A stretch of 64,000 bases of DNA from Candidatus Nitrosocosmicus agrestis (GTDB taxonomy: Archaea > Thermoproteota > Nitrososphaeria > Nitrososphaerales > Nitrososphaeraceae). The first letter of the stretch is position 1, and every line of letters starts with the position of its first letter. The position numbers were made by a program, and so were the translations under genes. The stretch lies in the NCBI RefSeq assembly GCF_008389435.1, contig NZ_VUYS01000004.1, forward strand, positions 124,001-188,000, written 5' to 3'. Shown here piece by piece: positions 1 to 64,000 of this stretch. The notes beneath the pieces were generated by a model. That model made no database searches. It was given only the letters and a program-made list of their open reading frames with translations, and was not told where the DNA came from.

Positions 1-447
1 ATAATGCACAAATGAGGAAATGAGAAAATTACCATATTTTGTTTTTTGCATATTTGATGGTCACCAGGATAGTAAATTTAGTCATACTTCATTAATTACT
101 AACAAAATAATACACTAAAGACAATCAATTAGAAAAGAAAAGTAGTATTGCATCATCATCAGTTCAACCTAAAATTTGGATTCGCATCATAATTATTACT
201 AGGTCAACCAGATTCTCAATCCCATGGTATCGACTAATTATGTCCAACCCAATTTAAAGAAGAATTTAGATTACTTGACTATTAGATTAATGAAAATAAT
301 AATTTATTTCTACCGAATATCATATTCTACGAAGCAAACAGTTAGTATCAGACCTCAATTTTGGACATACGAAGGGAAAGACAATTTGTTACAAATTTGT
401 TGTTATAATCGTCACCATCATACAATGGAGTACTAACAAAAGACTTT

Positions 448-654
448 TTGCGGTTCTTTAGTCATCTCACAGTTTATTTTATTTTGTTCTCTTTTCTAGG
501 TACAATCCACTACCTCATATCCAGGCATATCAAGAGGATTGTTCCTTATGAAAAATGGGCATATCGTTCTCGGTCATTTTAATTCGCTTTTGCAATGCTA
601 GTTTGCTTATATCATGTATTTGCAGGTACTCCTGATCATATGGCATCGGATTAG
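448..654 (+). pseudogene. Decayed small membrane protein, one internal stop
   Basis: Reading from a possible TTG at 448 gives a continuous, protein-like translation of about 68 codons broken by a single TAA at 580-582. The first part is hydrophobic (LTVYFILFSFLG) and then basic (HIKRIVPYEKWAYRSR). After the stop the same frame continues with a second hydrophobic stretch (FAFAMLVCLYHVFAGTPDHM) to a TAG at 652. Two membrane segments joined by a basic loop fit a small integral membrane protein. I do not recognise the family. The frame was found by eye in a stretch with no annotated gene, so a chance open frame is not excluded, but the amino-acid pattern is much better than random for such AT-rich DNA. 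Confidence 0.4.
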
Positions 655-796
655 AAGTATTTTAGTATAAACAGATCAGATCAGGTCAAAAAAAAATAAT
701 ATCATTAAAATCGAATTGGTTTTGCTACCTAAACACATGTTATAGAGAACAAGTTGCTTGAATATGGCAACGTTCAATTACCAAAAGAAGGTATTT

Positions 797-1726
797 CTAC
801 CTTGGGGAAACAACCATATTATCAAATTTCACATACGCATCCTCAGTGTACATTCCAATCGAGCCAGAAGCCAACTTTGAAGACATCGTCTTATCAACAT
901 AATCTATCACAAGATTTCCATTCCAGTTTACCTTGATGTGATTACCAACCATAAAGACCTGGGCCTTATTCCAAGTATTCATCTTTAATTTGGGAGAAGA
1001 CTTTGTTACCAGGTACACTTGATCACCTTCTACGGGAACTTTGCAGCGATCACAATCTTTCTTTCCAAGCTCAATACCGTTTGGTTTTACTAATAAATAG
1101 TAATGATGAGTACCATCTACATATCTAAAGAACAGCCAACCAACTTCCCACGTATTGGCAGGAGAGTTCTTTCGTAATTGTTTTACAGTGTTTATATCAA
1201 AAGTCATTGCAAAATTGCAAAATGTATCCTTAGATTTTACAAACGCAGCATGTGTTTCAGACGGGCTAGTAGAAACTTTAGGGGACAACCAGAAATTAAC
1301 CCTAGGGAATGAAGATTCTACTCCCGAGGAACCATAACCGTTGTAAACATCCAGCCACTTTCCATTGGGCGACGTTTGTCCATCACGCAGCGAGTATAGG
1401 GGATAATCAAATTTATCAGACAAAGTCGCTTTGCAAGAGGTGCCAGAAGTGGTAGCAGCCAACTGAGCAGGTTGAGATTCAGATTCATCATCGTTTAGAT
1501 TATCAGTATCAGCAAACCAATCACTATTTAGGGAAGGTACCACAGATGGCAATTGACTCTCAATTTGATACCAAATGTCGTCATACCGTGATGATGATGT
1601 GGCTGAATAGGCACTCTGGTATGTATCTAATTGAATAATTAAGACCAATACCAAAATTGTAGCCATGATGCCAATAGAGTTAATTATTGTAAAGTGCTTA
1701 TAACTCCGTTTGATTTGTTTGAACAA
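797..1726 (-). CDS. Membrane-anchored lectin/glucanase-fold (DUF1080-like) protein
   Basis: A 309-residue protein with one N-terminal membrane segment (about residues 14-34, IMATILVLVLIIQ) after a basic start, so it is anchored and exposed outside the cell. Residues about 90-309 look like a concanavalin A-like jelly-roll domain of the DUF1080 / 3-keto-disaccharide hydrolase type: alternating beta strands, the segment WEVGWLFFRYVDGTHHYYLLVKPNGIE, and the typical end GSIGMYTEDAYVKFDNMVV. Such domains bind or cut polysaccharides; no catalytic residues can be assigned here. Residues 35-90 are a low-complexity linker. It stands alone, with about 1 kb of gene-free DNA upstream. Fold is fairly sure, enzymatic activity is not. 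Confidence 0.72.
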   Translation of the reverse strand: MFKQIKRSYKHFTIINSIGIMATILVLVLIIQLDTYQSAYSATSSSRYDDIWYQIESQLPSVVPSLNSDWFADTDNLNDDESESQPAQLAATTSGTSCKATLSDKFDYPLYSLRDGQTSPNGKWLDVYNGYGSSGVESSFPRVNFWLSPKVSTSPSETHAAFVKSKDTFCNFAMTFDINTVKQLRKNSPANTWEVGWLFFRYVDGTHHYYLLVKPNGIELGKKDCDRCKVPVEGDQVYLVTKSSPKLKMNTWNKAQVFMVGNHIKVNWNGNLVIDYVDKTMSSKLASGSIGMYTEDAYVKFDNMVVSPR

Positions 1727-2755
1727 TTGTTAAAGTTATAAAATTGATTGAATTTAGAGGAAACCCAGCTATTCTTAATAACATAAAACTTGAATCCCAT
1801 TGCATAATCATTTTCACTAAGTTAGTAAAATAGATCAATTCTGTACATAGATGGTCTAGATTAACCTTTAGAGAATCGCTCCTTTTTTAACAACTGATCG
1901 TTGTTTAAACTTGATTATTAATTTTTTAAAATAAACTATTGGGCAATAGTTGTTTAAATGCCCGATAAATGTTGGGAAGTTGTGAAGGCTTGTGAATGGA
2001 TAGTATCAGATGCATTTACGTTCATAGAAGATTAATCGTCTTTAGTTTCTACTATGACTAAATTATTAGTGATTATTATATTTTACAATAGTTGAATTTC
2101 CAAAAGCATGTCAAAAAAAATTCATCATAGATTGATAGCATATCTCTACTAATTCCACTTGGCATTATAACTTTAGTTACTTTAAAAAACTGACTTCTTT
2201 AAAATTTAGTAAATTTACAGTTTTGATATACCATATAAATTCGAAGCCCACTGAATCTAGAATATGTTATACGTTCCCATCGGAATCCTTATCCATTATA
2301 GAAGTTTTTAATTTTGTTAATAGATATATACTTACCAGAATAATTTAAAAATTTGGACTCGTAATATATCTATTACTAAACCCACAGGGCTCACCTTGTT
2401 TGGACCAAAATATGGATTATGACTAGTTGAAATATCATATTGTTTTTGAAAACCAGGCGAATAATGCACATCACTTGTGATTCAATACAGACCAACTTTC
2501 TTGAAAGATTCTTTCGCGCCGACTCTAACATATCTACAGGTTGGGTCAGTATCATATAGAATACTTTGCAATTAAATTATAATTATTATGTAGGAATAAA
2601 AGGATTGATCCTATCCAATAAAATGACAATGAAAAAGAGTATTTAGGATCTATTACGCCTCAAACCCGTATCTTTGAATCTCTTCAGAAATCTGCTACTT
2701 TCTATATCTAAATAGGTAGAAGGGATAACCCAAAGTATTATTTACTTAATTACGG
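1727..2755. other. Gene-free stretch
   Basis: About 1 kb of AT-rich DNA with stops in all frames. I see no RNA gene, repeat or clear coding remnant. The promoter of the leftward membrane-anchored lectin-fold gene must lie at its left end. Confidence 0.5.
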
Positions 2756-3103
2756 CTATTTCCAATACCAAATTAGAAAAGTTCTGTCCCTATTTTTGTT
2801 AACTCGGTCCTTATAGATTTCTTTTGAATTACTAAGAAATGAATGTTTATCCGTAGCACTGTCATCAAATACAGTTATTCCGCTGCTATCAAAACTTTCA
2901 TCCATAAGATAGTTACCAATAGTATAAAAAGCATACGTTGCCGTTTCATTATCCTTTTGCTTCATCCATAAAACTATTCTATCATTTAGATGATAGACAT
3001 TAAAGAGCCATCTAGACTCAGAGGTGGCTAAATTTATAGAAAAGACGGAATTCTACCTAACTAACTCAACATAGAAATCAAGTTGTTTTTGATTTGATTT
3101 CAT
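2756..3103 (-). pseudogene. Hypothetical protein gene with internal amber stop
   Basis: The frame starts at ATG (3103-3101) and reads MKSNQKQLDFYVELVR, hits TAG at 3053-3055 (codon 17), then continues for about 98 more codons with good protein character (SRWLFNVYHLNDRIVLWMKQ, then TYAFYTIGNYLMDESFD) to a stop at 2756. The downstream part also contains an ATG at 2965, but the coding pattern clearly begins upstream of it, so a 69-residue protein starting there would be a truncation. Function unknown; the strand pattern suggests a small alpha/beta domain. Read as a nonsense-inactivated gene; a sequencing error at one base would also explain it. Confidence 0.45.
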
Positions 3104-3178
3104 ATAGTTTATTTGCTTTTACTAATATAGATATAGGATCATGAGGAGCGACGTCGTTGTTCGTATACAGGGCTTTTG

Positions 3179-3707
3179 TTATCCTTTCTCTTTATTTGCA
3201 TTCATACTATTATGGCCATCATTATAGGAATCAATAGCCAAGTGATTACAATCATAGCAACGAGTAATCATTACAATAAAAATAGATTCATCCTACTTGC
3301 TTAAACAATCACTAAATTCTCTCCATTCTTTAAGTGGTGCTAAAAAATAACACTTATTGCTTATTTGGTCATTGGCAGGAGTTACACAATTACTCAAATT
3401 TTTCGATTTATCTTGGACCACTACATTGGAACTTTTGCTAATAGTTGTTGTGCAGGAGGTTTAAACGACAACTCATTATTCTGTTTGAAACTTTGAAAAA
3501 GACGCTTAATAAGATTGGTTCTGTGATTATAGATTTTGATAAATGAGATAAGGAATAACAATATAATTTGTGGATAGGAAATAATTTATTCAAATATTCT
3601 TTATCCTGCCTGTATGACAAGTTCTCTTTAAATGTTCTCCGTTCTAATATCTCTATATTTATTAACATTCTAGAATAAGGAATAGATCTACTCATTAAAG
3701 CACACAC
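3179..3707 (-). pseudogene. Decayed hypothetical gene downstream of the RadA-like gene
   Basis: The start (MCALMSRSIPYSRMLINIEI) overlaps the end of the upstream RadA-like gene by 13 bases, which suggests a former operon. The first frame holds to about 3540, then the protein-like reading moves to another frame (NHRTNLIKRLFQSFKQNNEL), shifts again near 3450, and continues as VQDKSKNLSNCVTPANDQI and CYFLAPLKEWREFSDCLSK, followed by an in-frame TAG and then DESIFIVMITRCYDCNHLAID to a stop at 3179. So at least two frameshifts and one nonsense codon. The cysteines near the end (RCYDCNH) might have bound metal. Family not recognised. Confidence 0.45.
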
Positions 3708-4666
3708 AAATTCATTAAATCCAGATCGTTGTAAGATGATGTATAGAGTTCATTATCACCTGTAAATAAACTCTTTTTGGAACCATAAATAACAGGGTGT
3801 TTGATGGTTGTTGATGATACAATTTTCTTGGACTTAATTTTTAATAGAATTTCTTTTCTCCTTACCTGTAGTTTGTCTAAATCCTTTCTATTTTTTTTAC
3901 TCTTGCTAACAAAATTTACTACATCCACCTCAACATAATTACTAAATTTGTAAAAGATGGAACTATCAATAATATTGGTTCTATTATTACATGTTAATAT
4001 TACAAAATAATTATCCGAAAGATTGATCAATACATCGATCACTTCATTTACTAATTTTTCGTTATTTTGAAAATCTCTTTCAGTTCTAAAACTGCTGTTA
4101 TCATTCTTTGATACAATACTTTGACTAGAAGATTCAATTAATGTGTTTAGCAGATCTAAAATAATTATTTGAATTTTGCAATCACTATCGCATTGATAGA
4201 TAAACTTGGGAATTTCATTTATTACTATATTTAACATTTGATAAAAGGTAAATGCTCTTAGAACCACTATTTGTTTAAGAAATTCTTTAATATCTATTTC
4301 TTCATTTGACCACGTTTTAACTAGGTCCAAATATATATAGCCCAAATTGTTACCATTACCTGCATCTATCAATATTGTCACTTTCTTTTTTGGTAGTATA
4401 TTATTGTCACATGTAACATCTTCACCGTTTAAGTGATATGCAATACATGTGTTTGTAATTACGGAATATAGATAACTGTCAGAAATATTAGAAGACGAAT
4501 TATTTATAATACAAATATTCTTTTTATCCTCAAAGAATAAATGTCTATCAATTTCAGGTATGTTAAATAGTCGTCTGTTTCTTTCACTAAATTCATCAAA
4601 GGCATTAAAAAAAATCTTGGAATTCTGTAATTCTTTTTTTATTGAGTTTGTAGAAAGTAAGTGCAT
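3695..4666 (-). CDS. RadA/RecA-fold paralogue lacking a Walker A motif
   Basis: A 323-residue protein. The order of landmarks follows the RecA/RadA core: a strand-loop at residues 95-115 (VTILIDAGNGNNLGYIYLDL) where the Walker A loop should be but with no GxxxxGK[ST]; then LRAFTFYQMLNIV at 136-148, which matches the RadA region around 'RAFNxxHQ'; a Walker B-like strand IQIIILDLL at 166-173 with Asp171; and a late strand YFVILTCNN where RadA has 'VxxTNQV'. Without the P-loop lysine it probably cannot hydrolyse ATP, so a structural or regulatory role in recombination, or early decay, are both possible. The downstream gene is already broken. Identification rests on motif order alone. Confidence 0.5.
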   Translation of the reverse strand: MHLLSTNSIKKELQNSKIFFNAFDEFSERNRRLFNIPEIDRHLFFEDKKNICIINNSSSNISDSYLYSVITNTCIAYHLNGEDVTCDNNILPKKKVTILIDAGNGNNLGYIYLDLVKTWSNEEIDIKEFLKQIVVLRAFTFYQMLNIVINEIPKFIYQCDSDCKIQIIILDLLNTLIESSSQSIVSKNDNSSFRTERDFQNNEKLVNEVIDVLINLSDNYFVILTCNNRTNIIDSSIFYKFSNYVEVDVVNFVSKSKKNRKDLDKLQVRRKEILLKIKSKKIVSSTTIKHPVIYGSKKSLFTGDNELYTSSYNDLDLMNLCVL

Positions 4667-4829
4667 TTATCAATCACCCTGTCGCAGTAGGTAGTTATAC
4701 AATGATTTGATAATTCTCTTGTGTCCTCACTTTTTTACTAGTTGATTTTATTCTAAACCATTGCTTTCTAGCACTAAAATTAATCAAATTAATACATGTT
4801 CTACCCATTATAAACCATTGAATAACATG

Positions 4830-4838
4830 TTATATAAG
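4830..4838 (+). promoter_or_regulatory. TATA box of the 4919 gene
   Basis: TTATATAAG fits the archaeal TATA consensus. Initiation about 26 nt downstream would fall near 4860, giving a leader of roughly 35 to 60 nt depending on the start codon. Confidence 0.45.
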
Positions 4839-4918
4839 TATACTGTATTTTACTAAGGTAATTTAGGCTCACCCTAATCTTAAATAGTGTGATCATGTAT
4901 TATGAAGTAGAACTATCA

Positions 4919-5389
4919 ATGCCATTAGCAAAAGGAGCACAAAATATAACTATAAGAGCTGAAGTTTTTGCAAGGTTAAAACAAAAGTTAATAGAAAAAC
5001 AACAGCGCAATGCACTAGACGAAAATAAGAAAATAGGTAGTTTTGTTAATGATTTATTAATAGACGTTTTAGAAAAAGATAAATTCTTATCTGTAATGAT
5101 GCCCTATTATTCTCCAATAGGAATTCACGATAATACTTTATTTATTAAGGATGAAAGGAATAAGAAAGTTGCTGAAATATATCTGAAGGATCATACGCTA
5201 TATTGTGACCTTGACCAAACACAGGATTGTGAACATATTCATTTTGCATATGCAATTCCTGAAGTCGCTAAACTCAATATTCCATCTACAAAAGAAAAAG
5301 CAACAGAAGATGATCTAGAATTAGAAGGTCAAAAAGTAAAAAAAGCTACCGATAAAAAAAGGAGATCGCGTCCTATTTTTCATAAATGA
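4919..5389 (+). CDS. Small putative zinc-binding protein of a thaumarchaeal family
   Basis: About 156 residues if started at the ATG at 4919 (MPLAKGAQNITIRAEVF); GTG at 4889 and ATG at 4895 are alternatives in the same frame. The N-terminal half (AQNITIRAEVFARLKQKLIE, then IGSFVNDLLIDVLEKD) has the strand-helix-helix look of a ribbon-helix-helix DNA-binding unit. The second half has C-x7-C-x-H-[IV]-x-FA (Cys-Asp-Leu...Cys-Glu-His-Ile-His-Phe-Ala), the same spacing as in the small protein at 16025-16333, and resembles a SWIM-like zinc knuckle. The tail is Lys/Arg rich. It probably binds nucleic acid. It ends 35 nt before the DUF72 gene and may be co-transcribed with it. Function is not known. 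Confidence 0.6.
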   Translation: MPLAKGAQNITIRAEVFARLKQKLIEKQQRNALDENKKIGSFVNDLLIDVLEKDKFLSVMMPYYSPIGIHDNTLFIKDERNKKVAEIYLKDHTLYCDLDQTQDCEHIHFAYAIPEVAKLNIPSTKEKATEDDLELEGQKVKKATDKKRRSRPIFHK

Positions 5390-5424
5390 ATTCAGTAATT
5401 TAGTGATTGAAAGTCCGATTAGTA

Positions 5425-6306
5425 ATGACTTCTCAATTATACATAGGCTGTTCAGGCTGGAACTATGGAGATTCGGCTGAAAAAGGGGGATGGTTAAATG
5501 TATTTTATCCAGATAGGAAAACTCGAAAACTCAATTACTATTCACAATTTTTTAACACAGTTGAAATGGATGCCACTTTTTATAATAAATTTTATCAGCA
5601 CATGAATCAAGGTTTATTCATTGGAATAGTAAAGACAACACCTAGTGACTTTAAAGTTTCGGTTAAGGTTCCTGAAATAATTACTCATGACAAGAGACTA
5701 GACGTGAACAAAGGTGTCATGGTTGATTTAAAGACATTCCTTGATAAAATATCACCTTTAAAAAATTCTAACAAGCTAGGAACCATAATCATCCAATTAC
5801 CCCCTAGTTTTGCTATCACAGATTCACAATATTTAGAGGATTTTCTCAGAGTATTAAGGAAAGACTCTGAAATACCAAATGACATCAAGTTTGCCGTTGA
5901 ATTTAGAAACAAGTCATGGGATACAGAAGGTGCATTAGAACTACTTCAACATTATGACATAGTCTCAGTACTTACAGATTCTCCTGCGAAAGAAAATTTA
6001 GAGTTTCTATCTAATGAAGACAATATAACTTCAAAGTCTACCGGAGTAGTGATTCGAATGCATGGCAGAAATACAACTCAGGGTCACTATTGGTATAATT
6101 ATCTTTATTCCAAAGAAGAACTGAATACATGGGTTAAAAAGGTTAAGAAAATAAAGGAAAATACAGACACGGTATTTGTCTATTTTAATAATCACTATGG
6201 CGGAAAAGCCATAGTAAACGCCTTACAATTTAAAGAAATGTTGAATGAAAATTCCTTACCGGAAAATGAGAAAAGAGTATTAGAAAGTGCCAAAAAATAT
6301 TTTTAA
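5425..6306 (+). CDS. DUF72 (YecE-like) family protein
   Basis: The start at ATG 5425 (MTSQLYIGCSGWNYGD) is preferred over the GTG-type start at 5407 because family members begin a few residues before the IGxSGW motif. The family signature is complete: YIGCSGWNY near the N-terminus, the FNTVEMDATFYNKFY block, FKVSVKVPEIITHDKRL, LGTIIIQLPPSF, VAVEFRN-type strand (FAVEFRNKSWD) and the late VYFNNHYGGKAIVNA block. DUF72 proteins form a TIM-like barrel; their reaction is not established. Length of about 293 residues is normal for the family. It follows the small zinc-binding protein gene on the same strand. Confidence 0.9.
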   Translation: MTSQLYIGCSGWNYGDSAEKGGWLNVFYPDRKTRKLNYYSQFFNTVEMDATFYNKFYQHMNQGLFIGIVKTTPSDFKVSVKVPEIITHDKRLDVNKGVMVDLKTFLDKISPLKNSNKLGTIIIQLPPSFAITDSQYLEDFLRVLRKDSEIPNDIKFAVEFRNKSWDTEGALELLQHYDIVSVLTDSPAKENLEFLSNEDNITSKSTGVVIRMHGRNTTQGHYWYNYLYSKEELNTWVKKVKKIKENTDTVFVYFNNHYGGKAIVNALQFKEMLNENSLPENEKRVLESAKKYF

Positions 6307-6734
6307 CGATATGTTTTCAGATAATTTACAAACATTATTTGAAGATTAAGAAATAAAAAAGCTATATGAAGCAACCGAGTAGCAATATAATTCAAGACTT
6401 CGGTCTTTGGATGATGCTGAGACTATTGGTGCGAGATTACTTAACTAGTCTTTTGCGCCTGGCTCCATAGGTTGTCTCAAAGACTTCATGTCCACAAGTG
6501 TTATTGTTCTTTCACTCTTTACTATTTTGCTTATTATTTGCTTGAGATCCTATTACTGCACAACTTACTTGCTTTATGACTAAAATAAGCAGCCTCATTT
6601 TAAGAAGAGACAAATAAATTCAACTTGATAAATTTTGAGGTTAGAAATAGGTAACAATTACGAATTAAAACATGAAATCATTTAATTGCATCATCATGAT
6701 ATTTTTATTCTTTTATGTATATGTTCCATCGTAA
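6307..6734. other. Intergenic, UUCG hairpin and possible coding remnant
   Basis: A short hairpin with five base pairs closed by a TTCG tetraloop (AAGAC-TTCG-GTCTT) lies at 6394-6407. On the plus strand the translation around 6390-6560 is weakly protein-like (RSLDDAETIGARLL, then a hydrophobic run) with several stops, so the hairpin could be a chance feature of a decayed gene rather than an RNA. Confidence 0.3.
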
Positions 6735-7718
6735 ATGGATATGTATACCTTAAATCAGATTAAGGAGTCACGTCAGTATTATCCAATAACAACCGAAATC
6801 ATTCATGGTTGGGACCAAATAGTAGAGATCAGCTTAAATGCAGTGGAAATCTGTGAAAAGGGTTTTGATAGTGTATGGGATTCCCAATTTATGGCATTTC
6901 TTCTCAATAACTTTAAGTAGGGATTTTCTATCGGAAGAAAAAGAATGAAAACTAGAGGAATCAAATCAAGATTTGTAATAGAATTTACACAAGAAAATAT
7001 TGATACATTCGATCTGCATGATTTAGGTGAATTCAGGCATTTAGACAGCATCAGAGGAAATTTTGGAATAATGGATAACAGGTGTTATATGATGTACATA
7101 TTATTTACAGATTATCAACCTCCTACTCAAGGAGTATTTAGTAATTTCAAACCTCTAGTAGAAAAACAACAAAAGATCTTTGAACAACTTTGGAGTTTTG
7201 GAATATCGCTTCCGTCCAGGATTAAAGAACTAGAACATCAAAGTGACAATTTTATTATCACAAATCCTGATGAAATAGAAAGCGAAATTATTTATATGAT
7301 AGAACAAAGTAGAAAGGAAGTACTTGTATTTTCATCCATAAAGGTTTTGAACCAGGTATTAGCAAAAGGTAAGATCACGTTCCTTACAAGGTTAACTCAT
7401 TTAATAAAGAAAGATGTTCGCATTCGATTCTTGGTGGATTATTTTGATGAACAATGGATAAAGGCCATCGATTCGGTGAATAAAATAACTAAAAACAACC
7501 ATATTCAGTTAGGATATGTTAAGGGACTATTAGGTAAATTTGACGAAACAATAATAATAAGCGATAACAAGAGTATGATTCAAATAAAACCCGCTAACAA
7601 TAGAGGTCGATTAGAAGGAACATACTCAGAAGAGAAACATCAAATATTTGTTCAGGAGATTATGTTTGAAAAGTACTGGAATGAAGTTCAAAGTTTGTCA
7701 GGCATAACAAACCCCTAA
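6735..7718 (+). pseudogene. Sensor-domain protein gene split by an amber stop
   Basis: ATG 6735 begins a 61-codon frame that stops at TAG 6918-6920; the next long frame (from ATG 6945 to 7718, 257 codons) is in the same frame, so one codon separates them. The combined product matches the extracytoplasmic/regulatory sensor module often found before histidine kinases in Nitrososphaera-type genomes: a short N-terminal helical part, then the conserved block RGIKSRFVIEFTQENI, GEFRHLDSIRGNFGIMD, a linker FKPLVEKQQKIFEQLWSFG, and a C-terminal PLD/TrmB-like alpha/beta domain. The stop falls just before the RGIK block, in a conserved helix. No kinase domain follows; the gene ends naturally at 7718. 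Confidence 0.7.
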
Positions 7719-8051
7719 CTTTTGAATTGCTCTTTATTATATTGCAAGTTTTCTCTAAGGTAAATTATTACACCCTAGATCATCTTGGACTTTTCCAACT
7801 TTAGCAACAGGTGAAATTCGTTTCTCTTTGCCTTTGTATCGTTCAAAGGCACAGGTATTTGGGCTTTCCAGTTAAAATCAGAAGTAATATTTTTGTCATA
7901 TCAATACTTTTTCAGACTAATATTTTAATTTCATAATTATATGCCATATAAGTCATCATTGAAAATACATGATCGCAATATCTTCCATTATATGCAAGTT
8001 TAGCAAAATTCTGCCTACAAAAACAACCACATAAAAAAATAAAACTACACT

Positions 8052-8082
8052 AAAATTTGATCAGCAAAAAAAATCAAATTTT
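8052..8082 (-). terminator. Hairpin terminator after the aquaporin gene
   Basis: Perfect 10-bp arms AAAATTTGAT (8052-8061) and ATCAAATTTT (8073-8082) with an 11-nt loop, 23 nt past the aquaporin stop codon. On the minus strand it is followed by a T-rich run, as expected for transcript release. Confidence 0.6.
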
Positions 8083-8104
8083 ATATCAAAAGATTCATGT
8101 TAAA

Positions 8105-8821
8105 CTATTTTGGTGGGAGTCTTTCTTCCTCTTGTTCTTCTTTAGTATGTACTGTTTTATAAACTCCAGCAGCTATCAATCCCCCTAATATTGGAGCCAC
8201 CCAATAAATCCAATGATAGCTAAAATTGAACATAATTAATGCGGGACCAAAAGACCGGGCAGGATTTAATGAGCCTCCAGTAATTGCACCCCCAAACATC
8301 ACATTTAGTCCCAGTGTGAAGCCTATTGCAAGTCCTGCCAGTGGCACTATCCTAACGTTCTTTGAAGTAGTTGTTGTCAGTACTACATACACTAAGGTAA
8401 AAGTCATGACTGTTTCTAGTATAAGAGCTCTTATCACATTATCTTGCGCAGGTAATGTCACACTAGCAGACATTTCGGAGCCAAATATAGAATATACTAC
8501 AGCTGCAGCAATTACTGCCCCTATAATCTGAGCAATTATATAAGTAACAGATTCCCTACCTGTTATTTTCTTGGCCACTAATAATCCAATGGTAACCGCA
8601 GGATTAACCTGCGCACCGGATCGATATCCTATTGCATATACAATTGCTGTTAAGACAAGGGCATGTACCAACCCTATACCTATTACTCCCAACTGACCAC
8701 TATCAGAATAAACCGTCGCAGCAGATGCAATTGCATAAACCAAAATAAATGTACCTATAATTTCAATTAAAAACTTGTTTCTCAAAGATGGTTGGAATAT
8801 TGTATGGGCATCTTTCGACAT
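8105..8821 (-). CDS. Aquaporin / MIP-family channel
   Basis: A 238-residue membrane channel with six predicted transmembrane helices and two half-helix loops. Both signature motifs are present: SGAQVNPAVT (NPA at 73-75) and GGSLNPARSFGP (NPA at 186-188, followed by the selectivity-filter Arg189). N-terminal AEF-type signature is FLIEIIGTFILVYA. It passes water, possibly small neutral solutes; ammonia or CO2 cannot be judged from sequence. The length is typical. It is monocistronic, with a hairpin terminator downstream and about 2 kb of gene-free DNA upstream. The C-terminal tail is charged (KEEQEEERLPPK). Confidence 0.93.
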   Translation of the reverse strand: MSKDAHTIFQPSLRNKFLIEIIGTFILVYAIASAATVYSDSGQLGVIGIGLVHALVLTAIVYAIGYRSGAQVNPAVTIGLLVAKKITGRESVTYIIAQIIGAVIAAAVVYSIFGSEMSASVTLPAQDNVIRALILETVMTFTLVYVVLTTTTSKNVRIVPLAGLAIGFTLGLNVMFGGAITGGSLNPARSFGPALIMFNFSYHWIYWVAPILGGLIAAGVYKTVHTKEEQEEERLPPK

Positions 8822-10700
8822 TTCAACTCATCAATGATAACTTTACTTAAATAACATATACTTCTAGAAAGAAAGAATAGTCCTAAAAGGGTATTTAATC
8901 ACTTGTTGTATTAAATACTATAGTAACAATCAACTGCCTTCTTTCCTCATAGCCCAAAGGCCATTAGGGGTTTTTGGGTTTTTGTTTGATATTATCACCA
9001 AACTTAAATAATCTAGAATTTATTAACGAAATGAGCATCAATTTCAATTCTATAATCGGTAAGTGACACCATTACTTATCCCCTTTTAAATTAGGACAGA
9101 AATGATGATTTTAACTGCTTTATTATTCTTTAATATGATTAATTATCTTTCATAAAGGACCATCAGCAGAGCACATACCGCAATATGAATTGTATTAGTA
9201 TTCCAGGCCCATAGTCATTAAATGAATTCAATCGTTTTTGAAAGGCACAATCTAATGTATTCTAGTATGGAAGATGAATTATAAATTAAAATACTGAAAA
9301 AAAAGAAAAATAAAGGTCTGTGATCAAAAGGACGGAAAAGCCACTAATCACATTTCACCTGAATATGGTACGGCCCTGGCCCAGAACACGCAAGTAACAT
9401 AACCCAGCAGATTGAGTTGAGTTCGAGAGATTTGACCATCAACGGTTAATTATAGATATATCTAATTATTTGAGAAGCATAAGTAGCGCACAACAACAGG
9501 AAAATATGAAAGACCATTATTTCAAATGAAGGCGATAGCATATTTGCGGTAGTAGATATTGACACATTAAGTAAGAATGTTAAAACTCAAGATGACTTTC
9601 ATTGAATGGGCAGAGTATGTAAAATTTATATCAAATAAAGAATGGTGAATCGAAATTAGTAGTGCATATAGGATGTGTTAGAGCATGAAAATGATACCCG
9701 ATGAATTTAAGAGAATTTAACTAGACAGTTAGAAAGATAATCGGTTTTATCAAAGGGATTGCAAATCGCCAATATTGGATGCTTCGGCCTTTGTCATTCC
9801 CATTTGTCTAATTTATGCAAACATACATTGATAATAGCCTCATAGATTACAGTTGAATACGATCTTCAAATCCTATAATTGTAATTATTTGCAATTAAAT
9901 GCTCCGATCTTATATTCAAGTGGAATGGTACTGTTAATACGCCAACATTATCTTCTATCCTTCATCAAAGGTGACGGCTTATCAATCCACTGTAAATGTG
10001 GGTTGGTTATTTACAGGGTAAGCCGTTTCTGCATGGTCAAAATGAAAGGATAGAATTATCATAATTATCTATATTGAGTAATGTCACACTACTGTACTAT
10101 TAACTAGCGGTATCCTAATTGAGAAGTAGTAAGGTATCAATGTTCGGGTGTACAGTACCCATGCTCATGTTTTTGTACCGATGATTATGTTGTGGTTGGA
10201 AAGTTAACAATGGTTGAAATTGTGTTAATATCTATAATGTAAGATGTACTATGCTGAGGTTTGGTACAAGGTTTGGAAAGTAAAATACATTACATTATAG
10301 GGAAATCAAAGATACTTATAACACGAATGTAGCCTTACTACTAATTCTCTAGGTCACTATGACATTCTAAAGGTACGCATAGGTAGTTTAAACCAATTGA
10401 AAAGCCAATATAAGTTTAACAAATCACACTACCCGGCTTTTATACCACAGAAAATACAATATAAAACACATTACTTGATAAATATGCTATAGTTTGAGGA
10501 AAATATCTCTTACAGCAATCAGGATTTAATATTGCTAGTCAAAGGTGCTGTTGATGCCAAGTCGAAAAAATAATGTTAGATTATCGGTACACTTATAGTC
10601 ATTAGTTTTAACAAATCCTTAATTAAAATAAGTAAAATCTAAAACAGACAGAGTAAATACAAACAGTTTTCCAACTGTAGTGGATGTTAAGGCAGGAATG
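8822..10700. other. Long gene-poor stretch
   Basis: About 1.9 kb with no gene I can support. At 8953-8978 a CCCAAA/TTTGGG hairpin is followed by a T-rich run on the plus strand but no plus-strand gene ends there. Around 9520-9660 the plus strand holds fragments of protein-like reading (FAVVDIDTLSKNVKTQDDF, then EWAEYVKFISNKEW in another frame), which I take as the remains of a lost gene. An open frame at 9853-10053 has no protein character. Confidence 0.4.
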
Positions 10701-10749
10701 ACCTCCTATATCAGTGATGGGCAATACTTATCGCATTGCAATAGGAGGT
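10701..10749 (+). other. Hairpin that sequesters a perfect Shine-Dalgarno sequence
   Basis: ACCTCCTAT (10701-10709) pairs with ATAGGAGGT (10741-10749), and inside this lies a second stem GCAAT/ATTGC (10721-10725 with 10735-10739). The right arm plus the next two bases is AGGAGGTGA, the full complement of the 3' end of archaeal 16S rRNA, while the left arm copies that 3' end. This is how an RNA switch hiding a ribosome site would look. However, no open frame of useful length starts just downstream, so it may be a relic or chance. Confidence 0.3.
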
Positions 10750-10979
10750 GAACAAACCAACACTTCAATTCTCTTGTTGACAGGCTGATTCCCCTGGAAA
10801 ATGACCAACACTTCATTCATACGCCACATTCCAAGAAGCATTTAATATTTTGGAAGGATAGATCATTGCAATAGCAAAGGAGAAAAGATATACTGCCCAA
10901 AAAAAGGTTTTGTAAATATACCTTTTAATGGACCAATTCATAAATTCACTAACGAAACGGATAATGGAGCACATTTTCT

Positions 10980-11270
10980 GTGTTTCTTGAGCCCTGCAGG
11001 TATGAAAAATTGTTTTTAGAGGTAGGGAAACTAGTAACTTCTAATACTTATTCACCTCTTCCACAATTAACTCACGAAAATCTAACATGGCTCCAAAATA
11101 TCGCAGTAAAGTATGGGTTGAATTTATATCCACCTGCCTATTTCGATTATCGACTCTATCAAGCCATTTGTGAATTGATTAAGGAACTAGGTTGCTTTGT
11201 ATCCTATCCTTGTCCTTTTAATCTAACTAAGATTGTTACCTTATATTCTCCTAAACAGATCATACAATGA
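10980..11270 (+). CDS. Possible small hypothetical protein
   Basis: Open frame of 96 codons from a GTG. The middle part (LTHENLTWLQNIAVKYGLNL, then FDYRLYQAICELIKELGCF) has helical, amphipathic character and reads like protein, while the ends do not. No ribosome site or TATA box is evident and no family is recognised. It may be a fragment of a larger lost gene; it lies in a gene-poor region. Confidence 0.25.
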   Translation: MFLEPCRYEKLFLEVGKLVTSNTYSPLPQLTHENLTWLQNIAVKYGLNLYPPAYFDYRLYQAICELIKELGCFVSYPCPFNLTKIVTLYSPKQIIQ

Positions 11271-11362
11271 CACTTTTATCATCATCTCCTTTATCATTTT
11301 GAAATCTTGTTGCGGATACATACTCTCCAAAAGGGTTTTGAATGTTAAGAAAGCAGTTTCAG

Positions 11363-11378
11363 CCATCCATCCATCCAT
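11363..11378. repeat. CCAT tetranucleotide repeat, 4 copies
   Basis: Four exact CCAT units in a row inside a pyrimidine-rich tract. Confidence 0.85.
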
Positions 11379-11597
11379 CTGTCCGTACTTTCTTTTCTTC
11401 CTCCATTTCAATAGATCTCTTTTGTTTGCAGTATCGCTTCCTCATTTCTTAAACTATTGTTTTTAGGCGAAACAACTGAATTCTTTCTTACCTTTATTCT
11501 CGGTTGGATTCCTTCCTTTCTCCAAAAGATACTGAAATTGTATTTGAATCATAAGCTCCATCCCTAGGGGAGAGTAGCGAATTAAATTCTTCGTATA

Positions 11598-11653
11598 GGT
11601 AGTGAGGTAGTGAGGTAGTGAGGTAGTGAGGTAGTGAGGTAGTGAGGTAGTGA
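11598..11653. repeat. Octanucleotide tandem repeat, 7 copies
   Basis: Seven exact copies of GGTAGTGA (56 bp) in non-coding DNA. Units are perfect, which points to recent expansion by slippage. The length is not a multiple of three, and neither strand carries a real gene across it. Confidence 0.95.
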
Positions 11654-11808
11654 TAGTATTCAGAACATGACTAACCAATTTCTTTAACGTCTACCATCAT
11701 GAACCTTCTCGTCTTTTACCTCAAGGGTAAGGATTTCCTTTGTTTTTATGTTTAAAGCGATATGGATCTTTTGATAGCCTTTTTTCCTATTCTGCACCTT
11801 CCATTTCT

Positions 11809-11824
11809 CATTCATTCATTCATC
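11809..11824. repeat. CATT tetranucleotide repeat, 3 copies plus partial
   Basis: Three CATT units followed by CATC, 155 bp from the octanucleotide array. Confidence 0.75.
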
Positions 11825-12644
11825 CACCCACTATCCCCTATTGGTTATCTTGGCTCAAGAGCTAGCTATCTATGGAAATCTTGATGCAATTATTGTTGTT
11901 ATTACCTACAAAATTGCGAGGATGAATGAATCTGGGAATAATAATGTTAACCCATTTTATCCTGATTTATATCTTTTCTAGCTCGAAATCCCAGCCAGTT
12001 ATCATCAAGAAAAATCATATGAGAAGAGAATATATCCCTCTTTTTCTCTTTCTCTCTCGCCACGTCTAACTAGTGAACGGTTGTTATAAAAATGCCAATC
12101 GATCTTCGAAAACCATATGGGACAATCCAAGCTAAATAGTTTGAGTTAGGCTATATAGTATAATAGAACTGCAAATGACATGCTTTTTTCATTAAAGTCA
12201 GATCTCGAGTATTATTGAAAATTAATACAAATAATAATAATAATACGAGACTGTATGTTCAACAACAAATTAACGCCTTTACAATTGTTTCAGTATTTTA
12301 TTATCAAGGTTAACGCAAAAAAGGTAGTCAAGCATACAATTCTATTGACTACTTACTTGACTGTCGTGATTTTGTTTTAATTCCCTTAGGACAGTAGACG
12401 AGAATATATTTATCAGCATGGAGAAGTTAGTTTATAGTTTAAATTCGCATTATCTATCTGCACCATACTACATATTACAACATGTTTAATAATAAAAATC
12501 CTTATAAATGACGTTCGCTACGAAGCTAAAAAAGGCCAATTGGACGCTCTTAAAAAAATAAGCATATGATTAACCTGCTATCTTTCCTTTATGATAATAG
12601 AAGAGAAAAAGTAGCATTTTAAAATAAAGAATTTGGATAATTAG

Positions 12645-12866
12645 TTAAATTATTTTATTTGTTTTTATCGGATAAAGGTGCTTACTTACTTGTCGTGTTG
12701 TTGTTGTTGTTATATGATAATAGTAGATTGAAAGTGCTTTGTTGTCTAGTTCTGAAATGAGTTGTATAGCATTTTTCAAATTATTTTCCAGTATTCGCTG
12801 AGATATGATTCGCCATATCTGGCAGAAACTGTCGTTTATTTCGGAATAATTTGAATTAGGAAACAA
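12645..12866 (-). CDS. Possible small hypothetical protein or remnant
   Basis: Open frame starting with TTG; reading SEINDSFCQIWRIISQRIL and NNLKNAIQLISELDNKALSI has helical protein character and extends a little upstream of the TTG without a good start. Near the end a run of five GTT/AAC trinucleotides encodes a string of threonines. No family recognised. Could be the C-terminal part of a lost gene. Confidence 0.28.
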   Translation of the reverse strand: MFPNSNYSEINDSFCQIWRIISQRILENNLKNAIQLISELDNKALSIYYYHITTTTTRQVSKHLYPIKTNKII

Positions 12867-13079
12867 AGCAGAACTAGGTTGTTGTTTCCTTTTTTTCTTT
12901 CACATCCCTAGCGATTTATCTGGATAGCAATCCTAAGTAGGACTGCCTCGATATAGAGTTTTTAACCATATGGTGTCAGGTAAACTTTAATACAAAATTC
13001 AATTCCAATCTTCATTTACCGGGTTCAATAGCATCATAATCGCTGATACTGATAAATACAATGTTTTCTAAAGACCCCC

Positions 13080-13442
13080 ATGGAAAAAAGTGGAGCCTTT
13101 ATAGAAAGTTCAAAGGATATAGTAATGGAGTATTTTCAGGCCACGGACAATCAAGATTGGCAATTGGCAAGAGGCTCTTTGAGTGATAATTTTTCCTATT
13201 TATCGCCTGTAAATTCGTTTGATAATCCGGAATCCTATCTGAAATATTTTAAACGACAATACCAGTTAAGAGGATTAACCAAATTAGACATTAAAAAGGT
13301 GTTTCCGGATGGAAATGACGTCTGCATTCTCCAAGAGTATAATTCTCAAATTATGTGTTTTTGGATAAAAGTTGATGATAAAGGGAAAATAAATTCAATT
13401 AGGGCAATCCTTGACCCACGTCCCTTCATGCAGCAGAAGTAG
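13080..13442 (+). CDS. SnoaL-like / NTF2-fold protein
   Basis: A 120-residue protein with the NTF2-like plan: an N-terminal helix with VMEYFQATDNQDWQLARGSL, the strand-turn DNFSYLSPV, an amphipathic helix (SYLKYFKRQYQLRGL), and three long C-terminal strands ending in KINSIRAILDPRPF, the usual SnoaL ending. SnoaL-like proteins are small cone-shaped pockets that act as isomerases, hydrolases or binding domains; the substrate cannot be read from sequence. The length is right for a single domain. ATG 13080 is the first start. It stands alone between gene-free stretches. Confidence 0.78.
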   Translation: MEKSGAFIESSKDIVMEYFQATDNQDWQLARGSLSDNFSYLSPVNSFDNPESYLKYFKRQYQLRGLTKLDIKKVFPDGNDVCILQEYNSQIMCFWIKVDDKGKINSIRAILDPRPFMQQK

Positions 13443-14395
13443 TCAAAGCCTCTACTTATAAGATGCAAATAACAAATTCTATGGAGCTACGTTTTGAATA
13501 TGTAAGTATAACGTGAAGAATAAGCAGTTAAATTCAAGTTTACGATTATCTCAAAGTAGTCCTTACCAATAGAACTTTAGATACAGCGTCATGTATTCAG
13601 TAACAGAGCATTGACAATCAAAAATAAGTTAATTAAGACACACTTGTTTTAGAAACCAATATCATATTCCAAAATATCCACATTAAATTTGAATGCACAA
13701 TCAATAATTATAATGTGGAACAATTTAAAATACTAAATAGGGAAATGAGTTAGACCACTGAGATCAACTAACCAAACAAATTAGTGTATCGAAATTAACT
13801 AATCAGTGATGTAAAACGTGTGGTTAATGAAGCTTGCGTGTATTCCAAAGCTATTAAATTCTGTCCAAAATATTTAAGATAACCAGATTAAATATGCTCG
13901 ACATGCATGGCAATCCCATTGATGAGTAAAAAAGTTGCTGATAAGCTATGTTTAATAGGATTTGAATCACCATACAGAATTTAGTTGAAAAGGTGAGTAA
14001 TACTTAAGCAAGAATGGCGAATAATGAAAGCATTTGTCAATGATAATGATTTAATTGCAGTCAAGAAATTAAATGAAAGTTCTAAAGGCATCACATGATT
14101 GTGGACCAGGTCATCAAAATAGAGTTATAATTTCATAGGAGGTGGTCTAGTATCTTTTCAATAAGGACATCCCAGAATATCTTCATTACATATATATTGT
14201 CTCTCCATGATGACCTACTAGAACAACAGTTTGGCATTCTTATATATTACAAAATTAAGAACATCACATCAAGTCCTACGTAATTTATCAATTCAAGCAT
14301 AATTTTAGGGAAATGCAAACAACAAGTTCATCAATATTAAAAGATGTATCCACAGTAAAGCTATTATGATATAACACCTATTTTTATAATGGAGA
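13443..14395. other. Gene-free stretch
   Basis: About 950 bp without a supportable gene. A good Shine-Dalgarno-like GGAGGTGG occurs near 14140 but no long frame follows. Confidence 0.45.
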
Positions 14396-14896
14396 TTGGA
14401 TCTACGAGTTATTTTAGTACCGTATGATAGTTCTCATTTTTCTGAAAATGCACTAGAGTATGCAGTCTATTTAGCAAAGGCAATCTTTAGAGGTGATCCA
14501 AAAAAACGAATTATTAAAATCATAATGTTACATGTAATACAGGAAATACCGTTTACGAAAAGTCTTTTAATGAAAATGAAAATTAAAAATGAAAATGAAA
14601 ATTCATCATTAAATGAACATGCCAATAGCATATATGAAGAAACAAAAACTTTAATGCAAAAAGATATGGATAAAAAAAAGACGACCTATAAATCCATAGA
14701 AGGAATTAAACTAGAATCATTAATTCTTTATGGCGACCCATCTAATCAAATTATAGATTATTCAAGCAATAATAGAGTCGATTTAATAGTTATGGGAAGT
14801 AATGGACTGCAAGGATTGTCTAAATTCAAAGGCCTTGGAAGTGTCTCAAGAAAAGTATCAGAAGCAGTTTCTTGTCCTATGACAATAATAAGATAA
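14396..14896 (+). CDS. Universal stress protein (UspA family)
   Basis: A 166-residue UspA domain. It begins with the family strand LRVILVPYDSSHFSENALEYA and ends with the nucleotide-binding segment VDLIVMGSNGLQGLSKFKGLGSVSRKV followed by SCPMTIIR. The Gly-rich loop resembles the ATP-binding G-x2-G-x9-G[ST] motif but with slightly different spacing. Start: TTG at 14396 is the only start codon between the upstream in-frame stop (14387) and the conserved first strand, so a TTG start is very likely. An insertion of charged repeats (MKMKIKNENENSSLNEHAN) lies in the middle. A second UspA gene follows 340 bp downstream; they are separate transcription units. Confidence 0.9.
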   Translation: MDLRVILVPYDSSHFSENALEYAVYLAKAIFRGDPKKRIIKIIMLHVIQEIPFTKSLLMKMKIKNENENSSLNEHANSIYEETKTLMQKDMDKKKTTYKSIEGIKLESLILYGDPSNQIIDYSSNNRVDLIVMGSNGLQGLSKFKGLGSVSRKVSEAVSCPMTIIR

Positions 14897-15160
14897 TAAG
14901 ATTAGCGACTACACTAGATACGGCATATTCAAAAAAAAACTAATTTCATTTTATGGGACCCATGTTTGACGAATATAACAGATTGATCATTCTTTACAGA
15001 TCTTAATGATATAGAACAGTGAGAAAATTTGTCTGTTTCTAAAAACACGAGATCTAAAAGTTGCATTAGAAGAATTTTCTTTTTTTATTTTAGAGTAAAA
15101 AATCATATCATCGCAACATAAATTTCGTTAAATAAATATTGAAAATAATGACACCAAGCC

Positions 15161-15185
15161 TTGCTCAAAAAAAAGCAATTTTTTT
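15161..15185 (+). terminator. Hairpin plus T-run between the two UspA genes
   Basis: TTGCT (15161-15165) pairs with AGCAA (15174-15178) over an A-rich loop and is followed directly by seven T. It is 265 bp after the first UspA stop and about 50 bp before the second gene, so it would isolate the two. Confidence 0.5.
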
Positions 15186-15235
15186 GTTTGAACAATCCGG
15201 TATTACTTATATTGTTCGAAAATTATTGTTAATTG

Positions 15236-15703
15236 ATGCCCTTTAATCGTATACTAGTACCTTTTGACACATCCAAGTTGTCAATTAAAGCCTTAGAAAA
15301 AGCTATAGAATTATCTTCCGTCAATCAATCGCCAATCTTTATACTACATGTTATCAACGAAATACCGTTGCCAATCCACTATTCAAAAATAGAACTAAAA
15401 AACAATGAAATAACTATATCCCCACTGGTTAACAAACTCCATAATGAAATAAAGAACGAAATGATTGGGATTCTGGATGATGTGAAGAAAACATATGCAA
15501 AGCACAATGTTCAAATCATGACAGAAATTAAAATAGGCGATCCAGCAGAAACTATTATTGACTTTACTAAACGAAACGACATTGATCTCATTGTTATGGG
15601 TAGTATAGGACATAAAGGAATTTCAGGAATGTTTAAGAAATTAGGAAGTGTTGCAAGAAAAGTTGCTGAAGAAGTAAACTGTGCATTGTTAATAGTAAGA
15701 TAA
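15236..15703 (+). CDS. Universal stress protein (UspA family), second copy
   Basis: A 155-residue single UspA domain starting at ATG 15236 (MPFNRILVPFDTSKLSIKAL); a TTG directly before it is a less likely start. The family end is VMGSIGHKGISGMFKKLGSVARKVAEEVNCALLIVR. The Gly loop has a spacing one or two residues longer than the classic ATP-binding consensus. It shares the general plan but only moderate similarity with the copy at 14396, so the pair is old, not a recent duplication. Such proteins in archaea dimerise and bind ATP or cAMP; role unknown. Confidence 0.92.
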   Translation: MPFNRILVPFDTSKLSIKALEKAIELSSVNQSPIFILHVINEIPLPIHYSKIELKNNEITISPLVNKLHNEIKNEMIGILDDVKKTYAKHNVQIMTEIKIGDPAETIIDFTKRNDIDLIVMGSIGHKGISGMFKKLGSVARKVAEEVNCALLIVR

Positions 15704-16024
15704 TTGCTAAATACATACTAATACAATAATTCTGATATCATAAATTAAAGAAAACCGGATGAAGGCACTATCAAAATGTTCCCAAGTAATTTAAAAAATA
15801 TTCAGATTTAAAAGCAATTTTCAACATCTTTGAACGCATAGTAGTTGATAAAAAATGCTGTAGAGTGAATTTAAATATTAGTAAATGGTGGGTCAAGGCA
15901 ATTTTTACTCATTTAACAAATAAATCTTGATATTTTGCTGAGTATAGTATTCACAATTTACTTTGTAGATTCTGCAAGGAGATGTATTGTCCTTTAAAGC
16001 AAACAAACTTCATATATGTGGCAC

Positions 16025-16333
16025 TTAAAAGATCACTTGCTCATTTCTATCATAATCCTGCTTTAGACAGATAGCAAAACCGACATGTCCACAATCATCA
16101 GTATTGCATGTAATACACCAAGGCATGCCATCTCTATAAGCAACTATAACATTGGTTGACATACTCTTATCAAACAAAATTACATACTTGTTATCAAAGT
16201 AATCTTTAACCACTACCAAAGTATCTCCAGAATGCGTATCTTTTGATATTAGCCATTTCATAAACTCTATTGTACCAAGATCAAGGCTATTCAATGCAGA
16301 ATGTGTTTCAGATGTTTGAGATTTTCTAGACAA
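16025..16333 (-). CDS. Small protein with SWIM-like zinc knuckle
   Basis: A 102-residue protein. The C-terminal part has WCITCNTDDCGHVGFAICL: first and last cysteines are spaced as in the protein at 4919-5389, and the following His-[IV]-x-Phe-Ala is shared, so both belong to one family. The extra Cys (C-x2-C) gives a four-ligand CCCH site. The middle (GDTLVVVKDYFDNKYVILFDK) is beta-rich. N-terminal ~20 residues are Ser/Thr rich. Likely a small nucleic-acid or protein-binding unit. It stands alone. Confidence 0.62.
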   Translation of the reverse strand: MSRKSQTSETHSALNSLDLGTIEFMKWLISKDTHSGDTLVVVKDYFDNKYVILFDKSMSTNVIVAYRDGMPWCITCNTDDCGHVGFAICLKQDYDRNEQVIF

Positions 16334-16514
16334 GTCTATTATTTATCTTTCCTTCTCAATTCATATATAGATAAAAAAAGGTAAATAAGGTTATCTATAT
16401 TCTACGGCAAATTCGAAGATTATCAATCATAATATCATATCCATGTTCGTGAATCTAATACTCTACTGTCAGGAAGGTTTGTAAAAAATTGTTTGTTATG
16501 TCAAAGTAGTCATA

Positions 16515-17774
16515 TCACATTGGTGTGTTTGAATCCTCTTCCGATTCGGTTGAACGGGGTTGTTTTTGCTTTTGCTGTTGATTATTTTTATCTTGGGCTT
16601 TGTTAAATTTCTCTGTAAATTTCCAACCATATTTGATTACATAGGGTGCGATGAAAGTTGTTATGATTGTCATAGTCCCAATCATGGGTAAAATAATTGG
16701 ATTAGCCGCTCCGACGTCAATTCCTCCTTTTGCTACAACTAGAGCTATTTCACCACCAGATGACGAACATCCTAACGCAGTCCTTGTTGAGGTAAGATGA
16801 TTTATCTTCTGGAGTCTAGAAGAAACATAAACTGTAACGAATTTTGCTGCTATAGAGACCGCTATCAATATCAATGCAGGCACTATGAACTTTGGTATTA
16901 GTGAAAAATCCATTAAAGCTCCCACAGATACAAAAAATAATGCAGCAAAAATGTCTTTAACAGGATTAGCTAAAACGCTAGTCACAGCGTGAGATCTAGA
17001 CTCCGCTACAAGAACACCTGCAAAAAATGCTCCTGCTGCTACAGATATTCCTAATTGAAAAGATATAAAAGCGAATCCAAAAGCGACTCCTACCGCAGCC
17101 ACTATTAGTACATCATGTTGATTGGTTCTTGCCACAATATCTAAAAGTTTAGGAATGATTTTTGAGCCAACTATTAATACTCCTCCAATAAATGCTAGAG
17201 TAATTCCTATAGAGATTATGATTTCATTTATCGATATCTCTCCACTTGATCCCGTTGACTGAAATATCGCTAATAGTGAAATTATGATGATGTCTTCAAT
17301 TATAGTTGTTCCTAAGATCAGAGTGGCAGATTCATCTTTCATCATTTTGAGCTCTCCAAGAACCCTCATTATGATGACAGTACTTGTTACTGATATTGCG
17401 AGTGCGATAAAAAGGCTATCGTAAAATCCCAAACCCAATGATAGTGCAACAATAAAGCCTATAACTAAGGTTCCAAATGCTTCACTAGAGGCTATAATAA
17501 TTGCTTTTCTACCGACGTCCCTTAATTTTTGAATGGGAAATTCCATACCTACAGTAAAAAGCAACAATATTACACCTAGCTCAGCGAAGAGATTAAGAAT
17601 ATCTAAATTATGAATTAGACTAAAAGGTGGACTATAAGGACCAATTACGATACCTGCTACTATGAATCCTATAACGACAGGTTGCTTTAATTTGTAAAAA
17701 GCCAACGTCATTACAGAAGCAATTATCATTATAACTGCAAAATCTTGCAATATTTGTCCAATCTGTGCTTCCAC
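16515..17774 (-). CDS. CPA2-family cation/proton antiporter (Kef-type)
   Basis: A 419-residue integral membrane protein with about 12 predicted membrane helices. N-terminal signature: FYKLKQPVVIGFIVAGIVIGP, then FAELGVILLLFTVGMEF; later GVAFGFAFISFQLGISVAAGAFFAGVLVAES and VKDIFAALFFVSVGALMD, and GCSSSGGEIALVVAKGG, all typical of the KefB/NapA group. It would exchange Na+ or K+ for H+ and help hold pH and salt balance. There is no RCK/TrkA-N regulatory domain; the C-terminal tail is hydrophilic and Gln/Lys rich. Monocistronic, divergent from the dead hydrolase gene. Confidence 0.92.
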   Translation of the reverse strand: MEAQIGQILQDFAVIMIIASVMTLAFYKLKQPVVIGFIVAGIVIGPYSPPFSLIHNLDILNLFAELGVILLLFTVGMEFPIQKLRDVGRKAIIIASSEAFGTLVIGFIVALSLGLGFYDSLFIALAISVTSTVIIMRVLGELKMMKDESATLILGTTIIEDIIIISLLAIFQSTGSSGEISINEIIISIGITLAFIGGVLIVGSKIIPKLLDIVARTNQHDVLIVAAVGVAFGFAFISFQLGISVAAGAFFAGVLVAESRSHAVTSVLANPVKDIFAALFFVSVGALMDFSLIPKFIVPALILIAVSIAAKFVTVYVSSRLQKINHLTSTRTALGCSSSGGEIALVVAKGGIDVGAANPIILPMIGTMTIITTFIAPYVIKYGWKFTEKFNKAQDKNNQQQKQKQPRSTESEEDSNTPM

Positions 17775-17870
17775 AAATAAGAATAATAAATCACGCTATT
17801 TATAGAATGGTAAATCAGCAATTATGTTATTTTTTTCCAAGATTAAACACTCAAGACGCCTTAGATCACA

Positions 17871-18590
17871 GTGATAATATCAATAGATCATCAACATCAT
17901 TGCATGTATTCGAATACAGGATTAGCAGACCATAGTCTTAAACATCACTTTTTAATTTTAATAGGTAAGTATAATCATATCCGAGATTCCATCGAAGCAA
18001 CAAATTTTAGAATTGGACTTGCCGTGATTGATATGCATAATGGGTTTATAAGCAAAGGTAGTTCATACAATCATTCGAGACCGAATATTAAAGAATATCA
18101 AAGGATCATTCCAATAGTAAAAGAACTGATACATTTTTGCAGAACCACAAATATACCAATATTTTATACAGAAGCAGTTAGAGAAGCCAGTAGTATAGAC
18201 CTCTTAACCTGTTTTCATAGATTTTTGCCTTTAGCAAGAAAGGAACAACTAAGTTCCTATCACAATGAGAGGTACATAAGATGTCCAAAAAATTGATGGA
18301 ACTAAACCCACAGAAAATGACTATATAGTTATCAAAAGAAGAGACGATGTATTCTAAGATACTGAACTAAGGGCTAGCTAAGTGAAGGAATTAATACTCT
18401 TGTATTTTGTGGGATTGACACATCTATATATGTAGATACATCATTGCGTGAGGCGTTTAATATAGGATATGATATTATACTAGTTTCTGATTCACTTGGC
18501 TTGGGAAACAAAAGACATTATGAAACTACATTAGAAAGAGTAAGAGACTATTATGATCGTGTACTTGAACATCAAGATCCTACAAATTGA
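17871..18590 (+). pseudogene. Isochorismatase-family hydrolase, inactivated
   Basis: The first 141 codons give the family core FRIGLAVIDMHNGFISKG with the catalytic Asp (VIDMHNGF), then IPIFYTEAVREASSIDLL. After codon 141 the reading moves frame (GTKPTENDYIVIKRRDDVF) with an in-frame TAA at 18355-18357, another stop, and a second shift into NTLVFCGIDTSIYVDTSLRE and LGNKRHYETTLERVRDYYD, ending TGA 18590. In the family the position after DTSI is the nucleophilic cysteine; here it is TAT (Tyr) at 18429-18431. So at least two frameshifts, two stops and loss of the active-site Cys. The N-terminal ~45 codons before the core are probably not coding. Confidence 0.85.
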
Positions 18591-19008
18591 TAAAATTACT
18601 TGAAGATTTAGAATAAGGTAAAATGATTTACGATAAGCTGGATAAGAAATATGAAAAGTTTATGGGAGAATTTCGACCTGCAGATATTAAGAATAAATAA
18701 CTTATCAGGCAATAAAATCACAACAGCTTATTAACGCACTTTGACTTCCTGATAATAAGTCAATTTTTTTCGAATTTATATCATCAGGAAGGTGATGTGG
18801 TTATAGTATTAATATTTGCCGAAAGGTAAATCAATCATCTATGTATATAGTTGAACCGATGGTCCAATTATAAATGCTATCTGTTAAAAATAAATTGATA
18901 AACTGGAGAAGGATTATCGAAAGTAGAGCAGACTGAATTCCAATTGTTCCATAATATCCATAACGTTGGAAAAAAGAGATACTCGCGAATCTATTTCTCT
19001 ATAGTATG

Positions 19009-19025
19009 TTATAATATATTATAAG
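19009..19025 (+). promoter_or_regulatory. TATA-box region of the glutamate dehydrogenase gene
   Basis: A TTATAATATATTATAAG stretch ends 14 nt before the ATG at 19039; with a box centre near 19013 the start of transcription would fall at or next to the ATG, so the mRNA is probably leaderless. Confidence 0.45.
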
Positions 19026-19038
19026 TACTATAATTCGA

Positions 19039-20391
19039 ATGGTCAACACTGATCCATCATTATCGAGCTCACATATAGGACCTAAAATTCAGCAAATGGA
19101 GGGCAGAGGCAATTTAGAATGGCCCGAGGTAGACGAATGGGGTCCCGAAAAAATACTGCAGGTTTATGATCCTGACACTGGTATGAAGGGTGTTTTAGTT
19201 ATCGATAACACATCTACAGGCCCTGGAAAAGGCGGAATAAGATTTGCAGATAGTGTCACTCCTACCGAGATATTTAAACTCGCAAGAACAATGACTTGGA
19301 AATGTGCTTCCGCCGGACTACCATTTGGAGGAGCTAAAGGAGGAATTATTGCAAATCCAAGTAAAGTAAACCAAGTGGAATGGGTGAAGTCCTTTGCAAA
19401 AATGATAAGACCTTATTGTCCCTTACAGTATATAGCGGCTACTGATGTTGGAACAACCGAATTAGACATGGCAGTGTTTGCACACGAGATAGGAGATATG
19501 CGAGCATGCACAGGTAAGCCACAGGAACTAGGAGGAATTCCTCATGAATTAGGAACAACGGGATATGGAGTTAGTGTTGCATTAGAGACTACACTAAATT
19601 TTTTAAAAGACATCAAACGTGAAGGATCAAAAACACCTAAATCTTTTCAGGATCTTACAAACAGTTTAGGATCAAAAAGCAACGACATTAAAGTAATCAT
19701 TCAAGGATTTGGTAATGTAGGTTCGTTTACTGCAAAATTTCTAAATGATCTGCACATAAAAGTTATAGGAGTTAGTGATGTGTCAGGATTTGTATTTAAT
19801 GAAAAAGGTTTGGACATTCAGCAATTAATGAATGATATGAAAGACAAGTCTAAATTGAGGGATCTTTCAGAAAATCAAACCCACCAGCAGCAACACCGTT
19901 ATGATCTTTTAGAAAAAGACGAAATTTTTAATGTAGAAACAGACATTTTTATTCCTGCAGCTCTTACTGGCGTTATCAACGATAAAACTGCTCCAAAGTT
20001 ATTGAAAAACAATGTGAAAATAATAGTAGAGGCAGCAAATATTCCTACCACATCATCAGCCGATAAATATCTGCTGGAGAACAATATATTGATCATACCC
20101 GATTTTTTGGCAAATGCAGGTGGTGTAATAGGATCATTTGTTGAGTATCAGGGTCGAACTGAAAAAGAAGCCTTTGATTTAATAGAATATAAAATTACAA
20201 ATAATGTCAAAAGGGCGCTTTATAACTCACTTTCATCAACAGACCCAGAAGATAATACTTCACAACTCAATGTTAGAAAAGCGGCTATGGAGACGGCGAA
20301 ACAAATAGTATATAGAGCAATGTTACTACGAAAAGGTGCGATAAATGTAGCAAGAGAAGCCTATGCGAGAAAGCAACGAGTTATTTATTAG
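19039..20391 (+). CDS. gdhA: Glu/Leu/Phe/Val dehydrogenase, likely glutamate dehydrogenase
   Basis: Reversible oxidative deamination of glutamate to 2-oxoglutarate and ammonia with NAD(P). A 450-residue protein. Motifs: GPGKGGIRF (61-69), catalytic-site PFGGAKGGI with Lys100, AATDVGT with Asp136, and the Rossmann loop VIIQGFGNVGS (219-229). The late block VEAANIPTTSSADKYL and FLANAGGVIGSFVEYQ is conserved. It is about 25-30 residues longer than the usual 415-425; extra residues lie between the two domains (about 192-216, charged and Ser/Lys rich) and in the nucleotide domain (about 270-285, NQTHQQQHRYD). It stands alone. In an ammonia-oxidiser it would be a main route of ammonia assimilation. 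Confidence 0.93.
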   Translation: MVNTDPSLSSSHIGPKIQQMEGRGNLEWPEVDEWGPEKILQVYDPDTGMKGVLVIDNTSTGPGKGGIRFADSVTPTEIFKLARTMTWKCASAGLPFGGAKGGIIANPSKVNQVEWVKSFAKMIRPYCPLQYIAATDVGTTELDMAVFAHEIGDMRACTGKPQELGGIPHELGTTGYGVSVALETTLNFLKDIKREGSKTPKSFQDLTNSLGSKSNDIKVIIQGFGNVGSFTAKFLNDLHIKVIGVSDVSGFVFNEKGLDIQQLMNDMKDKSKLRDLSENQTHQQQHRYDLLEKDEIFNVETDIFIPAALTGVINDKTAPKLLKNNVKIIVEAANIPTTSSADKYLLENNILIIPDFLANAGGVIGSFVEYQGRTEKEAFDLIEYKITNNVKRALYNSLSSTDPEDNTSQLNVRKAAMETAKQIVYRAMLLRKGAINVAREAYARKQRVIY

Positions 20392-20656
20392 AAAATTTAA
20401 CCAGTATTATCAATGTGATGAAAAGTGTTTTGGTTGAAAGTAATTCATTTGAATATCTCATTTGGTATAATGAAAAAGGGTTCAAAAAAAAACTAATTAA
20501 TCAATCAATTAATTAATTATGTCAATAGAATTATAACTTTGATAAAGACTTTCAAAGTCAACAAACTAATGCTCTATCTTGACCACTAGAGGTTTATAAT
20601 GTTGACAGTTTTTTCAATCACCCTTCAATTGCAAAATAAAAAGAAAAAATTGATTC

Positions 20657-21721
20657 CTAATTCTCCATGGCTTTTGCTGTTGCATTTTGTAATGTCCTTG
20701 TGAGATTCTCTTGCCAATTAATCATGCTTACAGGTTTTGTAATAGCAATGTCTTTTCCATCTATCAGATTAGGTGTAGGTGAAGTGACGTTAAAGTAACC
20801 CATTGCGCCGCGGTCCTCAGGTATACCGTGCTGATGGAATACATAGTTTCCCTCCCATGGCCATTTCATCTCAAATATTGCGGCATCCCCAGAAGATATA
20901 GCCCATGTTTGGGTGTATATGGGTTCATTCATAAGAATGCCTGAAACCCAGGTTTTAAAAAGAGTTCCATGTACATGGTATCCATATGCGGGCAGTTGAG
21001 AAAGATTAATCATATAAATTCTTGCGGTCTCATTGACGTAAACTGGTAAGGGATTATCATAATATATGTTCTCATAACCATTGTAGAAAGCACTTTCAGG
21101 ATCCGAAGTTTGAATATCCTTGGTATCATAATCACCAAATACGATCACATATTCCTTAGCAGGTGGCAAAGGCGTTTTGGGGTCAACAATAAAAGCACCG
21201 TATAAACCCATTCTTACATGTTCTACAACGGGCATAACATGACAATGGTACATAAGAGCACCTGATGGGGCAGCAACAAATTCATAGGTAAAGGTCTTAT
21301 TTGGTGCTACAATTTCAAATACTCCATCCACCGTACCATTATGTCCGCCATGGAAATGAATTGTGTGAGGTAGATCAAGCTTGTTTATGAAATGAACTAT
21401 TACCTTATCACCCTCTGTAACACGGAGTGTTGGTCCAGGTATACTACCATTGTATGTCCAAGCCTTTATTTTTTTGCTCGGAGAAATGTCTAGTGTTACT
21501 TCTTCAGCTATTAAAGTGAATTCTTTTGTATTTGAAATAGGTGCAGGATTAGTCGACCTGGGACCATTAGCTTGATCACTGGTTTTTTTTGTTGTTGTTG
21601 CTACTGCATCAGAGTTCTCAACGTTACTATAAATTAGAGCATTTAAAGAAAATCCAAGCAATACAATCAGCACAATAGATTTTGTCTTTTGAAATGCAGT
21701 TCCCAAGAATATGGCATCCAT
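20657..21721 (-). CDS. Two-domain multicopper oxidase, laccase-like (T1 copper in domain 1)
   Basis: A 354-residue exported protein: hydrophobic N-terminal segment (residues about 13-31), then two cupredoxin domains. Domain 1 carries PHTIHFHGGH (His119, His122, His124) and YHCHVMPVVEHVRM (His159, Cys160, His161, His168, Met171). Domain 2 carries YHVHG (His249, His251) and FHQHG (His296, His298). Four H-x-H pairs give the eight histidines of a trinuclear copper centre; the type 1 site (H119, C160, H168, M171) is only in domain 1, and domain 2 has Gln instead of Cys. This is the type C two-domain oxidase layout. NirK would have Asp in place of His122 and no His after Cys160. It probably reduces O2 to water outside the membrane; the electron donor is unknown. 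Confidence 0.85.
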   Translation of the reverse strand: MDAIFLGTAFQKTKSIVLIVLLGFSLNALIYSNVENSDAVATTTKKTSDQANGPRSTNPAPISNTKEFTLIAEEVTLDISPSKKIKAWTYNGSIPGPTLRVTEGDKVIVHFINKLDLPHTIHFHGGHNGTVDGVFEIVAPNKTFTYEFVAAPSGALMYHCHVMPVVEHVRMGLYGAFIVDPKTPLPPAKEYVIVFGDYDTKDIQTSDPESAFYNGYENIYYDNPLPVYVNETARIYMINLSQLPAYGYHVHGTLFKTWVSGILMNEPIYTQTWAISSGDAAIFEMKWPWEGNYVFHQHGIPEDRGAMGYFNVTSPTPNLIDGKDIAITKPVSMINWQENLTRTLQNATAKAMEN

Positions 21722-22516
21722 AAGTGGCTATCAGGCATACATGTTAATAATCTAGCCGTATTTATTGCGCATGAATGTATTCTAATGTGATTATCTGTAT
21801 ACAATCATAAACTATGCCAAAACATACCGTTACTCATATTTCTCTTCTAATCGACAGATGTGTCTCCCCCCCCCTCTCGCATGTAAAAGTTCCACCTAAG
21901 ATACAAATGCATGTGATCATCATTCAGTATTTGTACTAATTACCAGAGCGAACATTTGCTAAAATAATCAATCAATAGGGAAAAACGATTAATGGGTTAG
22001 TAAACTGAAAATGATATTTCAGTTGTGATTAATAGAACAAAGAAATATCGTATTGCAAGATCAACTTATTCAACAATATTCTTTAATAACTCCATTATGA
22101 ATTTTCATTTTCTTCAGATTGTCAATCATAATTTTCTTGTAATTAATCAGAGAAAAACATTCATATGAATAGGGCTATATCGTCAATAAGTCCAAATAGT
22201 ACAGTTTTCAAATGCTACTGATTAGAATAATAGTGTTTGGTGAACATATCTTTACATTTATCAGAGACTTTATAGCATGATGAATTAAATTATTGACAAC
22301 GTTTCTCATGATGGTCATCTTAAACTTTCCATTCCCTCTACCTGGAATAACTATAACATCAGTACAATTTTAATTGCTTAAATTAACTAACTAACAAGAC
22401 TACGCAAATAGTCAAAAAATAAAAAAGACAAAATGAATAATGCAAAACTAGATAAATATTTATCCATCTAAGATCTGAGCTTGGTGTTAGAGAAATATAA
22501 GTTCAGGAGAAAATGT
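21722..22516. other. Gene-free stretch with a C9 tract
   Basis: About 800 bp upstream of the leftward copper oxidase gene and downstream of the leftward VOC gene. It contains nine consecutive C at 21866-21874, odd for such AT-rich DNA. I see no gene or RNA. Confidence 0.5.
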
Positions 22517-23470
22517 CTAGTCATTCCTCAACAGAATTTGTATTTTTATTCCATCTGAATCATAAATGTAAAAAGAGGTATCACTTTGTTCGTCCGAATC
22601 CCTCACATGTTCATAAATTGCTATGTTATTCGTTGTCAATTGTCTTTTCAATCTATTTAGTTCTTCATTATCTCCGGTTACTCGTATAGCATAGTGCTTT
22701 AGGCCAGGTTTTCTGTGATCATCGGCATTGCTTGGTAAAATATTTGTTCCAATCCAAGTGTTTGTAGCAATATGATGATGATAACTATTTGCGGCGAAAA
22801 AATATGCCCCTGGATATGATGCAGTATGATAAAGTCCCAATAATTGATTGTAGAATTTTTTTGCCTTTCCTAGGTTAGAGGCATGGAGGTGTACGTGTCC
22901 AATGGTAGTATTGGTAGGAAAACCGGACCATGTTTGATCTCTATGTTGACTCAGTAGGTTAGCCACATCCAATGGTTCTGTTGCCATGTATACCATGTGT
23001 TCACCGATCCATTTCCATTCGGACGGTTTTCTATCCCTATAAACCTCGATGCCGTTATGATCTGGATCATGAAGATATATAGACTCTGATACGGCGTGAT
23101 CAGCCATACCTTCATAAAACTGCGGATCAAGGTTATCCTTAATGTAGTAAAGAAATGATGCCAGATATTTCCTTTCAGGTAGTAATATAGCAAAATGATA
23201 AAGGCCTGCTTCTGTCCTATTTTTACTAATATTGGGTATAATCCCTGGTTGATCGATTTGATCAAGAACTAGTAGTGTAGACAACTCTCCCTGTGTAGAC
23301 TCGATACCCAAATATGCAGTATTTCCATCAGATGAAACCCTCAAAAGACTCAACCCAAGAATAGTTTGGTAAAAATCTATCGAAGTTTGTAAAATAGATA
23401 CTTTGAGACGAACATGGTCTATTTTTAGGGAGGGATTGACTACAAAGTTATCAGAGATATTTACAACCAT
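22517..23470 (-). CDS. VOC-superfamily dioxygenase-like protein (catechol 2,3-dioxygenase / CatE type)
   Basis: A 317-residue protein with two glyoxalase-fold halves. Half 1: LKIDHVRLKVSILQTSIDFY, then GLYHFAILL and GIEVYRD, each ending in a likely ligand. Half 2: GHVHLHASNLGKAKKFY, NSYHHHIATNTW and a last strand DGIKIQILL. The metal triad is best placed in the second half (His in GHVHL, His in YHHHIA, Glu position replaced by Gln in IKIQILL), so iron-dependent ring cleavage is uncertain. In bacteria CatE-like proteins are often annotated as catechol dioxygenases without proof. Typical length. Monocistronic, next to a dead IS element. Confidence 0.82.
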   Translation of the reverse strand: MVVNISDNFVVNPSLKIDHVRLKVSILQTSIDFYQTILGLSLLRVSSDGNTAYLGIESTQGELSTLLVLDQIDQPGIIPNISKNRTEAGLYHFAILLPERKYLASFLYYIKDNLDPQFYEGMADHAVSESIYLHDPDHNGIEVYRDRKPSEWKWIGEHMVYMATEPLDVANLLSQHRDQTWSGFPTNTTIGHVHLHASNLGKAKKFYNQLLGLYHTASYPGAYFFAANSYHHHIATNTWIGTNILPSNADDHRKPGLKHYAIRVTGDNEELNRLKRQLTTNNIAIYEHVRDSDEQSDTSFYIYDSDGIKIQILLRND

Positions 23471-23703
23471 ACTACATATTTAACCATCCTTCATATTTAA
23501 CATCGAAGGTTTATAACGCCTATTTCAATATAACCCTAAATTAGAAGAAAAAAAGAGTTTATAAACGTTGAAAATGATAACCAGAAACTAGAAAAGCTTT
23601 TGTACAAATTAGTAGGAATGATGAAACCGATAGGCGTCACACTGTAAATAATAAAGATTGTGCTACGCCACAAGTCATGTAGAATTTATAGATTGTTCGA
23701 TCA

Positions 23704-24390
23704 GGCGCTGTTAACTAAAGCGTTTATCACATCCTTGTTATGATAAATGATAAACAAATTCATCCAATTCTTTACATGTTTTAGTTTACAGTTTTCCAGT
23801 CTACACGGAAAATAATCGTCAAAGTATTGAGTTCTGTCCTTTATGTAATGCATTTCCCTCACAATCATCTTTTCTCTTCTTTGCCAAAAAAAGAAAAATG
23901 ATATGATGATCCATTTTGAGAAACTCACAGGCTTGAGGATACAAGGTATCATCATCAGTAGAGACCAGATGTTTTCCGTAGTCTCTGACAATACATGACA
24001 GAAAGCGCTCGGCAAAAAGCATGTTTCTTTCTTTAGTTATATCTTGTGTGAGAATTTGATCAGTTTCTGGATCAATTGCTCCCCATAACCAGATGAATTG
24101 GGATCCAACCTGTAATATGGTTTCATCTACAATGTACTCTGATATCTTATTTCTCATGGTTGATGATAACTTCTATGATAAAATTTTTGGATCCACTTCC
24201 AGATTGATACGCGACTCCTTTAAATATATGTAGATATGACGATGCTTTGACAACGTTTCTTAATGATAAGACAAGAAAGTACCAATACAAACCATAGCCA
24301 ACGTACTCTGAAGGCGTTCTGTTTCTTTTATTTGACATATCAGAAATACACACCTGAAAGCTATAGATATTTCGTTAAGGTAACAGCGCC
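23704..24390 (-). mobile_element. Dead IS6-type insertion sequence
   Basis: 687 bp bounded by imperfect terminal inverted repeats: left GGCGCTGTTAACTAA starting at 23704 and right end (on the minus strand) GGCGCTGTTACCTTAA ending at 24390. The ends resemble the IS6-family GG[CT]TCTGTT consensus and those of the element at 49118. No 8-bp direct repeat flanks it (TTCGATCA against TTGGAGCA), so it is old or rearranged. The transposase inside is broken. Confidence 0.75.
23707..24353 (-). pseudogene. IS6-type DDE transposase, frameshifted
   Basis: Three frames make one transposase. Start region: RNRTPSEYVGYGLYWYFLVL (helix-turn-helix part). Middle frame: EYIVDETILQVGSQFIWLWG with the first Asp, KERNMLFAERFLS, and the second Asp at VSTDDDTLYP. 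Last frame: REMHYIKDRTQYFDDYFPC with the catalytic Glu region, then LKHVKNWMNLFIIYHN. At least two frameshifts. Best compared with the copy at 49171: the order of conserved blocks is the same but similarity is moderate, so the two are different subfamilies and not recent copies of each other. Confidence 0.8.
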
Positions 24391-24627
24391 TTGGAGCATA
24401 ATAGATTCTTAATATTGACAGATAATTATCTTTGAAATTACCTATCATGAAGATCAAGGATAAAATGACACTATCATATTATCTTGATACTTTATTTTGA
24501 TAGATCTTACCTTATATAGAATATATTTGACTTTTTGTAATCACCGTTTATTAAATAAACATATTGATGGGATTTCCTGACAATGTTTTTAGATAGTTAT
24601 TATATTATTTGATAGACTACCTAAGTT

Positions 24628-24810
24628 ATGCCTGAACAACAGAAAATAGATGAAACCATAGAGAGTACAAAGAGATTTAACAAGAAGAAATTATCAGATA
24701 TTGAACAATCATCTACATCTTTGGAATCTCAAGGATCTGAGTCAGAGATGGATTTGATAGAAGATCTCACCCCTATACTAGAAACACAAGAAGATGAAAC
24801 TAAATCGTAA
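24628..24810 (+). CDS. Small acidic hypothetical protein
   Basis: 60 residues, hydrophilic and charged (MPEQQKIDETIESTKRFNKK, then a Ser/Glu/Asp-rich tail), predicted disordered. ATG follows an AT-rich promoter-like stretch. The bias toward charged residues in frame and lack of shadow gene support coding. No family recognised. Confidence 0.45.
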   Translation: MPEQQKIDETIESTKRFNKKKLSDIEQSSTSLESQGSESEMDLIEDLTPILETQEDETKS

Positions 24811-25113
24811 TCAAATAATCGATGTCTAGACAGTAAATTTCAAATGCAATGGCCTCAGTATCCTGCCATAAACTCTTACTGATTAGATTATTCATTATTA
24901 AAATCGAAGTTTGTAAATGATGTGTCACTATCGAGATTACTGTAAATATACACTGTGATTTAGAAATACCCTATTAGCTAGAAATTAGATCTTGATTACT
25001 GATTGCTTTAATAATTTATAACATTTATTAAGATTGACCAAATCCTAAAAAAACAAGATCATGGATTTATGATAGTAACATAACCTGTTGTGTTCTTGCT
25101 CTGATTTTATTCA

Positions 25114-25762
25114 CTAGTTTATCTTAATCTCCTTTCCCTTTGGAGTAGTTTCTTTCTTTTTATTAAATAGTATTTCTAAAATATCATTGTTAAATTTAGA
25201 CTTTGCAGTATCCACATCAACATCTTTGGGTAAATCAATAGTTTTATTGTATTTTCGTTTTGGATCGGTAGACGATACCTCAAGCGAATCATCGAACGCA
25301 TTTATTTTATGGCTTTGGTTAACTCCAGGCATTTCCATAACGACTGTGACCTAATCATCCATTATGTTAACATCTACCAACGGTTCTCTCTCTGCACTTA
25401 AGGGAGGTCTTCTTCTGGCCATTCCAACTTTGTCTTTGCTGGGCTTCACATTTCCAAATTCTTGTATGACAGATTTTCCATCCGGCCCAATTGTCATCGA
25501 ATATCAATACACTATTGGGCCTACTTGCCTTACTTTAGAGCCATCAGGACACTGATATTCTCTTACAAAATCTTTTGAAGGGCCACTGGCAAGATTGTTG
25601 TCGAATTGATCAAACATTCTTTGCATTTGTGATTGTATCTCATTAAAGTCTCTGAATATGTTCATGCCAAAAAAAATCCTCACTACCTAAATCTCTATCT
25701 CCAAACCAATTGCGGTCGTTAAAAAATCTTTTAAACCAGTCATATGGTTCAATACTTCCACT
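25114..25762 (-). pseudogene. Hsp20 small heat-shock protein, inactivated
   Basis: The likely start is ATG at 25762 (MSGSIEPYDWFKRFFNDRNW). The frame breaks at a run of eight A/T (25669-25676): with one base less, translation continues FFGMNIFRDFNEIQSQMQRMFDQF, then GPIVYGYSMTIGPDGK and PPLSAEREPLVDVNIMDD. Then TAG at 25351-25353 interrupts the alpha-crystallin domain, followed by VTVVMEMPGVNQSHKINA, DSLEVSSTDPKRKYNKTIDL and PKGKEIKIN to 25114. So one homopolymer frameshift and one nonsense codon. The family is sure (alpha-crystallin domain with the EMPGV and IDLP blocks). Confidence 0.88.
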
Positions 25763-25840
25763 CATAGGAATTAATAGAAAATCAAACATTGTATAGGCAA
25801 TAGGGTCAGATTCGCTTACCACAGTAAAAGTTGAAATCAT

Positions 25841-26716
25841 TTATTTGATGTCATTATCCACAGATGCAGATAATTTAGTATTATTTTGAATTTAATCAAC
25901 CTTTTTTTACTTCCAGCTAGGATCCACTTAGGATTATTCTATACATTCCTGAATTTTTTGCTTTATTCAAAGTTGCTACTACTTAAATAATAATTGAACA
26001 ATGTTATTACTTTTAATGTTGTAATCATATATATTAATAATTAATCGCGTCAAAAAATAATAAAGGTAGAATCATGTTTTTGAATCAATATAAATATTAT
26101 ACTTCTAGAACACATCATAGATTTATCATATCAAAGTAAAGATATGTTCCCGTAAATAATAACTGCAAAATATATCAATCAATTACATAAATGAGATACA
26201 ATTTGTTAAATATGTATCATCAATAAGCGAATAATAATTAAGAGCACAAACAGAGGAACCCTAAGGAATGAAGATATCATAATATATATACAATCCCGGC
26301 TGGATCAGTTAGCCCCCTATAATGGTATGAAGGTCAGCTAATTAGATTGTTTCATCAGCTTAGTATCAAATAATCAGTAAATTTAAACTAAATAAGACAA
26401 AGATCTACCAAGAATCACCAAAATTATTGCTCATTTTTATAGTGCAAGCCATATCCATATGTAAAAGCAATAAAGATCGACGGATTTATTGTTTATTGTT
26501 GTACGAATTACGAGACCTAACAACACAAAATTGAATATAGGTAATTAAGATCTCATCCTAAATTAGCAAAGGTTATTCAATTAATGCATTTTGTTTTTAG
26601 TATTGGGCTAGTAGTTGTATCTCCCTGTATATTAGGTTATTTACCCGTGTATTGATTTTTTGGATTATGTATACTCTTTCTATTCTTGATGTATACTTAT
26701 ACTAAAATATACTAAC
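25841..26716. other. Gene-free stretch
   Basis: About 880 bp, very AT-rich; no gene, RNA or repeat seen. Its right end must hold the promoter of the MarC gene (TATA-like runs near 26690-26710). Confidence 0.5.
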
Positions 26717-27337
26717 ATGCTTATTCATATGGAATCCATCTTATCTTTTTTTAATTCCTTTGGAATGGACTTGCTGAGATCCGTAATTGCACTATTCGTA
26801 ATAATAGACCCTTTAGGAACTATCCCTATTTTTATAGCCATTACTAAAAACCAAACCAAAAAAGCAAGAAAAGAAATATCGAATACAGCCATCATAACTG
26901 CAGGAATACTGTTATTTGTATTTGCAATAGCAGGAACTCAAATTCTATCTTTTTTTGGAATTAATATTTCAAGTTTCATGATTGCTGGAGGAATTTTATT
27001 GTTTATGATTTCTATAGAATTGATTATACATGGTGATTGGACATTTGGAGGCAACAATGTTTCTGATGAATCCGGTGTATTCCCATTGGCATTTCCGCTT
27101 TTGGCCGGACCTGGTGCCATTGCTTCGGTCCTACTATCGTTTGAGACATCAGGTTTGTTACTTACCTTATTCTCTATTATGATTGTGATGGGGATAACAT
27201 ATGTAATTTACCGCCTCAGCGATTCTATTTATCGAGTACTAGGAAGACGCGGATCCCTAATTATTACAAGAATATTCGCTATTTTAGTAGCTGCAATCGC
27301 GGTTCAATATGTTGTAGACGGATTGAAATCATTTTAG
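26717..27337 (+). CDS. MarC-family integral membrane protein
   Basis: A 206-residue protein with six predicted membrane helices, the usual MarC (UPF0056) size and order. Signature blocks: VIALFVIIDPLGTIPIFIAI at the N-terminus, AGGILLFMISIELI in the middle and FPLAFPLLAGPGAIASVLL in the second half. ATG 26717 or the ATG four codons later can start it. The family has no proven transport substrate; the name comes from an E. coli locus now known not to cause multidrug resistance. Monocistronic. Confidence 0.9.
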   Translation: MLIHMESILSFFNSFGMDLLRSVIALFVIIDPLGTIPIFIAITKNQTKKARKEISNTAIITAGILLFVFAIAGTQILSFFGINISSFMIAGGILLFMISIELIIHGDWTFGGNNVSDESGVFPLAFPLLAGPGAIASVLLSFETSGLLLTLFSIMIVMGITYVIYRLSDSIYRVLGRRGSLIITRIFAILVAAIAVQYVVDGLKSF

Positions 27338-28229
27338 CATCATATGAAACTGTAAATCATCAATGTTAATAGAATTACCATTATAGAAACATCATGGGAT
27401 TTTTTATTCTTTTGAATAAGACAAAGGCTCAGCCTAAGTAGTTTTACGCGGAGAGGCCATATAAAATTAAGATAAAAAGATTCTAGTTTTGGTATCTGGA
27501 ATATTTCCTTGTTGGTCAAAGAATTGTAAACTAAAAAATGTGCGGAATTGGTCGAATCCTTTTGTCGACTACTACAATATAAAACTATATATCGTTAACT
27601 AAGACGGACACCGTAATAATGAAAATAATTTCCTTGTTAAAAAGGATATTAAAAAAAGAGTTATACCAAATTTGAAATTGAAAAAATTATGTAGGATCCT
27701 ATTGGTATTGTAAAGATTAAAGATAAACGCACTCGATAGCAATATATTCTATATAGTCTCTGATTTGTAGTTATTCCAATAGAACATCTAGACGTTTGTC
27801 ACTATCAATCACGTCTTGATCTTTTATTTCGACATAATTACAAAGGAAATATCTTTTAATAAATTTACATATGAAATAAAAAAATCATAATATATTTAAA
27901 TCCCTCACCATTGTCCATATTTAAATTAAAGTCAAAAGTCATCTAATTTTCAACATACTTCATATATTTATATATAAGGCTCTAGTTTAGTAAATCTTGA
28001 ATTTACAACCGTAGACAAACCTAGAATAACAGAAGAATTAAATTTTACTACTAAAATATTTCGGTACCGAAATTTTAGAGAATTGTATCAATAGAAGATA
28101 AAAATTTTTTCTCTTCTCGAATTAATATATAATAAATTGTCAAATGACTATAATTGATTTTAATATTTTTTATTCATTTAAAAGTAATTGAAATTTTACA
28201 AGGTAACATCTTCCTTTTAAACTATTTTT
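27338..28229. other. Gene-free stretch upstream of the dehydrogenase cluster
   Basis: Almost 900 bp with no gene seen. It is extremely AT-rich near 27840-28190, and probably contains the control region of the four-gene cluster. Confidence 0.5.
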
Positions 28230-28244
28230 GTGAGTAGAAAAAAT

Positions 28245-29303
28245 ATGAAATCCTCAAGAATTATCAAGCCCAAGGAGTCATTACAAGTACAAGAGTTAGA
28301 CACCCCAAAACCAGACGGTCAGGAGGTCCTTGTAAGAGTTCATTCTTCCGGAGTTTGTCATAGTGATATACATTTGTGGGAAGGTGGTTATGAAGGAATA
28401 GACGGAAAATTTATGAAAACTACAGACCGAGGTGTAAAGTATCCGTTGACTCCAGGTCATGAAATTGCAGGTACTATAGATAAACTTGGTAAAAATGTGA
28501 CAGATTTCAACGAAGGAGACAAAGTAATAGTTTATCCCTGGATAGGAGAGGGTTTGTGTCCAGCCTGTAGAATGGGAGAGGAGAATCTGTGTGACAAACC
28601 GAGATCACTTGGTGTTCTCGTTGATGGAGGATATTCAGAATATGTACTTGTACCAAGTTACAGATACTTAATAAGAATAGGTGACAATTTAGATATTAAT
28701 ACAGCTGCAACATTATCTTGTTCATCTCTAACTGCATATAATGCAGTAAAAAATGCCAGTTTGAAACCATATGATTCTGTGGTTATTGTTGGAGCAGGAG
28801 GACTTGGATTAATGGCCATGCAATTAGCAAAAGCAGTTACTGGTGCCCGTGTAATTGCTATGGACATAGATGACGACAAATTAAAATTGGCCAAAGAAGA
28901 TGGAGGGGCCGATGAAACAATCAATTCATCTCAAGTTGATGCTGTCAAATCAGTAAAAGAAAAGACATCAGAATTGGGAGCAGATGCCGTAATAGATTTT
29001 GTGAATGCATCAAAGACTGTGGAAACCGATATGCAGTTCATAAGAAAAAGAGCTAGAGTGGTTTTAGTTGGACTTTTTGGCGGCGAATTAAAACTAAATT
29101 TGGTTAACATGCCTACTAGAGCCTACAAATTAATTGGATCCTATACCGGAACTCTGAACGATCTCAATGAATTAGTATCGTTAGCAAACAGGAAAATAAT
29201 TAATCCAGTTGTTTCTAATCACTATAAACTAGACCAAGCCACTGAGGCTTTGGATGCACTTAAACATGGCAAAGTACACGGTAGAAGTGTAATCAATCCT
29301 TAA
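28245..29303 (+). CDS. adh: Zinc-dependent NAD(P) alcohol dehydrogenase, SsADH type
   Basis: Medium-chain dehydrogenase; oxidises an alcohol to aldehyde with NAD(P). Start at ATG 28245 (352 residues); GTG 28230 is an in-frame alternative. Catalytic zinc: Cys38 in GVCHSDIHLWEGG, His72-Glu73 in TPGHEIAG. Structural zinc: Glu102, Cys105, Cys108, Cys116 (GEGLCPACRMGEENLC), exactly the spacing of the S. solfataricus enzyme where one of four Cys is replaced by Glu. Rossmann loop: VVIVGAGGLGLMAMQLA. First gene of a four-gene same-strand cluster; the aldehyde dehydrogenase starts 13 nt after its stop, so transfer of aldehyde to the next step is likely. Confidence 0.93.
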   Translation: MKSSRIIKPKESLQVQELDTPKPDGQEVLVRVHSSGVCHSDIHLWEGGYEGIDGKFMKTTDRGVKYPLTPGHEIAGTIDKLGKNVTDFNEGDKVIVYPWIGEGLCPACRMGEENLCDKPRSLGVLVDGGYSEYVLVPSYRYLIRIGDNLDINTAATLSCSSLTAYNAVKNASLKPYDSVVIVGAGGLGLMAMQLAKAVTGARVIAMDIDDDKLKLAKEDGGADETINSSQVDAVKSVKEKTSELGADAVIDFVNASKTVETDMQFIRKRARVVLVGLFGGELKLNLVNMPTRAYKLIGSYTGTLNDLNELVSLANRKIINPVVSNHYKLDQATEALDALKHGKVHGRSVINP

Positions 29304-29316
29304 AGTGGTTATCTCT

Positions 29317-30717
29317 ATGTCTTTAGAAATAGAAACAATAAATCCATATACAGAGGAAGTTATCTGTAAATACACTGTTGTAACGACGCAAGAACTGGAT
29401 TCTAAGATAAAAAAAGCCCACAAAGCATTTGGTGAATGGAGGAAAAATATTAACAGTAGAACAGATTACTTTCACAAATTTGCACAACAACTGCGAAAGT
29501 ACAAGGAAAATCTGGCGATGACCGCTACGAATGAAATGGGAAAAGTAATAAAAGAATCAAGATCCGAAGTTGAAAAATGTGCATGGGCGATAGAATATTT
29601 TGCGGATAACGGTGCGTCATTCATGCAAGACGAGATAACAAATACGGATGCAAGAAAAACCTACATCAAATTTAATCCTATAGGGGTTATAGCAAGTATC
29701 ATGCCATGGAACTTTCCTTACTGGCAAGCCATAAGATTTGCAGCCCCGTCTTTAATTGCAGGAAACGCCACCGTTTTAAAACCAGCAAGTGCTACAATTC
29801 AATGTGGAATTGAACTTGAAAACGCAGCTAATAGGACTGGATTACCAGACGGAGTATTTCAATCAATAGTTGGTAACTCAGGTATAGTCAATGATCTAAT
29901 TAAATCACAATACATTAGTGCAGTAACATTTACAGGAAGTGTAAAGGTTGGTTCTTTAATTGCCAGTCAAGCAACCTCACAAATCAAGAAATGTGTATTA
30001 GAATTAGGTGGAAGTGATCCTTTTATAGTATGTAAGGACGCTGATATCGAAAAAGCTGCGAATGGTGCGGTAAAAGGACGTTTTATAAATTGCGGACAAA
30101 GCTGCATAGCTTCAAAACGAATAATTATTGTGGATGATATAAAAGACGAATTTTTAGAAAAATTTGTTTCAAACACTGAAAAACTTAAGGTTGGAAATCC
30201 GACATCCGAGGAATCTGATCTAGGTCCTATGGTCAATGTATCAGCACTTGAAAAAATAGACTCACAAGTTAAAGGTGCATTGAAAGAAGGAGCTGAACTC
30301 GTTGTAGGAGGTGAAAGAATTGATAAAAACAAGGGATATTTTTACCAACCGACAATAATCAAAAACGTTACTCCGAACATGCATATAGCACAGGAAGAAG
30401 TATTTGGACCAGTAGCCCCAATTATGACAGTAAAGGATGAAAAAGAAGCAATAAAAATTGCAAATGATTCTGAATATGGTCTTGGTGCATCAATTTGGAC
30501 AAAGGACCTGGATACCGCAGAAAAACTGGCAGAAAATATTGAGACTGGAATAGTTTCTGTGAATAATGTAGTAGCATCTGATCCTAGAGTTCCATTCGGA
30601 GGTGTCAAAAAGAGCGGATTTGGTAGAGAGCTATCCAGATTTGGCATGCTCGAATTTGTCAACATAAAATCCGTAAGACTCTATGATCAATTATACACTC
30701 AGCATCACGTGGAGTAA
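29317..30717 (+). CDS. NAD(P)-dependent aldehyde dehydrogenase (SSADH-like)
   Basis: Oxidises an aldehyde to the acid. Start at ATG 29317 (MSLEIETINPYTEE), 466 residues; the earlier in-frame GTG at 29305 almost touches the previous stop and is less likely. Catalytic set is complete: Asn132 in MPWNFPYWQ, Lys155 in VLKPAS, Glu229 in LELGGSDPF, Cys263 in NCGQSCIASKR. The helix NEMGKVIKESRSEVEKCAW resembles succinate-semialdehyde dehydrogenases of the Sad/YneI group, but substrate cannot be fixed. Lies between the alcohol dehydrogenase (13 nt) and the NADH dehydrogenase (23 nt). Confidence 0.93.
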   Translation: MSLEIETINPYTEEVICKYTVVTTQELDSKIKKAHKAFGEWRKNINSRTDYFHKFAQQLRKYKENLAMTATNEMGKVIKESRSEVEKCAWAIEYFADNGASFMQDEITNTDARKTYIKFNPIGVIASIMPWNFPYWQAIRFAAPSLIAGNATVLKPASATIQCGIELENAANRTGLPDGVFQSIVGNSGIVNDLIKSQYISAVTFTGSVKVGSLIASQATSQIKKCVLELGGSDPFIVCKDADIEKAANGAVKGRFINCGQSCIASKRIIIVDDIKDEFLEKFVSNTEKLKVGNPTSEESDLGPMVNVSALEKIDSQVKGALKEGAELVVGGERIDKNKGYFYQPTIIKNVTPNMHIAQEEVFGPVAPIMTVKDEKEAIKIANDSEYGLGASIWTKDLDTAEKLAENIETGIVSVNNVVASDPRVPFGGVKKSGFGRELSRFGMLEFVNIKSVRLYDQLYTQHHVE

Positions 30718-30740
30718 GAGATTAAAGGTTACGTTGAGAA

Positions 30741-32072
30741 ATGTCACCAAGGATCGAGAAAAAAAATATTGTAATTTTGGGAGGTGGATTTGGAGGAATC
30801 GGAGTATTAAAAGACCTTCAGAAAGAATTCAACAATAATGAAAACGTACAAATAACATTAGTAAGTGACAACAATTTTCTGCTTTTTACCCCAATGCTCC
30901 CCGAAATAGTATCAGGTACGATAGAAAGCAGACATATTGTAACTCCCATTAGATCATTTTGCAAGAACTCGAGGTTTTATGAAGCACAAGTTAAATCCTT
31001 AGACTTCACCCAAAAACTAGTTACCATAAGTCATAATATAGGAAGACACGATGTTGAAACTGACAAAATACATGAGCATATAATTAATTATGATTGTTTG
31101 GTTATAGCTTTAGGTAGCGAAGACAATTTTTTTGGTAATTCAAATATTCAAAAATACGGCTTTACATTAAAAACAATCGAGGATGCAATAAATCTGCGCA
31201 ACCACATTATTAAAGTATTAGAACAAGCGGTAATTGAGCAATCTGATTCTGTATTAAGAAAGGCCCTATTAACGTTTGTTGTGGTTGGCGGAGGATTCAG
31301 CGGGGTTGAAACTGTTGGAGCAATTAACGATTTTGTACGCGAATCGGTCAAAAAATATTATCCAGACTTGTACATGACAGATATAAGGATTGCTTTGGTC
31401 AGTGCAACTGACAAAATTTTAGAGCAAATTGATGAAGAATTAGGTGAATTTGCTTTACAGAAATTAAAAGCAAACGGAGTTGAATTTATTATGAACTCAA
31501 AGGTAAAAGATGTGACAATAGAAAATGCTTTACTAGACGACAATACATCCATTCCATGTTATTCGGTAATATGGACGGCAGGGGTAGCACCCAATCATAT
31601 AATAACCAATCTCACGTGTGAACACGATAAAAGACACAGAATAATTACGAACAGTCATTTGGAAGTAAAAGGACTAGAAGATATTGTATATGCACTAGGA
31701 GACTGTGCATCCATTATAAATCCCAACACAGGTAAACCGTATCCACCAACAGCACAGCATGCAATAAGACAAAGTGAGATAGTATCTTATAATGTTGCAT
31801 CGTTTATTAAAAAGAAAATAAATGGAAAAAATGATAGGAATCATAGAAAAAAGGAATTCAATTACAATACAAAGGGAATGATGGCTCAAATTGGTAAAAG
31901 GACAGGAGTTGCAATCCTTTTTGGCAAAATAAAGATCCACGGTTTTTTAGCCTGGTGGCTGTGGCGTTCTTATTATTTGCTAAATTTACCTTCCTCAAAA
32001 AAGAAAATTAAAGTAATGGGTGACTGGACTTTTGATTTGGTCTTTAAACCAGACGTAAGTCAGATACATTAA
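30741..32072 (+). CDS. ndh: Type II NADH dehydrogenase (NDH-2)
   Basis: Membrane-associated flavoprotein passing electrons from NADH to quinone without pumping protons. 443 residues. FAD-binding loop IVILGGGFGGIGVLKDL near the start, NADH-binding loop FVVVGGGFSGVETVGAI in the middle, YALGDCAS near the end, and the quinone-site block PPTAQHAIRQSEIV. The C-terminal part (FGKIKIHGFLAWWLWRSYYL) is the amphipathic membrane anchor usual for NDH-2. In this cluster it would re-oxidise NADH made by the two dehydrogenases upstream. Confidence 0.93.
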   Translation: MSPRIEKKNIVILGGGFGGIGVLKDLQKEFNNNENVQITLVSDNNFLLFTPMLPEIVSGTIESRHIVTPIRSFCKNSRFYEAQVKSLDFTQKLVTISHNIGRHDVETDKIHEHIINYDCLVIALGSEDNFFGNSNIQKYGFTLKTIEDAINLRNHIIKVLEQAVIEQSDSVLRKALLTFVVVGGGFSGVETVGAINDFVRESVKKYYPDLYMTDIRIALVSATDKILEQIDEELGEFALQKLKANGVEFIMNSKVKDVTIENALLDDNTSIPCYSVIWTAGVAPNHIITNLTCEHDKRHRIITNSHLEVKGLEDIVYALGDCASIINPNTGKPYPPTAQHAIRQSEIVSYNVASFIKKKINGKNDRNHRKKEFNYNTKGMMAQIGKRTGVAILFGKIKIHGFLAWWLWRSYYLLNLPSSKKKIKVMGDWTFDLVFKPDVSQIH

Positions 32073-32089
32073 CTCAGGGTGATTTTCTT

Positions 32090-33268
32090 ATGACAACACT
32101 CAATCACAAAATTAACAAGAGATTTACCAAAAATATGAATCCAGAAACAGTACTTGTATTACAGGGAGGTGGCTCACTAGGCGCCTATGAATGCGGAGTA
32201 TTCAAGTATTTGTATCAGCATAACGTGGAATTTGATATCTTAGCAGGTTCATCCATTGGAGCTCTAAATACTTCTATAATAACCTCGGCACAAAACGGAG
32301 GTGAAAATGTGGCAAAGGTTCTCGAAGATTTTTGGATCACCATCTCAGAGAATGTCTTACCTTACGAGTCTTTGCTAACCCATTTATCTTCAGATAAATC
32401 TAACGCAATTTGGTCATCGATGAATTCAATCCTATATGGCATTCCCAAAGCATTCCTACCGAAATGGTTCATGCCAAACTCTACTAATTATTGTTTTCCT
32501 TTTGATTGGACCTATTTTTATGATCCATCCCCATTGAGAAAAACTTTGAAAGATTTCATAAACTTTGAAAACCTGAAAAAAGATCCAAAAATCACTAGTA
32601 AGGATGGTAGAAAAGAGAAATCAAGGTTGATAATAACTGCCACAGACATTCAAAAAGGAGAACCGGTAATCTTTGATACTGCTTATACAGACATTACTGT
32701 AGATCAAATAATTGCTAGCATAGGATATCCCTTTTATGGAATCAGATGGAGTTTGGCAGACGAAAGATATCTGTGGGATGGCAGCCTGCTCACTAACACT
32801 CCATTAATGGAGGTCTTCAAAGCATCACCCATAAAGAACAAGAAATTGTACATTGTGGATGTATTCCCAAGAGAACAAAAAGAAATACCACAAAACATGA
32901 TAGAAGTATGGCACAGGGCCCGTGATATCATATTCATGGATAAAACGGATAAAAATATAGAAATGCTCAAGATAAACGAAAGGTCATTAAATTTATTAAA
33001 AAGAGTTTATGAGATCTTAAATTCTGAAGATGCAAAGATAGATGATAGAACAAGAGAAAGTATTAATAAACTAGACAAGGAATATCTTGACCTAACTCAA
33101 AAATATGGTGCATCGGTGACAGACGTGATTAGAGTTGGTAGGAAAGAGAAAGATTCTCACTACATGTTTGAGGATGCAGACTTTTCTAGATACAGAATTA
33201 AAAAACTCATATCAAAAGGCGAAAAGGATGCAGGATTAGTAATTACAAAAAAGAATAAATCAAAATGA
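32090..33268 (+). CDS. Patatin-like phospholipase
   Basis: 392 residues. Oxyanion loop LQGGGSLGAYECGV (residues about 24-37), nucleophile elbow GSSIG with Ser55, and the catalytic Asp in YLWDGSLLTNTPL. The Asp motif is DGS instead of the common DGG. It would cleave acyl esters from lipids. N-terminal part is basic without a signal, so it is cytoplasmic or membrane-bound. A GGTGAT ribosome site lies at 32076-32081, matching the 16S 3' end. It is the last gene of the cluster, 17 nt after the NADH dehydrogenase. Confidence 0.9.
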   Translation: MTTLNHKINKRFTKNMNPETVLVLQGGGSLGAYECGVFKYLYQHNVEFDILAGSSIGALNTSIITSAQNGGENVAKVLEDFWITISENVLPYESLLTHLSSDKSNAIWSSMNSILYGIPKAFLPKWFMPNSTNYCFPFDWTYFYDPSPLRKTLKDFINFENLKKDPKITSKDGRKEKSRLIITATDIQKGEPVIFDTAYTDITVDQIIASIGYPFYGIRWSLADERYLWDGSLLTNTPLMEVFKASPIKNKKLYIVDVFPREQKEIPQNMIEVWHRARDIIFMDKTDKNIEMLKINERSLNLLKRVYEILNSEDAKIDDRTRESINKLDKEYLDLTQKYGASVTDVIRVGRKEKDSHYMFEDADFSRYRIKKLISKGEKDAGLVITKKNKSK

Positions 33269-34149
33269 CTTTAGAAAAAATCAAAGATGAAATTTATCAA
33301 CCACTTGAGATTTCTCAAATATATATATTGATTATTCAAGGTAAACGATAGTGAGAATCAATGAGTTTTTGACGATTTACCATTTTGGCCCAGATTTGTC
33401 AACTTTATTAATACAAATTTTATAACTTTACCAATTAGAAGTGAAATTGAGAACTAAGGTGCATTACCTAAATTATCTTGGAATGATCATTCCGGACCCA
33501 ATCCAAATGGTAAAGATTTACTAATAAAGAATTCACAATAAAGTTTGACGCTCCTTGAAAAGGATGAGTCACATTCTTTATGAATAACTTTACCAAGTCA
33601 CAATAATTTGGATTGTGGTAAACATAAGTATTTTTTTAATATTATTTTTTTAGATATTGTTCGGTACTGTATATTATATTTTATTATATATAGTGGGGGC
33701 TAACGAAAGATTGGTTCCCACATAATGGAATATGATTCCATAAGTTTTCGATGATGTTATTTCATATTTATCTTTTCAATTTCCTGTTGACAGTAGCTTG
33801 ACAAAGCATAAAACAACTATCATATGTTGAATTTGTCCCTAATACGGATCCATTCATGGTTGTAATAGAAGAGGGACTACATAGCTGAAAATTGCTGCTC
33901 GCTTTACCATTTACAGTAAAATAATTAATGGCAAACAAGTGGTTACAAATATTTAGGTGTTTGAAATGATTATTTTCATCTTTTATTTATGTAAAGCATT
34001 TGACATGTGATATTTGAAAGATTCTTTGAAAAAGTAAATAACAAACTGCTGGGGGAGGGAAGCAACTGATTTTGGGGGTTGCTATTAGTCTATTTGTTCT
34101 TCCAATTATTATAACCCAACAGAGTATTTCAGAAAGTAATAATCTATTT
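33269..34149. other. Gene-free stretch
   Basis: No gene seen after the patatin gene. Around 33640-33690 the DNA is almost pure A/T. Confidence 0.5.
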
Positions 34150-34722
34150 AAAATGAATGCTTGGAATTAGACTTCTTTGCATCAATATAGTCTCAAATAT
34201 TCTAACTTCCTGTGATAGTTTTTGTAAATATTCTTTACTGTTTTTTGATAACAGGCTCTAATTTAGTTTTGTCCACCATCCACTCTCATATTTCTTTTTG
34301 TATCTGCATAAGTTCTTTCATTTTTTTCTATGCTGAGGATTCTCTACTAGAAATTCAACCAGGTTAATGATTTGATCCCTATCCTTTTAATTGATCAGTA
34401 GGTACTATGGCTAATTCGTCAAGTTAATTCAGATATTTTTTTTTGAATTACAAATGAGTTCTGGAACAATCTCATTATCTACAACGGTTTGAACAAGTGA
34501 AATTTCCTTTTGTAATGAATCAAATATACGGGAACAAACAGATTTGTCTTTTAAGAGTACATTAATAGTTCCATTTGCTTGTTCTCCCTGGGCTCAGGCA
34601 ATTTCATTCGGCGAATAATCTGTACTTTTAATGATTTCTCTGTAGATATAGCCTCTTTCAATAATTTACTGATTAGATTAGTTTTTCCTACTGTGTTTCT
34701 TGTACACAAAATATTATTATCA
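34150..34722 (-). pseudogene. Decayed gene of unknown family
   Basis: The minus strand gives protein-like reading in several frames: NNILCTRNTVGKTNLISKLL and EKSLKVQIIRRMKLPEPRE, then a shift to GTINVLLKDKSVCSRIFDSL and QKEISLVQTVVDNEIVPELI, then LDELAIVPTDQL and KMKELMQIQKEI after stops. The N-terminal NTVGKTN looks a little like a P-loop but lacks the first Gly. Family not recognised; extent approximate. Confidence 0.45.
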
Positions 34723-35082
34723 AAGTTGGTTTATAAGATATATACAGAATATTAGCTACAAACAATATTTTTTCTAATGGTCTGCTATCAGTGCTATTTC
34801 CCCATAGTTTATGTTGTTATTCATGCTTGAATAACTTGCTTGGAACAATGGATAAAAGTGGCAAAATCAGACTATGTTTCCTGTATTATAATGTATATGT
34901 ATAATGAATAATTCATAGATTTGTATTTGTAAAATCTATTCAAATTAACTATTAATCGAATTTATAGACAAAAAAATGAAAATATTTTAAATAAAAGAAA
35001 CGTTGAATAGGAGCAGATATCATTCAGCATCTCAGAGGAGCTAAATTTGATTGTTTTATAACCTTAAGAGCTATTATGGATA

Positions 35083-36027
35083 TCAGATAACGTCTACTAC
35101 AGGTTGCATCAAAAGAATAATCCATCTGTTTTGAATAGCGTCCATAGGATAGTATGATATAAGCATTGTTTCGTGGCTAACCTCCTCCACTGTAGAACCG
35201 AACTTTCCTGCAAGGGCATATTGGAAGCTATTTAGATTAGAAAATGATTCGCTATTATTTATGGAAAATCGCTTGTCAGAGTCAGCTATCTTTATACCCT
35301 TGGAATCAACGTACACAATTCGTTGTTCCTGAGGGAGATTAAAAGACTGAGTTTCTTTGCTCAGGAGGCCCAAGTCAATAGATCCGACCAATACACCACT
35401 TAAAACCCCGTTATTATCGTCATCGTTTGAAAATACAGGTACAGCGATGATAGCTCGTTTTAAACCAGATGAGGTGGAAGTTATTATATCTCCTAAATAG
35501 GTTTGGTTAGATGAGATGGCACCCATAAAATAATCACGAAAGGCAAGATTATTTTTTGTTTGATTACTCTGCAAGGAATAAGGTTCCATAAAATAAGTAT
35601 CACCATTGGGCATGATGAAAGAAATTCCTGCAATTTCAGGATAATAAGAAATGACCTTTTGTGCAATCATCCTTTTTTGCAAATCAGAATATGAAGGAAT
35701 TCCATGAAGTCCTTCTAAAGTAGCGTTTAGTAAGGTTGCGTTCGGCATACTTCTCATTTCAGACAAGTTGCCTGCAAATTCCAACATTGAAGCTGCGCCA
35801 TTCAATCTAGTTTCAAGGCTATTGGCTAGTAGTTTTAGACTAAGTATGTTATTTTTACCTACAGTTTCATTAGTTGTAGTGCTTGCTTTAGATCCTGTTT
35901 TATCAAAGAAGATATCTTTTACTGAAATTGAAAAAGAGTTTGAGGATATAAGTGATATCATGAATAACGATAATAGAAATAGAAATAGAAAAATTACATT
36001 TGATCCAAAATACAATTTAAAAGTCAA
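35083..36027 (-). CDS. Membrane-anchored dCache sensor domain without output domain
   Basis: One N-terminal membrane helix (VIFLFLFLLSLFMISLISS) then an extracytoplasmic region of about 270 residues with the dCache pattern: a long helix (LLANSLETRLNGAASMLEF), then IPSYSDLQKRMIAQKVISYYPEIAGISFIMPNGD, FRDYFMGAISSNQTYLGDI, RAIIAVPVF, and a second smaller pocket domain IVYVDSKGIKIADSDKRF ending in RWIILLMQPVVDVI. Such domains bind small ligands. Usually a second membrane helix and kinase or chemotaxis domain follow; here the protein stops exactly where these should begin, and no continuation is visible in any frame. So it is a truncated receptor or a ligand-binding partner. Confidence 0.78.
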   Translation of the reverse strand: MTFKLYFGSNVIFLFLFLLSLFMISLISSNSFSISVKDIFFDKTGSKASTTTNETVGKNNILSLKLLANSLETRLNGAASMLEFAGNLSEMRSMPNATLLNATLEGLHGIPSYSDLQKRMIAQKVISYYPEIAGISFIMPNGDTYFMEPYSLQSNQTKNNLAFRDYFMGAISSNQTYLGDIITSTSSGLKRAIIAVPVFSNDDDNNGVLSGVLVGSIDLGLLSKETQSFNLPQEQRIVYVDSKGIKIADSDKRFSINNSESFSNLNSFQYALAGKFGSTVEEVSHETMLISYYPMDAIQNRWIILLMQPVVDVI

Positions 36028-37164
36028 TCATATAACTCTAACAAAACCATGCTTATTAGTGATCCGCTAAGACTTTTAGATGCAAAAATAATATGCTATT
36101 TAGAGGTGAGGTATAATACCCTAACTTTGATTGTTTAATATCTTGCTATTTCTATACCTCATCATAATACTATTTGATATTTTCTTACTTCCAATCTCTT
36201 ATGAAATAGCATGATTTTGAGATTACACTAAAGAGAAAAATGACAAATTGACAAATCATCAATATTGAAATAATGAGCATTTAAAAATTATCTATTTAAA
36301 AATGCCCAATGCAATACAAGACTTTAAAGGCCAAGGGAAATCCTTAAAATTCTATTCAACTATGAGGTATAAATTACTGTAAAGGTAGGAACAATAGCAT
36401 ATACATGCAAGGCAATGTAAAAGTAAAAACCACAACTCATTCTGGCAGTGGCTTTTTTTGTCAAATTAAAGCTTGCTGCTTTGGGTATTTTATCATTCTT
36501 GTTAATAATTGCATTGCTCCTAAAGGTATTGCTACATTGGTTTAACAAGACCACCAATCAGAAATGTCATATAAATGTCAGTAAAGTCAAGGTGTAGTCT
36601 CACTCTTGAATATAGAGCTTTTGTTGCAGATTTTACAGAATGACAATAGTATACTGAATGAATGGTTTTGAAAGAGGAATTTTTGAAATGGGATTGTTTA
36701 TGTAAAAGGCTTTATGAGAGAAAGATTTAGTTATCAAAATATTTGGAGGCATAATTTAAGAATTACTAGACAAGAAAAAATGACAGGAATAATTGTCACA
36801 TGGTAGATCAGTGAAAACTTATCTTGCAGAATGCTTAAATCTGGTGATCTGGACATTACAATTCTTAGAGGACAGAGACTTGTTACCTAGTATATGAACC
36901 AGGGTAAGTATATTTCACAAACCAAAAACATTGAGATTTCATGAATCATCTTTGAATAAAAGGTGAGTCCCGGGATAACAAATATAGCTATGGAAAAAAG
37001 AGATATACTATGGGCTTCTAAGTAGATACAAAGAAAGAAAAATAGTCTTAAAGATAAAACAAATTCTAAAAAATCAACTAAGAAATGATTTAATGGTTTA
37101 TTACTAATACAGAAAACGTTTAAAATAGAATTATCCAGAAAAATCAGATAATTTACAGATTTAG
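36028..37164. other. Gene-free stretch
   Basis: About 1.1 kb. An open frame at 36360-36557 (minus) has no convincing protein character. Nothing else seen. Confidence 0.45.
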
Positions 37165-37665
37165 CTATTTATGAAAAGAATTGCTAAACCAAAATCGTGA
37201 AAAATCTTCGTATATGTCTTTCTGAGGTATTGGAAAATCACTAGAGATAACAGTGGAAATTAATTCCTTATTGCTCATAAGTAGCTTAAATATATCATGC
37301 TCCGTAACAATACCTACAAGGTTATTTCCTTCCAAGACAATAATCCTTCTTATTTTACGTTCATACATCAATTTCATTGCGTCTAGGACTGATGCATTTT
37401 GTGAGAGTGTGATTAATGGATAACTCATGAGTTCTCTTACGGGAACCTCCAAGTCTGCCAATGAAAATGTGCTTACTATTCTTACTATATCTCTCTCAGT
37501 TACAATACCTACCGGGTTCTTGCTATCATTATTATCGATAATTACAACAGAACCTATATTGTTATCTACCATAACCTTGGATGTATCAAAAATATTTTGT
37601 TCTTGATCTATTACTTTAACATCCCTTCTAATTATTTCATAAATATTGACCGATTTTAAACCCAT
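37165..37665 (-). CDS. Two-CBS-domain protein
   Basis: 166 residues holding a tandem CBS pair (Bateman module): first about residues 12-65 (VIDQEQNIFDTSKVMVDNNI, GIVTERDIVRIV), second about 75-135 (PLITLSQNASVLDAMKLM, RRIIVLEGNNLVGIVTEHDI). Such stand-alone pairs bind adenosine nucleotides and act as energy sensors or regulators of other proteins. The C-terminal 25 residues are unlike CBS and rich in Phe. Monocistronic. Confidence 0.92.
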   Translation of the reverse strand: MGLKSVNIYEIIRRDVKVIDQEQNIFDTSKVMVDNNIGSVVIIDNNDSKNPVGIVTERDIVRIVSTFSLADLEVPVRELMSYPLITLSQNASVLDAMKLMYERKIRRIIVLEGNNLVGIVTEHDIFKLLMSNKELISTVISSDFPIPQKDIYEDFSRFWFSNSFHK

Positions 37666-37936
37666 TTAGTTCCTTCGAAGTTCCTTTTATTAAACTATAT
37701 GAGAAAAATGCGATAGAGCTTAACATATGTGGTCATTACATTATTCTACCAATGTTGCTTTAACTAACTATCATTATCATTTGTCACTAAACTATTTACT
37801 TGAGATGAGGACAGTATCAGTGAGATTCAGATTTGAAAGATTGGAACATAGTAATTAAGAAATTTCTTTTCAAAGTCATACGTTGTATAAAATAATAATC
37901 ATCATGCTTGATAACAAGCTTTTGTGGATATAGGGC

Positions 37937-38445
37937 GTGACCAACTCAAATTCTGTCAGGATTCTGACTGCTTTTATGGTTGTTACAACCTTGTTCTCTT
38001 TGACATAGCTAAACAGTCATGCTTTTTCCACAACAGCAAATGATTACGGATATGGTTATGTCCCTATTACAAGTTTAAATAATGTTTGGGTTTTGGTTGG
38101 AGATTAAAAGGGTTATGGCAATCCATCATTCTTTCAAATTCAGGTTTTCACGCAACATTCAGCATAGTAATGAAAAATAAAACCGCCTATCATCTGCATC
38201 AGATATCCAACACAACTATAAATAATATTCACATATATGGTAATAATACGATTATGCAAGACTCAGTAACAGTGATCATGATCAATGAACCTGTTTCTAA
38301 TGTACCAGTTACTTAGATAATAAATGATAACAATATACTGGCCATTTCTGTCGACCTATCTAGAATCAATAACCACTTTGGGGATACCCCAATACGCGGC
38401 GTAGAACAAACCCCAAAAAAAAGGAAATGCAGTTTACAGATATGA
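37937..38445 (+). pseudogene. Secreted protein gene, several stops
   Basis: GTG 37937 begins a signal-peptide-like reading (VRILTAFMVVTTLFSLT) that meets TAG, continues in frame as HAFSTTANDYGYGYVPITSL, then shifts near 38090 to a frame reading FHATFSIVMKNKTAYHLHQI and TVIMINEPVSNVPVT, TAG at 38314-38316, and on in frame with NNILAISVDLSRINNHFGDT to 38445. The pattern (strand, His-x-His, and the end IAISVDxxxxxxHFGxxPI) resembles a family of secreted thaumarchaeal proteins of unknown role. At least two stops and one frameshift. Confidence 0.5.
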
Positions 38446-38551
38446 TGATTAAGGATTCCAAATTTATGGATAAATCGATTCCGCTGTTGATGCAAAATAA
38501 GATGAACGCACTCATAATTGATGCTGGAAATTTGTCTGGTTTATCAATAAC

Positions 38552-38620
38552 AAAATAATTAAGACTCTGCAGATGTAGTCTTGTAAATAATTCCGCTACA
38601 TCTTAATTATTTTATTTTTT
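38552..38620 (+). terminator. Long hairpin with T-rich tail and alternative inner stem
   Basis: Perfect 13-bp arms AAAATAATTAAGA (38552-38564) and its complement at 38601-38613, followed by a T-rich run. Inside, AGATGTAG (38571-38578) can pair with CTACATCT (38596-38603), and AAGACT (38561-38566) with AGTCTT (38577-38582); these compete with the outer arms. It lies 107 nt after the dead secreted-protein gene and may be its former terminator. Confidence 0.45.
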
Positions 38621-39151
38621 ACGTCATATAATATAGGCAGAGAATGGATTACAGCAGATTTAATTTCGAATTCATAAAATATTAATCTGGAAAATGAGTA
38701 GATGACCCTCATCATGCCAGTAGTCTAAAGATTGGGTTCGTATTATATCTATCACAGAATCTACTTTGTCAAAAAATGTTCAAGATTACAGAATGGTGTA
38801 GAACATATAATCGTAACATTCAATGATATATTACATCTACTGTTAATAAAAAGGCTGTCTGACAATAATAAAGAATAGACATGCTATTGAAGTTTTTGGA
38901 TTGAATATAATAACATATAATCAAGCCTTATAAAGATTCAGTATCTCTGAGGAATAACAATCATGGTGAATGGTAAAGAAGTGTATATCAAAAACATTAT
39001 TTACAAATATCAAACTACAATGCAGGGGTCCTTAATTTACGAGTTCATTCATTAGATCAATATGGCAAACAATACTCAAAAAAAATACGATATTAAAAAA
39101 GGATTTGGACTATATTACAACGGTCCTTTTAGAAAGTAGATAGTTTTCGGA
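38621..39151. other. Gene-free stretch
   Basis: About 530 bp, no gene or RNA seen. Confidence 0.45.
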
Positions 39152-39583
39152 TCAATGACCGCATGAACATGATGAACCTTCATGTGAATGTTCATGAGAC
39201 TCCACCTTTGTCATACCTCTTTTACGATATTCTTCTTGTGCTTCATAAGTGTTAGTACCGGTTTGACCATTAGAAGTTATGGTCTGATCACTTGAATTTC
39301 TTTTTACTGCAGTTGGCTCATGCTCATTTATTTTTGATGGAGTCATCGGCTCTTTATCTTTATACTCTGTGAGTGGATCATCATTTCTATGTACATTAGT
39401 TCCCGGGCCACCTTCTTCATATTTTCTATCTACCCCAGAGCCAGAGGAGTAAGACTGAACGTTAGAACTAGATGATGGATCTACCGTTTCTTTTGTTTTG
39501 TCTGCTACATCTTTGGTTGTATCAACCATTGCATCTTTTACATCTTTTGCTTTTTCTTTTATTTGATCAATAATTTCTCCCAT
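39152..39583 (-). CDS. Disordered protein with N-terminal LEA-like helix and His/Cys tail
   Basis: 143 residues from ATG 39583 (a GTG at 39595 is an alternative). The N-terminal 35 residues (MGEIIDQIKEKAKDVKDAMV, then DTTKDVADKTKETV) form an amphipathic helix with 11-residue periodicity, like LEA or YtxH-like stress proteins. The middle is Ser/Gly/Pro rich and disordered. The end HEHSHEGSSCSCGH has four His and two Cys and could bind metal. Similar small hydrophilic proteins are linked to desiccation or osmotic tolerance; no direct evidence here. Confidence 0.65.
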   Translation of the reverse strand: MGEIIDQIKEKAKDVKDAMVDTTKDVADKTKETVDPSSSSNVQSYSSGSGVDRKYEEGGPGTNVHRNDDPLTEYKDKEPMTPSKINEHEPTAVKRNSSDQTITSNGQTGTNTYEAQEEYRKRGMTKVESHEHSHEGSSCSCGH

Positions 39584-40043
39584 TGTGAATACCACATATT
39601 ATTTACAACATACTATATTAGGCTCATAATTCTTGTTTATTTTTGTAGCAAGATGTAAAAATATATCCAAATGCGATAAACGCTCATGAACACGATAAGA
39701 AAAATATTTAATATTGCTCAAGGTTTTTACGTGATTCAATAGAAATTAAGATAGGCTTTATTTTCCGATATTTATATGCACCTGTGAGCAATAGCTTAAT
39801 TGCGCGACCAGTAAATTGAATGAGGCATTATTAGTTAATCAAATTAGCCATTAACATGACTTTTTTATTCAAGTTTTATAATATTAGCTGTTAATGGATC
39901 TGCTAAAAATATCTAATTGACTTCAAATTACATATTTGAATATAAATAGTGAAAAATACGACAAAAATAGTGTTACTATCCAAATGTATCTAAGATATTA
40001 ACAATATATGATTAAGTCAATTGATTTTCCTCCTCATGTGATT

Positions 40044-40111
40044 AGCCCCTTATCTTATTGTTACCATATCCAATGGGCTGTGACAATCCAAAAGGATTGG
40101 ATAGGCCACAG
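40044..40111 (+). other. Compact structured element, possible small RNA or switch
   Basis: In AT-rich DNA a GC-richer island has several overlapping perfect pairings: AGCCC (40044-40048) with GGGCT (40075-40079); TATCCAAT (40067-40074) with ATTGGATA (40096-40103); CAATCC (40084-40089) with GGATTG (40094-40099); CTGTG (40078-40082) with CACAG (40107-40111). The second and third exclude each other, so two folds are possible. T-rich DNA follows at 40140-40150. It is 300 nt before the MEDS gene and matches no RNA family I know. Confidence 0.35.
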
Positions 40112-40411
40112 ACAAAAATTACCAATTAATTCATTTTGGCAGTTTTTAGTTATTGAATAACGACAAATATGATATATTACAAGGCATTGTATATCGTAAT
40201 AGCTCTGAAAGTATAAATTAAATATTGTTATTTTATAATGGAGACAGAGAATTTTATAATCTTAGAAGGTTTTTTTGTTAAAATAACCATTTAAAAATGA
40301 AGTCTTATTTAACACAATATAAAAAATTTGTGTATTACTAAACAATTTGTGATGGCATAAGTGAATCTTTGGTGTAATGTATTAAACATTAGTGTATAAA
40401 AATTCATTGCC

Positions 40412-41011
40412 ATGACAAGTATGTCGGACGTAAATAATTTAGCATTATCAAACGCCATAGAAGCAGCAAAAAGAATATTGGATGCACCTTTTGGCGCACA
40501 TTGTCTTTTAATCTATTCTAATTTGAGTAAATGTAGAAAATTCTATACATATTATATACAAGAAGTTCTCAAAAAAGACGACGAAATTGTCGAGTTAGAT
40601 CATTTTTATGAAACAGAAGATATGGTAAGAAATACTCTTACTCGACATAATCACAAAGTACTAGATTTGGAAAGATTTGAAGACAGCGAGAATAGACTTT
40701 TTATTATAGACTCTTTAATAAAAAATTTTACTAAGGATGATACATTACAAAACTACGCGTTGAATAAGCGACTTGTTGATATTGCCAAAGGATTAGACAA
40801 AAAGGGAGCAACAGTCATAGAAGATATGGGTATTTTTAATTATAAATACAAAATAAGAGATTTGCTGGAGTATGAAATGTCAATGCCGACATATTTTGAA
40901 TTTGAACTCAAATGTATTTGTTTATACCACGGCAAGGACTTTGACATATTACCAGATAATGTAAGACAAAATTTGATCGATCATCATAAAATAGTTCTCA
41001 GAATAGTCTAA
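40412..41011 (+). CDS. MEDS-domain (DcmR-like sensory) protein
   Basis: A 199-residue single domain of the MEDS family, a RecA-like sensory fold first described in DcmR-type regulators. Landmarks: HCLLIYSNLSKCRKFYTYYI where the nucleotide-binding fold starts, LKKDDEIVELDHFYETEDMV, then NRLFIIDSLIKNF, KGATVIEDMGIF and LLEYEMSMP, with CICLYHGKDFDIL near the end. No kinase, PAS or DNA-binding part is attached. ATG 40412 is the first start. A second protein of the family is at 57422-58021; they are quite divergent. Confidence 0.8.
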   Translation: MTSMSDVNNLALSNAIEAAKRILDAPFGAHCLLIYSNLSKCRKFYTYYIQEVLKKDDEIVELDHFYETEDMVRNTLTRHNHKVLDLERFEDSENRLFIIDSLIKNFTKDDTLQNYALNKRLVDIAKGLDKKGATVIEDMGIFNYKYKIRDLLEYEMSMPTYFEFELKCICLYHGKDFDILPDNVRQNLIDHHKIVLRIV

Positions 41012-41244
41012 ATAACAATTACTTTTAAAAATTCATCCAGAAACCAAGGCTTTATTGTAATATTTCTCATTCAAGTCAACCTTTAGGGTTCCTGAAATCA
41101 ACTAATTTAGCATCGACCCATACCAAACAATCTTTAATTACCATTGATTACTATTTTGTCGATTGATTAAATGAGTAAAATGAATAGACCCTCAATTCCT
41201 AATTTATTATACCATTATAACCTTTTTTATATTAAAATTGTTAC

Positions 41245-41691
41245 ATGAAGAAACTTATAAATTCAAACATAACCCTACTTTTAGCCTTTGTGCTGGCCTC
41301 CGCAATTTTTTCAATTAACGGAAGCGTATATGCACAAGATAATGAAGATGATGATCAAGATAATGATGGAACCAATCAAGACAACAATGCAAATGAAGGT
41401 ACAAATGGAAATGTTAATCCTTTGACTGGTACAACCGATTCTGCTAGCGACGTTGCTGCAAACGTTACGGCATTTACCAATGCAACAACTCCAGAGGATG
41501 TAAGTAATCAGGTAGCTAATATATCAGATTCATCTAGTGCACCAGCAGAATTAGATTATACATCGGGACAAAACGCTTCTAGCACAAACGCTTCTAGCAC
41601 AAACGCTTCTAGCACAAACGCTTCTAGCACAAACGCTTCTAGCACAAACGCTTCTAGCACAAACGCTTCTAGCACAAACGCCAGTCAATAA
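41245..41691 (+). CDS. Secreted protein with tandem NASST repeat
   Basis: 148 residues. Signal peptide MKKLINSNITLLLAFVLASA ending near VYAQD (about residue 31). The mature part starts with an acidic Asp/Asn-rich stretch, then a short region (TDSASDVAANVTAFTNATTP) and ends with a run of Asn-Ala-Ser-Ser-Thr units. Each unit holds an N-x-S sequon, and NVT, NAT and NIS add more, so the protein is likely heavily N-glycosylated at the cell surface. No domain is recognised. Monocistronic. Confidence 0.75.
   Translation: MKKLINSNITLLLAFVLASAIFSINGSVYAQDNEDDDQDNDGTNQDNNANEGTNGNVNPLTGTTDSASDVAANVTAFTNATTPEDVSNQVANISDSSSAPAELDYTSGQNASSTNASSTNASSTNASSTNASSTNASSTNASSTNASQ
41572..41676 (+). repeat. 15-bp coding tandem repeat, 7 copies
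   Basis: Seven exact copies of AACGCTTCTAGCACA encoding NASST. Perfect identity at DNA level means recent expansion; the copy number could vary between strains without breaking the frame. Confidence 0.95.
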
Positions 41692-42075
41692 GATATAGTC
41701 GGCATTATGATGTCGACTACTTATCGACTATTATTTTGATTGTTCATTACTTTGCTTTCTGTCTTTATAAATAAAGATATTGGCGAGTTAATTGCATTAC
41801 TTTCACTATCGTTTAGTGAACATTAATTAGTCAGTATTAGTAGTCCTTTTAAGTATTATTTACATATTGATTATTTCTTTATATTTTGACCTTAATGTTA
41901 TGTTAGACCCAGTTTCGAAAATTCGATCTATTTACAATGTTTGTAACGGTTTTTTCCGTTAATGATTAACATGATTTATTCGATCGGACTGTTACGCTAG
42001 CAAACGACAAAACTAAGGCTCCAGGTTCTAGATTTAGTAGTCAATTATTTTGATAATTTGTACGAATATACAGAA

Positions 42076-42390
42076 TCAAAAGTCAGATATTTCATTCAAT
42101 TTGACTTCTACGTCATAATTAGATGAAATTTTAAAAGTATAAGATGTAGATGCTGATGAATCAAATTATATATCAAATTGGAGTAGCATTGTCGGACAAT
42201 TGGAGTAGCAGTTATAATTACTAAAGGCAAATACTTGATTTATTATTACCGAATAACCACGCAATGATGTTGACTGATATGCTGCTATAATATATGGTGG
42301 AGTTGACTTACCATTCCCATTTGGATAGCAGCAATACGTTCTACAGAATAATGAATACCCTTTTATGAAAAATAACTATCTTAGACAATA
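42076..42390 (-). pseudogene. Cys-rich secreted protein remnant
   Basis: Minus-strand reading YSLFCRTYCCYPNGNGKSTP, then PYIIAAYQSTSLRGYSVIIN and FAFSNYNCYSNCPTMLLQFD, a TAA, then in frame FDSSASTSYTFKISSNYDVE and VKLNEISDF to TGA at 42076. Five or six cysteines in a Ser/Asn/Tyr-rich context point to an extracellular protein. The N-terminus is lost. Family unknown. Confidence 0.5.
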
Positions 42391-42481
42391 TAGTCAACCC
42401 CACACCCCTATTACAAAACAGACTTGTTTGTACCGGTCCAAAATAACCTGATTAACCAGTCCTCGCAATAATTAACAGTTG

Positions 42482-43372
42482 TCAATAAAGCACCTCAGCA
42501 TAATAATTAGGACGCTTTAGCGTTAATCCACCGTCAACTGGGATCATTGATCCCGTTATATAACTGGCTCCATCGGATGCCAAGAAAAGAGCGACTTTCG
42601 AGATTTCGTGTGGCATACCAATCCTTCTTAAGGGAACTTTACTCCCCTCATATTTCCTCCTGTCGATATCGTTAATTATTTCTTGATTCATATCATCAAA
42701 CACCAAACCAGGTACAATTCCATTAACTCGTATTCCCCTATCTGCTAATTCTAAAGCAATCGATTTAGTTAAGGATTCGATACGAGCCATGGAATCGACG
42801 TAAGGGTCCACGCCAAAATTAAACTCTGTAAACGAATTTACCGTTTCCTGAGTTAAGCACCCTTGGCAGGAAGATATATTGATAATAGATAAATTACCAT
42901 CGTCATTATCAGATAACTTTCTGGTTACAGCAGCTTTAATACAATAATAAATACCTCTGATCAGAGGATCCGATGTTTGATATTCCTCTGGAATGGAATA
43001 GGAAGATGGTTGTTGGAGTTGTTGTATTTTGTTTTCAGGGATACATTCTTCATCACTAGTTATCTTTGGATTATTGGTTATTTTTCCGTTATTAATTAAT
43101 ACATCAAGCCTTCCCCATTTTTTTATTACTTCTTCGATCAGTTTGTCCGCAAATCCATTTTCAGATATATCGCCTACAAAATAAGATATGTTATCGGTAT
43201 CTCCTTCTGTACTTGAAATATCTGTAACCATATCTTTTAATGCATGTTCATCTGATGAATTTATAAAAACTTTATAGCCAGAATCTAAGAAATCTTTTAC
43301 TAGTGACTTTTCAATTCCCTGACTTGAACCAGTAATAATGGCTACGGGATTAGCTTCACTGTGGAGAGACAT
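42482..43372 (-). CDS. Short-chain dehydrogenase-like protein without catalytic lysine
   Basis: 296 residues with the SDR fold: AIITGSSQGIEKSL at the cofactor loop (the usual third Gly is Glu21), VLINNGKI in place of NNAG, and catalytic region ISS (Ser168), Tyr191 in PYVDSMARIESL and the ending ASYITGSMIPVDGGLT. In the Y-x-x-x-K motif position 195 is Met, so the proton-relay lysine is missing. An insertion of about 25 Gln/Pro/Ser-rich residues lies at 108-135. The frame is intact. It is either an SDR that has lost catalysis and kept a binding role, or early decay. The intact SDR at 59998 is a different subgroup. Confidence 0.82.
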   Translation of the reverse strand: MSLHSEANPVAIITGSSQGIEKSLVKDFLDSGYKVFINSSDEHALKDMVTDISSTEGDTDNISYFVGDISENGFADKLIEEVIKKWGRLDVLINNGKITNNPKITSDEECIPENKIQQLQQPSSYSIPEEYQTSDPLIRGIYYCIKAAVTRKLSDNDDGNLSIINISSCQGCLTQETVNSFTEFNFGVDPYVDSMARIESLTKSIALELADRGIRVNGIVPGLVFDDMNQEIINDIDRRKYEGSKVPLRRIGMPHEISKVALFLASDGASYITGSMIPVDGGLTLKRPNYYAEVLY

Positions 43373-43877
43373 ATACTGACATTAATACAACAAAATATAT
43401 GAACACCACATCAATGAATTAAATTGTAAGGTATGGTAGAAAAGATTACCGATTTACAATTTGAATACTCAATCAGACCTTCTTACGGAAACAATGCTTA
43501 GATATTAAAAAGTCAGGTTCTTTTCTCAAGTATAAATATCTAAAGAAAGTATAATTTTCTATATTTATATAATTTGATCGAGAAAAAAAGATTGCCTGAT
43601 ACTATCTATAAATATCGATTTGAATGAACGTCAGAATATCAAACTAGATCACTGTATTCGCGAAACCTCCAAGACAATCTTGACAAATATATTTATGAAT
43701 ATATCTTACTCCACCATTAAAAATCCTATTTATACAAAAATGCTCTATTGATAATATTCTGAGTCCCAAAGTCGAGAATCAAACTTTTGCTTTTCAATCC
43801 CACAATTGATTCTCATTACCATAATTTGGTAATATTAACGTCATTTATACAAAATAATCTTAACACAAAATATACAT

Positions 43878-44045
43878 ATGAACCCTGAAAAAATTTTGAC
43901 GCAAGGCCACACCTTGGATCCTTCATTTACAAAGAATGGGCAGTTAAATGTTGTCTATGAGGTCAACAAGACAGGTCCAATTCCTATTGATTTAAGGCAT
44001 TCTATTAAATGTCAGACTTTGATGATGAAGTTTACCAGCATCTAA
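43878..44045 (+). CDS. Small hypothetical protein, perhaps frameshifted
   Basis: A 55-residue frame (MNPEKILTQGHTLDPSFTKN, then LNVVYEVNKTGPIPIDLRHS) with good protein character until about 44000. Another frame then reads MSDFDDEVYQHLKDIIIKMK, also good, so one frameshift may have split a gene of about 75 codons. No family recognised. Confidence 0.35.
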   Translation: MNPEKILTQGHTLDPSFTKNGQLNVVYEVNKTGPIPIDLRHSIKCQTLMMKFTSI

Positions 44046-44195
44046 AGGATATTATAATTAAAATGAAAAGATTTTTTTATTTTTCATAAATCAAAAAATA
44101 AACAGATAATATGAAGGATGGGGTCGTAATATAAAATACGAGCGAATTCAATTCACTGTCAGTTGTTCCAAACCTATTCACTATTTATACATTTT

Positions 44196-44363
44196 CTATA
44201 TACGACTAACTAGCGGTAAGACGATATCGACAGGAGTTCCAGTTTTAACTAATTCCAACCCTACAGGTGCTATTACTAAGATCCCAAAAAGAAATCTTAG
44301 TAAAAGCACTATTACTATAATTGCGACTATAACCAAAATAATGGTCCAAAGTGTTCCGAGCAT
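44196..44363 (-). CDS. Small single-span membrane protein
   Basis: 55 residues: MLGTLWTIILVIVAIIVIVL gives one strong membrane helix, followed by LLRFLFGILVIAPVGLELVK and TGTPVDIVLPLVSRI. An ATG two codons upstream is an alternative. Too short for a normal gene scan, but the hydrophobic pattern followed by a structured tail supports a real small protein. Function unknown. Confidence 0.6.
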   Translation of the reverse strand: MLGTLWTIILVIVAIIVIVLLLRFLFGILVIAPVGLELVKTGTPVDIVLPLVSRI

Positions 44364-44669
44364 ATACATGTATTCATATAAATAATAGTTTATATACTTC
44401 GGTCATGTTTTACTTATTCTGCAGTCATTGATAATAAGTTATAACAATAAGGTAACTATTATAAAGGTCATCAAAAGAATTTGAAATAAAACTAGTAAAG
44501 TTTACTGAAGTGATATTATCATTATTTTACCGTAATAATAGGCAAATGGATAGATCTATATCACTATCAGGGAAATTTTTAACAGAATATTCAATCCCAA
44601 ATAAAGTAATTATATGTAGTCCTCATATCAGTAAATTATCGATCCCTTGATAGAGCTATAGATAAATAT

Positions 44670-44915
44670 TTAATTAGCATGGAATGTTTTCATAAATTTG
44701 TTAATTGCTTCTTCCTCTGAAACAGCAAACGTTAAGACCTTGCCATCGTAATTTTCTACCTTATATTGAGGAAGACTAAATATCTCCTTATTTCCTATTC
44801 CACGTTGAGTCAAGATTATGCCATTTGATACTTCCTGTACCTCGCCTAAATCAGATTCATTATTGCCTTTCGCTTCTTTTTTTATAACATCGTTCCAATC
44901 AATATCTTTATACAT
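44670..44915 (-). CDS. Small PRC-barrel/DUF2171-like protein
   Basis: 81 residues. DWNDVIKKEAKGNNESDLGE, then VQEVSNGIILTQRGIGNKEI and FSLPQYKVENYDGKVLTFAV follow the PRC-barrel plan of short beta strands, as in DUF2171 proteins, which bind or tether other proteins. Intact; monocistronic. Confidence 0.6.
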   Translation of the reverse strand: MYKDIDWNDVIKKEAKGNNESDLGEVQEVSNGIILTQRGIGNKEIFSLPQYKVENYDGKVLTFAVSEEEAINKFMKTFHAN

Positions 44916-45672
44916 ATATAATTAAAAAAAACATTTTATTTATACTTCGATTAGGTATGCTAATTCAAATTCAAGAGGAACAAAAAATATAACAAATTTG
45001 AGGCTTTTTTTTATGACTAAATTATAAATATCATAATTTCTAATCAATTAGAGACTAGAAACAAACCAGCATGTTATTTTTGTTATGGCATGACTATCAG
45101 ATTTGCATTTTTATAAATACGAGAAGAGAATTTGTTTTAAATTCATTTTTGATGGTTGATTGTAAATCGATATCTGAATTGTAATGTGGTATGCTTATTT
45201 CTACAATCATTTAAGAAATTATTGGGTTTTATGTTGACAACATGCGCTTGTAATTCCCAATTCTAATCCACTGCGTCACAATCTTGGATAATTGAGAATA
45301 GTAATAATAAATCAGAAGCTGTTTCTTACACTGTACGTTTATATCTTTGTTGACATCTTGTTATGAATAATATTTTTCTTAAAATCGTTTTTTATGTGGA
45401 TAGACGAAATACCCTCGTTGAACTATGACCTAATTCTCCCTATGTGAAAGGAAATTCCATTTCTTCAAAAAAAAAGACCATATCGTTAACCAAATGCAAA
45501 TTAGTATCAGAAAACTAACGATAAAAATACACTTGTAATCGCGCTTATTCCAACTGCCATCTATTAAAATAGCATAACAAACCGACAACCATTATCTGTT
45601 CACACTAAAATAATATCTCTCAAAATTCCATATATAATTAAATGCGATCTTTAGCGTCACAATTTACTCAAT
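44916..45672. other. Gene-free stretch
   Basis: About 750 bp with no gene or RNA seen. Confidence 0.45.
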
Positions 45673-45915
45673 CTACAAGTCATTGGTCCTTCTTCTATTA
45701 ATTATATACTTTCTAAAAAGATACATCTCATCTCCAAAACCGAAATAATGCCAAAGATATCTATTAACAATCATTGAAACAATAAACCAAATTATGCTGT
45801 TCACAACAATTGCAAATAGAAAGCCATAATAATATGTCATTATGGCTCCAGTTATTGTTCCACCGATGAGATAAGGGACCTGACGCTTTAACGTTGTCTT
45901 CAGGATACTGTCCAT
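45673..45915 (-). CDS. Small membrane protein, two helices
   Basis: 80 residues: QVPYLIGGTITGAIMTYYYG and FAIVVNSIIWFIVSMIVNRY are two membrane helices, with a basic tail (FRKYIINRRRTNDL). ATG start at 45915, with stop near a cluster of stops in other frames. No family name known to me. Confidence 0.6.
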   Translation of the reverse strand: MDSILKTTLKRQVPYLIGGTITGAIMTYYYGFLFAIVVNSIIWFIVSMIVNRYLWHYFGFGDEMYLFRKYIINRRRTNDL

Positions 45916-47147
45916 TCTAATTATGAAGGTAAAACATCCTTCTTATTCATCTACATTCTTTTATTATTGGAATGTATAATTGGAGATTCGTTATAGATAC
46001 TATATAAATTATATATTGTATGTTTATCTTGACAAAATCAAGTATCATGAGTTAGCTTGCAATGAAAAGTATTTTCCATATCAATACCAGTTATCGTTTT
46101 TATACTTTGAATTTTTGAATCGCTATTCTTTAGATAAAGATAGAAAATTGGTTAAATAGTGATATTTTTTAACTAAATCTGATTGTGATTAATAAGGTTT
46201 GTGAAAAGTTTCGGCAACATATACAGAAATACGGAAAAATAATATCTCATATTATTAGAGACATAGATAAAGAGTAGCATTATGACCATAAATTGGATCA
46301 AAAAAAACCCCATCGTAATACTTTAAAAATACTCTAAATTTGTTAAGTGCTCTTGGTCATTGAAAAATTGATGCGAATGAGTGACTCAGAGTGACTCATT
46401 TTAAGAAAAAAGTCGTTGATTTGAATAAAAGGAAAGCCCAAATTTTCTATTTTTTTAGCAATCTCGAAGAGGAATCGAATGTGATGGATCATAGTCCTAA
46501 ATTCCTCATGACTTGGCCACAATTCGAAAGAGATTCAAACACCTGAAAAATAATCAACAAAATGACATTAGAGTCGTATTCAATAAAAAGACCCTTCACA
46601 TTACAAGCTTAGATAGACAATCAATCACTTTCTCCCATGGATTTGAGTACACATGTATGGATAGATGTTTTAAAAATTCAAAATATTCTTTTACGGTTAG
46701 TCACTCCTTATCTATCATTGAAAAGAATTAGAAAATAAAATTCATAAAGCCGGTGACCTTCAAATTACCATGCATTCTGTTTAGATTTTCATATTCAAAG
46801 AGAAATAACAGATCATATTTTGAAATCATGAAATCAACGAATTCATTATATATATTCGCCAAAAAACTATCTATATACATAAAGAACTTGTGAAGGCAGC
46901 CAGTCATTTTAAAGGAAAGTATACGAAAATGTTTCTCAATCGACATTAAAACAATGAACTTGATTCCTTCACAAGGTAACATTAAGTTTTAGAATTATCG
47001 CTACCTCGTTACAGGTTCTATTTCTGTTACAAAATAGTAGCAATTTATTAAGAAACTCTTCTAAAAAATATATTATCAATAAGTGAACTATACACCATTT
47101 CCTCAAAACATGTAGAAATATAGATTTTTAAAAATAGTGAGAAATTT
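45916..47147. other. Gene-poor stretch with operator-like palindrome and doubtful frames
   Basis: A near-perfect palindrome lies at 46376-46400, made of two GAGTGACTCA units in tandem with AAT/ATT flanks. Two convergent frames at 46513-46731 (+) and 46728-46982 (-) are open but uneven in character; the plus strand through 46480-46990 has protein-like fragments in more than one frame (for example EEESNVMDHSPKFLMTWPQF), so a lost gene is more likely than two real ones. Confidence 0.35.
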
Positions 47148-47657
47148 TTATTCTACGCTCGTTATTTGTCCCCTTATATCACCATCTGGGTTCTGAACAG
47201 TATGAATGTTTACATATGTGCTGCCATTCTTCATTGCAATTATCAGGTCACCAATAGTCTTATTTTGTAATGGACCTTCTAATTCAGCTTCAGCTATATT
47301 GCTATTTATTGTTGCCTGATCACGTGGTGGGTCAAATTTAAACAGTGTTACTACAATAGGCCCGTTGGTACCGTTTGCTCCACTATGAATATGTGCTTGG
47401 GTAATTTGTTGCATTCCTGTTGTGTTTAGATAATAGTCAATGGTGTTGTTGGTTGGAAATACAGGTACTAAAGTTACCTCACCTGTTGCTGCAGAATTAG
47501 TTGGTGGAACTTCCTGTTGTCCCGTCAGATTTGCTCCAAAGTGGTGGTTTGCAAAAGCTACTGAGGGAGTTAAGCTTGTAGATACTATAATACCAAATGT
47601 TGCTGCGGCTAGAGATAGTACCATTAATGTCATTATAGAGTTACTTATTTTCATCAC
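47148..47657 (-). CDS. Secreted CHRD-domain protein
   Basis: 169 residues. Signal peptide of about 35 residues (IMTLMVLSLAAATFGIIVST ... VAFA), then a CHRD domain: NLTGQQEVPPTNSAATGEVT, a strand with IDYYLNTTGM, AHIHSGANGTNGPIVVTLF, DLIIAMKNGSTYVNIHT and the closing NPDGDIRGQI. CHRD domains bind metal or proteins in secreted factors. Several N-x-T sequons. A complete typical single-domain protein. Confidence 0.92.
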   Translation of the reverse strand: MMKISNSIMTLMVLSLAAATFGIIVSTSLTPSVAFANHHFGANLTGQQEVPPTNSAATGEVTLVPVFPTNNTIDYYLNTTGMQQITQAHIHSGANGTNGPIVVTLFKFDPPRDQATINSNIAEAELEGPLQNKTIGDLIIAMKNGSTYVNIHTVQNPDGDIRGQITSVE

Positions 47658-47776
47658 CTATTAAAGAAAATGCTAGTATATAACGTATTTGATAAAAGAA
47701 TGTTTTTTTAACCCAAAACTTAACTTTTATAGAATTTTATTTAATTTAATCTCATCTTTCTTTGACATATTAAATA

Positions 47777-47787
47777 TTTTTATATAA
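47777..47787 (+). promoter_or_regulatory. TATA box of the 47807 gene
   Basis: TTTTTATATAA centred about 25 nt before the ATG at 47807, so the transcript is probably leaderless. Confidence 0.55.
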
Positions 47788-47806
47788 CTATAAATTAATT
47801 GAAATA

Positions 47807-48058
47807 ATGAATGTTAAGTCAAAATTGTTTGCGATAGCAATTGCCGTGACATCATTGGCAATGGCGCCTTCTTTGTTTAATATCAACACTGCAGACGCAG
47901 CATCGCATTGGTGTGAGAATCAAGGAAAATCAAATGCTTGGATAGCAGGATGTAAAGATGGATGGTATGACCATGATCATTGTTTATCATATAATCCTGG
48001 AACAAGTGACTACGCTCACGGATATAATGCAGGATGGAAGAAAGGACACTGCAAGTAA
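47807..48058 (+). CDS. Small secreted four-cysteine protein
   Basis: 83 residues. Signal peptide MNVKSKLFAIAIAVTSLAMA with cleavage near ADAASH (about residue 32). The mature ~51 residues are aromatic and His rich with four Cys: HWCENQGKSNAWIAGCKDGW, YDHDHCLSYNPG, YAHGYNAGWKKGHCK. GCKDGWYDHDHC and GYNAGWKKGHC are two related halves (G-x-x-x-G-W-x-x-x-x-C), so the fold may be an internal duplication with two disulphides. Could bind metal through HDH and His residues. Likely abundant given its strong promoter. Function unknown. Confidence 0.7.
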   Translation: MNVKSKLFAIAIAVTSLAMAPSLFNINTADAASHWCENQGKSNAWIAGCKDGWYDHDHCLSYNPGTSDYAHGYNAGWKKGHCK

Positions 48059-48822
48059 ACAACTCCTAAATTTTTTGTATACCTCAAGTTCAGTACTTTT
48101 TTAGATCCATTGCTGAAATAGGCATAATACGCCAGAGTTTATGATCAATAATAATATATGACATTTATGACAATTCCAATAGAATTTCATAGTGCATGAT
48201 TTTACAACAGTTTGATCAATATCATGTTTCAGACAAGTATTTATTAACCACATATCAAATGTTGCTGAACTATGTTGTACATTTTCAAGTGTTTCTTTTT
48301 TTAGATAAAATATAGTTATTACAACAATAAGTTACAATCCTGAACTGTAACGTTATTCAATAATAAATATCATGAAATTTTAAAATTTTTAACCTACGAT
48401 TAGGATTTCGCTTCAATATTGTTCTTACATATGTATGAAACTATCAATATAAGATGACATCTTTATTAAAAATCTTGGCATAATGTAGTCTTTTAAAGTG
48501 GATCGCAACTAACCCAAACACAAATACCTATCGATTATTATCAGTGGTCAGTTAATACCTAAATGCTAATCAATGTATCTAGACACAGTTAGTTATAGGA
48601 GATCGTTAGAATTTACTGGCTTTCCGAAGATGTATCAAGTATAAACAAACAATATATCCTGATTAAACAAATCCCCCATGATTTACCAGATAATAAAGAA
48701 TCGACACTCGTTAATTTCTTAAGTAATAGTTCGTTTGATTTTTACGAGATTTACGCAAATGAAATTAAATGACTATAAATAAAAGAGATAAATCATTTCT
48801 CCTTTAATAATCAGATATTAGA
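48059..48822. other. Gene-free stretch
   Basis: About 760 bp with no gene or RNA seen. Confidence 0.45.
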
Positions 48823-49109
48823 TTACCGGTGCTCTGCCTCAGTTACACTTCCGTTTTCAACAACTACTGTAATTTGCACTGCGCGTGTTAGATGCCGACA
48901 GGTTTTTATTGTGCCTACATATCTCCTTATTCACCAATTTCACAAGAACCTCTTCTAACGCCTACTTCAAAACTAACATCTTGCATATCGAATGCTTGTT
49001 CAAATTCATCTTTGGTCATGGGCTTTAGTAATGTCTGAGTCTAACACATGTTGTCCTGCATCCAAAGTTACTTAATAGTACCAAGTAAGGATCCTGGAAA
49101 TGATAATTG

Positions 49110-49117
49110 AATTTGAT
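49110..49117. repeat. Target-site duplication, left
   Basis: AATTTGAT directly before the left inverted repeat; the same eight bases follow the right end. Confidence 0.9.
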
Positions 49118-49792
49118 GGCTCTGTTCAGTTAACGATAAGCCTATAGCTTGAAAGCATTCCATTTCTTTTATGCTTACTAGAAACAGAACGCCTTCAAAG
49201 TATGTATATTATGGGTTGCATTTGTACTTTTCAGGCCTATCCTTAAGGAAAGCCTCGGAAAGATTATCTCAGATATACAAGAGAAATCACGTTTCCATTT
49301 GGAATTGGATTCAAAAGTACAAGCCTCAAAAGCTGAAGTCAACTAGAAGAAGAGTTCTAGAGTATATCATAGATGAGACCATGTTGAAGGTGGGATCAGA
49401 GTTTGTCTGGCTCTGGGTTGCAACTGAACCCGAAAACAGGCAAATTCTCGCACTTCTTTTGCTAATAAATCTAAAGAAAGAAACATGTTTGTAGCTGAAA
49501 GATTCATTTCAGGTTTAGTCAAGATTCATGGAATTCATCCAGTTTCAACTGATGGAGGTACTTGGTATCCAATGGCCTGTAGATTCTTAAATCTCGATCA
49601 TCACATTCATTCCTCTCTGGAGAAAAGTCTGATTGAAAGAAAGATGCAATACATAAAGGATAGAACCGAAAGTTTCGATGACTACTTTCCTTGTAGACTA
49701 AAGAATTGCAAGTTAAAGCATGTACGGAATTGACTGCGGCTCTTTGTAGACTATCATAACAATGAAATAAAACATATTAAGTGAACAGAGCC
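49118..49792 (+). mobile_element. IS6-family insertion sequence, 675 bp
   Basis: Terminal inverted repeats GGCTCTGTTCAGTTAA (from 49118) and, on the other strand, GGCTCTGTTCACTTAA (ending 49792) match in 15 of 16 bases. It is flanked by a perfect 8-bp duplication AATTTGAT, the IS6 hallmark. One transposase gene fills it, now with a frameshift and a nonsense codon, so it cannot move by itself. It sits in the opposite orientation inside a minus-strand gene. Confidence 0.92.
49171..49782 (+). pseudogene. IS6-type DDE transposase, frameshifted and with a stop
   Basis: First frame: RNRTPSKYVYYGLHLYFSGL, LRKASERLSQIYKRNHVSIW (DNA binding), and YIIDETMLKVGSEFVWLWVA with the first Asp. Near 49465 the frame slips; the second frame reads MFVAERFISGLVKIHGIHPV, STDGGTWYPMACRF with the second Asp, and SLIERKMQYIKDRTESFDDY with the Glu. 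TGA at 49731-49733 follows LKHVRN where the family has Trp, and the frame then continues LRLFVDYHNNEIKHIK. One frameshift and one nonsense mutation. Confidence 0.88.
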
Positions 49793-49800
49793 AATTTGAT
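49793..49800. repeat. Target-site duplication, right
   Basis: AATTTGAT directly after the right inverted repeat, identical to 49110-49117. Confidence 0.9.
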
Positions 49801-50119
49801 CATTTATATCCATAGTAACACGGAAAGAGCTTGGTGGAACAATATCCAGAGATGCACCACAGACGGCTCCATCATAAGGTAAGCCAATTAAATTTCTCCA
49901 AACCAAAGTTAAAGATAATTTTCTTGCAGAATGTAAAAATGAAAGGACCAGATTGGTTTCAGGCTATTTAGGCAGATATCCTTGCCATTTTGACCATTAT
50001 ATGAAATTAAAATACAATTCCAAAATAAATAAAACTTTAATCAGCAGAACATATTGATTCTTTTAATACAATATTGTGCAAATGGAATTCTTAAATATTT
50101 TCCATTGTTTAAGTATTCA

Positions 50120-50611
50120 ATGAATAATAACTATTTGGTGTTATGTGTTTTATCTTTCCTATCGATATTGTACCTTTATCCATTGGTGACTTTTAGTCCT
50201 GTTCAATCGCAGCAAGGAGGAGGATTACAGATAACACCAATTGTACAATGGAGTGAGAATGTAGAGGGTATGTTTAGTTATTGTGCCTATGAAGGAACCG
50301 TTACACTTGACTCACTTAATGATCCACAAGCCTTCTGTGTTATTCCTACTGCAGAGGTATCCTTTGAAAATATGAAGGCCTTTGTAGATGATGGTATTGA
50401 CAATTATGAGCTAAAAAAAATAGAAACTCCTTCCGGATTATTTAAGGACGGAGCAACATATTCAATATGTGTAGCTTTTACCCCACAATCACAAAATGCT
50501 GGATTCAGTACTGCAGAAAGCTGCCAGCAATTTACCAACAAAAAAGGTAGTCATCCCGAAGAACCATTCATTAATTTAGATGATGGAGTAAAATTTACCA
50601 ACAATCAATGA
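50120..50611 (+). CDS. Secreted protein of unknown function
   Basis: About 163 residues from ATG 50120 (MNNNYLVLCVLSFLSILYLY), a good signal peptide; the longer frame from 50054 adds an unlikely leader. Mature part: LQITPIVQWSENVEGMFSYC, YEGTVTLDSLNDPQAFCVIP, IDNYELKKIETPSGLFKDGA and YSICVAFTPQ ... ESCQQF, with four Cys probably in two disulphides. Looks like a small beta-sandwich. Family not recognised. Confidence 0.6.
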   Translation: MNNNYLVLCVLSFLSILYLYPLVTFSPVQSQQGGGLQITPIVQWSENVEGMFSYCAYEGTVTLDSLNDPQAFCVIPTAEVSFENMKAFVDDGIDNYELKKIETPSGLFKDGATYSICVAFTPQSQNAGFSTAESCQQFTNKKGSHPEEPFINLDDGVKFTNNQ

Positions 50612-50977
50612 TCTTTTAATTACTTTTTTGTATCCCAATGGCGCATATCATTTCATTTCTATTGATTCTTAGATTTTATATTGCTGACTTCCTAAAGAAT
50701 TAATCGTCCACGAATAAAATAGATCAAATTCTAGGTGCTTCAGAGTATATGTTGACACGATAATTCCAAATATATACAAATGCACATCAATTTAAATCTG
50801 AAACTATCACTATCATAAAATAAATTCTAAATGTGTTCCCACAAAATTTTGTTATAGAGTGCGATGATAATGGATTATATAAATTGCGGTCCCAGCTCAA
50901 AATAAGTTTCTACAATATTCCCAAACATATCATTATATTTGAGGTCGCTAAGGGTAGATGCAACCCAGTAACTCATT

Positions 50978-52644
50978 TTACCAAATAGAAGATGATTTTC
51001 CTACATAGTGTACTACTTTTGGTGTCGGGCAATCCTTAATAAGGTCACTGATCTTATTTTCCATTACCTGAATATTCTTGGTAACAAATTCATGTTGACG
51101 CATATGGTCGGTCCAAGTATCGGCTATTCTGATTTCTATATAGTGACCCATGTCAGTCGGATCTTGGAATAATTCCCAGTAGGCCATTCCCTCGCTCTTT
51201 AGCAGACATCCTAATTCGCGTGTAATTTGCTCGAATCCTGCAGAAATGTTGGAATTGATACTACTATACTCTATTGTTATAAGAGCCTGATTTTTGTATT
51301 CCGAAGGCTCGATAGAATGTTGAGGAGGAAGTGGCCAGTGGTCGCTAACCGGTGTAAAATCAAGGTTATCCAACGATGTACTGTTATAATGTTTCTTTGT
51401 CAGTATAGTTGCAACCAAAGAAATAGCAGCCAAAGAAAGAGTAACCGGTATTCCAATCTCGTTTGCCACCGCTCCCCAAATTACACTTCCTATTGCTAAT
51501 CCACCATTTAGTATCAGAAGATAAATTGCTAGGACCCTAGCACCTATCCATTTTGGTGCAGATTTTGCCCCTATAGTATAAAATGTTGAAAGTATTGTAA
51601 TATGTGCCGCACCCCCTAGAGCCATAAGCAAGCAAAGAATCCCAAAATCTTGTATATACCCTACTGAAAATGTGACCATAGAGAGTAATGCGATGGATCC
51701 AATTATCATTGATTCAACCGAGACCTTTGGGCGCAACCTTGGTAAAAACTCAATTCCTCCAATTACAGCACCCATTCCAAATGATCCTAACAGCATTCCA
51801 AACCCGGTTGAATCAAAACCCAATTCATATTTAGCAAAATACGGTAATAAAGACAATAATGCACTGCTACATAATGTAAACAAACCTGCTCGGACAATCA
51901 ATACTCACGAAGCTCGAGAATAGCGAATGTAGCGTATCTGAACACGAATAGCTCTTATCAAATTCTCTTGAGGCAATGAAGTTTGACTCTGATTTTCACT
52001 AAGGTCATTGCTGGATGCTACAGGCTTTTTGGCCAATCTCCTTAGTACAATGATCATTACGATAAAAGAGACTGAATTGAGAAAAAATACTGCCCAAGGT
52101 GCAATAGCAGCCACCAAAAAACCTCCAATGGTTGGTCCGATAACTCGACCTATGTTTCCTCCCAATGCACTGAGGGTAAGCGCCGCAGGTAGTTCGGATC
52201 TTGGTACCAGTCCACTCAGCATAGGGATAATGGGAGTTCTTATCATAGTCATCCCAGCTCCTAGTGCAAAAGTTAGCATAAGTAGTATTGTGGATGTAAT
52301 AATTCCTGCCATAGTAAGAATTCCTAGTATGGCAGATATGATAGACATATATCCACATGTAATTAGCAATATCACACGTTTATCAAAAATGTCAGACAAG
52401 ATCCCAGACGGTAATGCAAGTAGGAAAATAGGTAATGTAGTGGCGGTAGTAATAAGTGAGACAAACAGCGGATCTGAGGAAATAGAAGCCATTAGCCATG
52501 ATGCTCCTACTTCATACATTGCAGCACCAACATAAGAAAAAAGGGCAGCAACCCATAACGACCATACATAGATGATTTGAAAGGACTTAGTCCTGACTGC
52601 GATGGTTTCTTACTCTCTTCATTTAACCCACCTTTTCTACCCAT
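50978..52644 (-). pseudogene. MFS_3-type exporter with C-terminal monooxygenase-like domain, broken
   Basis: ATG 52644 starts a hydrophilic leader (MGRKGGLNEESKKPSQSG), then a frameshift near 52570 is needed to reach FQIIYVWSLWVAALFSYVGA and AMYEVGASWLMASISSDPLF. The frame then runs to TGA at 51905-51907 (after IRYIRYSRAS) and continues in the same frame with VLIVRAGLFTLCSSALLSLL to 50978. Together about 11-12 membrane helices of a PF05977-type major facilitator plus a C-terminal ferredoxin-like domain (QALITIEYSSINSNISAGFE ... MRQHEFVTKNIQVMENKI) as in many of these exporters. One frameshift and one nonsense codon. Confidence 0.85.
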
Positions 52645-52914
52645 CAAAAATTACTATTCAATTGTTAGACATACGTTTTTCTAATTATCAGCAAACATTC
52701 CCAATATTTATGAAATGATTTAGAAGCATCCATAATAGAAGAGATCTCCTTTATTCAGAATAAGTATAGTATAAACCTGTTGTAGGCCATAATTTGACCC
52801 TTTCGAAGAATTATCGTTGATAGTTTGTAACAGGTAGTTTGGTGTAAATCAAGTATTCACGTGTATTCTATAGCAAAAAAAAGGATTGATAGATGCATAA
52901 GTAATGTCATTTGG

Positions 52915-53204
52915 TTAAAGTGGTATCGCTTCTTTTTTTCTATGTACAAGTTCATGAATCCCGTCAAAAGTAATATGAAAGTCTTTTCCATCTTCACAAT
53001 GTATCATACTTTGCGATACCAAGTCTTCAATAGCTTATCGATTAAGGGTGGCATCGAATCGTCAATAGAATCCATTAATTCTTTGATGTTAGTTGAACTA
53101 TTATTCCCCGTAGAGGTATGCGATATTAACAACTTTTCTAATACAAAACTTTCAACATTATGGAGACTTGCCGCCTCTTCTTGAAAATTTGACAACCTAT
53201 TCAC
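52915..53204 (-). pseudogene. Small helical protein, frameshifted
   Basis: First frame: MNRLSNFQEEAASLHNVESF, VLEKLLISHTSTGNNSSTNI, KELMDSIDDSMPPLIDKLL, TWYRKV then stop. A shift of frame at about 53005 continues MIHCEDGKDFHITFDGIHEL and VHRKKEAIPL to the TAA at 52915. Both parts have good protein character and look like the helical N-terminus and beta-hairpin of a winged-helix-like regulator. One frameshift. Family not certain. Confidence 0.55.
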
Positions 53205-54336
53205 GATTTCACGTGACTATTATGCTTAAATTCTTATCCTTATCGATTAACTAATATGGATAGGTGAAAGCAAAAATAGGCTATTTTAACCACCAAATTT
53301 CGCAACACAATTTCCGAGGTTGATACTACAATCAAGACATCGACAAACATAAAATAAAAGTACACCTTGCAAGAACATAGAGATTTTAAATATCATTCAA
53401 TATAGATGGTCTATTGATAATAGGGACTTTTGAGAAAAAAGGAGAGGGATAATTAATTAATATTAATTAAATACTAGTGGTAAAAAGTTTGCATAGACGG
53501 TGTGTCAAAATCGCTCTTCAAAATTGTTGAATTTAGTTCCCGACTATCGACAATTTTAAGCGTACAAGGTAATGAATCATCTATCAGGATGAACTTGGCT
53601 TATAGGAGTGATCGAGGCTTGAATTATCCATACTTCTTTAATGGCTTTGAAATCATTGATTTTAAATCTGTCCCGGGTAAGATAATTATTTTCCTATAGC
53701 ATACATCTGTCCTGTCGGTGATTTTGAAATATCTAATCCAGTAAATTAAGGCATTGTGATATCAAAAATAATCAAATAATTATAATAATTTTGAATTGTT
53801 TGTAGTCTCTTCTGTCATCGTGACATTTTGGCAATGAATATACTTCATTTGACAATAGTCGGCAATTGTCAAATGAAACGTAGCGGTTGTCATCAATTAT
53901 CATATATTCATCATTTTTTTTCGGTTCAAGACACATATAATTACAAATCTCGAAATTAATTCATTGAGTTAAAAATTTTGTTTTATATCTATCCATATGC
54001 CAACGTTCACTTTATTTTTAGATTGACAAAGGATTCAATCTAGTTTGCTAATTAGATTTTTTTAACTATGACGGGGTTAGCCGGTACCAAATAATTTGAT
54101 GACAGTCAGTTATATGGTATCTATAATGATCCATAGTTACGTAAGTATTATTTAACAAAATTACGCCGACAATACTTTTGAGCAATTCACGTATACAACA
54201 TCAAGCCCAATATCTATTTCGTAACACGTGGCAACCTGACGAATAATTAAATCCAGGAAAAGTAAAGTCGTATGTTTATGACTTTTTCATAAAAAAAGTC
54301 AAATCATTGAAACATTCAACACATCTTTGATCAAGA
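53205..54336. other. Gene-free stretch
   Basis: About 1.1 kb. A GTG-start open frame at 53502-53699 has weak protein character and I do not call it. Holds the long hairpin listed separately. Confidence 0.45.
53844..53877. repeat. Perfect 13-bp inverted repeat
   Basis: TTCATTTGACAAT (53844-53856) and its exact complement (53865-53877) enclose an 8-nt GC-richer loop (AGTCGGCA). No T-run follows on either strand and no gene ends nearby, so it is not an ordinary terminator. Possible protein-binding site, small RNA or relic of a mobile element end. Confidence 0.6.
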
Positions 54337-55428
54337 TCATTGTATTTTAATATCACTCACATCCGGACTCGTGGAATAATTTTCAATATAATTGATTGCT
54401 TGAGTCTGATTCCCTAATTTACTAAGAGCAAAGGCTTTGCCGTGTAAAGCATATGGATTATTTGGATCGAATGTGAGAGCTTGATTGAAATAAGTTAGTG
54501 ATTGCGAATAGTTACCTGCAATTCCTAATGAAGCACCCTTTATTATCAGAGCATTCGCATTTAAAGGATCAATTTGAATGGCTTTATCAGCATAGATAAT
54601 GGCTCCGGTAAAATTATTTATCTTAAACAAATAATCAGCCTTGCCAGTCAAAGCAAAGGTATTATTACTATTAATTGAAAGAGACTTGTCTATAAAAAAT
54701 ATTGCATTGTTTTGATTGCCGAGATGGTCAAATGCTAAAGCCAAGCCATACAGTGAATTGGCATTATTGGGATTAATTGAAATTGCACGATTAAAGTATT
54801 TAATTGCTCCCGTGTGGTTGCCCGACATGTCTAATGCAAAACCCATATTATTTAATGTCATTGAATTGTTTGAATCGAAATCCAGAGCCCTCTTAAAGTA
54901 TTTAACAGCATTAGTGTAATTCCCTAACCCAAAGGAAGACACTCCTTTATCAAACATTGATCTATTACTTGTTGTAGAATTTAAGGACAATACTTTCTCA
55001 AAGTATTTTATAGCATCCGTCATATTACCAGTGTTATAGAGGATTACACCCTTGCTGGCCAAAGCATCCATATTGGTAGGATCGATTTTTAAGATCTTGT
55101 TATAAATATGGACAGCATCAGTATGATTTCCAGAACTATCCATTGCCAATCCCTTTCCATGAAGCGCCATTGTATTATTAGGTTGTATATCTAGAACTCT
55201 ATCAAAGAAATCAATCGCTGTAGAGTAGTTTCCTATGTTACTAAGATAATCTGCTTGATCAATTAAGTGAGAAATATTCATCAATAAGGTTTCGTCTTGG
55301 GCTAAAAGATAAGTAGGAGAGCAAAACTGTTCGATATTATTAATAAATAATATCAATCCACTTACGAGAATCACAATCCACAATCTTCGGACTCTAGTAA
55401 TATCTAGAATAGAAGATAAAAGAGCCAT
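54337..55428 (-). CDS. Secreted TPR-repeat protein with a sequon in nearly every repeat
   Basis: 363 residues. An N-terminal hydrophobic segment (LWIVILVSGLILFINNIEQF, about residues 16-35) exports or anchors it. Then nine tetratricopeptide repeats of 34-35 residues, each with the GKA/GxA ... AIxYFxxAxxIxPNN pattern, running from about residue 50 to 350. The turn between helix A and B in eight of nine repeats is an N-x-S/T sequon (GNYS, GNHT, GNMT, GNYT, GNHT, NNFT, GNYS, GNQT), so sugar would be added at equivalent positions all along the solenoid. TPR solenoids bind peptides; here outside the cell. Confidence 0.88.
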   Translation of the reverse strand: MALLSSILDITRVRRLWIVILVSGLILFINNIEQFCSPTYLLAQDETLLMNISHLIDQADYLSNIGNYSTAIDFFDRVLDIQPNNTMALHGKGLAMDSSGNHTDAVHIYNKILKIDPTNMDALASKGVILYNTGNMTDAIKYFEKVLSLNSTTSNRSMFDKGVSSFGLGNYTNAVKYFKRALDFDSNNSMTLNNMGFALDMSGNHTGAIKYFNRAISINPNNANSLYGLALAFDHLGNQNNAIFFIDKSLSINSNNTFALTGKADYLFKINNFTGAIIYADKAIQIDPLNANALIIKGASLGIAGNYSQSLTYFNQALTFDPNNPYALHGKAFALSKLGNQTQAINYIENYSTSPDVSDIKIQ

Positions 55429-55566
55429 TAATATTTTACATATAATAGATATTTAAGCTATTGGAAGTTTGTTAACTTTCAAGAAACGATAGAAATAGCA
55501 AGATTCTGAATATAGATGTTATAAATAAGAGAGATATTCGTGATTAAATTTTGTAATCGAACCAAG

Positions 55567-55761
55567 TTATTTTAATTCGGTCCGAGTTCCATCAGGGTTA
55601 TATTGATAAACCTTGCCTGCTTCTTCATCGGCGGTTTTTTTATGGGATCCATCGCAAAATGGCTGATTATTAGTCAATCCACACATACAAATCCACTTGC
55701 TTTCATTTCCTACCTTTATTTGCATAGGACCTTTATCTTCCTTATGAATAATTCTCGTCAT
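55567..55761 (-). CDS. CDGSH iron-sulphur protein
   Basis: 64 residues with one CDGSH motif: Cys25, Cys27, Cys36, His40 in CMCGLTNNQPFCDGSH, binding a [2Fe-2S] cluster through three Cys and one His. The upstream KVGNESKWIC and the closing YNPDGTRTELK fit the minimal archaeal/bacterial single-motif type. Soluble, no membrane anchor. Role: redox or cluster transfer. Monocistronic. Confidence 0.93.
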   Translation of the reverse strand: MTRIIHKEDKGPMQIKVGNESKWICMCGLTNNQPFCDGSHKKTADEEAGKVYQYNPDGTRTELK

Positions 55762-55899
55762 TGAAAATAAGAGATCATACTGAATTATAAATGTGTATAT
55801 AGTGCAGACCTAAAACATCAAAATTGCATGGAAATTACTATTGTAATTTAGTTACTATTGGATTTATATACTCAATTTTGGCAAATAAGTTATCAGTTA

Positions 55900-56724
55900 A
55901 TGAAGGATACAAACAATCAAGAAAGATCAGATCTGAATTCTTTTTCTCCTACTTTAATAACAACATATTCACAAAAAGCTGTATCTACAATTCGTTCCAT
56001 AGAACGGATACTTTATTTGTTACTCTCTGTTTTGGTAGCATTTGCATTACTAGTACTCATTGATACTGCTGCTATAAAGGGTTACATACAATTCCTATCT
56101 GACGACGAATATGATGTGGTCCTTTCATTAATTGCATTGATTGCAATCGGCATTATGATCTTCTTGTTAAGGATTATTTTAAGGACCAGAAGAAAACTCG
56201 ATAACTGGGCTTATGTATTTGAGAAAAATTCCATTGGATCTTTGATTAGTATAGGACTATCAAATTTGGATAAAAGGGCACTTTTATTTTCTATTGTAGA
56301 GAACATAGGCACTATTACTGAACCTATTAAAGAATATATTTTTGCAAATAACGACAATATTTTTTCATTCTTAGACCAAAAAATATCCGATAAAACTTAC
56401 TTTGATATCTTAATAGATAGTGAAAAAATTAGATCCAGTGGCAATGATAGAGAAATTGAAATGATTATTAGTAAACTCAATGAGTATGGATCAATAATTG
56501 GGAAAATAATTTCTCATCCATCTACAATCCAGATTAATGAGATAAAGTCGTTTATTCAGGCCGTTCTTGAATACTCAAAATCCAAAAACAGGTTCGTCGG
56601 ATTGGCATTGTTAGTTGGTAATGAGGTATCCAATGAAGCAATGGAATACGCAAAAAACTATTCAAACAAATCAATAGGATATCTCATAATAATCGAAAAA
56701 CCTGGGATAATTAGTTCTGTTTAA
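55900..56724 (+). CDS. Two-helix membrane protein with cytoplasmic C-terminal domain
   Basis: About 274 residues from ATG 55900 (MKDTNNQERSD); an upstream TTG at 55858 is less likely. Two membrane helices: ILYLLLSVLVAFALLVLIDT and VVLSLIALIAIGIMIFLLRI, then a cytoplasmic region of about 180 residues, helical at first (KLDNWAYVFEKNSIGSLISI) and ending alpha/beta (KNRFVGLALLVGNEVSNEAM, YLIIIEKPGII). The last part recalls a restriction-endonuclease-like fold but lacks a clear D-ExK. Unknown function. Converges with the regulator gene 20 bp away. Confidence 0.65.
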   Translation: MKDTNNQERSDLNSFSPTLITTYSQKAVSTIRSIERILYLLLSVLVAFALLVLIDTAAIKGYIQFLSDDEYDVVLSLIALIAIGIMIFLLRIILRTRRKLDNWAYVFEKNSIGSLISIGLSNLDKRALLFSIVENIGTITEPIKEYIFANNDNIFSFLDQKISDKTYFDILIDSEKIRSSGNDREIEMIISKLNEYGSIIGKIISHPSTIQINEIKSFIQAVLEYSKSKNRFVGLALLVGNEVSNEAMEYAKNYSNKSIGYLIIIEKPGIISSV

Positions 56725-56743
56725 CTGTCTTCAAATAACATTT

Positions 56744-57067
56744 TTAATCAAACTCATGATCCAATTTATTAACGGATCTCGAAAAATCTAGAAAAGACTT
56801 TATCCATTCATGATATGCTGTTACACCTTTATCGGTTATTTTGTAAAAAGTGGAATTTGGGGTTTTAATTGACTGAATAAATCCATTATTTTCTAACTCA
56901 TCCATAAGATTATTTATTCGATCTGATCTCTGTTGCTTTATTCCTGGCAATTTATTTATGATATGATATTTTGATATCGGTGTATCTCTTGAAGAAATAC
57001 AAAGATATTCTAGGATGGATAGTATGGTATATTCAGGAGACAATCTTTTCTTACTTTTTATGCCCAT
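56744..57067 (-). CDS. Winged-helix transcriptional regulator
   Basis: 107 residues. TILSILEYLCISS, then ISKYHIINKLPGIKQQRSDR as recognition part, INNLMDELENNGFIQSIKTP and FYKITDKGVTAYHEWIKSF form the three-helix winged fold of PadR/MarR-like archaeal regulators. No ligand domain. Likely binds its own promoter. Convergent with the two-helix membrane protein. Confidence 0.85.
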   Translation of the reverse strand: MGIKSKKRLSPEYTILSILEYLCISSRDTPISKYHIINKLPGIKQQRSDRINNLMDELENNGFIQSIKTPNSTFYKITDKGVTAYHEWIKSFLDFSRSVNKLDHEFD

Positions 57068-57421
57068 TCTCTATCCCATTACAGCCCGTATTGATGCAAT
57101 AGTGATTATATATTGATGTTAATATTTTTTATACATCTTTTTCGAATTACGAATGCTTATCTAAGTTTTTGGTTTACAGGATTAGGTCAGAAGATCATAT
57201 GTATGATCCTGAATAAACATCTAAGCAACGAATAGACCATTGAAAACAACATCTTATCTACGGGATCCTAATAGCATATCAAAAATTTTTCATAATTTCT
57301 TTATTTATAATACATTTGCCATGTAAACCTTCTATCTTAATTATTGTAGAGGATCATCAGCCTTGGCCCGAGTGCAGGTTTGATGGACTAACATTAGTCT
57401 CATCGTAAACAAAATTCACAG
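57068..57421. other. Gene-free stretch
   Basis: About 350 bp containing the control region of the leftward regulator; no gene seen. Confidence 0.5.
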
Positions 57422-58021
57422 TTATGTACTATTGATCTCTTTAATATTCATGATATTTTGCTTGACAGGTTCATTTACCTGGTAGCTGGGACATGTTTTT
57501 AGTATTGCTATTTGTTGTGGAGTCATAGTCTCAATGTCCTTGCTTTCATATACGTATATAGTGGTAATTGGAAAATTAAATAAATCCTGAAGGATTTTAT
57601 CAAAACTAATTAAGGCATTGTCGAGCTTTTCTATCAAGAATCTATTGGTCTCTATCAAAAGTCGGACACCTTCCTTGTGTTCATTGACTGCTTTTTCAAT
57701 GACAGATGCCCATCTATATAGAAATTCATCTGCATGGAGACAGCAGGATGGATTGAACCACTCTTCTGTTGTTCTTAAAAGAATATTACTACTTTTTAAC
57801 TGAGATTCTTGCCTGGAAGTATAAGAAGACCTGTATAATTTATCACAGTCTTGAAAGCTTGAGTGGTCTTTCAAAAGAACTATTACTAATTCATTATTTT
57901 CAATACCATTTTTTATGAAGGGTACGAAATCGCATATTTGAAGGTCCTTTGAGTGGTACACAATAAATGCATGATTTCCTCGTTGCAACGAGTCAAACGA
58001 TCCCATTACTTTAACACACAT
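57422..58021 (-). CDS. MEDS-domain protein, second copy
   Basis: 199 residues (194 if the ATG five codons later is used). HAFIVYHSKDLQICDFVPFI and GIENNELVIVLLKDHSSF match the MEDS start, LLRTTEEWFNPSCCLHADEF and LIETNRFLIEKLDNALISF the later part, with ITTIYVYESKDIETMTPQQI at the end, the usual 'CxYxxxxxxxMxxxxI' type closing. No linked output domain. Divergent from the copy at 40412. Confidence 0.78.
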   Translation of the reverse strand: MCVKVMGSFDSLQRGNHAFIVYHSKDLQICDFVPFIKNGIENNELVIVLLKDHSSFQDCDKLYRSSYTSRQESQLKSSNILLRTTEEWFNPSCCLHADEFLYRWASVIEKAVNEHKEGVRLLIETNRFLIEKLDNALISFDKILQDLFNFPITTIYVYESKDIETMTPQQIAILKTCPSYQVNEPVKQNIMNIKEINST

Positions 58022-58392
58022 GAAACCGCTTTTTTCATATAAAAATAATGAAGTAATATAGTTCAGGTATCAAATAACACAGTTACTTTTGAATTCCTAA
58101 CATGCATCATTGCAAAGCTTTATTGAAGCTACATAGTAAAATACAGAGAGCAAAAATATTTTCAAAGATTAAAAGAATCAAGTATCTTTAACTCCCATAT
58201 GCTAGATTAATATTTACTCAATGTGGATGAAACCTTATTAACGCTACAACAAGATTCAACCTGAATTAAACAAAATATACATAAAAAATTAGTACGGTAT
58301 TCATTTGTAATGTCAAGGGCAGTAATAATGTTACTAGGACTCTTAATTAAAGTGCTTTACTTTTTTTATATCCAAATTTCTAAAATGTAATA
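58022..58392. other. Gene-free stretch between divergent genes
   Basis: About 370 bp between the MEDS gene (leftward) and the 58393 gene (rightward); must hold both promoters. Nothing else seen. Confidence 0.5.
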
Positions 58393-58743
58393 ATGGTTAA
58401 AATTAGATCAAAAATATTCAGAAATAATGAAGTACAAGCACTTGTGCAGGAAAACCGTCAGTTGATAAAATCAAAATGGAAATTAATTCCAGATCCCATT
58501 GTTTGGACTTGGGAAGAAATTCGATATAACCAACATGAGATTAACAATCTTAGAAAAATATTAAATTCAAGAATTTTAAAAATGAATAAGAATTGGCTTA
58601 AAAAAGCAGACAATTCGGATTTATTCGACTGCAACAGCAATAAATCAATTTCACATGAAAAATATGCCCACGTCATGATAAAGAATCTCAGACAAAATAA
58701 TAATAGCGGTAAATTGAACTGTTGTCAGTCTGAGGGTCTGTGA
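58393..58743 (+). CDS. Hypothetical basic protein
   Basis: 116 residues, basic and helical: FRNNEVQALVQENRQLIKSK, then WTWEEIRYNQHEINNLRKIL. No membrane segment. Two Cys near the end. Starts at ATG 58393 and is followed 34 bp later by another small gene, so they may be co-transcribed. Family unknown. Confidence 0.55.
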   Translation: MVKIRSKIFRNNEVQALVQENRQLIKSKWKLIPDPIVWTWEEIRYNQHEINNLRKILNSRILKMNKNWLKKADNSDLFDCNSNKSISHEKYAHVMIKNLRQNNNSGKLNCCQSEGL

Positions 58744-58777
58744 TAAATTATAGATACAAGGAGAAGTGGTAGTAAAA

Positions 58778-59035
58778 ATGAATATTACAATTTCTGAATC
58801 ATTAATGATCTGTGAGGCCAAGTTATGTGGCTGTAATAATAAAAAGAAAGTGGTATATGGATTTTCTGAACCGGTTCATGGTTTATGCATTGATAAAAAT
58901 CAACTAATATCGTCACAGATTCAAGCTTGCCGAAATTTAATACCAAATATAACTGATGAAACTGAATTAAAGACTGTACAGAAAGAGTTGGAGGAGCTAA
59001 ATACTATAAATGAATATTCATTTCCTCAAAAATAG
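58778..59035 (+). CDS. Small hypothetical protein with Cys pair
   Basis: 85 residues from ATG 58778 (MNITISESLMICEAKLCGCN); a GTG 12 bp upstream is an alternative, preceded by AGGAG. Contains C-x4-C-x-C near residues 12-19 and two more Cys (LCIDK, ACRNL), so a small metal site is possible. C-terminal half is helical (ETELKTVQKELEELNT). Function unknown; likely an operon with the preceding gene. Confidence 0.55.
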   Translation: MNITISESLMICEAKLCGCNNKKKVVYGFSEPVHGLCIDKNQLISSQIQACRNLIPNITDETELKTVQKELEELNTINEYSFPQK

Positions 59036-59275
59036 ATACTTTTTAAACTTTTTTCTAAATGTCTAAAATAATAGAAACATTTATTACATGAATTTCAAAA
59101 AAAAATTTACCGTACCACATATCTTTAGATCAAACAAAAACTACTCCATATCCCTGAAAGACTCCGGAATCTCGATCCCAATCCGATAAATAGTAGACAA
59201 ACCAAAGAAATAAGGTTACTCATATTCCAGATGAAAAGTCAATTTTTTAGAATTTGAAAGATGGTAACAGGTTAA

Positions 59276-59596
59276 TTAAATCTGTTGACTTTCCATACAA
59301 GAGGGTAACTTACCACCATGACTTTCACGGAAGGCTATTAGCATTTGATTCTTTACTTCTTCATGATTCTTTGTAATTAAATAACTAAAGCGTTTTGCCT
59401 TACCAACACAAGGATCATACATAAATTCTAACAATGATTGTTTTACATTCATACTGCTACCAATATACAAGATTTTCATACTGGCGTGAACTTTAAACAC
59501 TCCAGCCTGATCAGGTACGGTAGAAGATATAATTTCAGGGTCACCAAAATCTAACCAATCAGACCAGATTTGTTCTTCATTATCTTTGTTTTGCAT
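59276..59596 (-). CDS. GIY-YIG-like domain protein
   Basis: 106 residues. AGVFKVHASMKILYIGSSMN has the GIY-YIG plan: first motif GVF (Phe in place of the Tyr of GIY), ten residues later YIG, then helix VKQSLLEFMYDP where the usual Arg is absent, and a later helix VKNQMLIAFRESHGGKLPSC with a Glu that could be the catalytic one. With two key residues changed, nuclease activity is doubtful. Stand-alone single domain. Confidence 0.6.
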   Translation of the reverse strand: MQNKDNEEQIWSDWLDFGDPEIISSTVPDQAGVFKVHASMKILYIGSSMNVKQSLLEFMYDPCVGKAKRFSYLITKNHEEVKNQMLIAFRESHGGKLPSCMESQQI

Positions 59597-59997
59597 ATCT
59601 TTCTATTAACTTCCTACACTAGCATATAAAAATAATCCAAATCTAATCTTAAAGCATACATATTCATGATTTATTTCTTACCTTGAAAGTATTATCAACC
59701 ACAATAGGATTAATTGTTATTTAGAAATCACTTATTCCGAATTAAGATATTTGAGTGTTTAATTGATGACACAGTTCTAATAAAATTTTCAAAATTGGAA
59801 TTTTTTTATATAGTTAAAATTTGAACACACATACCAACGTGATCTAATACTATATTGAATTTTGCAGAAACTATTTAGATTCGAGCTGATAAATAGACAT
59901 TATTTCATCCTTTCATTGTTCTGATTCTAGTAAAGTAATTAGATCTTGATTTTTTAAAAAAACACATTTACTGTTGTATTAATTAGTCTATTAACAT
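59597..59997. other. Gene-free stretch between divergent genes
   Basis: 400 bp between the leftward GIY-YIG-like gene and the rightward SDR gene. Nothing besides presumed promoters. Confidence 0.5.
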
Positions 59998-60915
59998 ATG
60001 TCCGAAAATTACACTGAGGTGGCTGTTGTTACGGGTAGTTCATCAGGTATTGGATTTGAGACATGTTTAGAGATTGGTAGGAATGGATTTATTGTTTGTG
60101 CTACCATGAGAGACACGCAAAAATCTAAAGAACTTGAAAAAAAAGCAGAAAAAGAAAAGATTTCGCTAAAAGTGTATGAAATGGACGTCAATCACGATTT
60201 TTCGGTGAAAAATACTATTTCAGATATTGTAAAAAGTTATGGCAGAATAGATGTTGTGGTAAATAATGCTGGCTATGGTCTTTTTGGTGCTGTTGAGGAT
60301 CTATCAATTCAAGATATCAAGAGTCAATTCGAGACAAATGTCTTTGGCATTATAAGGGTAATCCAAAATGTCCTTCCTGCAATGAGAATGCAGTGTAGTG
60401 GAACGATAGTAAATATAAGTTCGCTTGCAGGTATAGCAGGATTTCCTTCTCAGAGCATTTATTGCGGTACAAAATATGCTGTGGAGGGAATATCAGAGGC
60501 ATTATCTTATGAATTAGGCCCATTAGGTATTAAGGTAGTGTTGATAGAACCAGGCGTAATTAATACTGAATTTGTACAAGACCTTGTTGTTCCTGATTTT
60601 AAGTATGATATCAATAAGAATGGCAAGATTATTAAAAACAATGAATCTGAGAATCAAAAATCGTCTGAATCTCTATACAATAAAACAATAGCTAAATTCT
60701 TAGAGTTTTACTTTAATGCCATGAGTAAAGCTCCCGGTCCGAACTTGGTCGCTACCGAAATACTAGCATCATATACAAAAGTAAACAGTAAAGAATATTC
60801 GGGAAATTTATTAAGGGTGCCAATTGGATCTGACGCCACAAAATACTCAAAACTTAAGAAAGATTTGTCAGACACTGAATTTCACAATTTAATAGTTGAT
60901 AATTTGTTGAAATAG
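59998..60915 (+). CDS. Short-chain dehydrogenase/reductase (classical)
   Basis: 305 residues. Intact cofactor loop VVTGSSSGIGFET, NNAG at 88-91, Ser141, Tyr154 and Lys158 (YCGTKYA), and the SDR closing loop LIEPGVINTEF. CATMRD after the second strand (with Arg/Asp) suggests NADP preference but this is not certain. Similar to retinol/17-beta-type or sorbose-reductase-like SDRs. It has a C-terminal extension (about 60 residues) containing a flexible Asn/Ser-rich part. Monocistronic. Confidence 0.92.
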   Translation: MSENYTEVAVVTGSSSGIGFETCLEIGRNGFIVCATMRDTQKSKELEKKAEKEKISLKVYEMDVNHDFSVKNTISDIVKSYGRIDVVVNNAGYGLFGAVEDLSIQDIKSQFETNVFGIIRVIQNVLPAMRMQCSGTIVNISSLAGIAGFPSQSIYCGTKYAVEGISEALSYELGPLGIKVVLIEPGVINTEFVQDLVVPDFKYDINKNGKIIKNNESENQKSSESLYNKTIAKFLEFYFNAMSKAPGPNLVATEILASYTKVNSKEYSGNLLRVPIGSDATKYSKLKKDLSDTEFHNLIVDNLLK

Positions 60916-61280
60916 CAATCTTTTCTTTAGTATAATGGATCTTTCTCTAATCAAAGAACAACAAAAAAATTACTATAGTATAATAAGAATAATGAGATAT
61001 TTTCTATAACTAGGTAATGGAGAAATGGCTCCGGTGTGAAGACTATTATAACAATCAGATCCCTTAATTTATGAGAATAAAAGAAAAAAATGAAACCATA
61101 TTTCAAACTAGTAAATAAATTGTTCAAAGTTTATACAGGGTTATAATTTACACTGTTTTTAGATATACTAGGATAAAAAGGATAAGAGATAGTGAAGGCG
61201 ACAAAATTATCATTGTATCCAAGATGTGACTTTATATAAAATTGCATATTTAAAAAAAAGTATTTGCAAAATAATGAAAT
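60916..61280. other. Gene-free stretch
   Basis: About 365 bp after the SDR gene, nothing seen. Confidence 0.45.
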
Positions 61281-61412
61281 CTAGAAAGTTGTCATTTTTG
61301 CATCAACATCATTTGAGGTTATTATAATGTCTATGATATTCAAATGACTAATGGAATCTTTTAATGGGTAATTATCTATTGTTTTCATCAGCTCATTGTA
61401 TAAATCTCTCAT
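61281..61412 (-). CDS. Small hypothetical protein, 43 residues
   Basis: MRDLYNELMKTIDNYPLKDS, then ISHLNIIDIIITSNDVDAKM and TTF: helix, turn, helix with good protein character and ATG start. Too short for standard gene calling. 112 bp downstream of the Rieske-flavodoxin gene on the same strand, so may belong to the same transcript. Confidence 0.5.
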   Translation of the reverse strand: MRDLYNELMKTIDNYPLKDSISHLNIIDIIITSNDVDAKMTTF

Positions 61413-61524
61413 TTTAAGATACACCAAATATTATTGTGAATAAATCCTATAACACATAGGATTTGAAAGTAATTGTCTCGTTTTGGCAAAAGATCTTTGG
61501 CTAAGGATGAAAAGAAGGATCTAA

Positions 61525-62628
61525 TTATTTTTTCATTTCTATTTTTCTAGCTTTTCTTCCTGAAAGTACAATTTTTTGTTTGACAAGATCACTTGCTATG
61601 ATTATTCTAGCCATTTCTACACTTCTCCTAGCCAAATCCTTTGCGCCTTCTTTTAAATCACTACTATTCTCAACATCGGAGATATTATTTTCCATATCTT
61701 CTGCAGACCACCCTCTAGAATGAGCGATGAACGGGAATTGAGGAAATAGGAAACCAAGTTCTGCAAAAAAGCCAAGCATGTGGCCAGCAACATCCTGAAC
61801 GTTATCCTGACCACCAGTTATAATAAAGGAGGCTATCTTATTCTTGATAAGGATTTTATTTCTGACGGTGATTTGATTCTGAATACAATTTAGTCGTTCA
61901 GCCATTTTATAATACAGTGAACTTGCCGCACCCCACCGAATTGGAGTTGACAAAATAATGACATCAGCCCAATGGACAAGTGCTTCGTAAACCTTATCCA
62001 ATTGATCATTAGAATCCATTTGTGTAATAGAGCATGGCCAAGTACAAGCTTGGGCACTTTTAGAATAATAACCCTCACAGCTTTTAAAGTTCAGATCATT
62101 TAAGCTTATCAACATAGTATTGCAATTCAAATCATTTTTTGCATATTCTAAGGCAATTTTGAGCAATTTTTCAGAGGTTGAATATCGGGGATTCTGTTTG
62201 TCCATTATTGTGGTAGAGATACCTACTACCCTAATAGGACCAGAGGTACGTACAGGTTCTCTAGATATAGGATGAGAAGGATGTGGTAGTTTATTTCGAG
62301 TTGTAGTAGGATTGAGATCGATGTATAAATCATTCTTCTCGATTTTAAGCCTATAACGAGGAACTCTATCATCTTCAAATCCAGGCTCGCCAAATCCAGT
62401 TATTCGATGAAATTTCCAGTTATGCCAAGGACACACCACATAATCTTCAGATAATTTCCCTTTTCCTAAGGGCCCTCCCAAGTGATTGCAAATATTAGAA
62501 ATAGCACCAAATTTTTCATCACAAAAAGACAAAGCAATGGTAAGTTTGTCATTGATCTTAATTTCTCTAAGAGATGGATCCTTAAAATCGTCGACTGTCC
62601 CTAACTTATACCAATTTTCGCCACTCAT
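61525..62628 (-). CDS. Rieske [2Fe-2S] - flavodoxin/NADPH-FMN reductase fusion
   Basis: 367 residues, two domains. Residues 1-107: Rieske ferredoxin, with ligands Cys47-His49 in CNHLGGPLG and Cys66-His69 in CPWHNWKFH. Linker 108-130 is Pro/Arg/Thr rich. Residues 131-310: flavodoxin-like NADPH-dependent FMN reductase, starting IRVVGISTTIMDKQNPRYST with the Ser/Thr phosphate loop, VIILSTPIRWGAASSLYYKM as the FMN-ring loop, and ASFIITGGQDNVQD. C-terminal tail basic. A single chain that could move electrons from NAD(P)H via FMN to the Rieske cluster and on to an oxygenase or other partner. No oxygenase gene is near. ATG 62628 start. Confidence 0.88.
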   Translation of the reverse strand: MSGENWYKLGTVDDFKDPSLREIKINDKLTIALSFCDEKFGAISNICNHLGGPLGKGKLSEDYVVCPWHNWKFHRITGFGEPGFEDDRVPRYRLKIEKNDLYIDLNPTTTRNKLPHPSHPISREPVRTSGPIRVVGISTTIMDKQNPRYSTSEKLLKIALEYAKNDLNCNTMLISLNDLNFKSCEGYYSKSAQACTWPCSITQMDSNDQLDKVYEALVHWADVIILSTPIRWGAASSLYYKMAERLNCIQNQITVRNKILIKNKIASFIITGGQDNVQDVAGHMLGFFAELGFLFPQFPFIAHSRGWSAEDMENNISDVENSSDLKEGAKDLARRSVEMARIIIASDLVKQKIVLSGRKARKIEMKK

Positions 62629-62936
62629 ATAGTAATATCATATCTTAATCAAAGTACTTTATTTAAGAATTGAACAAAACTTGACAACTTTGATGTGATC
62701 ATTTTGTTCTTAAAAGGGATATTAAACTTTAACAAAATGCCTCATTTAATTCAAATAACAGGTACAAATAGAATCGCAATTCATTAATCAAAATCAAAAA
62801 ACGAACTATGAGGAGAGTGTATCAAAAGACCAAAAAGAATATTATAAGTTTCTTCTTGCAGTCATGTAAGAAAAGATATGTGCATCACCATTATTGTTCT
62901 TAAAATCAATAATCAACCATACCTAATTATCTATGA
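62629..62936. other. Intergenic
   Basis: 308 bp, nothing besides the presumed promoter of the fusion gene. Confidence 0.45.
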
Positions 62937-63440
62937 TTAAACCAAATTTTTCATATCTAGTTTCTTAAACAGTAAAGTAATTACTTGGGCGGCATGGACA
63001 ATACTTTCAATCGTATCATAATATAAATTCTTGTTGAACCCATCAAAATAAATTGTCTTGCTTATTTCAATCGATTCCAAATTCTCTATTTCAATATCTT
63101 TAATATCAACCTGGGTATCAGATGGGTTATTTTTATCCAAGAATGCATAGTTTAAATTCATTTGCAAGAGTGCTAATTGGATATCGCTAAGAAATTCAAA
63201 ACCTTTATCTTTGAATTTGGAAATAACATTAAAAGTATTTTCATTAAATCGATAATAAGTGGATAGTTTGATAAGCTCTTCACTTTTGAAAATTGCAATG
63301 TTGTAGCCAAAATCATTTGATTTTACAGAGCCAATAAAATCTATCCCAAAAGATTCCCCCAGTGACTCATCTTGATCTAACTTTAGACCTGCTAATTCGG
63401 TCCATTTGTAAATTTTATTTAATATTTCCTGCATATCCAT
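62937..63440 (-). CDS. DUF2299/YbjN-like protein of unknown function
   Basis: 167 residues, intact. NKIYKWTELAGLKLDQDESL, FGYNIAIFKSEELIKLSTYY and DKGFEFLSDIQLALLQMNLN follow the order of archaeal DUF2299 and YbjN-like (type III secretion chaperone-fold) proteins: helix, strands, helix. C-terminal helix SIVHAAQVITLLFKKL. Placement is by pattern only. No neighbours on the same strand within 250 bp. Confidence 0.55.
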   Translation of the reverse strand: MDMQEILNKIYKWTELAGLKLDQDESLGESFGIDFIGSVKSNDFGYNIAIFKSEELIKLSTYYRFNENTFNVISKFKDKGFEFLSDIQLALLQMNLNYAFLDKNNPSDTQVDIKDIEIENLESIEISKTIYFDGFNKNLYYDTIESIVHAAQVITLLFKKLDMKNLV

Positions 63441-63742
63441 CTATCTACTAGAATTTTGAAGATAATAAATGGTCAGGTAATTTTATAAAATAGATTTTCT
63501 CCATATTCATACAACATTGCAAAAGAAATCCTAACTGTAATTTTATGGCCATATAATTATACATTTCTTTAACTTAACTTAGGGTTAAAAGCACAATATA
63601 TTACATCAATAATAATTGCTACCACTAGACAGCAGCGTAATATACGACATCAAAAAACATCAAAAATCTTTGCTCTTTCAATACAAGGTGTTTAGTCTTT
63701 ATGAAGTTTTTTTCTATATTAATAGAGTAGTAATAAACAAAG

Positions 63743-63753
63743 AAATTATATAC
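63743..63753 (+). promoter_or_regulatory. TATA box of the 63776 gene
   Basis: AAATTATATAC centred about 27 nt before the ATG at 63776, consistent with a leaderless transcript. Confidence 0.5.
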
Positions 63754-63775
63754 TATTACATTAATTTTCTCTTGT

Positions 63776-63976
63776 ATGAATAAATTTAGCGCATTTGTAG
63801 TTTTGAGCGTAATTGCAGCAGCTGCTCTCATGGGAGGAGCTATGATGGCACCAGTATTTGCACAAGACAACATGACCATGACAATGGATGGTAACTCAAC
63901 CATGCCGATGGACCATGGCAATATGACTATGAGTTATGATAACTCAACTGATATGGCCAGCAACTCAACAATGTAA
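63776..63976 (+). CDS. Small secreted Met-rich, sequon-rich peptide
   Basis: 66 residues. Signal peptide MNKFSAFVVLSVIAAAALMG ending at VFAQD (about residue 29). The mature 36 residues are dominated by Met, Asp, Asn, Ser and Thr: NMTMTMDGNSTMPMDHGNMT and then MSYDNSTDMASNSTM. It holds five N-x-S/T sequons and repeated Met-x-Met and MDH units like copper-binding Met motifs. Complete, ending TAA at 63976. Function unknown; could bind Cu(I) at the surface. Confidence 0.72.
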   Translation: MNKFSAFVVLSVIAAAALMGGAMMAPVFAQDNMTMTMDGNSTMPMDHGNMTMSYDNSTDMASNSTM

Positions 63977-64000
63977 TAGACCCTATATTTTTAGGTAGAA

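Follow-up and report, generated by a model that had tools for sequence, protein, structure and literature searches.

The closest described counterparts of the protein reported here are redox proteins of several kinds. The ferredoxins of Rieske-type dioxygenases (CarAc, 1vck; the NDO ferredoxin, 2qpz; 5bok) are soluble proteins with a four-ligand Rieske motif, and the PF03358 FMN reductases, WrbA and AzoR are built on a flavodoxin-like fold with FMN-binding loops. The iron-sulfur flavoproteins (Isf) of methanogens carry an FMN domain and an Fe-S cluster in one chain and have a compact CX2CX2CX4-7C motif. RosB (8-demethyl-8-aminoriboflavin-5'-phosphate synthase, 5mji), also flavodoxin-like, turns FMN into an amino derivative (PMC11039241). 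Finally, Fre has been proposed as the electron donor to MsrQ, and in this pair as in bacterial NOX a cytosolic flavin reductase feeds a ferric-reductase-type membrane haem domain (PMC5676040).

We analysed a 64-kb stretch of DNA from Candidatus Nitrosocosmicus agrestis (hereafter the window), which belongs to a 3.2 Mb genome with an assembly that is 98.9% complete. A single intact ORF with an ATG start (61525..62628, on the minus strand, as are all features of this gene given below) encodes a protein of 367 aa. Consistent with the initial annotation, which had described a Rieske cluster and an FMN reductase in one chain, Pfam identifies a Rieske domain at residues 5-76 (PF00355, E 5.4e-13, 49.1 bits vs a curated cut-off of 20.3) and an FMN_red domain at residues 150-296 (PF03358, E 4.8e-9, 36.4 bits vs a curated cut-off of 24). 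The two domains are matched in 63/63 and 62/63 alignment members, respectively, and the protein scores above no NCBIfam cut-off. The gene is surrounded by a short-chain dehydrogenase gene on the opposite strand and a gene for a DUF2299 protein upstream, with no conserved neighbours found and no sign of an operon. By inspection of the sequence, a TATA-box-like TTAAATAAAG (62657..62666) lies 29-38 nt before the start codon and is consistent with a monocistronic archaeal transcript. A PF01613 flavin reductase adjoins the fusion gene in Nitrosocosmicus relatives and was considered as a local partner; it was rejected because its homologue in this genome lies on another contig (C18).

The Rieske [2Fe-2S] domain covers residues 1-107 (62308..62628), supported by Pfam, ligand conservation and Foldseek. 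All four ligands (C47, H49, C66 and H69) are present, as the initial annotation had stated, and are invariant in the 68 aligned homologues. An inter-domain linker follows at about residues 108-130 (62239..62307, from the model and the alignment), in which little secondary structure is predicted between E100-107 and E133-138 and whose length differs across the alignment. The flavodoxin-like FMN_red domain occupies about residues 131-345 (61594..62238), and its FMN loops, likewise reported previously, are borne out by the PF03358 match, the fold match and invariant residues. The putative FMN phosphate-binding loop STTIMDKQNPRYSTS (residues 138-152, 62173..62217), assigned this role from the fold, contains invariant R148 and S152 and almost invariant T139, T140 and S150. 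I230, R231, W232, G233 and L238 are invariant in a putative second FMN loop TPIRWGAASSLYYKM (residues 228-242, 61903..61947), as are G272, G273, Q274, D275, N276 and Q278 in a putative third, TGGQDNVQ (residues 271-278, 61795..61818). Together with the Rieske ligands, the residues kept in 68/68 aligned sequences include C184, C195, D205, D208, R231, W232, R245, N247, N251 and G273-N276. For the fusion, dN is 0.12-0.26; dS could not be computed, presumably because of saturation, and no dN/dS ratio was obtained.

The flavin domain also contains a conserved cysteine stretch, CEGYYSK-x4-ACTWPC (C184, C195 and C199; 62032..62079), recognised in the homologue alignment, and a fourth almost invariant cysteine, C248 (61885..61887). 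C199 and C248 are each kept in 67/68 aligned homologues, and the CEG-x8-C-x3-C pattern is found in 95/96 extracted fusions. The cysteines of the methanogen Isf lie in the region corresponding to this stretch. However, the compact Isf motif is absent from the fusion, which instead has CX10CX3C and a Rieske domain. The extra invariant cysteines and the Rieske domain also set the fusion apart from the PF03358 reductases, WrbA and AzoR, with which it shares the flavodoxin-like fold and the FMN loops.

An AlphaFold2 model of the fusion (mean pLDDT 86.8, pTM 0.80), in which two ten-residue blocks of the cysteine stretch have pLDDT 69 and 72, was compared with solved structures using Foldseek. The top PDB match is RosB (5mji, E 2.7e-11), followed by Rieske ferredoxins and then by AzoR, WrbA and similar enzymes. 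These matches divide between the two halves of the protein, the N-terminal half matching CarAc and other Rieske ferredoxins and the C-terminal half matching RosB, AzoR and WrbA, with NQO2 also listed. RosB is the nearest solved flavodoxin-like domain by sequence as well as by fold: it gives the best sequence match in the PDB to the flavin-domain profile (E 1.6e-7), the HMM alignment covering residues 79-159 of its 257, and the Foldseek alignment extends over 257 columns (TM 0.65 by target length). RosB, however, is without a Rieske domain, and its specialised C-terminus was not recognised in the fusion.

In 84,980 species genomes scanned, 449 relatives were found. The best 80 of these are all full-length fusions (57-80% identical) from archaea as well as some ten phyla of bacteria. 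The groups represented are Nitrososphaerota, Nitrospirota, Planctomycetota, Acidobacteriota, Verrucomicrobiota, Gemmatimonadota, Pseudomonadota, KSB1, Lentisphaerota and Kiritimatiellota. The full fusion, including the Rieske motif, is conserved in 96/96 extracted homologous ORFs, which excludes chance as its source. Matches were found in 19/61 genomes of close relatives (E <= 1e-20), 13/397 genomes of a phylum sample (E <= 1e-30) and 11/297 Acidobacteriota genomes (E <= 1e-60). Among plasmids, one full-length fusion occurs in Methylocystis sp. MJC1 (58% identical), and the other plasmid matches listed are 20-26% identical, mostly over the flavin domain. Phages gave a single weak match to the Rieske region, and viral contigs gave no match.

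A second fusion of 398 aa is encoded on contig 14 of the same genome and is 50% identical to the window protein over residues 26-321. In the tree, the archaeal clade containing the window protein (clade A) is set apart by a branch with 100% SH-aLRT and is placed among bacterial sequences; the clade containing the paralogue (clade B) lies far from clade A and is purely archaeal in the sample. Clade A stays together in a tree of the Rieske domain only, which does not resolve one from separate fusion events for the two archaeal clades and leaves the relation of clades A and B to the Rieske domains of the ferric-reductase (FRD) membrane proteins described below unsettled.

The most economical reading of the fusion is that of an NAD(P)H-FMN-Rieske electron donor. 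We consider it probable that the protein is a soluble oxidoreductase passing single electrons to lineage-specific acceptors, which in several bacterial lineages would be the FRD-Rieske protein. The flavodoxin-like domain would bind FMN, to which NAD(P)H would donate a hydride, and the flavin would then split the hydride pair into single electrons for the N-terminal Rieske [2Fe-2S] cluster, so that the chain might act as the self-contained NAD(P)H-FMN-[2Fe-2S] wire suggested by the initial annotation. The Rieske half has its nearest matches among soluble Rieske ferredoxins that transfer electrons, and it may dock on a one-electron acceptor in their manner. This resemblance, which extends to the ferredoxins of naphthalene and toluene dioxygenases as well as to the fold and four-ligand motif of CarAc, would also be expected if the fusion served as dedicated donor to a Rieske non-haem iron oxygenase whose gene lies elsewhere in the genome. 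In contrast to CarAc and the NDO ferredoxin, however, the Rieske domain of the window protein is fused to a flavin domain, and no partner oxygenase alpha subunit for a Rieske electron-transfer role was found in the genome. Eight Rieske matches occur in all, including the window fusion and its paralogue, and five of them sit in small frames of 101-216 aa. Beyond the window fusion, its paralogue and a Rieske-FNR protein, none is of oxygenase size, and none of the eight looks like an oxygenase as judged by ORF length and content. Since there is no oxygenase near the window gene either, as had been noted at the outset, a dedicated oxygenase donor appears extremely unlikely.

A second alternative places the main activity in the flavin domain, as a reductase of the WrbA/AzoR/NQO type that detoxifies quinones or electrophiles; it would mainly reduce quinones directly by two electrons, with the Rieske domain tuning or regulating the flavin. 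The Foldseek matches to WrbA, AzoR and NQO2 are compatible with this possibility, as are the fusion neighbours in Nitrospira loci (pirin, DsbA, VOC/glyoxalase and SnoaL genes) and in one Nitrosopumilus locus (L044), where pirin lies near the fusion with an HxlR-type regulator in between. Yet WrbA, AzoR and NQO enzymes require no Rieske cluster, whereas the Rieske ligands of the fusion are invariant, and the neighbour set comes mostly from Nitrospira and may reflect mere shared descent. We therefore regard this alternative as unlikely. The relationship to RosB raises a further point: because RosB modifies FMN, the flavin domain of the fusion could have chemistry beyond electron transfer, and a reductase role is accordingly likely rather than proven. 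Carried to its conclusion, the RosB match in sequence and overall fold would make the fusion a flavin-modifying enzyme with FMN as its substrate and the Rieske domain giving or removing electrons. We consider this very unlikely, given that the sequence likeness is limited to RosB residues 79-159, that no flavin-biosynthesis gene is present among the neighbours scanned, and that the specialised C-terminus of RosB has been reported from a few Streptomyces only (PMC11039241).

Returning to the NAD(P)H-FMN-Rieske electron donor, a candidate acceptor is found in bacteria. Near the fusion, loci of KSB1, Verrucomicrobiota, Lentisphaerota, Acidobacteriota and Pseudomonadota encode a membrane protein that joins an MsrQ-like ferric-reductase domain to a Rieske domain at its C-terminus (FRD-Rieske). 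By tblastn of the flanks, it is present in 8/86 loci (L049, L052, L067, L076, L087, L089, L101 and L118), in arrangements that vary: immediately upstream in the same orientation, upstream beyond an intervening gene, downstream, or on the opposite strand. In L076 and L101, the FRD-Rieske gene is 12-13 bp upstream of the fusion on the same strand. A full-length FRD-Rieske protein is encoded in 15 of the 45 fusion-bearing genomes examined, including all eight linked ones, so that about half of the genomes having this protein show the linkage. Across 297 Acidobacteriota, the two occur together in 5 genomes vs about 1.1 expected (Fisher p = 0.002); after removal of four genomes picked for carrying the fusion, the co-occurrence is 2/7 vs 24/286 and is not significant (p = 0.12). 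In one Acidobacteriota genome (G595), the two genes are about 0.8 kb apart.

That an FRD-Rieske gene lies close to the fusion at eight loci in bacteria of several phyla suggests a Rieske-to-Rieske hand-off into the membrane, and makes its product a plausible bacterial acceptor of the fusion's electrons. For several bacterial lineages, this linked membrane protein, which combines an MsrQ/ferric-reductase haem domain with a Rieske domain, would be the most likely acceptor, and electrons would move from one Rieske cluster to the other, on to haem and out across the membrane. The bacterial gene pair is similar to Fre-MsrQ and NOX (PMC5676040), but differs in that both partners bear Rieske domains. 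Most fusion genomes examined, including those of Nitrospira and archaea, are without an FRD-Rieske protein, which is therefore not a universal partner. The source archaeon has no such membrane protein, and its genome contains no match to PF01794 (Ferric_reduct). With no FRD-Rieske protein and no oxygenase among the Rieske matches, the electron acceptor in the archaeon, which the initial annotation had rightly left open, would have to be some other carrier or a small molecule. A bolder proposal, which we put forward only tentatively, is that the fusion and the FRD-Rieske protein form an undescribed two-part system for transmembrane electron export in bacteria, operating by transfer between the two Rieske domains, with C184, C195, C199 and C248 holding a further metal or Fe-S centre that would make the soluble partner a three-centre wire.

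Both modules are already known. Within the reach of our searches, the family that fuses them and carries the extra cysteines is unnamed and uncharacterised. One homologue is annotated merely as 'Rieske 2Fe-2S domain-containing protein', and a search of open-licence papers found nothing relevant on the Rieske-FMN_red architecture. The initial annotation had considered that this could be a common known architecture with an established function. Common it is, occurring in hundreds of genomes of archaea and bacteria, but because the papers searched gave no established function for it, that objection falls away. The fusion is a strongly conserved redox protein found in archaea that oxidise ammonia, in nitrite-oxidising Nitrospira and in many further bacteria. 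Treating it as one named family, defined by its invariant residues and with a candidate partner in the membrane, makes its function directly testable and could uncover an electron-transfer route common to nitrifiers of both domains.

Several further observations were made at these loci. Near the fusion, L049 (7163-7981) encodes a small protein that has a hydrophobic N-terminal stretch and the conserved motif GEIVDSxC[YF]xGVMxPG...HxxCAIRCISGG, with homologues in L052, L067, L071, L087 and L118. This small membrane protein has no Pfam or NCBIfam match, and five of its six loci also have the FRD-Rieske gene. In two homologues from different genera (L033 in G033 and L038 in G002), the fusion is split at the same site, after TPIRWG, where the G run is one base longer (GGGGG vs GGGG); these splits are probably homopolymer errors. 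In a clade B homologue (L028), the Rieske and FMN parts lie in two overlapping frames around the linker, representing either a frameshift or a natural split.

Three other genes of the source genome deserve mention. On contig 6 (L011, 1483-2589), a Rieske domain is joined to an apparent FNR-like reductase in a protein of 368 aa, the genome's second type of one-chain Rieske reductase. Within the window, a type II NADH dehydrogenase-like gene with Pyr_redox_2 and NDH2_C domains is located at 30741-32072 on the plus strand. At 50978-52519 on the minus strand, one MFS_3 transporter frame is broken by a single in-frame TGA (51905-51907) into two halves covering MFS_3 positions 29-218 and 224-519, and is either a pseudogene or the product of a sequence error.
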